Origin: Astrocystis sublimbata
Lineage: Eukaryota > Ascomycota > Sordariomycetes > Xylariales > Xylariaceae
Direction of reading: 5' to 3'
NCBI GenBank assembly: GCA_022453515.1
Contig: JAJNNY010000010.1
Span: 558,001-622,000, forward strand
Length of the DNA: 64,000 nt
Shown: in pieces, positions 1 to 64,000 of the stretch
How the letters are laid out: each line of letters starts with the position of its first letter
How positions within the stretch are numbered: position 1 is the first letter of the stretch
Notes under the pieces: generated by a model
What the model saw: the letters and a program-made list of their open reading frames with translations, nothing else
Told to the model about the DNA's origin: nothing
Database searches by the model: none
Translations under genes and position numbers: made by a program

Positions 1-2937
1 AAGTGTGTACTCTTGACTCCTATCAATCATGAGTTCCAGCTACTTACCAGTTCCAGATCTCAAAAAAGAGCAATAAAAAAACTGGGCTGAACGTACCGTT
101 GCTTGCATGTTCATTGCAAAAATCACGGCAGAATGAAGAACCCTCAGGCGCGCCGTTCCCGGTACGCCATAAAATTCATCATACGCGACCTGAGCGCCAA
201 AATTCCATGGGCGAGCACATTTAGATGAGCTTCCATTGCACGCGAGCGAGCGGACAGGAACCTTTGGCCGGGGTGTTGTGACAGGAACTTGGCGTTTTTG
301 AATTTGGACCCCTGGAATACCCATCACCAAAAATGTCAACGGTAACGGGAGTGTGAAATTACACCACGATGTACGAGATCACATAGTGCGCGATCCTCTT
401 GTAGATACCCCTCAGTTTAGCTTGCCAATTGCTTGCCTTTTTTTCTCTGACTCAAGTCAAGTCGTGTTCCGTAGCATGTTTGCCTTGCTTTGTGAAATTG
501 AATTGCATAACTTCGACTCCGAGTATTGCAGATGCAGCTGGTGGGATAGGACTGCCAAGACAATAAATCCTCGGCATTCGTGTGGAAGAGAGCGCCGTGC
601 GCTGCCGGCCGTCTGGCGGGGATTAGTCATTTGCGCATCAATCCCGTCTAACGCAAAGCAATGGATGGCCCGGTTATCATGCCATGGGACATCCCGGAAC
701 AACAACCTTCCATAGACGAGATAGACTATCGTGTTACCCACACATCGTAGGTACTTTGCAGGGTCCAACGACGGGAGTCTTCCGAGAACAGTAAATACGA
801 CATACTATCTGGCACGTCCCGGACCGAGATTTAGGAGATAATAAGACTGGTCAAATATACCTCTACCACTTATTCTTAGCCTTGAAGGTACATGTTCTCG
901 CCGAAGTCTCTCCATCTGGACATGTAGCGTGATAATTCTCTGAAAAGAGTCCATCTCCATCAAACCTCTTAGTACAGAGATGGCAGTAGTCCCTTGAGTC
1001 ATTCACGATGAGTAATTGAAGATAATGCCAGCTTTCATATAGCTTCGCCTGTGCCTGCGCAACCCTCACGACTCGTCGAAAGCAAATAATGGAGCTAGCC
1101 AGGGCAACAATGCTAAGTACAATCACGTCGTGCAGCGAAAGGTCTCGCCTCGCATTTACCTGTGGTACGAGATGCAATCACAACTACTGCGCATACGAGA
1201 TCAATTTAACCTTGGTTCGTGGCGAGACATACGATTTGGCACAGCTACGATCAGTAGAATAAAAGTACTGTCAGCTTGTGGTTCTTGAATATGCCTAGCT
1301 GTCACGTTTCCGTGTGCATAAGCGGTTGCATATGGTCAAGTTTCCGGCTTGGTAACGTTATATCTTTTGATCGTTAGTGCTGCAGCTCTATTCTGTGACA
1401 GTGGCTCCTATGTAAAATGGAATAGCTACATATGCGTTGATAGAGGAACGCTGAACAACAAACATAAGATAATGCAATGAGTATCAAGTGTATGAGGTTT
1501 GGTTGGTTAGAGACTCCCTACGCTGAGAATGGATAAGCCGAAGCGATTCATTCTCAAGCTGAGCTGATTCACTCAAGTTGAGTCGTAGAGTTTATACCCG
1601 GCCTCTAAAATGAATTAAATGGGCAGGTACCTGGTAGGTACGATGGCATTACTCCCTTGGCCGTATCTTGAACAAACTGGCAATTCGCCTTCTCGAAGGC
1701 GGACTTGTACAATGATAATTCAGAGATTTCACCAACAGGAGATGTATCCAAATTCCACGACCTAGCTCACTGCCATATAGCAGTTCCCACCTAAGACAAA
1801 AGTACACCTAGTGTTTTGTATCTCCAGTATGAACCTTGCACACTTTGATCATCTGTGCGACCAGCTGCCACAAAGCCTAGGTATATTGGGGACTGGAACT
1901 GTGTGGTGATTGCTTTTGTGCCACATTGCAGATCGGATTTTCCACTATGGTATCTGTGCTTGTACCAAGGGAGAAATCTGACGTGTCCACTCCCACTCCT
2001 CACTTACATGCTGGCTAATATGACTTGCTCAGCTCGTACTACTAGCAACACAGAGGAATCACACACTAGTCATAGGCCAGAACGAGACACAGAAGAGATA
2101 ACTCGTTCAGGTGTGAATGCTAAGAAAGTTGTCAAGCAACATCACTTGCGCTGTAATATTCTCGGCGTAGAGCTTGGGTATCTAAATACTTTAAGGTTAT
2201 TTTCCCCATAGAATGCATTCCCACCCCGTAAGTATGGTATTTCTTCCATCACCATCCCCGCATCAGCATAACAGTCAAGATAGTGCAATGACAGATTAAG
2301 AAGTTCTCCTGCTTAGGGTACATGCCTAGTTCACGTGCTAGGGGTAGTTTTCTAAGGCGACAGGGGAGACTCCCACGTCAGGGAACACAAACTCTTATTA
2401 GTGCCAGTCTCCCTCGAGGTAGCGCGCTTGAGCGTTAGGTTCTCAGGAGTAGCTAGGTAGTGTTTGCTGTAAATGACTCGGCCTTAGGTGACCAGAGATT
2501 GAGGCCAATGGTATCTCCTGATACGAGCAAGGGGTTAATCCTTATAAGGGAGGCCGTTGTGAGATGCTCAAATGTGCAATCAGCCACCGGTGGCAAGTCA
2601 TTAAGCACAGTCAACCGCTTTGTACCCTGAAACTTCAGATGTAGAGTGCCTAAGAAGGGACCAGCTGTTATATTTAATGGTAGAAAAGGTGCGCATATAA
2701 AGAGCCCTGATTGTTGCTCAAACAGTTGGCTGTCAAAGATCTGGTTTAGCTCGAAAGCAACCACCTCACCACTTCACAACTCTCATCTAAACATACAAAC
2801 CTCGGGTGCCACTTCTGAGGTATCATCCTGAGGCGACGAATTACACTCTTCTCTTCCGTTGAAGCTGGATACCTGAACACCTTGCATTTCACTTTGAAGA
2901 ACCTGTTTTACGCCTCATCCGAGGCTCTCAGCTCAAG
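1..2937. other. Gene-poor 5' segment, no supported gene
   Basis: No reading frame here joins into a recognisable protein. The open stretches are all 120 codons or shorter, overlap on opposite strands and show no family motif. An imperfect inverted repeat (GGGGAGACT near 2364, AGTCTCCCT near 2406) sits in the second half. The last 100 bases before 2938 probably hold the promoter and leader of the VWA-Hint gene. I see no transposon termini. Confidence 0.5.
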
Positions 2938-5319
2938 ATGACCAGCAACTTTAACAGACTAATCACAACGATTGGTTCTGATGGCGACCAGGCACTTTTG
3001 GGCATTTATCCTCTCAATACTCTTGAGGATGTTTTGGTGACAGTGCAACCGCCTGTCCGCCCACGCCGCGGCCCAGGCGATATTGTGCTCGTCATCGATA
3101 CATCACCAAGCATGCATGCGAGCGCTCCAGCCCAGGCCGCGACAGCAATGCCGACCCAAGAAGACGCTCGTGTGACCTGTAAGTATACTTATATTAAAAG
3201 AACCCCAGTCTGAGCCTATGTTGTTCAAGGAAAGGCCTATATTTTCTATGTCGTATGTCGAAAGGAGACATCATGAAACTTGCTAAATCGATTACAAAGT
3301 CTTGGACCTCGCCAAATACGCTGCTCAAGCAATTGTATCTACGATGGGTGACCATGACAGACTCGGGATTGTGACATTCGGCAACGGGGTACACGTAAGT
3401 ATAAAAGAAGCTTGCTAATCTCATTGGGAATCGGGCTGAAGTATTACTGTGCAGATTAGGCAGAAACTCGAGCCGATGACACAGGCCGGTAAAGAGAAAG
3501 CAAAGAGTAACATCGAACGTATAGAGGACGATACCCAGTCGGCTTTGTGGCTTGGAATAGTTGAAGGCCTCAAATTGTTTGAATCGGGTAACACCAAGGG
3601 TGGCAATTCATCGCTGTTGGTCTTCACAGCTGGACAGCCGAATCTACAGTAAGTAATCGGAACCTTCTTGATTACAATGTTGATGATACTGAAAGACGAG
3701 CGAAGTGCCCCATTCGGGGGCTATGTCAACGAACTTCGATCCCGAGGCCCTCTACCTGCGATCATCGATACGTTTGGTTTTGGACAGAAATGCCAATCGG
3801 ACCTGCTCAAAAGCATCGCAGAGACTGGCCATGGAAACTATGCTTTCGTTCCGGACGCTGGTGCAATCGTAAGAGTGCAATCTCCTTCAAGCTCTCCACG
3901 CTTTGACTGATGAATGCTGTTTTAGAAAGCTGTGCTCAGTCATGCTGTTGCACGTCGGCAATGTACTTATGCAATAAGCAGCACGGTTAAAATCACGGCA
4001 CCCGAGGGTTTATTCTTGGAGGAAGAGACGATAACGCAGGCCGAACGGGAGTTGCGGTGTGGCGTGATCGATGACCCCAACGTGACCGTCCAGCTTGGTC
4101 ACTTGTACTACGGTCAAGCTCGGGGTATTATTAACTTGAAAGTTGTCAACCTGTATGCCAGCGTGAAACTACGACAAGGGGCACCGCCACCGTTTCCAGA
4201 TAAGAGAGTCATGACCGCGAATCTCACATTCTCGCGGCTTTCTTCTCCCGATAAAGAAGTTACTGTCTCCCACGATCTTCTTGTGCCGCCAGACCGTGCC
4301 CAGAAGTATGTTCTCACCGTCCAATGAGCTGACCCGTCTGGATATTGACTTATAAATAACCACAGGGAGAAGGCGATGAGGGACACGGGTTCTTCGTTGT
4401 ACAACGACAATCCGCTATTCATCGAGTGTCGTAACGCTCTCCAGGCCGCATTCGACAATACCCCCCCTCCCCAACCCAGAGTCCAGGAACACAAAACGAA
4501 TCGCGAAATCCACCGTTCTGGAGGGAAATGGGGCGCCAAGAGAATCGACGAAGACGGCAACAGCAATACAGTATGCTTTTCTGGCGACAGCTGCGTACTC
4601 CTTGACACGGGCGAGGAGAAGCGCATTGATCAGCTCACCAAGGGTGTCATGGTTCAGACGCCGAAGGGTCCTCGTCGTGTGGTAGCCATGTTGTCAACCG
4701 TGGCGACAGCTAAGAGAATGTATGTTTGCAAAGAGGCCACTATCACGCCCTGGCACCCCATCAGGATCGACGGATCCAACGAGGGGACTTCCAGTCAGAG
4801 TCCGTGGGTATTTCCGAAGCACGTTACGCAAGAAAAGACTAAATACTCGGGTAAGATTTGGTCCGTGCTCCTCGAGCCTGATGAAAACGTCGATGCCCAC
4901 GCGATTCGCATCGGCGGCATCTGGGGCGTCACCCTCGGGCATGGGATACTGAGCGGCAACGAGTTAGTATTCTTTGAGTCTTTTATTCCCTGATTGAGCA
5001 AAACTTCTGCTCTTGAACGCTGCATGGTTATGCATGCGCATGAGACACCTGATTCTAATTCTCTTTCTCTAACAGTGCTCGAGCGCATCCATTCTTTGGC
5101 TGCTATAAGATGATGTCTCGATGTTTGCCGCCGGTTGACATACCGGACGATAATGGCGTATGGTTCGGATTCGGCGTGGATAGAGATGCTGACACGGGGT
5201 TGGTATGCGGAATCCGACGCCCTGATTCTCCCTTGAAGATTGAGGCGCGGGAGTTGGAAACAGAAGCGGATGAAGCACATGAGTCTACTAATGCCTATAA
5301 TTCATGTGTGCCTCATTAG
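2938..5319 (+). CDS. VWA-Hint domain protein (von Willebrand A + vwaint + Hint/Vint)
   Basis: Seven exons: 2938-3178, 3300-3394, 3455-3648, 3706-3868, 3926-4305, 4366-4962, 5076-5319 (about 637 aa). All junctions keep phase; the 3706 acceptor was chosen because the nearer AG at 3695 breaks the frame. Residues about 50-250 form a von Willebrand A domain with a MIDAS-like DTSPS near residue 54 and the typical DRLGIVTFG strand. The middle (about 290-400) resembles the fungal vwaint region. From Cys428 (CFSGDSC) runs a Hint fold related to hedgehog and intein autoprocessing domains, with a TPWHPI block that supplies the TxxH histidine. VWA-Hint fusions are known in fungi but their function is not settled; protein self-cleavage or ubiquitin-linked roles have been suggested. 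No signal peptide is visible, so a cytosolic protein is likely. There is no U-box at the N-terminus, although some relatives have one. Confidence 0.85.
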
Positions 5320-5833
5320 TACCATGCGGGGTTCAACTGGAATTGAGGCGCCGTCGTCGATGATTGTGCCAGGCAAGTTAGCTCACGACAAGACGTGGAT
5401 TAGCCATTCCTTTTTTCTTTCTTTTTTCTGTGTCACTTTTTCTATTTCTTTTCCCCTTCACTTCTTAAAATAGATCAAAACCAGCGATACATGTATCTAT
5501 TTAGTCTAGGTAGCTGGCGATAAGTGTTTGAGAGTCATGATGTAATGGAAGGCCAGCTCTGCGCCCCTGGATCGACTCGGCCGTTTTCAGCCTAACTTCT
5601 GGACTACCTACCTAGGTACTTATACAGTCCGATAGTCCATGCAAAGTGTGATGTTGCTAGATAAAGTCGCTGTCATTGATCGATGACCTCCGTGACCAGC
5701 AATTGCCATGTCTCTGCGCGCCAAATGCTCTATAAGTCATCGATGCTCGCTGAATGCAGTACCAATGTTCGTGCCCAGGACTTACCGGAACATTCTACTC
5801 TGCCGAAGGTTGACCACTACACATAAACTCGAT
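5320..5833. other. Intergenic, contains a TAGGTA-type word
   Basis: This spacer separates two same-strand genes. A pyrimidine-rich tract at about 5409-5465 lies just after the VWA-Hint stop. A CTACCTACCTAGGTACTTAT word at about 5605-5624 belongs to a dispersed non-coding motif. An upstream in-frame ATG at 5708 would lengthen the next protein by 42 residues, but the conserved part begins at 5834. No other gene is seen. Confidence 0.5.
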
Positions 5834-6259
5834 ATGCCTTCATCCAAGGGAAAACCGACCGACCCTGAGCTCAGAGAGCAGATCAAAGAAGGTGAGCACA
5901 GGCATCTATGTCGTTCATATGTATTACACAAGCATGCAGCGTTTGCAATCCAAGTGCTAAAAGCATACAAATCAACAGATATCAAGCAGGAGCCAAACAA
6001 GTCGGGAGGTGGAGAGGGCCAATGGTCGGCTTGGAAGGTATGTATCCCCTTATACCCTGTTTGCCTTGTCGTCTATTTAAGGTAAGTAAGAGACCAATGA
6101 TTGATTGTAAACTCGTGGCTGTGACAGGCCAGCAAGTTAGCCAAGGAATACGAGAAGCAAGGTGGTGGCTACGAGAACGAGCCCGGGTCTAAGAATGAGC
6201 CGAAAAAGGGAGAGCCTGAGGCGAAGAGCAATTCGAAGAAGGAGAAGGAGACATCGTGA
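5834..6259 (+). CDS. Small hydrophilic Lys/Glu-rich protein, function unknown
   Basis: Three exons, 5834-5891, 5979-6037 and 6128-6259, give 82 residues. The donors are GTGAGC and GTATGT and all phases close. The start MPSSKGKP was preferred to the in-frame ATG at 5708 because the region after it looks conserved (GQWSAWKASKLAKEYEKQGG core, then an Asn/Glu/Lys-rich tail). I recall similar small proteins across filamentous ascomycetes, but none with an assigned function. No membrane segment or signal is visible. The composition (Lys, Glu, Gly, Ser) suggests a disordered or short helical soluble protein. It lies 0.35 kb upstream of the glucosidase II beta gene on the same strand. Confidence 0.7.
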
Positions 6260-6613
6260 TTATCTAGAGGAGGTACCTAAGGTACTATGACAGCTTCAGG
6301 CATGCCAGGTAACAACGGCGTTACCCAAGGTTGTCTTTTGATGTGGCTTACAGCTATTACGGGAGGGAGGCTTAGGGCCAGCCGGGCCAGCTGCAGTGGG
6401 ACGTGGGGTGCCGGGGCGTCGGGGCCAGTGATAGCGCCGCAGCGTGACAGGGGTCCATGTTCCCCGGATGGATAGCGACAGTGTGACAGATGTCCAATTG
6501 AACTCTCTCACCTCCAAGAGCTGCCGCTGCTCCCAGCTTACCTTCACTGATATCTCGTTGAAATGTCCTTTCTGCCAACACCATCTCCCACCCCCATCAA
6601 CCACTAACTCACC
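6260..6613. other. Promoter region of the glucosidase II beta gene
   Basis: Short same-strand spacer. It holds another AGGTACCTAAGGTACTA word (about 6271-6287) and becomes C/T-rich shortly before the ATG at 6614, as is usual for fungal core promoters and leaders. No gene is seen. Confidence 0.45.
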
Positions 6614-8548
6614 ATGCGGCAATCTCAGGCCTTGATGCTTTGGGGCATCATCGCCCAGAATGGGATTGCCCAAGCTTCGTCCTTACCGCGGGGTGTTGGC
6701 CCTGAATGTGAGTTCTGCTCCATATCACCTGCTAGCCATGGCCATCTTCACCGTCTTGACTGGCCTCTGCCTACGCACCCCGTCATACCGCACTGCTTTC
6801 TCTCTTCCCATACCATTGCCATGATAGTCATGGCAATGTGGACGGATCTACAGGACATGCTTTCTTTAGATCCTTGGCTGACCAATCGACCCTGCAGTTG
6901 CCAAACTCTACGAGCTGAAGGACACCTTCGCCTGCTTAGCCCACCCCTCCATCGTCATCTCCTCCACGCGAGTCAACGATAACACCTGCGACTGCCCCGA
7001 CGGCTCGGACGAGCCTGGCACTGCAGCATGTGCTCTTCTCGATAGCGCGTCTCCCATACAACCTCTACCCGCCTCCCTCTCAGGCACCACCAACACAACC
7101 AACGCCTTGCCCGGCTTCTGGTGTGCCAACAAGGGTCACGTCGGTGCCTACATACCCTTCATGTTCGTTAACGACGGCGTGTGCGACTATGACTTGTGCT
7201 GTGATGGCTCCGAGGAATACGGCAAGGTCGGCGGTGTGAAGTGCGCGAACAGATGTGCCGAGATCGGCAAGGAGTGGCGGCGTGTCGAGAAGGAGCGCCA
7301 GGACAACTTCGATCGAGCCAACAAGAGACGTCGGACCATGGTCAAGGAGTCTAAGGAGCTCCGCCGGCAGGTCGAGGCGCGAGTCACGAAGTACGAGGGC
7401 GAGCTCAAGGAATTGGAGCAGAAGGAGGCTGAGCTGAAGACCAAATTTGAGGAGGTCGAGCGGTCCGAGCGCGGCAAGGTCGTCAAGACTGAGGGCACCG
7501 GCAAACTTGGCGTGCTAGCTGGTCTAGCGAAGGGAAGAGTCCAAGAGCTCCGTGAGAGCCTGTCCGATGTTGTGAATGAGCGTCGACAGCTCCAGGAGAA
7601 GTTGGCTGAGCTCGAGGGCATCTTGTCTGCCTTCAAGGAAGAGTACAATCCCAACTTCAACGATGAGGGTGTCAAGAAGGCTGTTCGAGGCTGGGAGGAC
7701 TACGCTGCCAAGAAGACAGAGGAAGATAATGAGTCCCTCAGCGAGTCCGACCTAGAGGACATTCTGAAAGAAGATGGCGAGAGCTCTGGGATCAACTGGA
7801 ATGAATTCAATGACGAGAGCCCCTCCGACACGGATATTCGTATGTTGTCCAAATTCGGAAGAAATCATGAGTATCAACGTGGTCTTTGCTAACACGTTGA
7901 GTAGTATACACTCTCGAGGCTTACCTACCAGGGCCCCTCAGGACCTTCCTTCATGGCAAGATCAACAGCCTTCGGGTGTGGTTGATCGAGAACGGCATGC
8001 TAGCTGACACTGTATCGAAAGAGGGCGAGTCGTCATTAGTCAAGGCTGCACGGGAGGCCCAAGAAGCCGCGACGAAGGACGTGCAAAATAAGCGAAGCAA
8101 GCTGGACGAGGAGAAGCGAGATCTCGAGAAGGACTACGGCACCGACGACATCTTCCGGACCCTCAACGGCAAGTGCACCTCGGTCGAGGCCGGTGAGTAC
8201 GAGTACGAGCTATGCTGGATGACGCAGACGAACCAAAAGAGCAAGAAGGGCGGCTCGCGCACCAACATGGGCAACTTTCAGAAGATCAGCTTCCAAGACT
8301 CGGATGAGGATGCGCGCCACGATGGCAAGGGGCTCGGCAGGGGAAAGCGCATGGTGCTGGAATACACGCACGGCCAGCACTGCTGGAACGGACCGAACAG
8401 GCGCACGGATGTGTGGCTGGCGTGCGCGGAGACGGAGGAGCTCTGGAGGGTCAGTGAGCAGGAGAAGTGCGTGTACAAGATGGAGGTCGGCACGCCGGCG
8501 GCTTGTGATGTCCTGGAGAAGCCGGGCCATGTGAAGGACGAATTGTGA
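6614..8548 (+). CDS. gtb1: Glucosidase II beta subunit (PRKCSH-like)
   Basis: Three exons (6614-6707, 6898-7839, 7905-8548) encode about 559 aa, the normal family length. The protein starts with a hydrophobic secretion signal (about residues 1-21). Two cysteine-rich LDL-receptor-like repeats follow (CDCPDGSDEP near 63, CCDGSEE near 132), then a charged coiled coil (about 152-280), an acidic stretch, and a mannose-6-phosphate-receptor homology domain (about 432-547). That domain keeps the sugar-binding signature (Gln in CWMTQTNQ, Arg in GPNRRTD, Glu in VSEQEKC, Tyr in VYKME). It ends in VKDEL, an ER retrieval signal. The beta subunit holds the catalytic alpha subunit in the ER and presents N-glycans for trimming of glucose 2 and 3 in calnexin-cycle quality control. 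The alpha subunit gene is not in this window. Confidence 0.95.
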
Positions 8549-8890
8549 TGATCGGTAACTTCACGAAGAGAAGGCTAGCTGTTTCTGTGGGATTGAGCGG
8601 GTTCCATCTCTAAAAAGTCATGTATCGGATTCAGAAGTATGAGCGGTTTCCGCACATGTGATTTGCAAATGTACAGACGCATGTGGAATGGCTGGCATTG
8701 GTGCAGATAAAATGATACAATAGAAAGCGGATGAATTGACACTGATATATGTATTTTATTCTGGTCTTTCTATTTCAGGCACGTGGGCAATATCAAAAGG
8801 TGTGTGGTATCGTCAACTCGTAAGCATGCTGAACGCCTTTCTCAATATATACAGTTGGTACTGAGGTAGCACCAATGGGGTATTTCAGGG
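8549..8890. other. Convergent 3' ends of gtb1 and rtf2
   Basis: This spacer lies between two converging genes and should carry both 3' UTRs. It is A/T-rich with possible poly(A) signals (for example near 8745-8765). No gene is seen. Confidence 0.45.
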
Positions 8891-9505
8891 TTATCGTGCC
8901 GCCGCGGCGAGCTTCCTCTGCCTATTCCGCTCGTCCTGCTCGGCCAGGACCTTGGCGGTGAGGCTAGCCGTCATCGAGTTGTTGATGCGACTCGAAATAT
9001 CGTCCCTGCTCTTCTTCTGCTTCTTCTCCTGTGCGCCCTTGTCGGCGCTCTTTTTCGTCCCGTTCTCGCCTTCGTCTGGCGCTGCCTTGCGCTTTTTCTT
9101 CTTCTCGCCTCCCGCACTCTTATCCTTCTTCAGGTTATGCGTCAACCCCAGCGTTCGCAGCTCCAGGATCCGCGTGGCGCATTTCTCTACGTCGGCTTCG
9201 TTCTCGGGTACAATGGGTACCATGTCGCGCAGGGCAAACGCCTCGCTGCACTGCGTGCAGACGGAATCCGCCGTGGCGCCATCAGCGGCGAGCAGCTCCC
9301 TCATGACAATTTCGGTGAACACATGGCCGCAGGGGACGATATACACGGCGCGCGAGCCGGGGCCCAGTTCCTTCAGCGAGAGCGGACATATCCGGACCTG
9401 AGTCTTGTCCGAGTCGCCTTTCCTCAGCGCGAACTTCAGCTTAACGATATCCTTCAGCGAGCGGATCCCCGTGCGTGCGAACTCGACGGCTTCTTGTGAT
9501 TTGTT

Positions 9506-9567
<62 letters not shown>

Positions 9568-9823
9568 CTTGCCCCTCCTCGTCTGTGGTGCTGTCGGCGG
9601 AGGGCATCAGACAGCGCAGGATGGTCTCGTAGTTGTACAGGCGCCCGCTCGCGTCGGCGACGGTGTTCTCGGGGTCGAGGGCCGCCGAGGAGACGGGGCA
9701 CGTCGACCACGCGTGCGCGCTGGACTCGTGCGCTGTGGCTTTGAGTTCGGCTGTCGTGGGCAGACGCGCGGCTTCTTTGACGAGCTCGCGTCGCTTGGGG
9801 ATGGAGCCGCCGTCGTTACCCAT
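8891..9823 (-). CDS. rtf2: Replication termination factor 2 (Rtf2) with poly-Asn insert
   Basis: Single exon of 310 aa. The N-terminus MGNDGGSIPKRRELVK is the family hallmark. The body carries a modified RING-like fold with CPVSS and LYNYETIL in the first half and CPLSLKEL, VPCGHVF and CTQCSEAF in the second. The C-terminus is Lys-rich and probably nuclear. Rtf2 stabilises replication forks stalled at termination sites in fission yeast and is an RNase-H2- and proteasome-linked fork factor in animals. A run of 21 Asn (plus strand 9503-9565) interrupts the linker between the two halves, after an acidic stretch. The start is fixed by the conserved N-terminus. It is divergently transcribed from TOR. 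Confidence 0.93.
9503..9565 (-). repeat. (AAC)n microsatellite encoding 21 Asn in Rtf2
   Basis: Twenty AAC codons and one AAT in frame within rtf2 (GTT on the plus strand). The near-perfect repeat suggests recent expansion by slippage; the flanking Rtf2 sequence is intact. Confidence 0.95.
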
Positions 9824-10757
9824 CGCGGGTAGTTGGTTGGGTGGTTGGTGGTTGGTGGTTTGGGGTTTGTAGCTTGTTTGATCGTTCGGTCGGTCAGTAT
9901 TCGGCGGTTACTGGGTTTGATCCTTTTTTTTTTCCCAACTCTGCAGGGCGCGTGACTTGTTCTTGTCTTAGATAGGTACGGTGCAGCGTCGCGGTGAATC
10001 GGTCAAGTTCTGGTTCCGTAAGGTTTGCTATACGGTTCTTTAACTTTAAGGTCGAGTGGTTGATGAAGGTACCTTGGTACACGGGCTGTTCGCGGACTGT
10101 CCCAAGTTGCCACTGCGACTGCCCACTGCCCACTTTGGCTGGCGAGCTGATAAGATAAAAGCTCCGTGCTACCACACCGTACCCACCAGGCACGCCAGGC
10201 TTGCGCCCAGAGCACCCCGCTGATCCCCCATTGCGCGCTAGCGTGTAGCGTGGTGGTCAGCAGCTGGGCAGCCTTGCATGCGCAGGTGGTCTACAGTAGG
10301 TTCTAGGTACCTAGGTACCGCACCTAGGAGCAGCAATAGCGGATGGATGCTTGCTTGCTTGACCTTTCGTTCTCAAGCTCCCGAGTTCCAATGCATTAAG
10401 CTCACTGCTTGCTCACTCTGTAAGCTGCATGTGACTGCGTTCTTTACGCATCTGGCCTTTCCATTCCTCTCCCACACCCACCTTTCTGGCGGGAATTAAA
10501 TTGAGGCAGGTAGCAAAGCAGCCTGTCCCGTCTCGCCGTGTCTCACGTCTGTGATACCTCCTCGTAATACCCCTTGCGCCATTCGCCCGCCATTCGACCG
10601 CCACCACCACCACGACACCACCTACACGGAACCAACCGCAGCCAGCAGCCTCTCATCACCACACACCAGTCTTTCTTGCTGTTGCCTGGATTCCGTACGC
10701 CCGGCGCCTTCCGCTCGTTCATCTTCACCTTCATCTTCTCCTTCGACCTGCAGCCTC

Positions 10758-10799
10758 ATGCGCCAGCTTGCGATCTGGCATCGCTTGTCCTCCTTGTAA
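10758..10799 (+). promoter_or_regulatory. uORF 1 upstream of TOR
   Basis: An ATG followed by 12 more sense codons and a TAA (peptide MRQLAIWHRLSSL) ends 91 nt before the TOR ATG. If the TOR transcript starts upstream of 10758, as the CT-rich tract suggests, scanning ribosomes meet this frame first. Transcript evidence is lacking. Confidence 0.4.
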
Positions 10800-10805
10800 T
10801 ACTTC

Positions 10806-10865
10806 ATGAAGGCGAAATCGCTTTTCTCCAGCTGTTCCGGCGCCCGATTGAGGGCGTCCCAGTAA
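10806..10865 (+). promoter_or_regulatory. uORF 2 upstream of TOR
   Basis: An ATG with a 19-residue frame (begins MKAKSLFSS) stops at 10865, 25 nt before the TOR ATG at 10891. Together with uORF 1 it could reduce or condition translation of TOR. This is inferred from sequence only. Confidence 0.4.
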
Positions 10866-10890
10866 TCCCAAATCCCTCGCCGTCTTCGCC

Positions 10891-13800
10891 ATGGCGCAAG
10901 AGCAGCAGCTGGCTCTCGACCGACTCAAATTCATCACCAGGGACCTCAAGTCGAGGTGAGTTCCTCCGTCGCGTCTACAGCCCCTCCTCCATCGCCCCAA
11001 CCATCTCGACGCTGACCCATTCCGTATTGCTGACATTCAATCTCCTCGACAGGATTAGCGATGATGTCCGCAGGAGGGCTGCAGTTCAGCTTAGGGAGCT
11101 TGTGACTGCCTGCTACCGAGGTACGCTACTCACATTTCACACACTCGTTGAACCTCGCTTTCTGCCCATTTTGATCGCCATTGTGGTTGTGGTTGTCATC
11201 GCTGCTGACCATCCGTGTGTGCGCCTCTAGACTTCACCGCCGAGAACTTCCTCCCGTTTTACACGACAGTCAACAACGATATTACAAACTTAATAATTCA
11301 CGGCAATGACTCCTCCGACCGATTGGGCGGTGTCTACGCCCTCGACGCCCTTGTCGACTTTGACGGCGTCGATGTGACGGCCAAATATGCCCGGTTCACC
11401 GCCAGCCTCAAGGCCATCCTGCGCGGCAAGGATATAGTGCCCATGCAGTCTGCTGCGATCGCCTTGGGAAGGCTCTGCCGGCCTGGTGGATCTCTCATAT
11501 CCGAGCTTGTCGAATCCGAGGTCAAGACGGCCCTCGAATGGCTACAGTCCGATAGAATCGAAGAGAAGAGGTATAGTGCTGTGCTGGTTCTCCGCGAACT
11601 CGCCAGGAACGCACCGACTCTCATGTATGCCTACGTTGGCTTGATCTTCGACCTCATCTGGGTCGGTCTGCGAGATGTGCGCACCCTGATCCGAACCACG
11701 GCCGGTGAGACCGTCTGCGCTTGCTTCCGCATCATCCGAGAGCGCGACCAGGAAATGAAGCAGACCTGGATGAACAAGATGTACACTGAGACCTTGGTGG
11801 GCCTTAAAATGAATACCGTCGAGAGTGTGCATGCTTCTCTCTTGGTGCTGAGAGAACTGCTGGAGCAAGGTGGCATGTTTATGCAAGACCACTACCAGGA
11901 GGCCTGTGAGATCGTTTTCCGACACAAGGATCATCGCGACCCGACTATCCGGAAGACCGTTGTCCAACTCATACCAGATCTGGCAAACTATTCGCCTGCC
12001 GACTTTGCGCTTACGTACCTACACAAGTTCATGCTCTTCCTCTCTGGCATGCTGAAGAAGGCAGGAGAGCGTAACGACGCTTTCTTAGCCATCGGAAACA
12101 TAGCCAACTCCGTCAAGAGCGCAATTGCACCATACTTGGATGGTGTTCTGATCTATGTACGAGAAGGACTTAGTGTCCAGTCTCGCAAGCGAGGTTCCGT
12201 CGACCCCGTCTTTGACTGTATCAGCCGACTGGCCGTTGCTGTGGGCCAGACTCTAAGCAAGTACATGGAAGCCTTGCTAGACCCCATATTTGCTTGCGAG
12301 TTGACTCCAAAGCTCACCCAGGCTTTGGTCGATATGGCTTTCTATATTCCGCCCGTTAAAGCGACGATTCAGGAGAGGTTACTCGACATGCTTAGCAAGG
12401 TGTTGTGTGGGGAACCCTTCAAACCCCTCGGCGCGCCTACCCCAAACACCCTCTCTGCAGTTCCTATTATCCCGAAAGATGCCAAAGACCCTCAGATATA
12501 CGAGCTGCGAAAAGCAGAGATCAAGCTCGCGTTGAATACGCTGGGAAGCTTTGATTTCTCTGGCCATATCCTCAACGAGTTCGTCCGCGACGTCGCCATC
12601 AAGTATGTGGAGGACGACGATCCTGAAATTCGAGAGGCAGCGGCGCTGACTTGTTGTCAACTCTACGTTCGGGACCCAATCGTGAACCAGACCAGTCATC
12701 ATGCTCTCCAAGTTGTTGGCGACGTCATTGGGAAGCTGTTGACTGTTGGTGTATCTGATCCCCAGCCCAATATCCGGCGGACTGTCCTAGCTGCGTTGGA
12801 TGAGCGATTCGACCCTCATTTAGCCAAGGCGGAGAATATTCGTACCCTATTCTTTGCTCTGAACGATGAAGTTTTTAGCATCCGCGAGGTCTCCATTGCC
12901 ATCATAGGGCGCTTGGCCACCCATAACCCGGCCTATGTCATTCCCTCGCTGCGAAAGACACTCATCCAGATGCTTACCGAGCTAGAATTTTCCGACGTGG
13001 CGCGAAACAAGGAGGAGAGCGCGAAACTTCTTAGTCTCCTTGTGCAAAACGCACAGGGCTTGGTCAAACCCTACGTCGAGCCCATGATATCGGTTCTTTT
13101 GCCTAAGGCAAGCGAACCGAACCCTGCTGTTGCTGCCACCATCCTCAAAGCAATTGGTGAACTCGCGACCGTCGGCGGCGAGGATATGCTGCCCTACAAG
13201 AACAGACTCATGCCCATCATCATTGATGCTCTGCAAGACCAAGGTTCCATCGCAAAGCGTGAGGCGGCGCTTCATACACTTGGCCAGCTTGCTAGCAACT
13301 CCGGCTATGTCATAGACCCGTATCTTGAATACCCTCAACTTCTGGAATTACTACAAAACATCATTCGAGCCGAGCCACAGCGTAGCCCATTACGCCAGGA
13401 GACAATCAAGTTGATGGGCATTTTAGGAGCGCTGGATCCATACAGGCACCAGCAAGTTGAAGAGCGCACCCCTGATGCCAAGAGGAGCGTTGAGAACAAT
13501 AGGATGACGGATATATCATTGATGATGACCGGTCTCACTCCATCAAACAAGGAGTATTATCCAACAGTGGTGATCAATGCTTTGCTCAATCTTCTGAAGG
13601 AACAATCGCTAGCTCAACATCATGCTGCTGTTGTTGAAGCCATCATGAACATATTCCGAACTCTTGGAACAGAATGCGTGTCGTTCTTAGATCGAATCAT
13701 TCCCGCTTTTCTCTTGGTCATAAGAAGCTCGTCGCCTAACCGACTTGAATCCTACTTCAATCAGTTGGCAACTTTGGTTAGCATCGTGACGCAACACATC

Positions 13801-16800
13801 AGAACCTATCTGCCCTCTATCGTTGAAGTCTTACAAGAGTACTGGGATGTGTCTCCGTCTCTCCAAAGCACGATCTTATCACTAGTTGAGGCGATTTCAC
13901 GTTCGTTGGAAGGGGAGTTCAAGATCTACTTGGCAGGTTTATTACCACTGATGCTGGGCATTTTGGAAAAGGACGCGACTACTAAGCGGGTCCCGTCCGA
14001 AAAAGTGTTACATGCGCTTCTCGTCTTTGGATCCAGTGCCGAGGAGTACATGCACTTAATCATTCCCGTAATCGTGCGAACCTTTGAGAAGCAGGGCCAA
14101 CCGACATTTCTTCGAAAATCCGCTATCGACACGATCGGAAAGATTTCTAGGCAGGTCAACCTCAATGATTATGCCGCCAAGATAATCCATCCATTAGCAA
14201 GGATTCTCGCAGGGGGAGAGATATCTCTGCGCGTAACAGCACTGGATACACTCTGTGCCCTGATCCAGCAGTTAGGTAAAGACTATCTGCACTTTGCTGG
14301 CACCGTGAACAAAGTTCTTCAGAGTAGCCCGATTCAGCATCAGAACTATGATCTTCTGGTGTCTAAGCTGCAAAAGGGAGAGGTATTGCCGCAGGACTTG
14401 AGCTCGGAAGCGCGATTTCACGATCAACCCGACGAGCCTACCTTTGCTGAACTTGGCAACAAGAAGCTTGAGATGAACGCCATCCATCTCCAAGGTGCTT
14501 GGGACACGAGAGGCAAGTCCACAAAAGAGGATTGGCAAGAATGGCTACGAAGATTCAGTACTACGCTCCTGACGGAATCTCCCAATCATGCCTTGAGGGC
14601 CTGCGCCTCCCTGGCGAGCGTGTATCTTCCACTGGCGAGAGAGCTATTCAATTCGGCGTTTGTTTCTTGCTGGAGTGAACTCTACGAACAGTTTCAGGAT
14701 GAACTCATACAAAATATTGAGAACGCTATTCGATCTGAGAACGTTCCCCCAGACCTATTAGGACTTCTTCTCAACCTTGCGGAGTTCATGGAACATGATG
14801 ATAAAGCACTACCTATTGATATCAGGATTCTTGGAAGGGAGGCAGCTCGCTGTCATGCCTATGCTAAAGCGCTCCATTATAAAGAGTTGGAGTTTTTACA
14901 GGATCAAAGTGGACCTGCCGTGGAGGCTCTCATTGTCATCAACAACCAGCTTCAGCAATACGATGCCGCCATCGGTATTCTACGCAAAGCACAGTTGTAC
15001 AAGGAGGGCATCCAACTCCGAGAAACCTGGTTCGAGAAGCTAGAGCGATGGGAGGAAGCTCTCGACTTTTACAATAGGAGGGAGCGAGAGATCCCAGCGG
15101 ATCAACCCATTCCGATAGACGTTGTCATGGGCAAAATGCGATGTTTGCACGCACTCACAGAATGGGACGCGCTTGCTAATTTGGCAGGTAATACCTGGGC
15201 CAACTCAGCACCTGACGTCCAACGACGTATCGCCCCACTCGCAACAGCTGCCGCTTGGAGCTTGAGCAAGTGGGATGCCATGGAAATCTACCTCTCATCG
15301 ATGAGGCGAAACTCGCCGGACCGTTCGTTCTTTGGTGCCATTCTTGCCCTTCATCGTAACCAGTTCAGGGAGGCCACCACAAATATCCAGCAAGCACGCG
15401 AAGGACTGGATACGGAACTCAGTGCCCTCGTGAGCGAATCATATAACCGAGCTTACCAAGTCGTTGTCAGGGTGCAGATGCTCGCTGAACTCGAGGAACT
15501 CATCGTCTACAAGCAAGCAGATGACAAGAAAAAAGCGACCATGAGACGTACTTGGGAAATTCGACTGAAGGGTTGCCAGAGAAACGTCGAAGTATGGCAG
15601 CGCATGCTGAGACTTCGTGCGCTCGTTATCACCCCAGAAGAAAACATGCATATGTGGATCAAGTTTGCCAACCTTTGCAGGAAATCTGGGCGTATGGGAC
15701 TTGCCGAAAAGTCTCTAAAGCAGCTTGTAGGCGGCGACTACGATCTCGATACTATAATACCTTATTGGGGCCAGAACGGTCAACCCCAAGCTGCTTCGTC
15801 TAGGAGGATCCCCCCCCAGGTCGTCTACGCCGTTCTCAAATTCTATTGGGAGCACGGTCAATCAGGGAACGCACGCCAGGCTGGCAACGCTGAAAAGACT
15901 CTGTTCTGCCTCCGTAAGTTTACGACCGACACTGTACAGCGTCTGGAAATGGCCCGAGCCTCCATGCAATCCGTCCCCAACGGCATGGAAGCGATGGGTG
16001 ACTACAGTTTCCATAATGGAGTAGATCCTGGTCTGGCCCATCTTAGATCCCACAAAGAATTCCAAGAGCAAACCGTGCTCTTGGCTAAGTGTTTCCTGCG
16101 ACAAGGCGAGTGGCAAGTTGCCCTGAATAAGAGCGACTGGCAGCACCCAAGTGTCCAGGATATCCTCGCTTCCTACTCGAAAGCTACGCAATACAACCCC
16201 AAATGGTACAAGGCGTGGCATGCCTGGGCGCTGGCCAATTTCGAGATCGTTCAGGCTCTCACCTCGCCAACCGATCGCAAGACCGCAAGACCCGATCCCA
16301 ACATGGTGATCAGTCACGTTGTTCCAGCTGTGACGGGCTTCTTCAAGTCCATCGCCTTATCCTCAGGCAGCTCTTTGCAGGATACTCTCCGGTTACTAAC
16401 GCTCTGGTTTGCTCATGGAGGCAGTAGCGAGGTGAATGCAGCGGTTGTGCAGGGCGCCGGTACCGTTAGTGTCGATACTTGGCTCGAGGTGATCCCGCAA
16501 CTGATTGCACGTATCAATCAACAGAACCCACGGGTGCGGCAATCTATTCACAACCTACTCGCTGACGTTGGCCGTAACCACCCTCAGGCGCTGGTTTATC
16601 CTCTGACTGTTGCTATGAAATCAGTACAGAATTCGAGAAAGTCTAAATCTGCTGCCCTTATTATGGACAGCATGAGGCAGCACAGTGCTAAACTCGTCGA
16701 GCAGGCAGATATCGTCAGTCATGAGCTGATCCGTGTGGCGGTGCTATGGCACGAACAGTGGTACGAGGGCATTGAGGAGGCTTCGCGGCTTTGGTTCAGT

Positions 16801-18489
16801 GACCACAACGCCGAAGGCATGTTCGCTACCTTGAACCCGTTGCATGAACAACTCGAAAGAGGTCCCGAAACTCTGCGTGAAATCAGTTTCGCGCAGACCT
16901 TCGGCCGAGATCTTACAGAAGCACGAGAGTGGTGCCGGCAGTATGAACAGACTCAAGATGTCACCGATATGAACGGTGCGTGGGATTTGTACTACCAGGT
17001 GTTCCGTCGTATCGGCCGACAGCTGCCGCAGATGACGTCTCTCGAACTCACGTATTGCTCTCCCAAGCTTCTTCAAGCTAGGGACCTGGACCTGGCCGTG
17101 CCCGGTACTTATCGCAGTGGAGCTCCTATTGTGCAGATTATCTCTTTCGAGACTACATTCAGCGTCATCAACTCGAAGCAACGGCCTAGGAAACTCAACA
17201 TGACAGGTAGCGACGGCAGCCCTTACGCTTTCCTTCTCAAGGGTCACGAAGATATTCGTCAAGACGAACGTGTGATGCAGCTCTTTGGTTTGTGCAATAC
17301 ATTGCTTGCCAACGATTCAGAATGTTACAAGAGGCACCTTGGTATTCAGCGATATCCAGCAATCCCCTTGAGTCAAAACTCTGGTCTATTTGGATGGGTT
17401 CCCAATAGTGATACTCTTCACGTACTCATAAGGGAGTACCGTGAAAGTAGAAAGATTCTGCTCAACATCGAGCACCGCATCATGTTGCAAATGGCACCAG
17501 ACTATGACAATCTTACCCTCATGCAAAAGGTCGAAGTCTTTGGCTACGCTTTAGACAACACAACCGGCCAAGACTTGTACCGCGTTCTCTGGCTTAAGAG
17601 CAAGAGCTCTGAAGCATGGTTGGAGCGACGCACCAACTATACACGCAGTCTGGGTGTCATGAGCATGGTTGGCTACATCCTAGGTCTGGGCGATCGTCAC
17701 CCTAGCAATCTCATGCTTGACAGAATCACGGGCAAGATCATCCACATCGACTTCGGCGACTGTTTCGAGGTGGCCATGAAGCGCGACAAATATCCGGAGC
17801 GGGTTCCCTTCCGCCTCACGCGTATGCTTACATATGCGATGGAGGTCAGCAATATCGAGGGAAGCTTCCGCATCACCTGCGAACATGTCATGCGTGTGCT
17901 CAGGGAGAACAAAGAGAGTGTGATGGCTGTGCTAGAAGCTGTAAGTTCAACTTTTAACTATCATACTCTACTCGCCCGTCTTTCATCGATACTAACAAAT
18001 GATGTTTACGTACAGTTCATCCACGATCCTCTCCTGACTTGGCGTCTGACCAACCGTGCCTCTCTCTGCGGTCCCAACTTCCACTCAGAGCGCGAAGCCG
18101 CTCTCGGAGCTGGCACGCAGCACGGTCGGAGACAGTCCATATTGGAGTCGGAGCATCCACCGTCAGAATTGCTCGCTCAAATGCAGATGGGGCCCGAGTC
18201 CGTGCAACAGAATGGCAACGGCAACGCAGCCGCCCCAGCCGCCCGTGGCCGCGCACGCACGAATTCCAGCATCATGAACGGTCCCGTGCCCGTCGACGGC
18301 GAGGCGGCGGAGATCCAGAATGCGCGCGCGTTGGAGGTTCTGGACAGAGTGAACCAGAAACTGACGGGCAGAGACTTCAAGCCGAACGAGGAGCTGGAAG
18401 TCGTCAAGCAGGTCAACAAGCTCATCCTGGAGGCGACGAAGTTGGAGAATCTGTGCCAGCACTACATAGGATGGTGTTCTTTCTGGTAA
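10891..18489 (+). CDS. tor: Serine/threonine protein kinase TOR
   Basis: Four exons: 10891-10955, 11053-11120, 11231-17940, 18016-18489 (about 2438 aa, normal length). The third intron (17941-18015) is 75 nt, in phase 0 and stop-free; removing it restores VLEA-FIHDPLLTW. The order is HEAT repeats (about 1-1250), FAT domain, FRB domain (about 1874-1972) with ELIRVAVLWHEQW, PI3K-like kinase domain with KGHEDIRQDER, catalytic GLGDRHPSN (about 2198) and HIDFGD (about 2216), and a C-terminal FATC ending HYIGWCSFW. The Ser in EEASRLWF, equivalent to the residue whose mutation gives rapamycin resistance in yeast and human TOR, is present, so FKBP12-rapamycin binding is expected. TOR is the catalytic core of TORC1 and TORC2 and couples nutrients to growth and autophagy. 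Filamentous fungi usually carry one copy. Confidence 0.97.
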
Positions 18490-19597
18490 TGTGGTTCTCC
18501 ACTGTCGCGACATCAGCATGTCTAGCGGCCTGTTTTCACGGGAGGGTTAGAAACGAGGTTTGGAAGGACTGGGTTGGGAGGATTTATTGCTGATTGATTG
18601 CTTGGTAGGTAATGCTTTGTATTTGGTGTATGGTGTAGGGCGATTGGCGTCGGCACGTATCGGCTATGATTGCGCCTTTCATTTGATGCGCTCTTTTCTT
18701 GCATTGCTCTGCTCAATGCTCACGATACCTCTCCATTGTTATCATTGGTGATGCCGGAACATACAAAGGGTTAATCAGCGTGCTCTGTTTTTATTCCTGT
18801 GTTGGTATGTAGAATCAGGACAGGGGCCTAGAAGGGCGATTTTGGGGCGATAGATTCAAGATCAGTTTGGCATTGGCATGTGCGTATGTATGTATGTATA
18901 TACGTGCTATGTATGCCCTGTACTTTACAACATGATGACTTTATCGAATCGTTGGCATGGACGAGACTACTAGTATATGCTTGTTCGGTAATCGAATGGT
19001 TCGTGATATTGGGGTGATATCTGAAATGTGCCGCATCTTCGTCATTTGGCTCTTCAGGAATAGTGTCGGTGAGCTAAATCAGGGCATCCGGGCATGCAAA
19101 TTGCAAAATAAACAAAAGATTTACATATGCCTCTTTATCAACATCACGGTCAACATTATATGTGAATGAATAACCAAGATGTAGCCTCTAGGCGGGTTTT
19201 TAAATAGACTCAAAATAATCGGATTATAGAGTATTCGCGAGCTATTCTATGCAAATTGACATCGATGGCACTCTATTTCAAAGGCATTCGCATTCGATTA
19301 TCGCACTACGGATCTTGGATAGGAATCAGGGTCACTGAAATGATAGGTACATGGCGCCCAATACCGTCCTACTTTTGATTTTGTCATTTTCATCTGCATA
19401 ATCTCGAGTCATATTACTTACATCCGTGCCAATTTGCGACATTTATTCAACCCAGGGGTAAAACCAGACCATTGAAACTCCTGCAATCGCAATATACCAA
19501 CACAACTAGCTCTAGCAAGCTATCACCCATAACCCATAACCCAAGTTGGTAATAAAAAAATAAAAAGAACAGAACAGAGCAGAACACAACAAACTGA
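18490..19597. other. Convergent spacer TOR / reticulon, with TATG microsatellite
   Basis: Non-coding DNA between two converging genes. A short GTAT/TATG tandem repeat lies at about 18885-18905. A-rich tracts near 19550-19570 could serve the minus-strand transcript as T-rich 3' UTR. No gene is supported; the longest open frames are about 70 codons and have no motif. Confidence 0.45.
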
Positions 19598-21675
19598 TTA
19601 AATTTCATTCTCGGTATGCACAATATGCTGTCGAATAACAGGGACAACGCCATCCATGCCCAAGCTTCCGCGCCGAGGCTCCGCATGCTGCGCCTCCAGC
19701 GACGTCTGCGCGACCGTCGGGCTGGTCCCTGTCACAGCTTGCGACTTCACCGGCACGCTTGGCCCAGGTTGTTTGGAGGCAGCCTGTCGTGTGCCCGGCG
19801 ATGATAGGATGCCAGCGAAGCGCGACGTCTGGGATGCGAGGTTGGACGCTGTGCTCTTGGATGTCTCGGCTACGTTCCCCGTCGCTTGCTGTGCGGATGA
19901 CGAGACATAGGTAGCTCCATCTGCGGTTTTCTGCGCGCCACTTCCGATGGCGTTTTGTGTGTTGGACGCCATGTTCGACGCAGTTTGTCCGGTGGCTGAC
20001 GCAGCGCTGCTCACGGCGTTCTGCGTGCCGGATGCCATATTGGAAGCGGTTTGTCCAGTTGTCGTAAAGGCGGTGCCAACGGCATCCCGTGTACCGGATC
20101 CCATGTCAGACGCCGTCTGCCCGGTCGCTGATGTCGCGTTGCTGACGACATCACGTGTCTTGGATGCAAGATTCGAAGCTCCCTCCGCTGCGCTCCCTGC
20201 GGCCTGTTGTGTGCTGTATGCCATGTTGGAAACGCCTTGTCCGGTCGCTGTTGCTGCGTTACCAGCGGCGTCGTAGGTGTTAGATGCCAAGTTTGAGGCA
20301 CCCTGCTGTGTACTCCTTGCAGCATTTCCGGCGGCGTCGCGTGTATTAGAGGCCAGATTTGAAGCCCCTTGCGCGGCGTTTCCCATAGCCTGTTGTGTGC
20401 CAGACGCCAAGTCGGAAGCAGTCTGCCCCGTCGCTGATGCAGCGTTACCCGCGACGTGCTGAGTGTTGACTGCCAGATCCGAGGCTCCTTGTTGAGATTT
20501 GGCTGCGGCGATGCCAGCGGCTTCTTGAGTGGTAGCTGCGGCGTTTGAAGCACCCCTTTTGGTCTTGGATGCTAAGTTGCCTGCGGCTTGTTGCGCGTTG
20601 GCCGACATGTTCGATGCAGAACTGCGCACACAGTAACTCTTCGTTAGACACGTGTTTTTACGATTTCGAAGCCAGTGGTCTTTTTATACGTACTTCTGAG
20701 CTCTTGTAGCATATTGGCCAGCAGCATGTTGACCCCTGTGTGACAGATCCGCTGCCTTCACACTTGCATTGTGAGCCATCTCGCGGCAGGCTGGGGTGAA
20801 TAGCAGAGGGACAAAGTAGGCCAAACTGAGACCGAGGACTTCGAGGCTGAATGGGGAGAGCAGCTTGATCAACCAGAACAGTGTTGTCAGGCCGGCGAAA
20901 GCCTGTTGTTATACGTTAGCATGATTTGACAGTAGTGGCAATAGGAGATAATTATTCACTCACACCAAAGGACTTGCCCAAATCCTCGGCATACATGATC
21001 TTTTGGACTTCGACGACGAGATACTGGACAAGGTCGTGGACGTCCTTGAGTGTCGCATTGAGTATTGGCTCCGGCACTCTCTTGTAGTCTGGTCGCATGC
21101 GGGTCATGAAGTCGTTCTTGGTAGAGCGGCTGACGAGAGAGGTGACAGAGGTTACTGAAGTATCAAATGTGAGTTCTCGCGTCTTCCGTTAAGGTTCAAG
21201 GACTGCATACCTCCAAGAGCAGTTGCAGCCATCTTCAGGAGCAGCTGAGTACAGCGAAAGTAGTGCATGCCGGCAAGGAGTCCTAGGAGCCCAAGGTAGG
21301 ACCCAACAGTACGGGCTGGGTCCTCCCACTTCAGGATACGTTAGCAATACACTTTGAAGATGCGAGGTCTGTATGCGTAACTCACGGAGAGATATTTGTA
21401 AAGGCTGTCGGTGTGTGCTACAAGGCGTCAACAAGCTCTCAACATATCATGATAAGACTTGTCGTACCCATGACTTTTCCCAAAGCTCCTTTTCCCACTG
21501 CCGGGTCATTTGGATGGAGTCTGCCATGCAGAGAGTTCTCAATAGCCGCAGCGACTAGACAAGACAATTGTCAGCTGAGACGATATGGTATTGATAGGGT
21601 TGGGTGTCTACCTTGATCCGGATCTTGTTCGCTGTCAGCCCGAATGGGCATGACCACGTAAGTTGGGTCACTCAT
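19598..21675 (-). CDS. rtn1: Reticulon-like ER membrane-shaping protein with 11-mer repeat tail
   Basis: Seven exons in transcript order: 21675-21612, 21554-21468, 21417-21386, 21328-21211, 21154-20964, 20902-20694, 20621-19598 (about 574 aa). All junctions are GT-AG and in phase. Residues about 53-205 form a fungal reticulon homology domain: DSLYKYLSWEDP, a first hydrophobic hairpin (GSYLGLLGLLAG), the MRPDYKRVPE linker, LKDVHDLVQY and a second hairpin (FWLIKLLSPFSLEVLGL). Reticulons wedge into the outer leaflet and shape ER tubules. What is odd is the C-terminal half: residues 235-512 are 13 gapless units of 22 or 18 residues, each made of 11-residue motifs of the type xAxNxAxxTxx. It ends in a Pro/Ser/Val-rich tail. 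I infer a long amphipathic helix added to a membrane-curving protein. The start MSDPTYVV is the first ATG in frame. Confidence 0.9.
19787..20620 (-). repeat. Thirteen tandem units (66 or 54 nt) in the reticulon gene
   Basis: In the last exon 278 consecutive codons divide exactly into 11 units of 22 codons and two of 18 (the 4th and 7th). Representative units are GASNLASNTRDAAGNAAR(STQQ), TASDLASGTQQAMGNAAQ and TASNMASGTQNAVSSAAS(ATGQ). Each 22-mer is two 11-mers; the 18-mers lack the last four residues of the second 11-mer. Units are diverged in DNA but constant in register. Confidence 0.92.
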
Positions 21676-23125
21676 GGTTTCCGTATCAGATTTAAGAATA
21701 ACTGCTGAATTGTGGCTTGAAAGGTCGTGTGTTGGCTTGAGAACAGACAGATTTAGAGTTGCAAAGGAAGAAGGCAAGCCCCAGTCAATAATTTTTAACA
21801 TAAAAGTGTATGTCTGCCCGTTGTCGATACTAGTATCGGAGCGCCATTCCGCCCAATTACTGAGGACACTGTCATAGATCGAGCATCTTGAAATGACGCC
21901 ATACAGATATCGTCATACTGGCGTGTTAGCTTCGCGAATTGGGTATTTGGAACTTTATCTTCCGTTAGCTAAAGTCTCAGTAGACTAGCTCATTAAAGTG
22001 CTCCTTATCTCGATTCTAAAGCAAACGCAGTGCACGTAGTGTCATACATATTCGATACGGTGGCGAGTGGCTATGATCAGGTTGATAGTACAGTATGTGA
22101 TCAAAACAAATTACGCAGCTGATGGCGCTAAGCATAACTCACATGGTAAAAAAAAAAAATAAAAAATAAAAAAAAAAAACTCGAAGAAAGTCGCATATCT
22201 AGCACGACAGCTGTTACAGGTTGTAATCGCTTCAGCGCATCCATGTCTACTACTTAGGTATGTTGCTGTGTCACCTGGTTGACCCCTAGCTGGGTATGTA
22301 ACATAGTACGGGGTATAGATGGTTCGGCCTAGATTGGTGTGAACAAACCAAACACTGTCGAGTTTGCCAGCTTTCATTTACCATCCCCCAAAGATGAGAT
22401 CAAGCAGTCATTATTGGCAATAAGGTTGTTTGAACTTGTGCTGTGGCACAGGTAGTCACGCCCAAGAGTTCCTCTAGTCAGCCAATTTGCCACGCTGTCG
22501 GCAAACGAGGGGACATGTTACGCTAAACAAGCAGTCAAGCTGTAAGGGGCTCGATGGGTATGGTATCTGTCCACTGCTGCTTATTGCCTGTAAAGTCCGT
22601 TTAGTGGCTGCTGACTTTTCCCAAGCTTGGACGGTCAAAGCATCATCATCACCCTCATAATCGCGATCCGCCACTTGTAGACATGATAAAGTTTAGTAGC
22701 TCTGACGCCGTTGGAAAACGGGCCGTGCCGAAACATTGCTGCGTATTAGCTTAGCTGTCTTGCTTATAATAGTCGCGAGAGGCCGGATTTGTTAAATTCC
22801 GTATCACAGGAAGGAGAAGTGACGCGTAATTGTACGCCCCTATTAATGCAGTGATGTCCAATGACTCGCTCGCGCCGGATTCGCCAACCACCCCTTGGTA
22901 GCTCATCATTGTGCATAGCCGCTACAGGCCTGAAGGAGGAAAACAAGCAAATATCGAGAATTACAAGCACATTAGGTATCGCAGATGTCCATCGTTTGCG
23001 CTGTTTGAGTCTTCCTCAGATCAGTATGCACCTGAGTGGCCTACTGCTCTACGCGATCCAGGGCTTCAATAATATAATGGCTAGCACTCAATGAACTTTT
23101 GCCATGGATTCATGTGATTGATGTG
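21676..23125. other. Intergenic, with A-rich tract
   Basis: This region lies between the start of the reticulon gene (minus) and the uncertain start of the SRR1-like gene (plus). An interrupted poly(A) tract lies at about 22147-22180. No coding sequence is supported; open frames are under 90 codons and lack motifs. Confidence 0.4.
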
Positions 23126-24544
23126 ATGAAGGTTGCATGGCATAAATCCCCCTTGCTTGGCTGGACGAAGGGAGGAGTGAATGGTGACACGTCAGCCGAC
23201 GAGGATGGCAACAGTCGGTGTACGATTAATTGTGGCAATAAAATTGGTCTTGACCACGTTCCTCTCTTTGCCTTCACCTATGAAAAGGCTAATATGCTTT
23301 ACGAAACCCACCATACTGCGAGGGTCAAAAAGTTCACTCACCAGAATGTCGTCGCGTGTAACGTTTTCGACATCCGGCGAACACCTGGAGCCGCTGCTTG
23401 ACTACGGCTGTTCCAGTTGGAAAACTAGTAGCCAGCGCGCATCAGACTTGTACGACTTCGGAGTCAAGCTTTGGCGGAAAGGGGACCTTGCTAGCATTGA
23501 ACGACAACTCGCCCAGTCATGTACCACTGAGAAATTTATGGTCCGCCGTCTCGACAACACTATAGTGCATATCACAAACCCAATGTTCGGGATTAAGAAA
23601 CCTATTTGGCAAGGCGCACCAACACCCAACAAAATCAAGTAAGAGCTCATACTGACATATCAATTTTACTTTTAGGAAGCCGAAAGTCACGTTCCAAGAG
23701 TACTGGCATCTCGTTGATCACATGCCCGACGGTGGCCCTGAGACCTACCAATGCACGTATCTCGTTCAATGGGAAAACAGAACCTTACGCAACTTCGAGG
23801 GGCCGGTTCAGAATGTGGAGCGACTGTTGGAACTTTGTCAAAAAAGATGGCAAGCGAGCGCGACTTGCGAGGCATTTCGGTCACAATTTCGAAAGCTGCT
23901 GCACGAGAAGGAAGTGACCAAAATTGTTTGTTTCGGGCTGGGAGATATGAACTCCAAACCTCCCGAATGGTGGAGGACGCAGAACGATTCTCTGCCAGAA
24001 AATGCGCGAGAGCCTGAAATAAGCGTGATAGACGGCTCCTTGATGCACCATGCCATTGCAGTAACGATGGCCGATATGGTCAGTGTCCGTGCCAAAGAAC
24101 AAGACAATGCGCCGAGGCTGCTCACTCAAGACCCGGATTATTGTGATGAGACGAAGGACATTGTGATAAAGATGGGGTTTGAAGTCGTTGGAGATTATGG
24201 AGCTGGGGGCTTTGCGGAGTTGACCAACGAATGCATTGTGTTCTCACCTTTTGTTTCCGCACCAGTCAAGCAGATCATCGCGGATTGCGCACGACCAGTC
24301 GCTATCATCTGCGCCGAACATTCCGATACTATGGCCTACGGCTCAAATGGGTATGACACCCTGCAATGGTTCCCATGATTTAAGCTAAGCAGTGTCATCT
24401 AGCAAACCATACGCCGACGCAGAATCTCCGAGGACGAAGCAGATGTGGAAAGAATATGAACAATTTGAATTTCCGCTCAAATGCGAGGACGGCAAACTTC
24501 CGGGCTCATTGAATCAGCTGGTGATCCACACTAGGATCAAGTAG
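23126..24544 (+). CDS. SRR1-like domain protein, 5' end uncertain
   Basis: The well-supported exons are (?)-23638, 23676-24350 and 24413-24544. The core reads TKIVCFGLGDM, a variable Met/His-rich segment, then LTQDPDYCDETKDIV, GDYGAGGFAEL, SPFVSAPVKQII and a C-terminal KPYADAESPRTKQMW. This is the pattern of the fungal SRR1-like family, named after plant SENSITIVITY TO RED LIGHT REDUCED 1; the molecular activity is unknown. The N-terminal part contains LYDFGVKLWRKGDLASIERQL, typical of the family's leading helix. Upstream, the frame with VPLFAFTYEKANMLYET must be joined by an intron whose donor is 23356 or 23358 and whose acceptor is one of 23416, 23428 or 23445, so the first exon and the ATG (23126 proposed) are inferred. 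It converges on the FAD monooxygenase. Confidence 0.7.
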
Positions 24545-24696
24545 AACTTCGGAGTTATCAGTTGATAGTCTTGCGAAGCTTACTAGGAGGTAGCTATACC
24601 AAATTTTGGTAGACTTGATTGATGTTCTCAGGTTAAACTATCAGCGTTAGGTGTACCTTTGCTTTCTTTATCACATGCACACAATTTCTCATCCCC

Positions 24697-26125
24697 TCAA
24701 GCCTCCGTAGCTTGTTGTTTGATTATACTCAATATACCTGGATATGTGCAATTCTCATCAAATACTGCATACCTATCGGCAGCACTAGAGACCTTGGATG
24801 TAGAGCGCGTATTCATGAGCACCCTCGTCGCGCGGGGTCTCCTGACACCCTCGATCCTTTGAAGTATTTTGGAAACATCATCCCGCGTGACACCGGATTG
24901 CGCGAGAAGGCGTAAACCGTCAGCATCTTCGATGGCCATGTTGGCTCCTGTTTACATTCGCGTCAGCAGTATTATCAAACTTCCATGCCATTCTGAGTCT
25001 CCTTACCTTGGCCTTGCAACGGTGTCATAGCGTGAGCGGCATCGCCAATGAGAATCGCGCGTCCTGACGTCCAGGTCGGCAATGGCTCGAGATCCTGGAG
25101 CTCCCAAAGCTTCACTTCAGTAGCGACCCTAAGTTTCGTCAGCGAACGCAACTTCAACGAGAATCTGCACATAGCCACTCACCGGAGCAATTCCTTAAGC
25201 TCGTAACCGAAATCGTGAAATATCGTCAAAATCTCATCTCGATCGCCATCCGCGAACCAGGAGTTCGTAGTGCTTTCTCTTTCCGTCTGCGTCGGAAATA
25301 TCCACGCCATATTCATCCAGTCGCCGTCGCGAAGCGGATACAGCACGACAAGCCGCGCAGTGTCGTCCATTGACTCGACGAGACGCATGCAGCCTTGCCC
25401 TACTTTGCGCTGGTCCTCCCACCATTGTGGTAGCTTTCCGAGGACCTTCGCAGCTTCTTCGGCGGACACGGCGACGCGGCAACACGTTAAGCCTGTTTTA
25501 CGAGCGCTTATAGGTTCAGGGAGGATTTTGTTTCGCAAGTGGGAATGGATCCCATCGGCAACTATAGCTTCGCGTTAGGTAGGGGCCCCCGCGTGCGAGA
25601 GATGTCATGACTAGGTTTTCACTCACCTATGACAACATCCGCATCAACCGTAGAGCCATCCTCTAACGTGACTTTTCCAGCTTCAGCATCTAAATCAACA
25701 GCACCATTATTCCACACCATAATGGCAGGTATCGCGCTTGGACCCAGACCCAGTTCCTCAGGAGAAGCCGTTGCCAATCTCAGTAGTTCTGCGCGAACAT
25801 CGACGCGCATGTGGCTCATTAGGGGCGAGCCGTATTTCTCCCTCGTATTGAAATTCGTGCTATGGAGATAGTTCCCATGCCTATCGACGGTGACCCAGCC
25901 TCCAAGCTCGACAGAGCCGGCGCGCTTGTAGTCGAAGCCTATATCGCTGAGAATGTGCGTTGAGTTGGGGAAGTTCGCAATGCCCTGCCCTCCCGTAGCG
26001 ACGGAGGGCTGCCCGCGCTCGTAGACTGCGACATCGTGCTGCTCCCGAAGAACACGAGCTGCTGCCAGCCCGGCAATACCAGAGCCTATAACGGCTATGC
26101 GAAGGCGAGTATCGTTGGCTGTCAT
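24697..26125 (-). CDS. FAD-dependent monooxygenase (salicylate hydroxylase-like)
   Basis: Four exons in transcript order: 26125-25627, 25561-25183, 25128-25007, 24947-24697 (416 aa). The N-terminal Rossmann motif VIGSGIAGLAAA has Gly14, Gly16 and Gly19. VVIVADGIHS carries the DG motif, and GDAAHAMTPLQGQG (about 321-334) is the FAD-ribityl-binding GD motif, followed by NMAIEDADGL. This set defines class A flavoprotein hydroxylases (PHBH fold), which use NAD(P)H and O2 to hydroxylate aromatic or polyketide-like substrates. No membrane anchor or signal is seen, so it is probably cytosolic. The substrate cannot be told; the neighbours (SRR1-like, tRNA) give no pathway hint, and the type III PKS is 11 kb away. 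The start MTANDTRLR is preferred to an upstream in-frame frame opening without a conserved extension. Confidence 0.88.
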
Positions 26126-26990
26126 CTTGCTACACCTATAAACCAATTGAATCCGTAACACCAGTAGCCCCACAGACGCGCTGTGCTGTTACTGATTTAA
26201 ATGCAGGTGACTGTATGTGTCTTGTGTGGGAGGGGAACTTGATTAAAAAGAACGGGAACTGACTAAACTTAATGTTAGATTGGGATGCGAGGAAGGCATG
26301 ATCGCAATGAGAGAGGAGACTCTTGATCACTTTTGTATCACGATTCCTGGTCATTGCGGATCTAGTTGTACATGTGTGACATCAACGCTGCGCCATGCAC
26401 ACCCGGTCACCATCATGCTAGTCCTGACACTATTGAGGTCCCACGATGGGACGGAAGTCAGTCAACTTCCACTTTGCCTCGAAATACCAGAGCCACTAGT
26501 CAGGCCAGCACAGAAAGGCATATTGCTACGTGGACGGTAACTGAAAGTCGGGACGGGCCTATGTAACGGTTCGGTCTGCGATGCTCGGCCATAAGGCTCG
26601 GCTCATACGACGATCACCTGGGCAGCCGCCCCGGCTTCCGAGTCATGGCGCGGACTTCCGAGCGGAGAAATCCAGCCTCCGGAGAGAGGTTCGGGACCTA
26701 CCTACCTACTGCCCTCGAATCTCAGTTCATGCGAGGCGATATGCGACATCCCGTGTAATAGAAAGTGGTTGATCTCTTAGTTCCAAGAATGAGGTTTGCA
26801 TTACACGCTATAAGCTCAACCATCTTACATAGTGCAGCAATTGCTAGCAAATAACTTAAATTGATTTGAACATTTAATTCAGTATCTGCGGAGGTGGTGA
26901 GCACGACTAGTACGATTGCAGCTACAATCAAGAATATAATGTACTATAAGCGAAGCGCTGTCACTACGGAGACGTTCAAGTCAAGCATAG
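26126..26990. other. Intergenic upstream of FAD monooxygenase
   Basis: Promoter side of the minus-strand monooxygenase and 5' flank of tRNA-Asp. Open frames are short and overlapping. The segment 26500-26720 is G/C-richer than its surroundings, but no motif is recognised. Confidence 0.4.
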
Positions 26991-27062
26991 TCTCGATTGG
27001 TCTAGTGGTTAGGATACCTGCTTGTCACGCAGGTGGCCGGGGTTCGATTCCCCGATCGAGAG
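26991..27062 (+). tRNA. trnD(GUC): tRNA-Asp (GUC)
   Basis: 72 nt without intron. The acceptor stem TCTCGAT pairs with ATCGAGA. The D-arm contains the A box (TGGTCTAGTGG). The anticodon stem CCTGC/GCAGG flanks the loop TTGTCAC with anticodon GTC. The T-arm GGGGTTCGATTCCCC contains the B box. The discriminator base is G. All four helices are complete, so the gene should be functional. Confidence 0.97.
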
Positions 27063-27064
27063 CA

Positions 27065-27076
27065 TTTTGTTTTTTT
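27065..27076 (+). terminator. Pol III terminator of tRNA-Asp
   Basis: T4-G-T7 on the coding strand starts three bases after the tRNA 3' end, a standard RNA polymerase III stop. Confidence 0.8.
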
Positions 27077-27320
27077 ACAAAATCCCGGACACTTCCACCA
27101 GGTACCTACAGTCTGGTTATATCTTTAGATACATTTAGAACAGTACCAGCATCTGAGACTTTTTGATGGCTATGAAGTTATTACTTCTTGTAGTCCGTAT
27201 TTTTGATCGAGGGAGCTCTCTTGAAGATACTAATGGTGTCGACCCGCTAGGGTCACCGACTAAAGCATCGTCCGCAAGCATATATGTATATTACCTAGGT
27301 ACATACCCAGGTATATAACC

Positions 27321-28679
27321 TTACGGAGTTAGGTTGTGACCATTGATCTGACCTAAGACCTCTTTACGAAGAGTCCCTTCATTTTCGCCAACCGCGACCG
27401 CCGACCGGGTCCCTTGGTCAAAAGTCCATTTGATCGGTCCATTCGGCAAACTTTCAATGCCCAACAAGTCTTTCAACCCGTCAACGCACGGTACCGACCC
27501 GCACTCGACTTTCGACTGTCCCCCATATCTCTCTGGTATACACTCGAGATCGATGGTTTCCAACAACGTAGTCAGAACATTCGCGCTTTCAACGATGATG
27601 AGTTTCGCCGCGGTGTTTGGGTCGATCCATCCCTTTATGAAGTTGAAAATCTTAGAGAAGTATGCCGGGGCATTGACTAGATAGATGTGGTTCACCACTT
27701 CTGGGTAGCAGACTGCTAGGAGCTTTGTGATACTCTGTGCGTAGCCCCGTATGTTCCACGCCTGCTTGAGGCTTATGGAACTTATGTCGACGACATATAC
27801 GGCTTTGGAAATCGGCTTCTCTGGCTCTGGCCGGTCCTTCATCGCAGAGCAGAGAGGGAGCACAAAGCGTGTGAGGTAGTCGAGAGATGTAATTGCTCGA
27901 CATGTTACCTGGGATGGGGTGTAGTTGTGGTATTTTGCAAAATTTGGCCCGTCGACTGCGAGTAAGTGTTAGTATTCACACTCACTACTTCAATTGCAAC
28001 GTGATTTTGATCTTAAGACTGTCGAACTCATGAAAGACCTGGCAGGTGTGCATGGAATAGAATACGCCAAATTAGCATGGCGTTGCTTACGTTTAGCAGC
28101 GTCCAGGGTACATATTGGCAAGCCATGTTTGTCTCGATGACCTGTCCAATGAGGATACTAGGGGTTTGGGGTATTAGTCCTATCGATTCGAAACTGTTGG
28201 GGTGGCACTATGACATGGGTCACTAGATAATGAGATCACATTACTTACAATGGTGCGCAAGTGCTCGAAGTCGTCAATGTCAATAGTGTCGTATGCTTCG
28301 GCTGTGTTCGCGGAGCTCCTGATTGCCTGGGCTTCCTGGAATTGCCGGAGGGCTCCGGGCACGTCAAATGCGCGAGCGCTGAAGAACCTCCTAGATGAAG
28401 TATTAGTATCAAATCATCTGCAAGAGCAAGCTTGGCAAGTCTCATGTACAGGAGGGTGATTTCGTCAACCAATCCATCTAGAGTGTCGTCCGCTGGCAAG
28501 CCGGCGGGACGCTGGAGAAGCCCCTGTTCGCGACATTGCTCAACAAATGAGTGGAAGCCTTTCAGCTCATCAGCCGTGAGTCCGGCGGTGGACCCGGTAA
28601 TCTCTCCGTTTTTCGTCCCGTTTGCACCTCCTGCCTCTTCGACGGTAGCGCCGTGAGCTGCTCCGTTCTCCATTTTCAT
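27321..28679 (-). CDS. CRAL-TRIO (Sec14-like) lipid-transfer protein
   Basis: Four exons in transcript order: 28679-28450, 28390-28249, 28157-28091, 27955-27321 (357 aa). The first intron (donor GTACAT at 28449) restores TLLRFFSARAFDV, the CRAL-TRIO N-terminal motif; read-through would destroy it. The lipid-binding domain follows: YPHWTGHRDKHGLPI, KAVYVVDISSISLKQAW, YPEVVNHIYLVNAPAYFS, IDPNTAAKLII and the closing LLETIDLECIPERYGG. Such proteins exchange phosphatidylinositol and other lipids between membranes and support phosphoinositide kinases. The first about 50 residues are Ala/Gly/Thr-rich and probably disordered. Two in-frame ATGs (28679, 28673) are equally possible starts. It is a diverged Sec14 relative, since the hydrophobic core differs from yeast Sec14, so the ligand is not predicted. 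Confidence 0.88.
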
Positions 28680-29336
28680 CGGTCTCCGTTGACCGGCGTT
28701 AGGAATTAGAAATGAATACGAAACGGAAATATCACAGAGTAGATTAATCTCCAGTTCAATGAATTTACGAACATGCGGGCAGATGACCGGGATACAGCTG
28801 CGACGCTTTCGCAAACGGCGGGATACTTAGAGCTGAGTGATCGACATGTCGGGACTGCAATTATTGTGCTTGGCGTCTTCGGCGCTGCCTTTTCGGGCCA
28901 GCGAACTATAGCTTTTGCCCACGCTTCAATTCAACAGTAACACAATTGGATAGTTTTTTCTTCATTGGTTTTAAAGTCAGTCAGTTCTAACCATTTCACA
29001 CAATGTTTGTATCGTTTCAGGTATCGTCCATTGCCCTGTTGGCTAAACGGTAGTACGCACGTACACAATTGTGTCGGAACTAGTGCGAGCCCCGATTGTA
29101 TCGTGGGCTAATACTCGCAGAGACCTTGTTCGATTTCTCGAACCTTGGAAAACGAAGCTGAATGACGTTTCTCAATTGTGATAGCTAGGTGCATAGTAAG
29201 TGGCATTTGTGAATGGTATTCAATTCCATGGGAGGACCTCGGATACCTGAATCTCGGATTTTGCTTCGGATGCAAGCCACCTAGTTGTTAACCATATTCG
29301 GAAATAATGCGCAGACCGATCTCGTCTCCATCTGTG
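28680..29336. other. Intergenic, no gene seen
   Basis: Promoter of the Sec14-like gene and 3' flank of the archaemetzincin gene. A tRNA-like string around 29034-29110 lacks a T-loop B box and was rejected as a tRNA. Nothing else is supported. Confidence 0.4.
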
Positions 29337-30701
29337 CTAGGCTGCGAGTTGCTGGAGTCGCGCTTGTATCCAAGCATGGTAAGCAGCAAACATGTCAACA
29401 TGCCCCCAAGACTCACAGAAAGCGGCGATAGCTCTGTACCTCTGTTTGATATAATCCTCTTTCCCCGCTTGGTCGCGCTCCTGAAGCTCACAGGAAATGG
29501 CGTAGGCGACCTTCTCCAGGCACACAGGACAGAGATACGGCGGTTGCCTCACATCTTCGGCCAGGTGCGAGGTCCCTTGCATGCTGCAAGCGTAATAGAT
29601 ACAATGGTCCAATCCAAAGCAATGGCCCAATTCATGAGCTACTGTGCGCGCAACGCACGCGAACCATAATCCGTTGAGGCCCGGGGCGGTCGGCAAGGCA
29701 GATGTACTTCGCACTGCTTTGACGGCCTGCGCTAGCGGTGAGCTCAAGATCTCATGTGGCAAGCTCAAGATCTCGTTTGGTGATTGTATATGTTTCTGTG
29801 AATCCAACCCTTCTGCGGCGCATACGCTATCGGCATACTTCTTGCAGTGAGAAGCTGGCCACATGTGCTTGTGGTCAATACGATCATCGAGAGAGGGATG
29901 GTAGCGGGCGGTGGATACAACGCAAACACGACTACCTCCGTATGCTCGTCCGCAACAAAATGTATCCTCCTTGCCCTCATACATGTCAAAATTCATGAGT
30001 AGCGCTATCGCATACGCATCGTCGGGTAAGAATTCAATAGCTGCGTCAAGGAGATCTTCCAAGTTCAGCTGCCGCTTGAAGTTTCCATCGGGAGGTTCCC
30101 GGGTGCGGATTCGGATGCACAAGTCACCGTGTGCAAGTCCGACATGGTTGGGATTGTTCTTTGATGAGGCCTTCCCCCAACGCACGAAGCGCATCTTCTC
30201 GGGCAACAATTTGACATCGAGGCCGTGGTAGAAGGCATCGAGGTATGCTAAGATTGCATCGGTGGATGGCGCCTCGAGATCAAGCCCATACCGGGCGCCC
30301 GTTCTGGGCTGCGCCCAGGCATTCATGAACTGCACATCTGGCGTCACAATCGGGGGCGCGGCTACATAGATAGTACCGCGCTCAGTCGTAATCTTATTCC
30401 GTTCCGGCTCAAGGAGCCAGGACCGAAGTGATTGGGCTGGACAGTCAGGGTCCCAGTTGAGCTCATCGTAAGGCAATATAAGGGGGGCGGGAAATGAAGG
30501 GGAAAGTCGTTCAGCTGCCTCTTGGCTCAGCTGCTTCACTGCTTTTGCTGGCTTTCCTCTTCCTGAAAGAGGATTGCGATCGTTTATCGATGCTGCGGCA
30601 AGCCTCTTTACAGCGTCAGGCCGTTCAAACCCCGCCTCGACAGCCCACGGGGAGCATCCGAGTAGCAACTCATCGTGCTGGCAGGCATTTTCGTCAGCCA
30701 T
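29337..30701 (-). CDS. Archaemetzincin-type zinc metalloprotease
   Basis: Single exon, 454 aa. The catalytic motif HELGHCFGLDH (about 356-366) has three zinc-binding His and the catalytic Glu. It is followed by CIYYACSM and, after about 14 residues, CPVC. The four cysteines in CX4CMX(n)CXXC form the second zinc site that defines archaemetzincins (AMZ). The N-terminal part contains a short Cys/His motif and a long helical region of unknown role. There is no signal peptide, so the enzyme is probably intracellular. AMZ enzymes are aminopeptidase-like metzincins whose physiological substrates are not known. The Met after the first Cys pair corresponds to the met-turn. Confidence 0.92.
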   Translation of the reverse strand: MADENACQHDELLLGCSPWAVEAGFERPDAVKRLAAASINDRNPLSGRGKPAKAVKQLSQEAAERLSPSFPAPLILPYDELNWDPDCPAQSLRSWLLEPERNKITTERGTIYVAAPPIVTPDVQFMNAWAQPRTGARYGLDLEAPSTDAILAYLDAFYHGLDVKLLPEKMRFVRWGKASSKNNPNHVGLAHGDLCIRIRTREPPDGNFKRQLNLEDLLDAAIEFLPDDAYAIALLMNFDMYEGKEDTFCCGRAYGGSRVCVVSTARYHPSLDDRIDHKHMWPASHCKKYADSVCAAEGLDSQKHIQSPNEILSLPHEILSSPLAQAVKAVRSTSALPTAPGLNGLWFACVARTVAHELGHCFGLDHCIYYACSMQGTSHLAEDVRQPPYLCPVCLEKVAYAISCELQERDQAGKEDYIKQRYRAIAAFCESWGHVDMFAAYHAWIQARLQQLAA

Positions 30702-31910
30702 CCTATTGCTGCGGCTGTCAAGAACAGCTGGCTAAAAGTGGCGAGAAGGCAAACCGCTAACATAGTTGTTTCCCATCACGCATACATGTGAGCCCTGACA
30801 ATCCTTTACACATATTGTGCACGGGGAGGCTGCGCTAGGCGATGATCCGAGGCCCCCGAGGGTTGTCACTTTGTCATGCTTGTGTACTGTATGTAAGTGG
30901 TCAAAACAGAAAGGCTTATTTCTATTTCATGGCTAGTGGGTCTTCCTTGCCTGCCGGTGAGTTGGAGATAACTTGCGCAATCGGAGTCGTTTTTGAAACA
31001 TGTTTTCTGTGCCACTGGTATGCATAGAAACGCTACCTGCTGAAAATACGTGGCAGGTGAGGCGTTGTAGAGTCGTAGACTTTATCAAAGATATGAAAAG
31101 GAGATATCTAACATTAACCATTAATTAGTCGGAAATCAGGGTGCTCTAGGGCAAGCCAGTTATCGTCGTGTGTTAGTCCGGGGCCAATGCGTAAAAGGTA
31201 GCCTTACGGGCAGGCAACAAGCAAGCGCCATGTGTGTTTCAAGCCTCCGTCTCGACTCTACATGACCCAACTCGCTGGCGTGCGTATGCGTCATGTTGGG
31301 GTACCGAGGGGTACCTAGGTCCAGGGCTAGGGTCTGCTACCGACTGATCTGCTGTGGGGGTAACCTGCTGTGGTTAGGCGCAGCCCAAACCCTTAGCCAA
31401 CCCCAGCCGCCAAGGGCACGCCGTGCTACACCATGTATCGCGAGTGACAGGGCAGCAGTTGCCCGTCCCTACGAGCTGCACCTGCCTGTCCGAATTTCGA
31501 GGCAGACCTAAGGAGACTGACTGGTCGAGCACTTGCACTTGGTAACCAGGATGCATATACATACATACCTATGATGTTTGTAACGCATCACTCACACTCA
31601 CACCCATCATTGTCACTCACCGATGCCAATGCGCGTTCTCAGCCTGTGATCCGGTACCTCGATAATTCCTCCTGATTCTCAAATACCCCCCGGCTTTTCA
31701 TTTGTGTCATATCGACAGTTCCTTCCGCTGAGCACACTCCTTGGTCTACTTTACACTTCCAATTCTCTCGCCTTTTCGACTCACGACGACTCGACTCACA
31801 CATCCTCACATCCTCACACTACTCTCGCTGCTATATTTGAAGCAGTGGATCAAGCATCAATCAGTCCATGTTGGAGCCTTCCATCTCAACTGCGGAACTG
31901 CTCAAAACTC
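30702..31910. other. Intergenic, with GGTACC words and CT-rich leader
   Basis: This spacer separates two divergent genes. It holds the word GGTACCGAGGGGTACCTAGG (about 31300-31319). The last 300 bases are rich in C, T and CACTCAC-like units, as in fungal leaders. No gene is supported. Confidence 0.45.
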
Positions 31911-32426
31911 ATGATGGCTCGACGAAACCGTTCATATCCGCCGCGCTCACGGCTGCTGGCCCTACCCCTCGAGATCCGCGATGTCATCTATGAATTCGTG
32001 CTCGAGGCCGAGTGGGGGCATTCTACGCAAGGCTTCTTCGTCCTAAATCGGCCCCTGCCTGCCTTCTTCCGCGTCAACAAGCAAACCCGCTCGGAAGCCT
32101 TGGATGTCTTTCTTCTCAAGAACCACTTTCACGTGTATACCAGTAGCATTGGTCTCAAGTGGATCAACCTTTTGGGAAGAGATGTGAACAGATTCCGCTT
32201 CCTCAGTCTCTTCATCGACCTCGATCTCGAGGCCTGGCGGAGATGCCTCAAGGCCCTACTACCTTTGGCCTCGAGCTACCTGGAGCTACGAATTCGTAAA
32301 GCGGCCGCCTCGCTACCCGATGAACGGCTCGACGATCTCCTCATAGATGCCGGCCTGTACGATGAGAGCCGTTGGACTAACGAAGGAAGAGGCACCCACG
32401 AAATCATCTTCAAACAGATTCAATAG
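31911..32426 (+). CDS. 2EXR/F-box-like domain protein
   Basis: Single exon; the first of two adjacent ATGs (31911, 31914) gives 171 aa. The frame stays open further upstream without an ATG. The motif SRLLALPLEIRDVIYEFVL followed by FRVNKQTRSEALDVF matches the 2EXR family, a fungal relative of F-box domains with paired LPxEIRxxIY and VNxQxRxEA elements. Such proteins are abundant in Pezizomycotina and have no assigned biochemistry; a role as substrate adaptors is only suspected. The C-terminal half is Leu/Arg-rich and helical. No signal or membrane segment is present. Confidence 0.78.
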   Translation: MMARRNRSYPPRSRLLALPLEIRDVIYEFVLEAEWGHSTQGFFVLNRPLPAFFRVNKQTRSEALDVFLLKNHFHVYTSSIGLKWINLLGRDVNRFRFLSLFIDLDLEAWRRCLKALLPLASSYLELRIRKAAASLPDERLDDLLIDAGLYDESRWTNEGRGTHEIIFKQIQ

Positions 32427-33248
32427 CGGTCGGTCTTTCTTGACGCCAAAAGACGGCACTGGCGACTACATCTTCGGCACGAAAATGCATCACTTTTTCG
32501 AATGTCGATAACTGCTTGAATGTTCGTCTAACTTGCATTTGCGGACCAAGCACCCGTCAACCCATCTCTTGCTGGAAAGTGATTGAGCAGTCCCAGACTG
32601 AGCAGACTGTAAGCTTGATTCACCATCATCCTTTCCATCCGGCATTGCTGAGGAAGTTCCAGCTTCAGCATAAGGTGGGCAAAGTGTGATACGTTTTTGA
32701 GGACTAGAGAGACGTTTTGGAGGCTCTACCGGCTCAATTGGCTCTGAATCGGACGCCGATGGCAGGCAGGGAGATCATCTACATGGATGGCCATAGTCGT
32801 AGACGAACCACCGAGAGCCAATCCTAGGAACTATCACTCTTGCATTGGCCCCAATCGATCAAATACATCCTATTCGCAGAACTCCCCCATTGACCGCTTT
32901 CTGGTCGCTCAGTGAACTGTAAGGTCTCCATCGGCATTACATTCTCACGATAAACTCGTAGCATGTTTTCACATTGTGTCATTGCCAACTAGAGTACAAG
33001 GTAGTGTAGGCGGGATGACACCTGAACACGTGACGTCGCTCCGCCACCCCAATTGTCTCGATGTGGTGATCATCGACAGTGCATGTCCTCGCATGCCCTC
33101 AATGTGTAAGTAAAAGCCACCTAAGAAGCCACTCTTGGCTGCGTGAATGGGCTGTCCACCTTACATCAACCAAGAACCCTAAAGCACCACATGCGCTGGC
33201 GCGATACGATTGAGCAAAGTGCCTCAATCTCGTTCTACGCAGCGCAAC
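32427..33248. other. Intergenic, no gene seen
   Basis: Same-strand spacer after the 2EXR gene. Open frames are under 70 codons. Direct inspection showed no repeat or RNA gene. Confidence 0.4.
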
Positions 33249-33793
33249 ATGGCACAACAAGGAGGCACGGATAACCCGCAAGGCGGTATGCTAAATACAA
33301 TGTTTTCTTCACACACAACTCACCAACCTTTCTTGGCATGCATCTTCTAACCCTGGCAACAGTCGCTCCTCCTGCTTGGGCTCGTGCGTCTACGCGGCAA
33401 TATGCGACCTCCCAACCCCAACACAAAGAGAGCAACGAGAAAGATGGACTTCTTTTGACTACTCAAGAATGCGAAGGAGATACTCATACGCACACTCATA
33501 CAAGCAATTGTCAGAGTCCCTCCGACCAAGGGCTTGAACTTGATGAGAAACCCTCGTCCGAATCTCGCAACAGCCAGACAGAAGACTCGGAATGGGTAAT
33601 GGTTGAAGACCTGGATTGGGAGTTGGGAAGGCATAAGGATCCCAACGAAGCGTTTTCGCATCGTTTCGAACTCACTGTTGGCTGGGGAAGATGCAAGCAC
33701 ACGGTTCTCAGCGGGGAGATGACGGTCACGAGGTCTCATGAGGACCACTCGCAATGCTGTCATCGGGAGGGTCATAAAATTGAAACTCCGTAA
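33249..33793 (+). CDS. Hypothetical acidic protein
   Basis: Two exons, 33249-33285 and 33363-33793, predict 155 aa starting MAQQGGTDNPQG. The intron has a GTATGC donor, a good TTCTAACCC branch site and a CAACAG acceptor, and the phase closes, which supports a real gene. The protein has a His/Thr repeat (THTHTHT) and an acidic segment, EDSEWVMVEDLDWELG. I do not recognise a family. There is no membrane segment. An opposite-strand frame of similar length covers the same bases but has no splice support. Confidence 0.5.
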
Positions 33794-34689
33794 AGCAGAA
33801 GGAGCATCACAAGTGCGTGTATGTCATTCCTTTGCAGAATGGATTTAATATTATGCGCCATGGTATTATGTACCCATTTCGTCGTAATGAAGCAAGTGAA
33901 TGAATATCACGAGATACACGGATGCTAGGGATAAGTTGCTGCTCGACCTCGTTCTGTGGGAGCTGTTTGAATCGTCAGGGAGAGCCAATGAGCTAACCTT
34001 CTACTCCGCATCTTTGGAAACCGATCCATGTATCTGAACAAAGAGAATGCCTGCTCAAGGAACGTCTTTGCAAAATATTTCAAGTGTCATTTGTTAAAGC
34101 CCCCGGTAACATCCGAGTCAGTCAAAACTGCTTATGAACCACTACAGACGTGTCCAGGTAGCAAATATCGAGAGAATTGGCGTTGAACGATGTCTCTACA
34201 CGCCAAAACTCTTTCATTTGAAGTTGTCTGAAACATAGGTTGAGCTTGACCCCCTCCGAAGACTGAATCAAAGCTTTGAAAATCGCTCATCCTCTGAATT
34301 ATAGCTTATTTGGGGTTGCACAATGTTGGTTGCACGTCTTGTGCAAGGAGCACCTTTGAGTTTCTTGTTTACACAAGCCCCACGTGTTTGACCATCAAAT
34401 TCCCTTGTATGTACCTCCCTCCCAGGGCCTCTCAATCACCAATGGTCAGGTCAGGTGTCAGATTGGATATGTTTAGATGTTGCTCGGACCAACAAGCAAA
34501 GGGAGGTTCAAGCGCAAATGCCCGCGATTAGTATTCACGGCATTGGCAATTCACAACAGCCTCTGTTGGTATAAAATTGGACATTTCCTCCACATAACGA
34601 AGTTGCAAGTTTTATGATTCCCCCTTGCGCATTGCAAGAGTAACTTTATTGACACGAAAGAGTGCTCTCCACCCAGCACCCAAAGCACG
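33794..34689. other. Intergenic, no gene seen
   Basis: Same-strand spacer. No frame over about 75 codons carries a recognisable motif. Confidence 0.4.
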
Positions 34690-35577
34690 ATGGAAGCCAA
34701 ACCCTCTGTCTGGGCCATTACCACTGACAAAGATTCGAATGCCGACTTCATGTCAGGCATAAAATTCCCTTGCCGGATCTGTATCGCCCACGGGAAGCCG
34801 GTTGGCCCCATTCCAGAGTCTGCAGTACGGGTGGCAGGTGGTGCTTTCGACATAGCCGGCAAACTGTGTGTTCTCAGCGCAGGCGCCGAGCACCTGGAGA
34901 AGTTCTCAGACGGTTATGGGAAAGGTACAAAAACCTGGGACAGTTCTGAGACAGGAGAGTCCACGGCGAAACTCAACATCAAGGCATTTGTGAAGCTTGG
35001 TCATTTGGTCGAGCATCCCGCAGCTCGTCATTTTACTATCGTCCAGGTGGATGACAAGTTCCGAACGTGCCGCAACGAATGCTATCCAGAATGCTCGACC
35101 CAGATCAGCATAGGCTGGCTGCATACAGCTCCTTGGCAGCGGGGGATACCGTGGCTTGAAGTGTCGGAAACGAGAGGTTCGGGACCGGTGTCGGCCTACG
35201 ATATCGAGCTTTGGTCGGCCTCGATTCCCGGGAAGGATACAAAACTTTCGATATATCGAAAACCTGGCCAAGATCGGAAAACCATCACCGCACGCACAAT
35301 TCTGAGACAAGCTTCGAGAGTGAGGCAAGATTTGCCTCCACTAAGTCGTTACATTTCAGGCGCTTTGGTACTGTCTAACGCGGGATACGTGGGCGTAGCA
35401 ACGCGCCTGTTTCCAGGCCTCGGCAACGTCGAGGTCTTGCTGCTGGTAGAAGAACTTTGGGTCTATCTTGCCGACATCCTGCCGACATCCAAGGGGGCAG
35501 GACAGAGTGAATCCGACGTTCCTGACGCTTGCTGGAAGCACTTGATGTTGGGAAGGCCACGATCAAGGTTCGACTAA
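34690..35577 (+). CDS. Hypothetical protein, 295 aa
   Basis: An uninterrupted frame from an ATG in a reasonable context (CACGATGG). The sequence has several Cys (FPCRIC, CRNECYPECS), which may bind metal or form disulfides, and a Leu/Val-rich C-terminal segment around VEVLLLVEELWVYLADIL that could be a helix or membrane-proximal segment. No family is recognised. Codon and residue composition look protein-like, and the opposite strand is less convincing. It may be a lineage-specific gene or a remnant; expression data would decide. Confidence 0.42.
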   Translation: MEAKPSVWAITTDKDSNADFMSGIKFPCRICIAHGKPVGPIPESAVRVAGGAFDIAGKLCVLSAGAEHLEKFSDGYGKGTKTWDSSETGESTAKLNIKAFVKLGHLVEHPAARHFTIVQVDDKFRTCRNECYPECSTQISIGWLHTAPWQRGIPWLEVSETRGSGPVSAYDIELWSASIPGKDTKLSIYRKPGQDRKTITARTILRQASRVRQDLPPLSRYISGALVLSNAGYVGVATRLFPGLGNVEVLLLVEELWVYLADILPTSKGAGQSESDVPDACWKHLMLGRPRSRFD

Positions 35578-35910
35578 CCTGAGCGTGAGATGCTCCTGAG
35601 CCAGCAGGATACTCGGGCACCGATTAGTCTCCCAACTGATGTTCGATAGAAATTGGGCGTATGCAACTATGAACTGCGCGGCACAAGAGATTTGCAGTTG
35701 ACCACGGCCGCAAAGCTCGGCAAAATCATTTTCCCTCCCTGCCGTCTTGTCGGATTCGTCGGCCTTTGATTACCTATGTAGGAAGTCATTAAGTCGGGGT
35801 ACCATCCCTAGCACTTTACGGATAGCAAAGTAGAATAATACAGCCACCTGCTCGCCCCGCATCGCCTATAGGACTGAGATGAAGAAGTCGAGTGATGTAG
35901 TTAACAATGC
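35578..35910. other. Convergent spacer, no gene seen
   Basis: This spacer lies between the 295-aa frame and the small membrane protein. Nothing is recognised in it. Confidence 0.4.
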
Positions 35911-36300
35911 TTATGCCCCGGTTGCTACTACATGTAGAAACAGCCCCAGACACACCATATGTACCAGGAGGTGTGCGAGAGGCCCACCTAAAACCGATTC
36001 GTCTTTGACCGTTGCTTCGATCCGAATGCGAACAAGAGCTCTATGACAAGGCCATACGTGATAAGATCCCAGCGCGGCAGCTAACGGGCGCAGTGTGGTG
36101 TCGTTCAGACCTGGATCGGCAATGATGACCAGGCACACCAAGCTCGACGCCAGAAGCAGACCTCCATATTGCCTCAGGATGAGTTTCCCTGCAGGTGTAC
36201 AGCCGTGTAGCTGTGCCTCGGGGCGAACAATGAAGGAAACACCGGCAGCTGTCTCGATGGCAGCGTGTGCAGCAAAAGCTAGCTTCCCCGAGGGTATCAT
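35911..36300 (-). CDS. Small multi-pass membrane protein
   Basis: Single exon, 129 aa. It begins MIPSGKLAFAAHAAIETAAG and has about four hydrophobic stretches (around residues 8-25, 42-62, 70-90 and 105-127) separated by short charged turns; GCTPAGKLILRQYGGLLLAS and ALGSYHVWPCHRALVRIR stand out. I recall similar small membrane proteins in other Sordariomycetes but no function. It lies 1.2 kb upstream of the type III PKS and is divergently transcribed from it. Confidence 0.6.
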   Translation of the reverse strand: MIPSGKLAFAAHAAIETAAGVSFIVRPEAQLHGCTPAGKLILRQYGGLLLASSLVCLVIIADPGLNDTTLRPLAAALGSYHVWPCHRALVRIRIEATVKDESVLGGPLAHLLVHMVCLGLFLHVVATGA

Positions 36301-37534
36301 CGTTCTGGCGTGAGGTCTGCCAGCGAGTGTCGAGCTGTGAGGTTACTTAAGCGACAACCTAGGCGAATGATCTTTGGCCATGTGATAATAATTCCAAGAT
36401 GGACGAGTAATGAAAACCCCAGGTTGCCTATGCGGAAAGGTTATTTGTCTTGGGATGAGCTACCTACCTACCTCATATGCCTATTGCAGTTAGTCTCGAG
36501 CGACGAGGCGCAGTTCGTTCAGATAGATCTATCCGAGCCACTAGTTGCAGGCTAGAATGCACTGTCTCATTGGGGCAGTCCACTGTAGGTCGGTACCTAG
36601 ATGCATCATGAAGTTCCTGTTTCAGGCAATGATGTTACCTATAGCTGTCGGGCTAAGGCGGAGGCAGGTACTGTGCAGCGGCTCATTCCATCCGAACTCC
36701 TCTGCGCATAGGCCCGCATAGGCCTGGAAACTGAGGTGAAACCCGCCCGGGTGGCTTTTCGATACCACTGCGGTCTGCAGCTTACTATCTATCAACCAAC
36801 CGTCAGACCGTAGTGTCTCCAAACAACCAACATTGCCCGATTCTGATATTGACATTGCGCTGATTGTCAATGAGGCTATAAAACACGAAATACGAGGGCT
36901 CTAGTAATACTTGCTGAATACCGAGATATCTACCAAGTAAGTATGTAGTTCGTGTGCCCGATAGGCCAACCTTGGAAATTATCGTAAATATGCAGGCTGC
37001 CGCTGCTCGAGCTAAACTTGAAGCATGCAAGTCACGTCGTCATAGACATGTCAATGTCCTGTCTCGTCTGGTCGTCCAAGTCAATGCCAATTACATGGGC
37101 CTTAGGTAGTATGTATCTGCCTGCTTGCCCTGCATTACATTGCTGCTTGTCAACTGTCGTTTGCGCGTCTCGTGCTTGAAGTCCCATATCCAACTGACAG
37201 TGCACCTATCACCTATCCTGCAGCCACCGTTTCAACTAGGCTGTGAAGCGCATGTGTCCATCCTGCCGGATCTACCCTCTCTATCTTTACATATAGCCCC
37301 GCCATCCCTGCTGCGCATTGTTGTTTTGTTTCCACCGAGCGCCCCTGAGACCCTGTCCGAAACAGCTTATGTAATTTGCCGACGACAAGACACAAAACAC
37401 AAACTCAAAACCTCTTCAAGTTGGGAGCCGTTCTCTGTTGATATCGAACGAAGCCTATGATTATCGCGACTTGTCCAATTGGGTCTCAAATTCACCTCTA
37501 AGTATAAGCAAGCAGCTCCATAACCATCGAAGTC
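36301..37534. other. Divergent promoter region: membrane protein / type III PKS
   Basis: Contains CTACCTACCTACC near 36462 and GGTACCTAG near 36593 from the dispersed word family. From about 37120 it becomes C/T-rich, a likely leader of the PKS gene. Several overlapping frames under 115 codons carry no motif. Confidence 0.45.
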
Positions 37535-38983
37535 ATGGCATCAAGCACATTCGGAGAGCTGGGCCTCTCAATTATTGGTCTGGGGGCGCAATACCCCCCA
37601 AACGACCTCAAGGCGGATGAGGTAGCCAAGCTAGCAGCCAAATTCCACCCGGACTCACCTGCGTAAGCTCAAACTCATAGATATCGAGTAGGCATCGTCA
37701 GACTGACTCAGATGCGCTTGTGTAGCATGCAAAGGGTTCTCTCCATCAACAGATTCACAGGGATCGAGACTCGCTCTTCAATCGGGACATCAGAGCACCC
37801 CCTCGTTAACAATCCCGCGCCACCGTCCATAGCGGAGCTGCACGAGACTTTCATGAGCGATGGCATCCCCTTGGCTGTAGAGGCGTCGCGGAAAGCACTG
37901 GAAGAGGCACATCTCGACACCTCACAAATCACCCACGTGGTCGCGACTACCTGTACTGATAGCGCAAACCCGGGCTTTGACCACTATGTCGCTAAAGAAC
38001 TAGGCCTGTCATCTGGCGTGGAGAAAGTACTTCTTCACGGCATAGGTTGTTCAGGTGGATTAGCCACGCTACGCACCGCGGCCAATCTCGCTCTAGGCCA
38101 CAAATTTCGCGGGCGACCAGCGCGAATCTTGTGTGTGGCACTGGAGGTAAGCACCACGCTGGTGCGCAGCGAGCTGGAAAGCATAGACCAGACACAAGAG
38201 ACGCGTATCGGCACCTGTCTCTTCTCAGACTGCGGCAGCGCAGTCGTTCTAAGTAACGGCGTCGGAGAAGCAACTGTCGAGCCCGTATACGAGCTGCTCG
38301 GCTGGGACCATAGGACCATACCGGACACAGAAAAGGAGCTCGGATTCGATGTCGATCCGCTAGGATGGAAAGTCGTGCTGTCGCAGCGGGTGCCGAAGCT
38401 GACGGAGCAGGTTCTCGAGCCGGCATTCGCAGACCTGATGGCCATCGTATCACCCAACCTGCCAGAGACATACCGCGAGGCACCCGACTTTGACTGGGCG
38501 ATGCATCCCGGAGGCCTGACCATTTTGACCAACGCGGAGCGCACGCTGAAGATATCCGGCGAGCACATGCGCGCGAGCTACCACAGATACATGCAGCACG
38601 GTAACTCGAGTTCTGCGACGATATTCAGCGTCATAGACCACCTACGCGGCAAAGAAATGGACTCCTACGCACCTGGGGGACGAGGAAGAGATTACGTGGT
38701 TGGGTGCGCGTTCGGCCCGGGTATCACGGTCGAGATGTGCATGCTGAAGCGGAACATGGGCTCACGGGGCTTGCAAACACCGCCCGAGACAGACAGCGAA
38801 GCAAGCAGGAGCGAAATCGGCGAGGAGGACGCGAGGAACCTGGTGAATCCCAGCGAGGGAAAACAAGTACCGGCTGTATCGGCCGAAGACCCACCAGAGG
38901 AAGCCCCAGTAACGACCGCTGCTCCTACGCGTCAAGAGGAAAGATTTGTTGAAGAAGCATTAGCGAGCGTCGACTTGGATTGA
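37535..38983 (+). CDS. Type III polyketide synthase (chalcone synthase-like)
   Basis: Two exons, 37535-37662 and 37726-38983 (461 aa), joined at a GC|C codon. The thiolase-fold triad is complete: Cys151 in HGIGCSGG, His303 in MHPGG and Asn336 in HGNSSS. The CoA-ester family signature near the C-terminal end, GCAFGPGITVEM, is also present. These homodimeric enzymes extend an acyl-CoA starter with malonyl-CoA to make pyrones, resorcinols or resorcylic acids. Residues beyond about 400 form an acidic, Pro/Ala/Glu-rich tail not needed for the fold. The nearest oxidative enzyme is the FAD monooxygenase 11 kb upstream, too far to claim a cluster, so the product is unknown. Confidence 0.93.
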
Positions 38984-39443
38984 TTTGCTACCATCAAAAG
39001 CTTAGAACCGCGCCAGGCGTTGGGGGGAAATGGCTATCATGTGAGGCTCATTGTATTAGACATCATTATAGTTAGGTACCTAGGGTTGGTAAAGGAGCAA
39101 ACTGTGACTACGTGTCACCTCTGGCGGGAAATAATGCGACAAGAGTTGAGTTAAAATATAATGCGAACAAACTTAACTTTGGAATGGCCACCTAGGAAAG
39201 ATCATGAATGTTTACTTCAAACCGGGTATGTCATAGCTGAGTTATTGCACCGTCTAGCTATGATCACCATGACCATTTATAGTATCTAGAAGTCCTGTCT
39301 CATTCCGGCGAATTTCTCATACAAGACCCGACGAGATGCCTCACCCATTTACCAAAAGTCATGGCGCTTATGGGGAAGAACACCAATGGACAAAGCTCTC
39401 AGCACACAGAAGCTATTCCACTATATCTGAATACCTATCATTA
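38984..39443. other. Convergent spacer PKS / glycosylasparaginase
   Basis: Holds both 3' ends and one GGTACCTAGGG word (about 39076). No gene is seen. Confidence 0.45.
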
Positions 39444-40694
39444 TTAGAGTTCCGGACCGTCATTGAGAGGCGGAACGCTAACCACGGCGGTCTCGTTCAT
39501 CCCCGCGCCTCTATACGAATACGTGAACGTCCAGCCTGACCCCGCGCCGGCATGATCGCCTTTATTATTCACCACCACGATGCCGCTCTGCACGTCCGGA
39601 TACTTCCTCACCATACGCCTGACCGCGTCGTCCGCCGCTTCCTGGGGGCTCATGCCCCGTCGCAAGCTCTCTACAGCCTGGTAGCAGGGCAGGAAGCGCA
39701 TCATGACGTCTCCGTCCCCCGTGGCGCCGCACCCGCCCACACCGCCGTCAACGTACGATCCACTCCCCGTGATCGGCCCGTCGCCGACGCGGCCCGGCAC
39801 CTTGCGCGACGCCCCGTTCGTGGAGGTCCCTGCTGCCATTGTGCCGGAGGCGTGCAAGGCGATCATTGAGATTGTGTCGTGGCCCTGCAGACGGGACGTG
39901 TAGTCTTCCATGCTCGAGTTCAGCGCCAACGGACTGTAGGGCCCGCACGACGACTTTGCGTCGGGGGTCGTGTTGATGCGGTAATTCGGCTGGCACCCGC
40001 TCTCTTTCCACTCGGCACACGACGCCGCGGAGTCCGTGGTCGTTAAATTCTCCGCCACGAACCCGTTGCCAATGGCAAAGTCCGTCGCGAAATCCCCCGC
40101 GAGCATGGTGTGCGTGGTATGCTCCAGCACGGCTCGCGCGACGCCTATCGCGTTTTTGATCCGCCGGAGGGCGGCGACGCTGCCTGACTTCATGGTCGTG
40201 CCATCCATGATCATCGCGTCCAGAGTTGTCTGTCACCGCCATTAGAGCCAAGGTCGTAAAATTTGAACAGTTCGTTCGATATCAAAACGTCTTCTCACCT
40301 CGCAATTCTCATCGGGCGAACCGCCGTAGCCAACGCTGCCGTCGCACTGGTTCGCCTCGCAGGTGCTGCATCCGACCTCCACGGCATCCAGCGCCGAGGT
40401 CTGCGTTTCCAGCAGAGAGAGGTAGGCGGCATCGGTGGCTGCGGTAAACGGGCCACCCCATGTGTTGATTACCAAGGGCAGGCCTGGCGAGTTACCACGA
40501 CTTGGCGTATCTGCATTGGCCAACGATGTTGGCAGCTTGAATGCAAGTGCGGCGAGTGAGCCTGGGCCAAAGCTACGGAGTAACACCATGGTGAGAGTAA
40601 TGATGAGAGTTAGCAGAATGAGACGCCAACTCATGAGTTTGAGTTTGAGGGGTCCATTTCGTTTGGCGGTTGGGGCCCGGCTCTGCGGTCGCAT
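39444..40694 (-). CDS. N4-(beta-N-acetylglucosaminyl)-L-asparaginase (Ntn hydrolase)
   Basis: Two exons, 40694-40299 and 40229-39444 (393 aa), joined in phase 0 to give [17 protein letters not shown]. The family signature [13 protein letters not shown] is followed by the self-cleavage site GHD-TISM; Thr251 becomes the N-terminal nucleophile after autoproteolysis. The later [12 protein letters not shown] loop binds the substrate carboxylate and amide. The enzyme cleaves the GlcNAc-Asn bond of degraded N-glycoproteins in lysosomes or vacuoles. The N-terminus is basic and then strongly hydrophobic (about residues 20-45), so it looks like an uncleaved signal anchor (type II membrane protein) or a long signal peptide. 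Several Asn-X-Thr/Ser sites fit a lumenal body. Confidence 0.93.
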
Positions 40695-41893
40695 TGCATG
40701 TGGTTGGTTTATCGCTTGAGATGCATCTGTATCTGTTGTGTCCTTCCTAAGGCGGAAGACAAAAACAGGGAGGTGTCAAGGGGGGGTCGTATCTTTCTCG
40801 GGCAGCTTGAGCTCGCAGATAGAGGCTTGAGAGGCGCCGTAGTGTAGGGCTGCAGTAGGCCAGGAGCACGCTAATCTAGCACCCACAGGGCCACCTCCAG
40901 GGCTAGCTTTACTCCCCGCACTCCGCACTCCGGGACCTATAACTCCTCTTAATGTGTTGGAAACAGCATTCCAAACGAACGGTCAAACTGTTGCTTTCTC
41001 GTTTCTGCCTCTACTATACGACGTTTTCAAAACGAACGAGCTTCTGTCGCAAGAATTGAGCTACAGCACATCACCGAACTCACAGATAGGCGAAATTCAG
41101 GGGAAAGGTTGGCGCGTCGCTGATCCAATACTGTAATATGCATGTGTGCGACGCGATGAGCTCCGATACCCTCGTCGAGTTTGGCATCAACGACTTCAAT
41201 GCTGAGTACATCCAACAATCCCATGAAAGCTTTGCTCCGAATTGGTTATGGAGGAATGTGATATATCTATCTACTTGTTAAAAGATAATAACGCTCCGAG
41301 ATTCATCTCTTATCGACAAATAGGGATTCGAGAAAACACGACAGTCTCAACTGGCATATTTAATATTCAGGGGCCATCCACCTAGACCCGGCACTTGAGC
41401 GCTTGACTCGACAAATGCACGGGACGCGTCGCTTCGACCAATCTCCCGGGTACGTGGCGATTCAGCTTGTAGCTGATCCAGCGAAATCGACCTTTCCAGC
41501 CCATCCCCAAGCCGCTCTAACTGGCACTATTGTCCGTAGACGGCTACGCCAAGAACACCGTCTCGTCTAAGATTGCATCTACAAAGAGCAACACGTCTGA
41601 AAATGGTAAGGCAGCCACTAACTGCGGCTGACATCTTCCAGGTCGATCATGCCTCTTGAACATAAACTCAAAGGGAACCCCATGGGCGCCGTCTCATAGG
41701 GTGGCGACTGCTCCCTAGTACAGTCTGCCGGTAGGGTGTTAGTAATAACTCTTGAAATCTTCCATGGTGAAGGTGCCATCTGATATGTAAATAAGTACCT
41801 GCCATTCACCCCTCAGTTGAACGAGACCTTGCTTTTGATTTCTCCTTGTTGTTGTTATTGTTGTTGTTAATAATTACCGTCTTCATCGCCAAG
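40695..41893. other. Divergent promoter region: glycosylasparaginase / GH55
   Basis: No gene is supported. Just before the GH55 ATG lies a (TTG)n run (41846-41866) that in the GH55 frame would code for leucines, without an ATG in front of it. Confidence 0.45.
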
Positions 41894-44612
41894 ATGCGGT
41901 ACGCTGGCATCATTGGGCTTGTCCACCATCTCGCTTTGGCAGAGAAGTTGGTAATTCCAGCAGTCGAGGATGCTGTGAGTTTACAATTAGCCAGATTCAG
42001 CGACTACTATGTCGATGCGGCCAATGAGACATTAGAATCTCGAGATGTCTCAGACGATGTCCTGGCTTTTGAAGATGGTCCAGATCTTGAACAACGTCAA
42101 GCCGGCAGCTACTGGTACGAAACCATAGCCCACCAAGGCATCTCGGCTTTCAACAACAATCCCTCAACGTACAAGGTCTACCGGAACGTGAAAGCCTACG
42201 GCGCCAAAGGGTATGAGATACCATCTTATCGTAAATTTTCAGAATATTGACATCATGCAGCGATGGAGTCACTGATGATACCGCTGCGATCCAGCGAGCC
42301 ATCAGCGACGGCAACCGATGCGCCCCTGGTGTCTGTGCTTCGAGCAGTACAACCAATGCACTTGTGTGTTAGTAGCATCTACTTCTGTAGCCCATGCATC
42401 AGTGTACTTAATGAGTGCTTTCAGATTTCCCTGCCGGCACTTATATCGTCTCTTCCTCCATCGTCAACTATTATGCGACGCTCCTGGTCGGCAATCCCAA
42501 CAACCCGCCTACGTTGAAGGCAGCCTCGGTATTTACTGGGTTCGGAGTCATCGATGGCGCGCAATATCAGCCAGGTGGCGTTTTGCCATATGGTGCTACC
42601 AACATCTTCTGGCGACAGGTCAAGAATTTCATCATCGACTTGACTGATATGCCGGCGGAAAATGCTGCGACTGGGATACACTGGCCAACGGCCCAGGCCA
42701 CCAGTTTGCAGAATATTGTCTTCAGGATGTCCAGCAATGCCGGCACTCAGCATCAAGGCCTCTTCATCGAGGAGGGTTCAGGCGGCTTCCTGAACGATCT
42801 TACTTTTTACGGCGGTAAATATGGCGCTGTTTTTGGGAACCAGCAGTTCACCGTGCGAAACCTTGCGTTCTACGATGTCGTCGTCGCTATCAACCAGATA
42901 TGGAATTGGGGCTGGACATATCAAGGAATTACCGTCACCAACTGTACAGTCGGCCTTGACATGGCAACACGAGATGATAACGGCAAAGAAGTCGTGGGCT
43001 CTGCCGTGTTTTTTGACAGCTCCTTCACAGATACCCAAGTCGCGTTCAGCATCTCTAGGAATGCAAATTCAATGCCCCGCACGGGCGGCAGCTTGGCCAT
43101 CGAAAACGTCTTGCTCGATAATGTTGGCACCGCAGTCAAATATGCACCTACTGGAGCTGCTCTGCTAGCAGGTACAAGTGGTTCGAAAACCATTAACAGT
43201 TGGGTAACCGGACAAGTATACCGTCCTAATGGGCCCAATAAGGTTGCTGGAGCCCAGACACCGGTTGTTCGCCCAGCCTCGCTCCTGAGGAGTGGTAGGT
43301 ACTATCAGCGGTCCAAGCCATCATACGGAACTTTGCCTTCCTCATCGTTCTCGTCCGTTCGAGCCGGTGGCGCCAAAGGTGACGGGAAGACGGACGACAC
43401 CGCGGCTCTACAGAGAGTGATCACTGCTGCAGCCGCCTCGGGCAAGGTCGTGTACCTCGATGCTGGTACCTACAAAGTCACATCCACGATCTCCATCCCG
43501 GCGAACAGTAAGATCGTTGGCGAAGCCTATCCCGTAATCATGTCGAGCGGATCGTTCTTCAACAACATCGATTCCCCAAAACCTGTGGTCCAGGTTGGCA
43601 AACCAGGAGCTTCTGGCATTGTGGAATGGAGCGACACGATGGTATCTACCCAAGGTCCCCAGGCCGGTGCTATCATGATTCAGTGGAATCTTGCTTCGCC
43701 GTCAGGTTCACCCAGCGGAATGTGGGACGGTATGTATATCTTCATTGCCTCTTAATACCGTTGCTGACTTCAATACTTCAGTACACACACGCATCGGTGG
43801 AACAAAAGGGTCAGGTCTCTCGTACGCAGATTGTCCCGCAACGCCTTCATCGACGATTTTGAACAACAATTGCAGATCGGGCCACACTGCGATGCACGTC
43901 ACCACATCCGCTAACAATCTATACATGGAAAATGTCTGGCTTTGGACCGCTGACCATGATGTGGAGGACCCGCAGCTTCGTCAAATCACCGTATACACTG
44001 GACGCGGTCTCCTCGTTGAGTCCAAGGTGGGAAATATTTGGCTGGTTGGCACCTCCGTGGAGCACCACGTTCGCTACCAGTACCAGTTTCGCAACACGCA
44101 GAACATCTATGCGGGCCAAATCCAAACGGAAACTCCCTACTACCAGCCCAATCCGTCCGCAAGATCACCCTTCTCGCTCATCTCCTCCGACCCGAACCTC
44201 GATGTCTCTTGCCCCAAGGGTAGTGCATCGCCGAATTGTGCTGAAGCCTGGGGCCTTGTTGTGAAGGCTAGCAAGAATGTACTCGTGTATGGTGCTGGGT
44301 AAGTCATGTTCTCTAAAAAAGAAAAGCAAGGCTGCTTGATTAAAAGATGACGAATTGACTCTGATGCATCACAGACTGTACTCATTCTTCAGCAACTACA
44401 AGACGGCATGCTCTGCTGCGGGCTCCAGTACACTCTGCCAGCAGGGCATAGTGCTATATGACGCTGCCGGAACCTCCAATCTCCGGATATACGGCCTGAA
44501 CACAGTCGGATCGTCTGGCATGGTATATAGGGATACCGTCAAGCTTGCGAGTTACGATTATAACATCAACGTGTTTCCAAGCTCGATCATATCGTTTAGC
44601 AGTACAGCCTAG
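41894..44612 (+). CDS. GH55 exo-beta-1,3-glucanase
   Basis: Five exons: 41894-42210, 42261-42367, 42425-43729, 43782-44298, 44375-44612 (827 aa, normal for GH55). Two tandem right-handed beta-helix (pectate-lyase-like) halves begin with NVKAYGAKGDGVTDDTAAIQ and VRAGGAKGDGKTDDTAAL. The catalytic cleft forms between them; NLYMENVWLWTADHD and VGTSVEHHVRYQY are typical of the second half. The enzyme releases glucose or gentiobiose from beta-1,3-glucan of fungal walls, callose or laminarin. MRYAGIIGLVHHLALA may be a short signal peptide with an ALA cleavage site, followed by a pro-region ending in Gln-Arg. It converges on the STAND gene, with 93 bp between stops. Confidence 0.94.
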
Positions 44613-44705
44613 ACATGTATATTACTAGCCAAAATGTGTATAATTACTTTGAATGAATATGACGGTAGTGTTATACCTCAACCTCACTCGCGTCTCTCAT
44701 CCTTC

Positions 44706-47700
44706 TTAGACACTCGCAGAACTAGTTTTCTCGGGCAGGTAGAGTCGCTTCAACGTCTCCTTCCACTCTTCCAACGGGACCCACCTCTTGGGGTTATCTG
44801 CAGGCAATGGCAAACAGCTCTTCGGCAGGTCCTTGAAACGTTCTGCATCCCATGCAGGAATCACGGCGAACTTGTGCTCTCTCTTACACTTGAGACCCTT
44901 CCTCTTGAGTTCGCCGTTCATCAGTAAGGCATGGCACCGTTGGCAGAACTGGACATTGCTGACACAGTCGGCACAATCCATCAGGGGCTCATCTATCACG
45001 GTCCAATGGTTGTCACACCCGTCACAGTAGACGAGCTTGGTTGGCTTCAAAGGCGCATCCTCCGCCTCCACTATATCTGTCTCGATCCTCCTCGGCGGCC
45101 CTCTGCGTTTGAATTCGTCATTGTTGAGGGTCGGCTCGGGAGCCGAGGATGAAGTGGGCGTCCTAGCGGGTTTCTCGCTGCCGTTCGCATTTACTCCGTC
45201 ACCACCGGGAGCCTGTGCATTTCCTTGGCCCGCGCCGCTCGTCGGCGTAGAATCCTGGCGAGATATGGTTAACATGGACATATCAGAACTCGCCCGGGAG
45301 AGCCTGTTGTCAATTGAATCCTGCCGTAGCACATGTGTCTTAGTCGGAGAAGCAATGGGCGTCGAAACCCATTGCTCCCACTTAGCTATGTCGCGGGTCT
45401 GCAGCGCATTTCGCATGTTCCATGTAACCACGCGGTTCTCCTCGTCCTCGATTGCGGCGAACAGCTGCCCCAGAAGATAATATGCGTAGGCATCGTTATC
45501 TGCCGAATTAATTGTCAGAGGGCTACACGCAAGAGGGTGGGCAAGACTTTTGTTAGAATATCACTTACCATCATCTGAATCAGACAGAAGCTCTATACTA
45601 GCGCGCACGATCCTTTCGATCCAACGTTTTGCGGCTGCAGACGTCTTCTGGCGCTTGAAGTCATATCGGATGATACAGCAGATGGTGACGATCTTACCAC
45701 GAGTCTCCATACCATCCTCGACATCAGGCAACAATCCCGTCAACAAAGATCCAAGTGACTCGGTCTTCTCTTCTGATGCGGGGGGTTCAAAAGCTTGGTT
45801 GAGATAGATCTGGGCTAGCGAGTCGGTCACCTGGTTGACGCTATGCTGCGAAAGCGTGTCGCTAGGATGAGCTTTGATGGACTCAAGAGCGGCGACGCGT
45901 ATAGATACGACCATCTTCTCGTCCACTGCACCATCAGTGAGCTCTAATGTCCTCGCGAACGCCTCTCGAAGCGAGAAGAGCAGTTCGTACGCCTGGTGAC
46001 CGCCACCGACCTCCGTGGCAATCGTGAAGAACGTCTTAATTGCATCCCAATTGTTGGTAGCATCAGCCGCTTGTGCTAACATGTCGGAATCCTCGTCAAG
46101 AATAGGCATAATGAATTCGTTGATGAGCTCATCAAAATAAGCCTTCCAAATACCGCTCTTCGAATTCAGGGTTTCGATGAATGCGATAGACTCATTCCAT
46201 TGCCCGCGATCTTGGTACTTGCCCAGGATTTTGGCGTACGAATTGAAATGAACATAGTCATAGTCCAGGCTTTCACGGTGGGTGCGCGCCGCGGAAGCGA
46301 ACTCGCCCAGGTCCCATAACTGGTTTCCCAAGTCAAATGTGATTCTAGCCAGAAGAGCTGTATTGGCAGAGCTGTACACCCATTCCTTGTCATTAGCACG
46401 GATCTCATCTATAGCACCCTTCGCTCGTTTGAGGAGTTCAGCGCCCTCCTCTTTGCTTGTAGATGGCCGACCAGCGACGAAATGGCATGCATGCCAGTTC
46501 TGAGGATTCAGCTCGAGGGCTCTTCTGGCTCGTTTCTGGGAGACGGTCTTCATTTCTTCGTCATTGTCGTATAATTGGAAGGCTTGGAGAGCGCCATGGA
46601 TTTCCCATTGCGATTCCAGGGCTGGCGTGGACTTGGGATTGCCGAGTGCTTCAGTTGCCCATGTCTCGATTTTCTGAAGCGCCTCGGACGAAAACGTACT
46701 GCTTTCCCACCGCTCGTAATCCTCTCCCTCCATAGATCGGTATGCTTGGGGGTCATCTGGCATTTGCGTGCCTTCCAGCTTCAAACGTTTTCAGTTCAGC
46801 TGCCAAATTGCTAGGTCCTTGACGGGGGTTCTTACCCTGGCTAGATATCCTCGCAGGAAACAGGTTGCAGTCAGGAAATGTCTCTTCAAAAACTCTACCT
46901 TCAAGAATAGATGTGTTGCCATGCGCTTAGCAGCGAAAGATAAAACGGCCTGGTGTAGGCCCTCTTGAGGCGTCTTCACGGCAGCAATAAAAGCTATGCC
47001 TACTGGACTCGTAACGGTCTTCGTTACCGTAGAGTCGTTAAACCAACTAAGAGTAAGTCAGTATCGTACAACTCAATTGCACAAGCTCTTGTGATAACCG
47101 GCAAATCATTGAGGTAGAGAACTCGGCGTGGTTCAACGTAGGGAAGTACCTATTAGCTTGCTGTAAAGGGACTCACAACTGTACTTACCGTTCGATCTGT
47201 CGGACACCAGCCTTCGAGTACACCCACTCCCACCGTGCCTCGCGAGTGTTGATAGCTTCGCCCTGCTTCCAAGTCTTCGAGCTGACATTGACATCTGTAC
47301 ACACTAGAGTCAGCCATTGACGCGTAACAGAGTGACAGACCGATCATAATGTCGAGTCTACGTGTTATGAATCTCCGACGAACTTCGGAATCATTGGGAT
47401 CTTACCGAAGCACCAGAATAGAGAGTCAATGCCACAGTCCTCTGTAAACAGTCGTACCAGTAAAGGTCCCACAAGTCCTTTCAGTTTCCGGTCGGCCTCA
47501 GACAAGTTGACTGCCTCCATGTGTTCAAGAAGCCAGTATGCTGCATATCTGCGCAGGACAGTTTGACTTCTCAGCTCAACATCTGTAAGTATCAAGAGAC
47601 AAGTGTGCACGATCTTTATATGTCCATTTTCAGAGTCAATATGAATAAACTCCTTGCTACTGGCACCCATCTTTTGGCTGAAGAACCCGTCAAACTCAAA

Positions 47701-50041
47701 CCGCTGGTAAAGCTCCTTGGGGCAGACTTTAGTCAAAAAATGCTTGACGATGGTGATCTCCGACTCCTGGATGATCTGTGGCGCTAGTTCCGCCTCATTT
47801 TCAGCGTCAATGTCCTGCGAATCCTCTAGTGTCGGTACGTGATTTTTGATCTCGGAATTCCGCCAGTCCACTTTACCAGAATCCGTGATGCTGAAAATTG
47901 GGTATTTGTCCCGAAGCTTTTGTGAGAGGGGGAGTAACGAGATAGCCGTACGCGTCGTAGACTGTTCAGTATCACCGAGTGATGCAGAGAGAGTCAGCGT
48001 ACTGGAGTGATGCCGTCGCAACAACGGCGGCAGTTTATGCTCGCTTCGAAGAGTGAAAGAAGGCTTTTGGTGCTTCACGGAAAGCAGAGCTTCCAACATG
48101 TCGACACCGAAGTACTCGCGGCCTTGTTCAATCCAGACGATGATTTCATTGATTTCTCGAACCTCCTTGATGGTACGGTCTTTATTGAGTTGGCGGATCT
48201 CAGCTTTGATCTGAGTGACACGGGGCTTCCCGGCCTCTTTCAAGACCTCTATAAGATCCTCGATGAGATGCACCTTCGAAATAGCCCCGAGACTGTTGTT
48301 CAGCCTGTAATAATCGCCACCGCATTGATCTCGAAGCTGGTCGACGATGACTTGTCTCCATTCAGGTATATCCTGCCTGCTTGTGTCTTGCAACGTTGGC
48401 ATAGCATCCATGCGAGAAACAATGTACTTCTCGACATCTCCGCTGCTGCAGCTTGTTATGCGCACCTCCGCAAAGGCTGGGCCATCTTTTTTGCTTAGGC
48501 ATTCCACGATGGAGTCGGGCCGTGCTGTTAGGAACACGCGTACTTTCGTTTGGTCAGCTGATTTATAATATTCTTGAAGCAATTTATCCAGGTCCGGGTC
48601 TTGGGTATCAATAAATAGATAGAACGTAGTGTTTGAGTTTTGAAGTTCTTTGTTCTTGAAGAAGAGTTGGTTCCAGCGATCCAGTGCGCCGTCGAAGTGG
48701 GTTGCTCGTTCCACGGTCCACGCTACCGATTTGGTCATTGCCTCATATGATGTAGCGAGCTGCCAAAGCAATGTTCTGGAGACTCTGTCAAGAAAGCCAC
48801 TGTCATCATCGTCATCGTCTGGCTTGCGCTTATCGCCATCGGCAAAGTAATAAGCCACTACGACCCGGGAAGACGGCGCCTCTGAGCCCAGTCGTCTTAT
48901 TGACTTGATTGTATTGGCCATCACTACACGGAGTCGCTGTATTAGATCGATGCCCCTTGGCCATCACCAGCCAACAGCTGTTCGTGGAGACACTTACTTG
49001 ATGTTTTCCCAGTACCCCCCGCGCCACTGAGAACGAGGACTGACTCTTCCGGGTATTGAGCTGTAGCCCAATGCGAGAAGGTGTCATCCGTTTTCCACCA
49101 GGTGCCCGTTCCGTCGACCAGCGAGTTCAGGCGAGTCTCAAATGCCCTCTGCCAAGTAAGCACAGGCTCCTCATCGCTATCGAGCGCAGTACCGGGGAAA
49201 CCAAGCGCTTTTGCTATGGAGCGGCGCCATCTCTTTGCTTCGTCCGAGCGCTTGGCGTCTCTTTGTGCTTCGAGCAACAACTTGATATCACCAGCGCTGT
49301 CACTAACGATCCTGTAGGTCTGGGCGTTGACAAGAAGCGCTTCTTTCGAATTGAGCTTGTCCATCATACCAAGCAAATCTTGGACTCCATCATCGTTGAG
49401 GAAAAGCTGCTGGGTGAATCGGAATAGTCTGTTGTGTTTCTTGCGCAGCTTGATCATACGCTCGCAGATTGCGACGAATAGTCTCAGATTCTGAGATGCG
49501 AGACGAGTCAATCTGCCGTCCATACGACCCTGGTAGGATTGTAGTCTTTCAAAGAACTCGACACATTTGTCCAACAGCTCGGCAAGGTTGGTAAATGTTC
49601 CCTCATAACCTTGCCACGCCTGGATAACAAACGTGAAAGCATTGTAACACATTCCCGCCGGAGCGAAGACCTGTTGATGTCAACTTTAATTGCTGAATCG
49701 AGGGAAAACAGGTTGCGTACGTTGGACACGCCATCTGTAACAATTCCGCCAACGGTTCCTATGCACTGCAAGGTCGTGGTAACAATTGTCTTGAAAGTGC
49801 CGTATTCTTCTGACTTGGCTGCATCGGTCTTCTGGACGCTATCGATGTACTTGAGAACATCGTCGATAGTCAATGAGTTCTTCACCTTTTTAGGGTCGCC
49901 ACCTGCCAACTCCAGGACTTTTGCGTTGACTTCTTTCCAGATAGCTTCAATTTCTTTCTGGTCAGCCAAGTCTACCTTGCTAGACTCGGAGCCAGCGCTC
50001 ATCCCAGTGGTTGAAGATTGGAGGGTGGTAGGCGGCGGCAT
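44706..50041 (-). CDS. STAND/NLR-like protein: Goodbye - P-loop NTPase - TPR-like - ZZ finger
   Basis: Seven exons in transcript order: 50041-49721, 49670-48998, 48923-47406, 47303-47189, 47046-46836, 46778-45569, 45499-44706 (1613 aa); all junctions are GT-AG and in phase. Residues about 20-210 match the fungal STAND N-terminal Goodbye domain (IWKEVNAKVLEL, LTIDDVLKYID, VFAPAGMCYNAFTFVI). The Walker A motif GAGGTGKTS (323-331) ends just before intron 2. The Walker B-like FYLFIDTQ (about 432-437) and a sensor TARPD (about 464) complete a NACHT-type NTPase. Residues about 950-1350 are helical, with TPR-like pairs (SARRTHRESLDYDY region). A Ser/Pro-rich linker leads to a ZZ zinc finger (about 1507-1566) with YCDGC, CADC and CQRC pairs. 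Fungal STANDs act as innate immune or heterokaryon-incompatibility switches, and ZZ fingers bind protein tails, so a sensing role is inferred. The 50041 ATG was chosen; an upstream GTG is not a start. Confidence 0.88.
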
Positions 50042-51138
50042 CTCCACTAGACGGCGGCCGGCTAGCCTAGTTCACTAGTCTCTCTGTCTTACTTCAGTTT
50101 CGAAGGGTAATAGTCCGAACTCGAACTGATGGCTAAAGGTCTAAGTGACGCCTTCTTTCTTCAACGTCAAGACATCGAAAAGAAAGGTCTATTATGACAC
50201 GAATTTGCCTCCTCCTCAGAAACAACCTACAGTAGCCGAGAGCCGATATATTAATAGCCTGCTTCAAGCGCCAATGGTTGCGGGTTCGTACGTGCATGTT
50301 GCTTAACTGTTAGTAGGCATGTCCCACCTTCTTACCAGCTCGCCAGGTGCCAGCCTACATTAGTGTGTGAGGATTGACCTTCCGTCAGCTCAGGGGGCGA
50401 CGACTCCACAGTCGATCTAAGCCACTAGGCCCTCGGTCGCTAAGGCTACGAGTACTACTGCCTGCCTCGCCTGCCGCCGTGATCAACGGCTTTCTGTCGA
50501 GGTACAAGCTGGAGCCTAGTTTCGGCCTTAATGCCCAATTTTTACATAGCGTACAGATACAGGCGTCGTCACACCGAGCTTGATTCGTTTTCCTTCGAGT
50601 CGTAGGCAGAAAGATCGAAGTCTTAGCCAATGGAGAAGGTTGTGTGAAGGTATCTCATAGCGACAACTCCTAAACCACAATATGCACAAGTTTTGCCAAG
50701 GCAGCACCCTAACGCATCCCTTGAAACAAAAAGCGTCTGTTTCATATGCCTGAGGACAATGGTATTTTCAAACATGGGGTTAGCAATGACACCTTCCGAG
50801 TTAGGTACAGAGACAAAGGCCCAGTTCAATATTCATAGCGCGAGCATGGGCAATACAATAGAGGGGTTGGTAGGGCTGAAGCTAGTAGTCATAAGATAAT
50901 TAAGTAGGGGCCTAAGTTGAAAACTGCTCTAAACTATCCAGGTAAGGCAATCAATGAATATACAGCCCCGTTAACACAACAAACTGACAGCCTCAAAAGA
51001 ACAATGCATGATCTGACTGTGGCAATGAATTGACAACCCGAAGAGCGTATCGAGCATGGCGATCAGCCATTAATGAGTCACACTATGACTATGTGATACT
51101 CATAGGCTGACATGACTAAGCTAGTACTACTTACATGT
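50042..51138. other. Intergenic: promoter of the STAND gene, 3' flank of AA9
   Basis: Two minus-strand genes flank this spacer. No gene or repeat is recognised; the short frames have no motif. Confidence 0.4.
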
Positions 51139-52145
51139 CTAGCATTGAATCACAGGCACGCTTCCGGGCGCATCAAATTGCTTGCCGTTGTTGTCGGGCT
51201 GGCCCATCATTCCGTAAATGTTGACCAAGATGCTCGGGTCGTTCTGCTTGTACGCGCCAGGGAAGCTCACGGTCTCACTAGGGGTGAACGAGCCGCTGCC
51301 GCTAATCTTCAGCTGAGCGCACGACATCTGCGATGGGCCGCAAGTCAGTTATTGCTGCTCATATCATTTTCGTATGGATGGGATTGAGAGCGGATACTCA
51401 CATAGAATTGAGCCCCCATGTTCGTCTTGGCCGAGTGCAAAGCCAAAATTTCAACGCGCATCAAATATTCACCAGGCGCAATGCATTGCGGCATCTGGAA
51501 TTTAACCCAGCCTTGGTTCGAGATCATGTTGTCAACACCCCATGTCTTTGACGAGGTGTCGAAAGTGTCTTCCCAGATCTTAAACCACTTCAACCCCGTC
51601 TTGCTCGCCGACGCGGCGTTGTCGACCTTCGCAAGCCAAGCAGTGACGGGACCCTTGTGGGATTTCGCAATAGGGTTGTCCGGGTCATTGGGACTAAACG
51701 AGTCACAGTCAGTCATCAAGTAATGAGAGATCACAAGCTATGAGACAAGGCTTCCTCGCGGTCACCGCTTTTGTTTTTAATCCCCTGCAGAGCAAGTAAT
51801 AAACGAGTTCAAGTGTTGCTTACAATTGCGCGCCACCAATGATGTGTCCGAAGAATGCACCAAGGTCGTCCCCAGCCTTGACGTCGATGACCTTGTCGGA
51901 AGTTCTTCCCTGCTTCTGGCAGATGATGTCCTGCGAGGTCACGTCGTAGACTGGGTTGTTGTCGTTTGGTGCACGGAGACCAACCAGTGATCCTTGCTTC
52001 TGGCCATTGACTGACAATTCCTGGACCGTCACTTAGTACCGACAACACACACCAGTCATGGTTCTCTTCCGACACTTACTTGGAAGATGCAGTGAGCTTC
52101 GGCCGAGATGGCAAATGCCAGTGTTGCGACGTGAGAGAACTTCAT
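51139..52145 (-). CDS. AA9 lytic polysaccharide monooxygenase (formerly GH61)
   Basis: Four exons in transcript order: 52145-52080, 52020-51824, 51693-51402, 51327-51139 (247 aa). A signal peptide [17 protein letters not shown] leaves His18 as the mature N-terminus, the first ligand of the copper histidine brace. The second His lies in KSHKGPV. The axial site keeps [18 protein letters not shown], with the conserved Gln and Tyr. The fold motifs [11 protein letters not shown] and [10 protein letters not shown] fit AA9. The protein oxidatively cleaves cellulose or xyloglucan outside the cell, using copper, O2 or H2O2 and a reductant. There is no CBM1, so it is a single-domain enzyme. The acceptor at 52020 was chosen because the nearer one gives an immediate stop. 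Confidence 0.95.
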
Positions 52146-53462
52146 CTTTGCTAGGCTGGCTCGGATTCCCAGAGCTGTCGCGATGCTTGTATGCTAGTTA
52201 AGCTAGAATACCGTGACCTTACCTAGAGTTAAGGGGTGAGTTTGATGATTTATACAAGCCCGCCAACTCGACCATGGATATCTAGCAACAGCGCTGCATA
52301 CTAGATAACCTTTCAGGTGACCATGTCTTACACATGGTGATTTGCCGAAGGCCGGTGGTAGATTATAAGACTGTATATCTATCGGGCCTTTCAGTAGGTG
52401 CTTGGTCCTTCGTGTGCCCTGCAACGGAGGACTCGACTTCGTTTTCGTCGAGCATAATGGGGCGGCCCGGGAAAGCGAAGTAATTTATCCGGGTATATGG
52501 AACGCTACATGCTCACTCGCTAGTAATGCCGTGTGACGCAGCAAACTTCGGGACAGCACTACCGTCATCATCTAGGCCAGACATGATTGGCGTGATATCT
52601 TCGAGGGTGGCAGCACATTGGTTGGCTGCTTTGAAACTTCGCCATCAGTTGGCTTGGTAAACTATAAGGCTGCGAAGCTGATTGGGAACGTCAATGTGGA
52701 GGTATCATCTGTATATAGCGAAAATCCGGGGGTGCACCCACATCTCGCGGCATCTAAATAAGGCGTGCGGCTGCCGAGTCGAACAGGTTGTATCTTGGGA
52801 GCTTCAGGATTGTCGGCGTTCGGCACCCATGCTCAAGCATAAAGCTGAGTTTGTTCGAGTATCGGAAAGCGAATAATTTGTCTGTCTAAACCTTCAGGCA
52901 TGCCACCCACGAGGTCTTGTTACTGACAAAGCTGCTCACACGTATTCTTGTTTTGAAAAAACTTTTTTTTCAAGGAGTATCAGGCTACCGAGAGTAAATG
53001 GACTCTCGCAAGTCTCAGCGTTATGCGCAGGGGATGTTCTAAGTCGCGCGATGCCATGTTAGTTAATACGTTCACGATTTACATAAGCAGAGGATAACAA
53101 ACCTACGTCGAGACATTGAACGTAATAGGTCATGAGGTCCTTCGGTTTCCGCAAATAGCAGATTTGAGTAAATGTATTCTGGATAACGACATTTCAATAA
53201 ATTGCCCATCAATCGGCTACATACAATCTTGACCGTCTCTACAAAGTCACAAGAGCAGTCTGTTGTACGAGACGAGTTCTATAATTGACATCTGAATAAT
53301 ATATGTATGCTGCTCAGCTTAATAGGTACAATCTACCAGGTCTCTTTGTAGGTATCTACCCCATTCCCAAGTGATCATCAATCAGCTCGTAGTCCGACAA
53401 TTTATACCGATAAAAATATACAACACTCGTTATAGTTCTTCATCCACAAGATCTTGCCACAC
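52146..53462. other. Intergenic: AA9 promoter, with A/T hairpin
   Basis: The spacer upstream of AA9 contains a self-complementary A/T run near 52949-52975 (CTTG, then A and T tracts, then CAAG). No gene is supported. Confidence 0.4.
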
Positions 53463-55211
53463 CTAAGGCCGCCACCGGAATCCAGGGTGTTTCCACTCCA
53501 GACTCTCGATCTCCTCGGGCGAGAACTTCTGCAGCTCGGCCTCGATGTCCCTCGTCTCCCTCTTCTTATTATCCCATGCCATCCACAGCATCTGCCCAAT
53601 CGAAATGACCAGGATCAAGCTCGCTGTGCCCAGATTGAGTCCATTTCCAATCTTGAAATCCGGTGCGTCGAAGGGTAGGTATGACCACGTCGCAATGAGG
53701 CCGCCGAAATTGCCGAACATGGCATTCGTCGCGATCGCAATCGAGCGACTCGAATCGCTGACGACGACAGCCGACGTTTGCGCGTTCGAGAGCGTACCCA
53801 GAGAGAAGGCGGATATGGCGGTGAGGAAGGCGGCCGCGTAGCGCACGCGCGGGTCGTCGCTTCCGAGGAATAGAGCGTAGCCCACCATCGTCAACGGCGC
53901 GGAGATGGCGATGAAGATAGCCCGCCGGTCATAGCGCCAACTGGCAAGGGACGTGGCGATGACGAAGATGGCGCCGAGAATGTACGGGGGAACAGTCAGT
54001 AGCTGCTTCTCCACTGTCGTCTTGTCGGGGAAGATAGTCGCCACGATCGTCGGGGTGAAGAATGCCAGCCCCTGGACGGTGATGTTGTTGAGAAGGAATA
54101 GGAAGGCCGTGCTGATAACGATCGGGTTCCAGAATCCGAGCCACAGCTTCTTCTTGGACGGCTTGTCGAGCACGGATGTCTGCCCCATGCGCTCTGACTT
54201 GATGCGTGCGATGGCGAGGTCTTTCTCGGCTTGCGAGAGCCAGCGCGCGGTCTCGGGCCGATCGGTCAATGTGAAGAAGGCGATGATGGAGAGGCTGATT
54301 GTGATTATCCCCTCAATTGCGAAGATCATTCGCCACGAGTGCAGACTGCCGAAGTGATCAAGCGTAAGGATCCCAGAGGCCAGAAGGCCGCCGAAAGCCC
54401 CTGCGAGGGGCGCCATGACGATGAAGAGCGATATGCGAAATGTCAGCTCTGATCTACGAAACCAGCGGGAAAGGTAATAAGCGGTGCCTGTTCGTGTTCA
54501 GTTAGTCCCGGCTCAATGTCCTCGAATTCGTCGGGAAATCTCTATCCAAGATTAATGTGAACTTACCTGGCAGCATACCAGCCTCAAAGATACCGAGTAA
54601 AAAGCGGACTCCGGACGCCGAGGCGCTGTCGTGGACGAAGGCCGTTCCTAGCGAGGTGATGCCGAAGCCGAGCGAACAGGCGGGCAGAAACCAACCGGGA
54701 CCTATCCATTTGCACACCAAATTGCACGGTATCTCGAATACGATGTAACTGATGTAGAAAATGGACAGGAGCGCGTTGTAACCATCTCCTACCAGACCCA
54801 GGTCCTTCTCTAGACCAGCGAGACGAGCATTTCCTGTACTCTGTCGTTAGGGGATGCTCAGACATTCAAAGATTGATGGATATCCTTACCGATATTTGTG
54901 CGGTCAATAAAGCAGAAAAGATAGAGAATTGACACAGTAGGGCATATCATCCAATCAAGCTTCTTCCGTAACTTTCTCTCGGCCTCAGGGTCGATGTGAA
55001 TGAGAGAACCGCCATGACTACAGGATTTGTAAGTTTTATGTTCGGCTCGCTTGTGTTCGATATGTACTTACGTGTCTGTTGCGATGTGCCCCCTTTCGGC
55101 AATTCCATGGACATCGTTTCCAACTTTTTTCTCCGAGTACGAGTTCCTCTCAAACGTCTCCGACTGGCCTTTGTCGCCCGAGTCGCTGTTGGATATGCTT
55201 GTGGCGACCAT
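53463..55211 (-). CDS. MFS transporter, anion:cation symporter (allantoate permease) family
   Basis: Four exons in transcript order: 55211-55072, 55017-54890, 54833-54567, 54487-53463 (519 aa). A hydrophilic N-terminus (about 60 residues) precedes DWMICPTVSILYLFCFIDRTNIGNARLAGL, the family's first helix and loop. FEIPCNLVCKW, GVRFLLGIFEAGMLPG and YLSRWFRRSE follow, giving two six-helix halves with a long central loop (SEAEKDLAIARIK region). The pattern matches the fungal Dal5/Tna1/Vht1 group, which imports allantoate, nicotinate, biotin or similar organic anions with protons at the plasma membrane. The substrate cannot be told. The C-terminus is short, cytoplasmic and charged (FSPEEIESLEWKHPGFRWRP). 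Confidence 0.92.
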
Positions 55212-57528
55212 TGTGAGAGATGACTTTCCAGTAGACCAGCGTAATGGGAGAACCTAGAGTCTCCTCAGGAACGGCTAAAACCACGATACTCAGGAAATAT
55301 CTTATACCAAATGCCAGCGCCGGGCAGGATCCGAGCGCTGCCGATCCCGTGATTCTCGGACAGCAGCAGAGACAATGCCGGGAGTATCAACCGTCTTGTA
55401 GATCAACCGAGCTTCCACGCACGGGGCATCGTTTATGATGGTTGCCGCATGCGCGAGAAACAAAGGGATCCTGCCTGCCTAACACGCCTGGGCCTGTGAC
55501 CTCCAGATTGAGCCATTGGGATTTGTCAATGAGAGCCTAAAAGGGAGTAATGGAAGCCGGTATGCTGGCCGGGAGGCTGGGGTAGGTGCAGCTTGGGGTT
55601 ACAGCCGGGCTTTAATTGGTGTGGATGTTCGAGGATGTTGGAGATGCAACGCGGGGAGATCAAACCAAGACGAAAACTACATACTCGCCAGTACTGCAGT
55701 ACCTACATAACATGATAAGCGAAAAGACCCTTTGGCACTGTGCTCTACTGGTGCTTGCAGAACAATCTCGACAATCTCGACAATGGCCTCTGGCGGCATT
55801 ATCCGTATCCTGCAAACCCTCTTGCATAGGGGTATTTGGCGTTACATCGTTTGTTACGCACTGTAGCTTCATGCTATATCCCCTACACTCTAATAAGACA
55901 TGTCGAAACCTAATAAGCTTAGCATGCCCACCATGACGGCATGATTCGCATAGGAACGCGATAGTATGAACATGGGGGGTAGCAAAAAGTTCGGCAGTAA
56001 ACATCGGAATCAGCAGCAGTATCACATGCTGGCAGGCTGCAACTCATGTAAGCGAGTCATGTATGGAGTACTGTAGGCGAACTGGAGGCCAAGACTGAGG
56101 CTCCTTCGAGTGACATCAAACGGCTGCGAAGCAAAGCAGATGCAGTCTTCCCAAGCGCTGCGAGTTTATTGTGATGCTGCAATACTGTCTCAATCTACCC
56201 CAAAACACGGTTCCGCATTTCCGGGCGAGCCAGGTGAGGCGCCTGAGGATATTCCAAAATTGCCAATCAGATCGTGTCGTCTAGGGTGACAGCAACACAT
56301 GCGCGTCCATGCGAATGAATGTAGGTACGAAACTTGGAGCAGACCATCCGTCTGCTATGCTGAAAATCTACCAATGGAATAATAGCGCCGTATTCTCAGA
56401 CTTTGTCCCATGTCCGTTCGCATCGTCCTTTAGAGATTGGGTTCGGGTTGAACTTGCTTCTATTAGTAACCAACGAAAAATCACCGGAGATGGATCGGCA
56501 TTGAATCCACCTTGAACGTTACGGTTGAGTACATGCCTAGCTTGTGTATTTGACTACTAAGTAGTCCATACGACGATACTTGTGTCGTGTTAAAGAATAA
56601 GCTCAATCTTGAGACTCGGCGCAAAGACTTCATGTCCGCGCCTGGAAATACTCAGGCAGCGCATTACTGCTTCAAGATAATCGGACGGCATGTTAACGAC
56701 TATATTGCTGGCGAGGCGTTCCCCTGTTCGGCCTCATTCCGGTCGTGTCGTGCCGTTAAGGGCTGATTTAGCCTCATTGCTCTATCGTTGAAGGCATGTA
56801 CAATCGGCAAGTGCAGTTCTGCTTGAATTGTGATTGGCGGGTTCTTGCGACTGTCTTAATCCCTTCATCAATGATTGCCCATGGAATAGGAGGCACGTCT
56901 TGTTCATCTATGTGAGATAATTATATTTTATCACGGCACCATTATTCTTCTAGTATGTAGTCAAGGTGTTTCCGCTGTATCTGAATCTGAGCCAGGAATC
57001 TCCAGTCTGTGCGTGTCTCGCCCACATTTACGCAGCGCTGATCCATCGTATTAGGCTTCTGCCAATGTGACGCAGGAACCTGAAAGCTACAAAAGATAGC
57101 TGAAAATGGCATGTCCTAGGCTTTACAGAACTAAGTTTGTTGTGAGATCATACCTGCAGTTCAGAATGGTTTCGGGAGCGTGAAGGAAAGCCCCCCTTCC
57201 CCTTGCCTTCGCATCGGATTTATGCTTCTCATTTTTCAAGCCTTGGTTGACCGAGTAACATCAAGAATTTGCTATTGATGTTGCCACTAGTATTCGTTTG
57301 GGGTGGTGCCTTCCAAGCTGCACGTTTTGATGAAATCACTTACGATCGATCGACGCCGAGTATGCCCAATTATTGCAGCGACTGTATCGCCCCTTCTGGC
57401 CCCTTCCGAATCCCATGACGCCGACGCTGTCATGATGCACAGTGATATAGACGAAGCTCTCGGAAGTTGCCCTCAGCCATCAATGGGTGGCGAAGGAAGT
57501 AATTTCAGCGAGCGTAGACGCTGCTCTT
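55212..57528. other. Gene-poor spacer, 2.3 kb
   Basis: The longest gene-free stretch in the second half of the window. Both strands were read; frames stay under 125 codons and none carries a known motif. No terminal inverted repeat, tRNA or microsatellite array is seen. The first part should hold the MFS promoter and the last part the Yip1 3' UTR. Confidence 0.45.
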
Positions 57529-58541
57529 TCATGATAGTTTGGCGACCTTCGCTAGACTGCCTGACCCACGACTGCTGAAGATGCTCATTATGCCGAAACC
57601 GACGTAAAAAAGTGCGAGGGGATAAGCCACCAATATCCTCATCTGGCGCATCCTTCCTACCGCGCAAAACAGGCCACTGGCACTGGTGGTGCACCACATG
57701 ATGGCGGCTGTTGTCAAAATGTATCCAAATGGACTATCCATAGGCATTGCAATACCCACTAAGCTGACTAGGACGAGTGGCAGAAGGCAATATCCAAGGA
57801 CGCTTGCACTTCGCACAAATGTCAGGGTACTACTGAGTTGGCCCTTTTGGTCGTCATGGCCGCTAGCGTTTGGATCACCGGGATAGCCTGCCCCCGGCGC
57901 ATATGCCGAGGTTGCGTGTGTGGGTGATGGGGATTCGGAGCCGTCGGGGGACATCAAGGACAGAATAGTGTGTAGTGCAATAGACCCCATCAAGGCCAGA
58001 CCATATATGTAGCCGAAATGAACCTTGCCGCTCAGCAGCAGGAATGTGCCGAAGAGGAGGAAGAAGAGGATAGGACCGGCAAGATCGGAGTCGTCCATGA
58101 TGTGCTGGTCGATGCGCGCAAACGGATTGAGGACAGCTATGGTCTGCGGTCCAAGTCAGTCGCATGCACATGATAACTAACACTAACGCCTGGGAGGTGC
58201 TTCTCAGATATCGACCTCACCTTCATTTGAATATGACCCCAGTTCACACCTAGCTCCTCCAGTAATGGGGGCTCGCCATCATAGCCTTCGGTCGAGAAAG
58301 CAGCGAGCCAGCCGGTCCGCAAACCACCTTGCTCGCCCATGCGCCCGCTCACGCCGGACGCGCCGCCGAAGCCGCCATAACCGCTGGGGCCCGGGGGTGG
58401 CACTCCGTAGCCGTACGACTGTGCGCCGGCGCCTTGGGGCGGGACACCGGGAGAGTAGGACGAGGGATAGAACTGGAGGTTTTGGGCGGGAGCACCAGCG
58501 CCGTACTGGTTCGCGGGAGGTGCCCCGTAAAATTGCGACAT
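57529..58541 (-). CDS. yip1: Yip1-type Rab-interacting Golgi membrane protein (YIPF5-like)
   Basis: Two exons in transcript order, 58541-58221 and 58143-57529 (311 aa). The N-terminal half is Pro/Gly/Tyr/Gln-rich and cytosolic and ends in PPLLEELGVNWGHI, the conserved Yip1 motif. TIAVLNPFARIDQHIMDDSDLAGP, split across several elements of the family signature, leads into about five membrane segments (FLLFGTFLLLSG, HTILSLM, LGYCLLPLVLVSLVGI, YILTTAAIMWC, AYPLALFYVGFG). Yip1 with Yif1 recruits Ypt/Rab GTPases and helps COPII vesicle formation and Golgi entry. A Pro/Gly-rich loop between helices 2 and 3 is longer than in yeast. It is divergent from pam16. Confidence 0.92.
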
Positions 58542-59479
58542 GGTCTATTGCTTGTTCGGTCGAAAGAGTCCCTCGCTGGGCGTGAAGTAGATGGCCAAGG
58601 TCGAGGCAGGTCGAGGCAGCGCTCACTTATGACGTACGTGGTTGAGGCGGATCAGCACCAGATACTATTCGTCGCGCTGGCCGGAGGCTGTAGAGGATGT
58701 GGGTTGAGCTATGGTCGCTGGAGGGTGGCCAGTCTCCTGAGCACTGGGATTTGGTGGTTTGGCCAAGTCAATGGGCGGCAAGCTTGCCTGTGGGAGCAGA
58801 CGGGCAAGCTGAGGTCGTCGTTGTCGATGTGTCTTCAGCGGTTGTGGCGTTCGTTGCGATGGAGATTGCAATGGGTGGAAAGTGGACAGTGGATGGTGGA
58901 GGTGTGCAAGGATTCTGTCCTGGAGCTTCCAGGCATGTCAGCCAGGCACCAGGTTTCCCTGCCTGCATTGACAGTGATTGAATTAAATGGCGATCTTGAT
59001 GCACCTTTCCAGCCTGCATTTTACTGCCAGCTAATTTTAGAGCCGCCTACACTTCACACCAGAATTCCCACTGGTGGATGTGGCTCCAAGCTTGGCTTGG
59101 TGGCTTCAACGGCTCAATGTGGCTAGAGAGCACCATTTGATCAGAAGTCCACAGGGGTAGTGAGGTGTCCAAATAGGTAAGTACCTACATAGGTATGATT
59201 AGTGTCCCGCGAACCCCCCAATAGCCCCCCCATGTGTACAGTAGGGACTTACTTACACCCCCACCTATCGCCACGCCAATCGATAAAGTTTTAGACGGCC
59301 GGCCCCAAAGTCGCCCATGGACCGACCGATCTACAAGTTGACCCCGGCCAATTTTTATTCGCGACGCCTTCCTTTGCCGCTCACTACGCCGACATCGTCC
59401 TGAGCCGTCGCCTGAGCATTGCTCTCCAATACAAACTTCCTGCCAGCATTGCTTGTGGCACTAATCATATAATAATACC
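58542..59479. other. Divergent promoter region yip1 / pam16
   Basis: This is the shared upstream region. Long plus-strand frames over 58.3-59.1 kb run antisense to yip1 exon 1 and lack motifs. It contains GGTAAGTACCTACATAGGTA (about 59178-59197). Confidence 0.45.
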
Positions 59480-60007
59480 ATGGTAAGCACTCCCACAATA
59501 CCCCGAGCCATCATATGCCGAGCAATGATTTCGGAGCCCCGGCTTGAGTCGACCGACTGACTTGACTGACCTCATCTCACCTACCAGGCGCACCGAATGA
59601 TAACACAGATTGTGGTGACCGGCACCCGCGTGCTCGGCCGCGCATTCGGCGAGGCCTACAAGCAGGCCCAGGCGTCGTCCAACTACGCGCGCGCGCAAGC
59701 CAAGGTCAACCCCAACGCCCCCTTGGCCCGCGGCGGCGCCGGCAGCATGACCCTCGACGAAGCCTGCAAGATCCTCAACGTCAAGCCGCCCTCGGGCGCC
59801 GCCACCAACACCGAGGAGCTCATGGACCGCTTCAAGAAGCTCTTCGACGTCAACGACCCCCAGAAGGGCGGCAGCTTCTACCTGCAGAGCAAGGTCCTGC
59901 GGGCCCGCGAGCGCATAGAGGCCGAGGTGCGGCCCGCCATCGAGAAGGCGGCGCAGGAGGCCGAGATCAAAGAGGGCTTCAAACCCAAGGTGTACAAGGA
60001 CCGGTAG
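59480..60007 (+). CDS. pam16: Pam16/Tim16, import motor regulator of the TIM23 complex
   Basis: Two exons: 59480-59482, which is the ATG alone, and 59588-60007 (140 aa). Splicing ATG to GCGCACCGA gives MAHRMITQIVVTGTRVLGRAF, the conserved start of Pam16. The next in-frame ATG in exon 2 would lose MAHR. The J-like domain follows: MTLDEACKILNV, ELMDRFKKLFDVNDP, the degenerate J motif region (DPQKGGSFYLQSKV), and RERIEAEV. Pam16 pairs with Pam14/Tim14 at the inner membrane and restrains its stimulation of mtHsp70. The C-terminal extension EIKEGFKPKVYKDR is typical of filamentous ascomycetes. The gene is GC-rich. Confidence 0.94.
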
Positions 60008-60462
60008 TAGCATGGTCACGACGAATGGACGACGAGACGAGCACCAACGAGATCAATGTCGGCTTCCTCTCAAAAGAGGAATATATATATGGGAGAGTTG
60101 CCGGCGTGTAACAACAAAAACAGCACATTTCAGGGGATGCGTTCGGAGTACGGATTCAACCGCTGGGATATGAAAGAGCATCTTCACTCGACTGCATGGC
60201 TCGGCGTTTTCTGCGATCTTTCGAAATGTTTATACGCGCATTTTTGTCAGCGGTACATCTAGACGGGCTGTCCACTGTACCACCATAGACACCATACATA
60301 CAGTCTACTTATGAGATTATTGAGCATCTCATAATGTTGATCTCCAGTGTCAAATATCTGCTTGCTGTTTTTGGGTATTGACGAGGTTATGATATGCGTG
60401 ACGTGATAGGTAAATGATTACACACAAACGATGCTCTATGAAGATCTAGAACCATATGAGCA
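60008..60462. other. Convergent spacer pam16 / DUF4385 gene
   Basis: Holds both 3' ends. Nothing else is recognised. Confidence 0.45.
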
Positions 60463-61050
60463 TTATTTCTCTTCTTTTATCTTTTTACTATTCCCGGTAT
60501 TTTCGCTTATTTCGCTCTTTTGACCCTTCTCACTCTTCTCCCACTCCTTCTGCTCCTTCAAGAACGCCTCTTTCCTCCTCTGGTACCCCTCATGCGCCTT
60601 GCACCGCTCCCAGACCTCCCTAAACACCATACTCGCAGCCTCCTTCTCCTTCCTCCCCTCATGGTCCGTACTCTTCGGCAATTCCTTCTTCGCCCCCTTA
60701 GAATCCGTCTGATACTTTCTCCCCCCAGCATGGTTCGCATAGCGCTTCGCCCGCGTCATCCCCATCTGGATGAACTTGCGCGTCATATCCATGCCCACGA
60801 AATCGCCCTCTCCTTCCTCTCCGTTGAATTCAACAAACTTGCCCCACAGATCAGACGCGCTCTTGCGCGCGATAGCGACGGTGCGGAAACGCCACAAGGG
60901 TAGGAGGTGCGATTTATACGGCTCGAAGGTCAGCACGCCTTGCTCGCCGCGGCCGATGCGGTAGCTGAGCCATTGGGCGTGGGAGATGCTGGTTTTGAGA
61001 CTGTTGCTCTTCTTTAAGGGGAGTTGTGGGGAGGCGGAGCGGGACATCAT
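60463..61050 (-). CDS. DUF4385-type protein, function unknown
   Basis: Single exon; the ATG at 61050 gives 195 aa (an alternative ATG at 61047 is possible). The frame extends upstream to 61209 through sequence with no conservation. The motifs IGRGEQGVLTFEPYKSHLLP, WRFRTVAIARKSA, FVGMDMTRKFIQMGMTRAKR and YANHAGGRKY are the pattern I associate with DUF4385, found in bacteria and fungi; the molecular function is not known. The GEQGVL and RKFIQMG elements suggest a compact globular domain, followed by a Lys/Glu-rich tail. There is no signal or membrane segment. It converges on pam16. Confidence 0.8.
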   Translation of the reverse strand: MMSRSASPQLPLKKSNSLKTSISHAQWLSYRIGRGEQGVLTFEPYKSHLLPLWRFRTVAIARKSASDLWGKFVEFNGEEGEGDFVGMDMTRKFIQMGMTRAKRYANHAGGRKYQTDSKGAKKELPKSTDHEGRKEKEAASMVFREVWERCKAHEGYQRRKEAFLKEQKEWEKSEKGQKSEISENTGNSKKIKEEK

Positions 61051-61534
61051 GGCATTTTGTTTTTTCAGGGGTGGTGATTTGGAAATCAAGTGGATGGAAG
61101 TAAAGCAATTAAAATGGTACTTATGAGATGAGATGAGGTTAGGTAGATTACGGTCGAGTTGTAAGTCTAATGGTTCGCTGTAAGTGTTGTTGAGAATCAA
61201 TGATGTCATTTTGAAACAGGCTGCGAGATAGCTCCTTTCTTTCTCCCAATGTTTTCGTCGGAAATGGTAGTTCCATCGGATTCAATTCAAGATCCAAGTC
61301 CGGTTTTCTTCAGCTTCAGATTTAATAAAATCCACCTGACAATTGAATCAATAGGTCCATGGATGCGTGGAGACTCTACAACATGCAAGTAAGAACTGTT
61401 ACATGAACAAAATGGAAGTACATGTGAGCGGCGCCTTTTGAAACTTGAGATTCCGTTCCCATTCTTTCTGGAAAATCTCTACCTAAACTACCAGCTGCTT
61501 TTGTCTAGATGCAATTCGACATGTCCCGAGTTTC
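61051..61534. other. Spacer between two minus-strand genes
   Basis: Promoter of the DUF4385 gene and 3' flank of the biotin ligase gene; no gene is recognised. Confidence 0.4.
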
Positions 61535-63577
61535 TCATGATATCTTCCGCTTCACTAGCCCCCTAAAGAAGTCAAAGCTGTTCTCGTCGCTCTGCAACGC
61601 CCACATCTTGCCCGTCGGCTTATCGTCCCTGCCCAGCTCCTCCGCCTTCAACATGCCCCAGTCCGTCGTGATGCCGACGATACGGGCCCTCACGCCCCCC
61701 TGCGCCTCAAGCGTGACGATCTGTCGGCCATGCAGCCACTCATCGTAATAGGCACGCTCTAACTCCTTTGTAAAACCGTTACGAACGAAGGTCTTGTATA
61801 GTGTCTCCAGCCGTGTCAGAATTCGCGCGGTGAGCTTTTCTATCCTGTACGGCGCTAGGTGGGATGGCAGGAGGGCGTCGAGAGAGGTTGTCGGGCGGCC
61901 GTTGGTCGTGTTGATGCCGATGCCGAGCACGATTTGATACGAGCCGGAGGAGTAGACGCAGTTGGATAATATCCCGCCGATCTTGACGTATGCCGGCTCC
62001 GACGAGGAGGTGTTGCGGGGGTCTTTGGCGTAGATGTCGTTGGGCCATTTCAATTTTACGGGAAGCACTTCGTAGCCGGTATCGTACGTCTTGATGGCTT
62101 GCACGATCGCGACCGCGGCCAGGTACTGGATGAATACGATGGGCCGACTGGCTGCTAGGTGGGCGGGGTGGTTGATCACGGTGGACATGATCAGGGATCC
62201 TGCGGGTGAGACCCAGACGTTGGTGCCGCGACCTCTTCCTGCTACTTGGGTCGTGGCGGTGACGGTGAAGCCAGAGGGGAGTTTGGATAAGAGCTTGAAG
62301 TTCTTTTCGAGGATTGTGTTGGTACTTGTGAGGACCTCGCCGTACATGAGATAGTTCCCCCACTCGTCGGCTTCTGTGTCCGTCTGACGATAGTCTTTGA
62401 GACTCGAGAAGAAGGCGGCGTGGTTGAAGTAAGGTGTCGCTTTAGCCTCTGGCCATGCGCGCTCGTGAGTGACGATGCGTTTGACAATGGTTGTGTAATT
62501 AATCAGAGCTTCGTCGGTAGCACTAGATGGAGTGGTAAGCTCCTCTCCTGTGATCTCTTTCTGCGGAAGTGAGTCTTTCAGGGGGTGCATGTCCCATCTC
62601 GTCTCGGGCTTCTCCAAGTGGAATGTGTCATGCTCTGCTCTTATGTACTCTTCCCCGTCCTCCTTGCTGATGATTTCTTCCCATGATAACAACAAGTCAT
62701 CGATGTTGCTGCTGTTGATGGAAGTTAAATGGAGACTAGACAGGGAAGGCACACCTGATGACTCCTGGCTCACTTCAAGCCCAAGTTTTGTAAGGCAAGC
62801 CTTGAGGAAGCTCACCCGATCAGCATCGCCTTGTCGAAGTTTGGCAATCAGCGCATCGTACCCGTCGACATCATGGTGAGGACTGAGGTTCACGGCGGCG
62901 AATTCGGGGTGCGGCCCGGTCAGGATAGCAGCTCCTTGGCCAACTCTGCAATAGACGACTGCGGCGTTCTCATCGCCCCCTTCGACATCAAGTTTGTCGT
63001 CGTAAGTGGCCAGCACCTCGACATCATTGTTGGGGTCTTTGGCGTCTACAAACACTCCGCCGCCATTGTAGTACGACGTGACGACCTCAGGAACCACACC
63101 AGCCCCCTTGAAAGCGATCTTTTCGACGTTGATCCGCACCGCCCTGGCCCCCCTCTCGCTGTTGTACTGGAAGCCTTTGAACGCACCACCCCGACAAGTC
63201 CCAGGGAAGAAAGCGAGCTCTCTCGAACCGATCACTTCCATCGGTCTATTTCCCACCTCGAACTCGCACTTTTTAGATCCATAGTAGGCGCCGGCGCAGA
63301 AGCCGAGATACTTCCCGCCGCGGCGAACAAACTGCGAGATGATGGAGTTCCCCTCGCCATTGAGCACACGGCAGTAACCCAGGTCAGCACCACCGGGAAA
63401 TACTAGCAGTGCACAGGATGGAGCCCATGGTTCTTTGAGCAGCACTGTATCGGAGACTGGTATGACGGCATAATTTGGTCCCAGAAGACGTCGCAGGGAG
63501 TAGATGGCGTGCTTGACGGACTCGACTGTGGTGCCTGTGCCGTTATAAACGAGAACGTTTAATTTGCGGGAACTCAT
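61535..63577 (-). CDS. bpl1: Biotin-protein ligase (holocarboxylase synthetase)
   Basis: Single exon, 680 aa, the usual length of fungal Bpl1. The N-terminal BPL_N domain (about 1-230) resembles class I glutamine amidotransferases: LLVFPGGADLGYC and GKYLGFCAGAYYG with the nucleophile-like Cys. A linker follows, then the catalytic BPL/LplA domain (about 405-600) with the biotinyl-adenylate loop GRGRGTNVW (about 446), the KWPNDIY motif (about 510) and GIGINTTNGRPTTSL. The end is a BPL_C SH3-like domain. The enzyme attaches biotin to Lys of acetyl-CoA carboxylase, pyruvate carboxylase and other carboxylases in an ATP-dependent two-step reaction. It lies divergently beside the partial gene at 63930. 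Confidence 0.97.
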   Translation of the reverse strand: MSSRKLNVLVYNGTGTTVESVKHAIYSLRRLLGPNYAVIPVSDTVLLKEPWAPSCALLVFPGGADLGYCRVLNGEGNSIISQFVRRGGKYLGFCAGAYYGSKKCEFEVGNRPMEVIGSRELAFFPGTCRGGAFKGFQYNSERGARAVRINVEKIAFKGAGVVPEVVTSYYNGGGVFVDAKDPNNDVEVLATYDDKLDVEGGDENAAVVYCRVGQGAAILTGPHPEFAAVNLSPHHDVDGYDALIAKLRQGDADRVSFLKACLTKLGLEVSQESSGVPSLSSLHLTSINSSNIDDLLLSWEEIISKEDGEEYIRAEHDTFHLEKPETRWDMHPLKDSLPQKEITGEELTTPSSATDEALINYTTIVKRIVTHERAWPEAKATPYFNHAAFFSSLKDYRQTDTEADEWGNYLMYGEVLTSTNTILEKNFKLLSKLPSGFTVTATTQVAGRGRGTNVWVSPAGSLIMSTVINHPAHLAASRPIVFIQYLAAVAIVQAIKTYDTGYEVLPVKLKWPNDIYAKDPRNTSSSEPAYVKIGGILSNCVYSSGSYQIVLGIGINTTNGRPTTSLDALLPSHLAPYRIEKLTARILTRLETLYKTFVRNGFTKELERAYYDEWLHGRQIVTLEAQGGVRARIVGITTDWGMLKAEELGRDDKPTGKMWALQSDENSFDFFRGLVKRKIS

Positions 63578-63926
63578 TGCTGATCTGGCCCTATCCTATT
63601 GAATTTGCATTCGAATTCAGATTGAAACGAATTACAGGTAGATACTCAGGATAGGTACCCTTTAAATGACGCTCATGCGCTGTATATGTGTAAGTAGCCG
63701 GAGTGCAGGTACAGGCAAGTCGCCGCCGATTGCCGGCCGGGCTTAAAAGCCGACGCTACGGGGGACTCGATCCTCACAGTTAAGCTGTAACCCACTAAAA
63801 CTTGTAACTCGTAACCGTCCTCAAGACACTCAAGACATCCGCTCTAGCAGCAAGCATCCCGAAAACGCCAATGCGCAGCCACCTTGAGACCGTGGCTCTA
63901 TTAAGAAATTTCCTATAAATACGTAT
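63578..63926. other. Divergent promoter bpl1 / partial gene
   Basis: Shared upstream region with TAGGTAGATACTCAGGATAG near 63637 (a loose member of the dispersed word) and a TATAAATA-like element near 63914. No gene is seen. Confidence 0.4.
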
Positions 63927-63929
63927 ATG

Positions 63930-64000
63930 ATGCCGAAGAAAGACGACACAGCCCAGCAGAATCCAACTGCCCCAGTGGACGACGATGAGCCCGACGAGTG
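63930..64000 (+). CDS. 5' end of a probable Coa4/CHCH-type mitochondrial protein (partial)
   Basis: The frame from the second of two adjacent ATGs (63927, 63930) runs to the window edge: MPKKDDTAQQ, then PVDDDEPDEW. Acidic DDDEPDxW just after a short Lys-rich start is how fungal Coa4-type twin CX9C proteins (cytochrome c oxidase assembly, intermembrane space) begin, with DKRI and the cysteines following. The cysteines lie outside the window, so the assignment is tentative. Confidence 0.45.
   Translation, partial: MPKKDDTAQQNPTAPVDDDEPDE

Follow-up and report, generated by a model that had tools for sequence, protein, structure and literature searches.

A reticulon of Astrocystis sublimbata with a long tandem array of amphipathic 11-residue repeats

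The window, that is, the whole stretch of 64,000 nucleotides analysed (Astrocystis sublimbata, contig JAJNNY010000010.1, positions 558,001 to 622,000 of the forward strand), contained a reticulon gene on the minus strand with the following features, given in window positions.

19598..21675, minus strand: coding part of the reticulon gene (574 aa, seven exons), spliced by hand from donor and acceptor sites
21675-21612, 21554-21468, 21417-21386 and 21328-21211, minus strand: exons 1-4
21154-20964, 20902-20694 and 20621-19598, minus strand: exons 5-7
20795..21391, minus strand: reticulon homology domain (PF02453), residues 60-200, interrupted by introns 3, 4 and 5
20694..20758, minus strand: unit 0 of the array, residues 213-234, read from the protein; the final base of its last codon is at 20621, beyond intron 6
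20622..20693, minus strand: intron 6 (GT...AG, 72 bases), separating the reticulon exons from the repeat exon
19787..20620, minus strand: 13 in-register units (11 of 22 aa and two of 18 aa), residues 235-512
20369..20422, minus strand: first 18-residue unit, residues 301-318, where X. acuta has four extra residues in the alignment
20183..20236, minus strand: second 18-residue unit, residues 363-380
19598..19786, minus strand: non-repetitive C-terminal end, residues 513-574, and stop codon

The convergent neighbour of the gene was a frame of 2426 residues on the plus strand (11209-18489), which reads as a TOR-type kinase from its translation (TOR-like frame).

The six introns of the reticulon gene measured 50-72 bases each (353 in total) and had GT...AG ends, the acceptor of intron 3 being the less usual AAG. 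The original prediction had joined the repeat exon to the reticulon exons. The X. acuta orthologue P0001 aligned without a gap over residues 213-314, crossing the intron-6 junction at residue 234, and a gene-model artefact at this junction was rejected on that alignment. Some homologues came from short contigs (1579 bases for P0015, a protein of 445 aa, and no more than 1586 bases for P0021, one of 455 aa); to judge by their lengths, these contigs are too short for introns like the six of this gene and would be transcript-derived, or else their genes have fewer introns. The ungapped alignment and the short contigs, the latter as inference from lengths, therefore supported the joining of the two parts. 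Residues 513-574 were probably disordered, since the model gave the six final ten-residue blocks pLDDT averages of 37-44, a low confidence.

The reticulon homology domain on which the prediction was built was matched above its curated Pfam cut-off (PF02453, E 6.8e-15, 55.8 bits against 31.8), and all 64 homologues of the alignment set matched PF02453 at E ≤ 1. The nearest proteins among the matches listed were Xylaria reticulons; identity to X. acuta P0001 was 63% over residues 1-235 and 60% over 362 aligned columns. Two reticulons were found in the genome. The other, on contig 179, was 34% identical to the repeat-tailed reticulon over residues 71-162, and had 58 residues whose hydrophobic moment was highest at 97.5 degrees, a value attained in 2 of 300 shuffles. 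In the repeat-tailed reticulon the 11/3 stripe started at residue 213, in the amphipathic position after the second hairpin.

The array occupied 278 codons of the last exon, which divided exactly into 22, 22, 22, 18, 22, 22, 18, 22, 22, 22, 22, 22 and 22 residues; the recount agreed with the 11 units of 22 and two of 18 first proposed. The count of 13 units held for the last exon only: residues 213-234 form one more in-phase unit, mostly in the preceding exon, and the array therefore had 14. The full array spanned 300 residues and started at residue 213, the Pfam reticulon match ending at 200. Identity between the 13 last-exon units averaged 46.0%, against 12.6% in shuffles (maximum 15.6%, n = 2000). 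The proposed alignment of 11-mers as xAxNxAxxTxx was borne out by position counts over these units, both in the first half-units (A2 12/13, N4 9/13, A6 10/13, T9 11/13) and in the second (A2 7/13, N4 7/13, A6 10/13, T9 8/11). Autocorrelation of the tail was highest at lag 22 (0.441, z 16.3), followed by lags 44, 40, 11 (z 7.0) and 33 (2000 shuffles). Tandem Repeats Finder (score 40) reported no DNA tandem repeat in the array region, and the repeat was therefore detectable at the protein level only.

Among the 78 pairs of the 13 last-exon units, dN was lower than dS in 51 of the 53 computable pairs (medians over computable pairs: dN 0.47, dS 1.43), and the remaining 25 were assumed to be saturated. 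Where two units shared a residue they used the same codon in 35.7% of 743 cases, with 32.3% expected from the codon usage of the tail. Codon positions agreed between units in 38% (third position) and 68% (second position). Synonymous sites between units thus look near saturation while the protein pattern persists. Together with the blank Tandem Repeats Finder result, this indicates that the units were duplicated long ago; a recent expansion by slippage was rejected on the same two grounds. Selection would appear, from these substitution patterns, to have preserved the protein pattern of the units.

The tail hydrophobic moment, scanned over 40-180 degrees, peaked at 98.6 degrees (0.225), with 98.2 expected for an 11/3 helix. 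In 500 shuffles the maximum was 0.093 at 98-99 degrees and 0.119 over 21 tabulated angles, so that the 11-residue (11/3) periodicity inferred earlier from the letters was found far above shuffled sequences. On a single helix of 98.6 degrees per residue all 14 units were directed within 74-129 degrees, although the unit at residues 257-278 had nearly no stripe (moment 0.06). At exactly 98.18 degrees the stripe direction drifted by about 135 degrees along the tail, and it was coherent at the fitted 98.6. The phase argument from the four-residue skips alone is weak: in simulation, skips of 3, 7 and 8 residues did about equally well as phase-keepers. The apolar face was mostly Ala and Thr with few large residues, and Asn and Gly were common in the tail.

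When the 13 last-exon units were placed on a helical wheel, positions 1, 5, 9, 2 and 6 (0-131 degrees) formed the apolar sector, with mean hydropathies of 0.23-0.97 and none of the 24 charges; unit 0 had a lysine at position 1. Nine of the 13 positive charges were at border positions 10 and 8, and all 11 negative charges were mid polar face (Fisher p = 5e-4). With unit 0 included, the 16 positive and 12 negative charges still lay at different distances from the centre of the apolar sector (p = 0.001). Positive charges at the borders and negative charges mid polar face correspond to the class A arrangement of apolipoproteins. Among the matches listed, negative charges were farther from the apolar centre in 126 of 136 proteins having at least four of each charge, and 416 of 2968 charges lay within 60 degrees of that centre, against one third expected. 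Control helices from the TOR-like frame had a milder version of this charge pattern, with means of 97 and 113 degrees and p values between 0.006 and 0.07 over four settings, and the charge layout therefore counts as support, not proof.

A further 11-residue array was observed on contig 115 of the genome, at L008:962-2160, in what is a mitochondrial ATP synthase subunit g (PF04718, E 1.5e-19). Upstream of the subunit g domain, apparently in the same gene, exons read by eye encoded about 190 residues of 11-mers of the KAAEATKEGAS type, for which the moment was highest at 98.4 degrees; charge asymmetry in this array was not significant (p = 0.27 and 0.19). ATP synthase subunit g is located at curved crista edges. 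To go by its sequence, subunit g may be a second membrane-bending protein of this genome with a long 11/3 helix.

When the last exon was modelled by itself in AlphaFold (mean pLDDT 67), residues 236-398, 404-507 and 509-515 came out as helices. Confidence per block in this model was 66-89, with a dip to 51-60 near residue 400 and values of about 40 from residue 513; it comes from a single sequence, and Ala-rich repeats favour helix calls. The tail, proposed earlier as a helix, was thus not predicted to be fully disordered, and the helical prediction stopped about at the end of the repeats. The model of X. bambusicola P0007 (64 homologues, mean pLDDT 59) had helices at 68-87, 90-114, 162-181 and 184-202, which as predicted are consistent with two hairpins. 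Directly after the hairpins came a helix of 54 residues (204-257; pLDDT about 75-87, and 55 in the last block), then a helix of low confidence (265-333) and nothing reliable beyond, most of the distal tail having pLDDT < 50. A tail folding on lipid alone would look like this in a model, and so would a disordered tail. Foldseek comparison of the P0007 model with the PDB gave no match at E ≤ 0.001 (best E 5.8).

Reticulon tails were surveyed in the products of two homologue searches, the first returning 27 proteins within length limits of 0.55-1.75 × 574 aa, and the second, with a 323-aa relative as query to admit shorter proteins, contributing the best 120 of 181 matches. The analysed set contained 140 distinct listed proteins and the repeat-tailed reticulon (n = 141). 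Exclusion of three tails shorter than 40 residues (P0063, P0068 and P0089) left 138, of which 137 belonged to homologues. Proteins of Fusarium, Colletotrichum and Exophiala were numerous in the set, and its counts are not independent. Among the matches listed, the strongest period over the first 110 residues fell at 94-104 degrees in 127 of the 138 tails, 102 of these 127 reaching the 5% shuffle level; whole tails gave a weaker result in some cases (114 of the 138 peaking at 96-102 degrees). A clear repeat period (z ≥ 4) was found in 75 of the 130 listed tails of at least 100 residues. These periods were on near-integer 11/3 turns (11, 15, 18, 22, 26, 29, 33, 37 or 40) in 69 of the 75, with 27% expected.

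Within this listed set the repeat-tailed reticulon had the longest phase-coherent stretch of the 141 (253 residues; family median 116, shuffled tails median 65 and maximum 110, TOR-like frame 150). It also had the lowest charge over the first 110 tail residues of the 138 tails listed (9.1%; median 20.9%). In the membrane-domain tree it grouped with Xylaria longipes (support 0.89), which has a tail of 124 residues vs. 361 in this reticulon. Two gaps in the alignment with X. acuta would fit in-phase lengthening steps: one, of 22 residues, immediately precedes unit 0, and the other, of four residues, coincides with the first of the 18-residue units.

With 127 of the 138 tails peaking at 94-104 degrees, the amphipathic 11-residue pattern that follows the membrane domain is a family trait among the filamentous ascomycetes sampled. 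The description of a reticulon "fused" to a repeat domain was not upheld: most homologues examined have tails of equal period, which argues against a foreign domain fused onto a reticulon, and the array would instead be an expansion of the protein's own C-terminal amphipathic helix. In the simplest history, the amphipathic helix of an ordinary reticulon would have grown by successive additions that kept its phase. A search of the tail against 5.8 billion proteins, in which the 7994 candidates sharing most words were scored within limited lengths, returned at least three reticulons at E ≤ 0.001; given that number of candidates and those limits, tails on other proteins may have gone undetected.

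Three kinds of irregularity were noted in the family. P0008 (Xylaria arbuscula, 604 aa) had a similar tail followed by unrelated sequence; it is probably two genes merged in annotation, and was kept in all family counts. In the tail of P0015, read by eye, adjacent units of 18 and 15 residues summed to 33, or nine 11/3 turns, another way of keeping phase. P0121, P0128 and P0027 bore names like gas vesicle protein, ATP synthase membrane subunit b/b' and DivIVA; these names seem to have been drawn by the repeat tail, and automatic naming of the family can mislead.

The best explanation is that the C-terminal amphipathic helix of a reticulon was expanded in tandem to give the tail, which probably lies on the cytosolic side of ER tubules and would contribute curvature and a weak, long-range binding (probability about 0.6). 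The two membrane hairpins would anchor the reticulon in ER tubules, with the tail loose in the cytosol. The tail could then attach itself like a zipper to the cytosolic leaflet, forming a weakly hydrophobic helix of great length (some 45 nm if unbroken), and the sum of its many weak contacts would give wedge-type curvature and slower protein movement. Helices might lie side by side, held by a polar face rich in Asn, Gln, Ser and Thr. We infer such an ER-anchored, length-adjustable leaflet helix from the need of REEP and Rtn1 for their helices and from the composition and packing of perilipin 4, to which the tail is close in composition. Among the findings against this reading, the tail helix was weaker than that of the contig-179 reticulon (moment 0.234 vs. 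0.364, hydrophobicity 0.12 vs. 0.19, charge 8.6% vs. 19%), and the polar and charged residues through which side-by-side packing of perilipin 4 was proposed, in the part of PMC8064757 drawn on here, include charges that are scarce in the tail. More tentatively, filamentous ascomycetes might have evolved a reticulon that combines an ER anchor and a perilipin-type coat, its tail length tuned by in-phase 11-residue steps; the coat, helical, adjustable and slow to move, would wrap ER tubules or hold ER against droplets, and would set tubule width.

By analogy, contact of the tail with lipid droplets is possible, and a perilipin-like use, with the tail binding droplets and the protein tethering or wrapping ER around them, would agree with a moment and composition near those of perilipin 4 and with a sub-threshold Pfam match to ApoLp-III (E 0.0074, 16.9 bits against a cut-off of 36.3). 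Membrane-anchored perilipin 3 is said to rearrange ER around droplets, but its 11-mer domain alone formed no ER domains (excerpts of PMC10350540). This use was considered unlikely, since the three Pfam matches up to E 1 included no perilipin family (PAT domain or C-terminal four-helix bundle), the hairpins may retain the protein on ER, and charge was below that of perilipin 4, in which droplet targeting was lost on substitution of two lysines in each repeat, except where hydrophobicity had been increased (PMC5889406, in the sections consulted). Rather less probable was a stress protectant, that is, an ER-tethered LEA-like tail that would be unfolded in the hydrated state and turn helical on membranes only on drying or freezing. 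An 11-residue sequence rich in Ala, Gln, Asn, Ser and Thr, of low charge and low hydrophobicity, would suit that role, as would the variation of tail length among homologues; yet Pfam gave no LEA family for this reticulon up to E 1, and the pattern directly extends the reticulon amphipathic helix, the contig-179 reticulon having the same period in its 58 residues.

The long predicted helix, with some homologues weakly matching coiled-coil models of the DivIVA type, could also belong to a rod for helical oligomerisation or partner binding that does not bind lipid. An apolar face of Ala and Thr with few large residues would make a poor coiled-coil core, and the moment maximum was at 98.6 degrees, not near the heptad value of 102.9, with 101 and 102 degrees at shuffle level; a rod of this kind is improbable. 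A curli-like beta repeat, in which 22-residue units of Gln, Asn, Gly and Ala would stack as a beta helix or functional amyloid, was raised by the match of P0007 to the NCBIfam curli minor subunit model (E 1.5e-6, 28 bits against a cut-off of 165; P0001, E 0.12). Pfam gave no curlin family up to E 1, the repeat exon had no NCBIfam match and was predicted all-helical, and the moment at 180 degrees (0.094) was high but within the shuffle range (maximum 0.119), with no significant signal at 160-180 degrees. The curli-like repeat was set aside as very improbable on the Pfam result, the moment spectrum and the helical prediction.

A C-terminal amphipathic helix is a known requirement of reticulons. 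With the tail read as an expanded reticulon helix, the reticulon family would be one in which the amphipathic helix varies greatly in length and repeat steps hold its apolar side in one direction. The family would then be a natural series relating helix length to membrane affinity, mobility and ER tubule curvature, and it raises the question of whether long, weak helices of the perilipin type could have their origin in a helix that shapes the ER. Repeat periods on integer 11/3 turns are a test applicable to other reticulons.

Yop1, REEP5 and Schizosaccharomyces Rtn1 likewise have an amphipathic helix straight after the second hairpin of the reticulon domain, according to the passages of PMC7835363 on these proteins. 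There, the REEP helix was required for tubular networks and the Rtn1 helix for exclusive localisation to ER tubules, and helix peptides of both chiralities worked, which made lipid the likely target. The ALPS helix of ArfGAP1 failed to replace the Rtn1 helix (same source), so not every amphipathic helix suits the job, a point against the preferred reading of the tail. Unlike the reticulon and REEP helix, the array described here has 300 residues in 22-residue tandem units. Podospora anserina RTN1 is also a filamentous-ascomycete reticulon, reported as the single one of its species; it was found in peripheral and apical ER and was required for meiotic spindle dynamics, and the main text of PMC8546617 makes no mention of repeats in it. 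The statement of the original prediction that no reticulon with such a tail had been described agreed with the full-text literature searches, which covered few subscription papers and listed no paper on a reticulon with an 11-residue array.

Alpha-synuclein and apolipoproteins A1, A4 and E have 11-residue amphipathic repeats as in the tail (PMC5889406, in part). Sequence matches to synuclein, apolipoproteins and ApoLp-III were weak, below curated cut-offs or at E > 0.05, and gave no sign of common descent. Pfam gave no synuclein family for the repeat-tailed reticulon up to E 1, and the best alpha-synuclein match in the PDB had E 0.055. Of the 64 homologues, 19 matched the Apolipoprotein profile at E ≤ 1 (21.1 bits against a cut-off of 90 in the best case, E 0.00027), as many as matched the unrelated family YtxH; these Apolipoprotein matches carry little weight because the 64 homologues match 61 families at that level.

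The closest likeness in composition was to perilipin 4, whose 11-residue array is unfolded in solution and binds through many weak contacts, scaling with length (PMC5889406, in the sections consulted). Perilipin 4 and the repeat tail had moments of 0.257 and 0.234, the averaging differing from that of Table 1 of the same paper, and the tail was as low as the weakest lipid-binding helix of that table. Hydrophobic residues made up 0.35 vs. 0.36, aromatic residues 0.002 vs. 0.018, and charged residues 0.15 vs. 0.086. Both have a very long 11-residue array in higher-order units (33 in perilipin 4, 22 here) with small apolar residues, few aromatic residues and a low moment. As far as those sections describe it, the perilipin 4 array is without insertions or deletions, whereas the reticulon tail has two four-residue skips, is anchored by a reticulon, has fewer charges and matches no perilipin family. 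The kinds of component are thus known, and their length, tandem order and family-wide register are undescribed so far as the literature searches reach.
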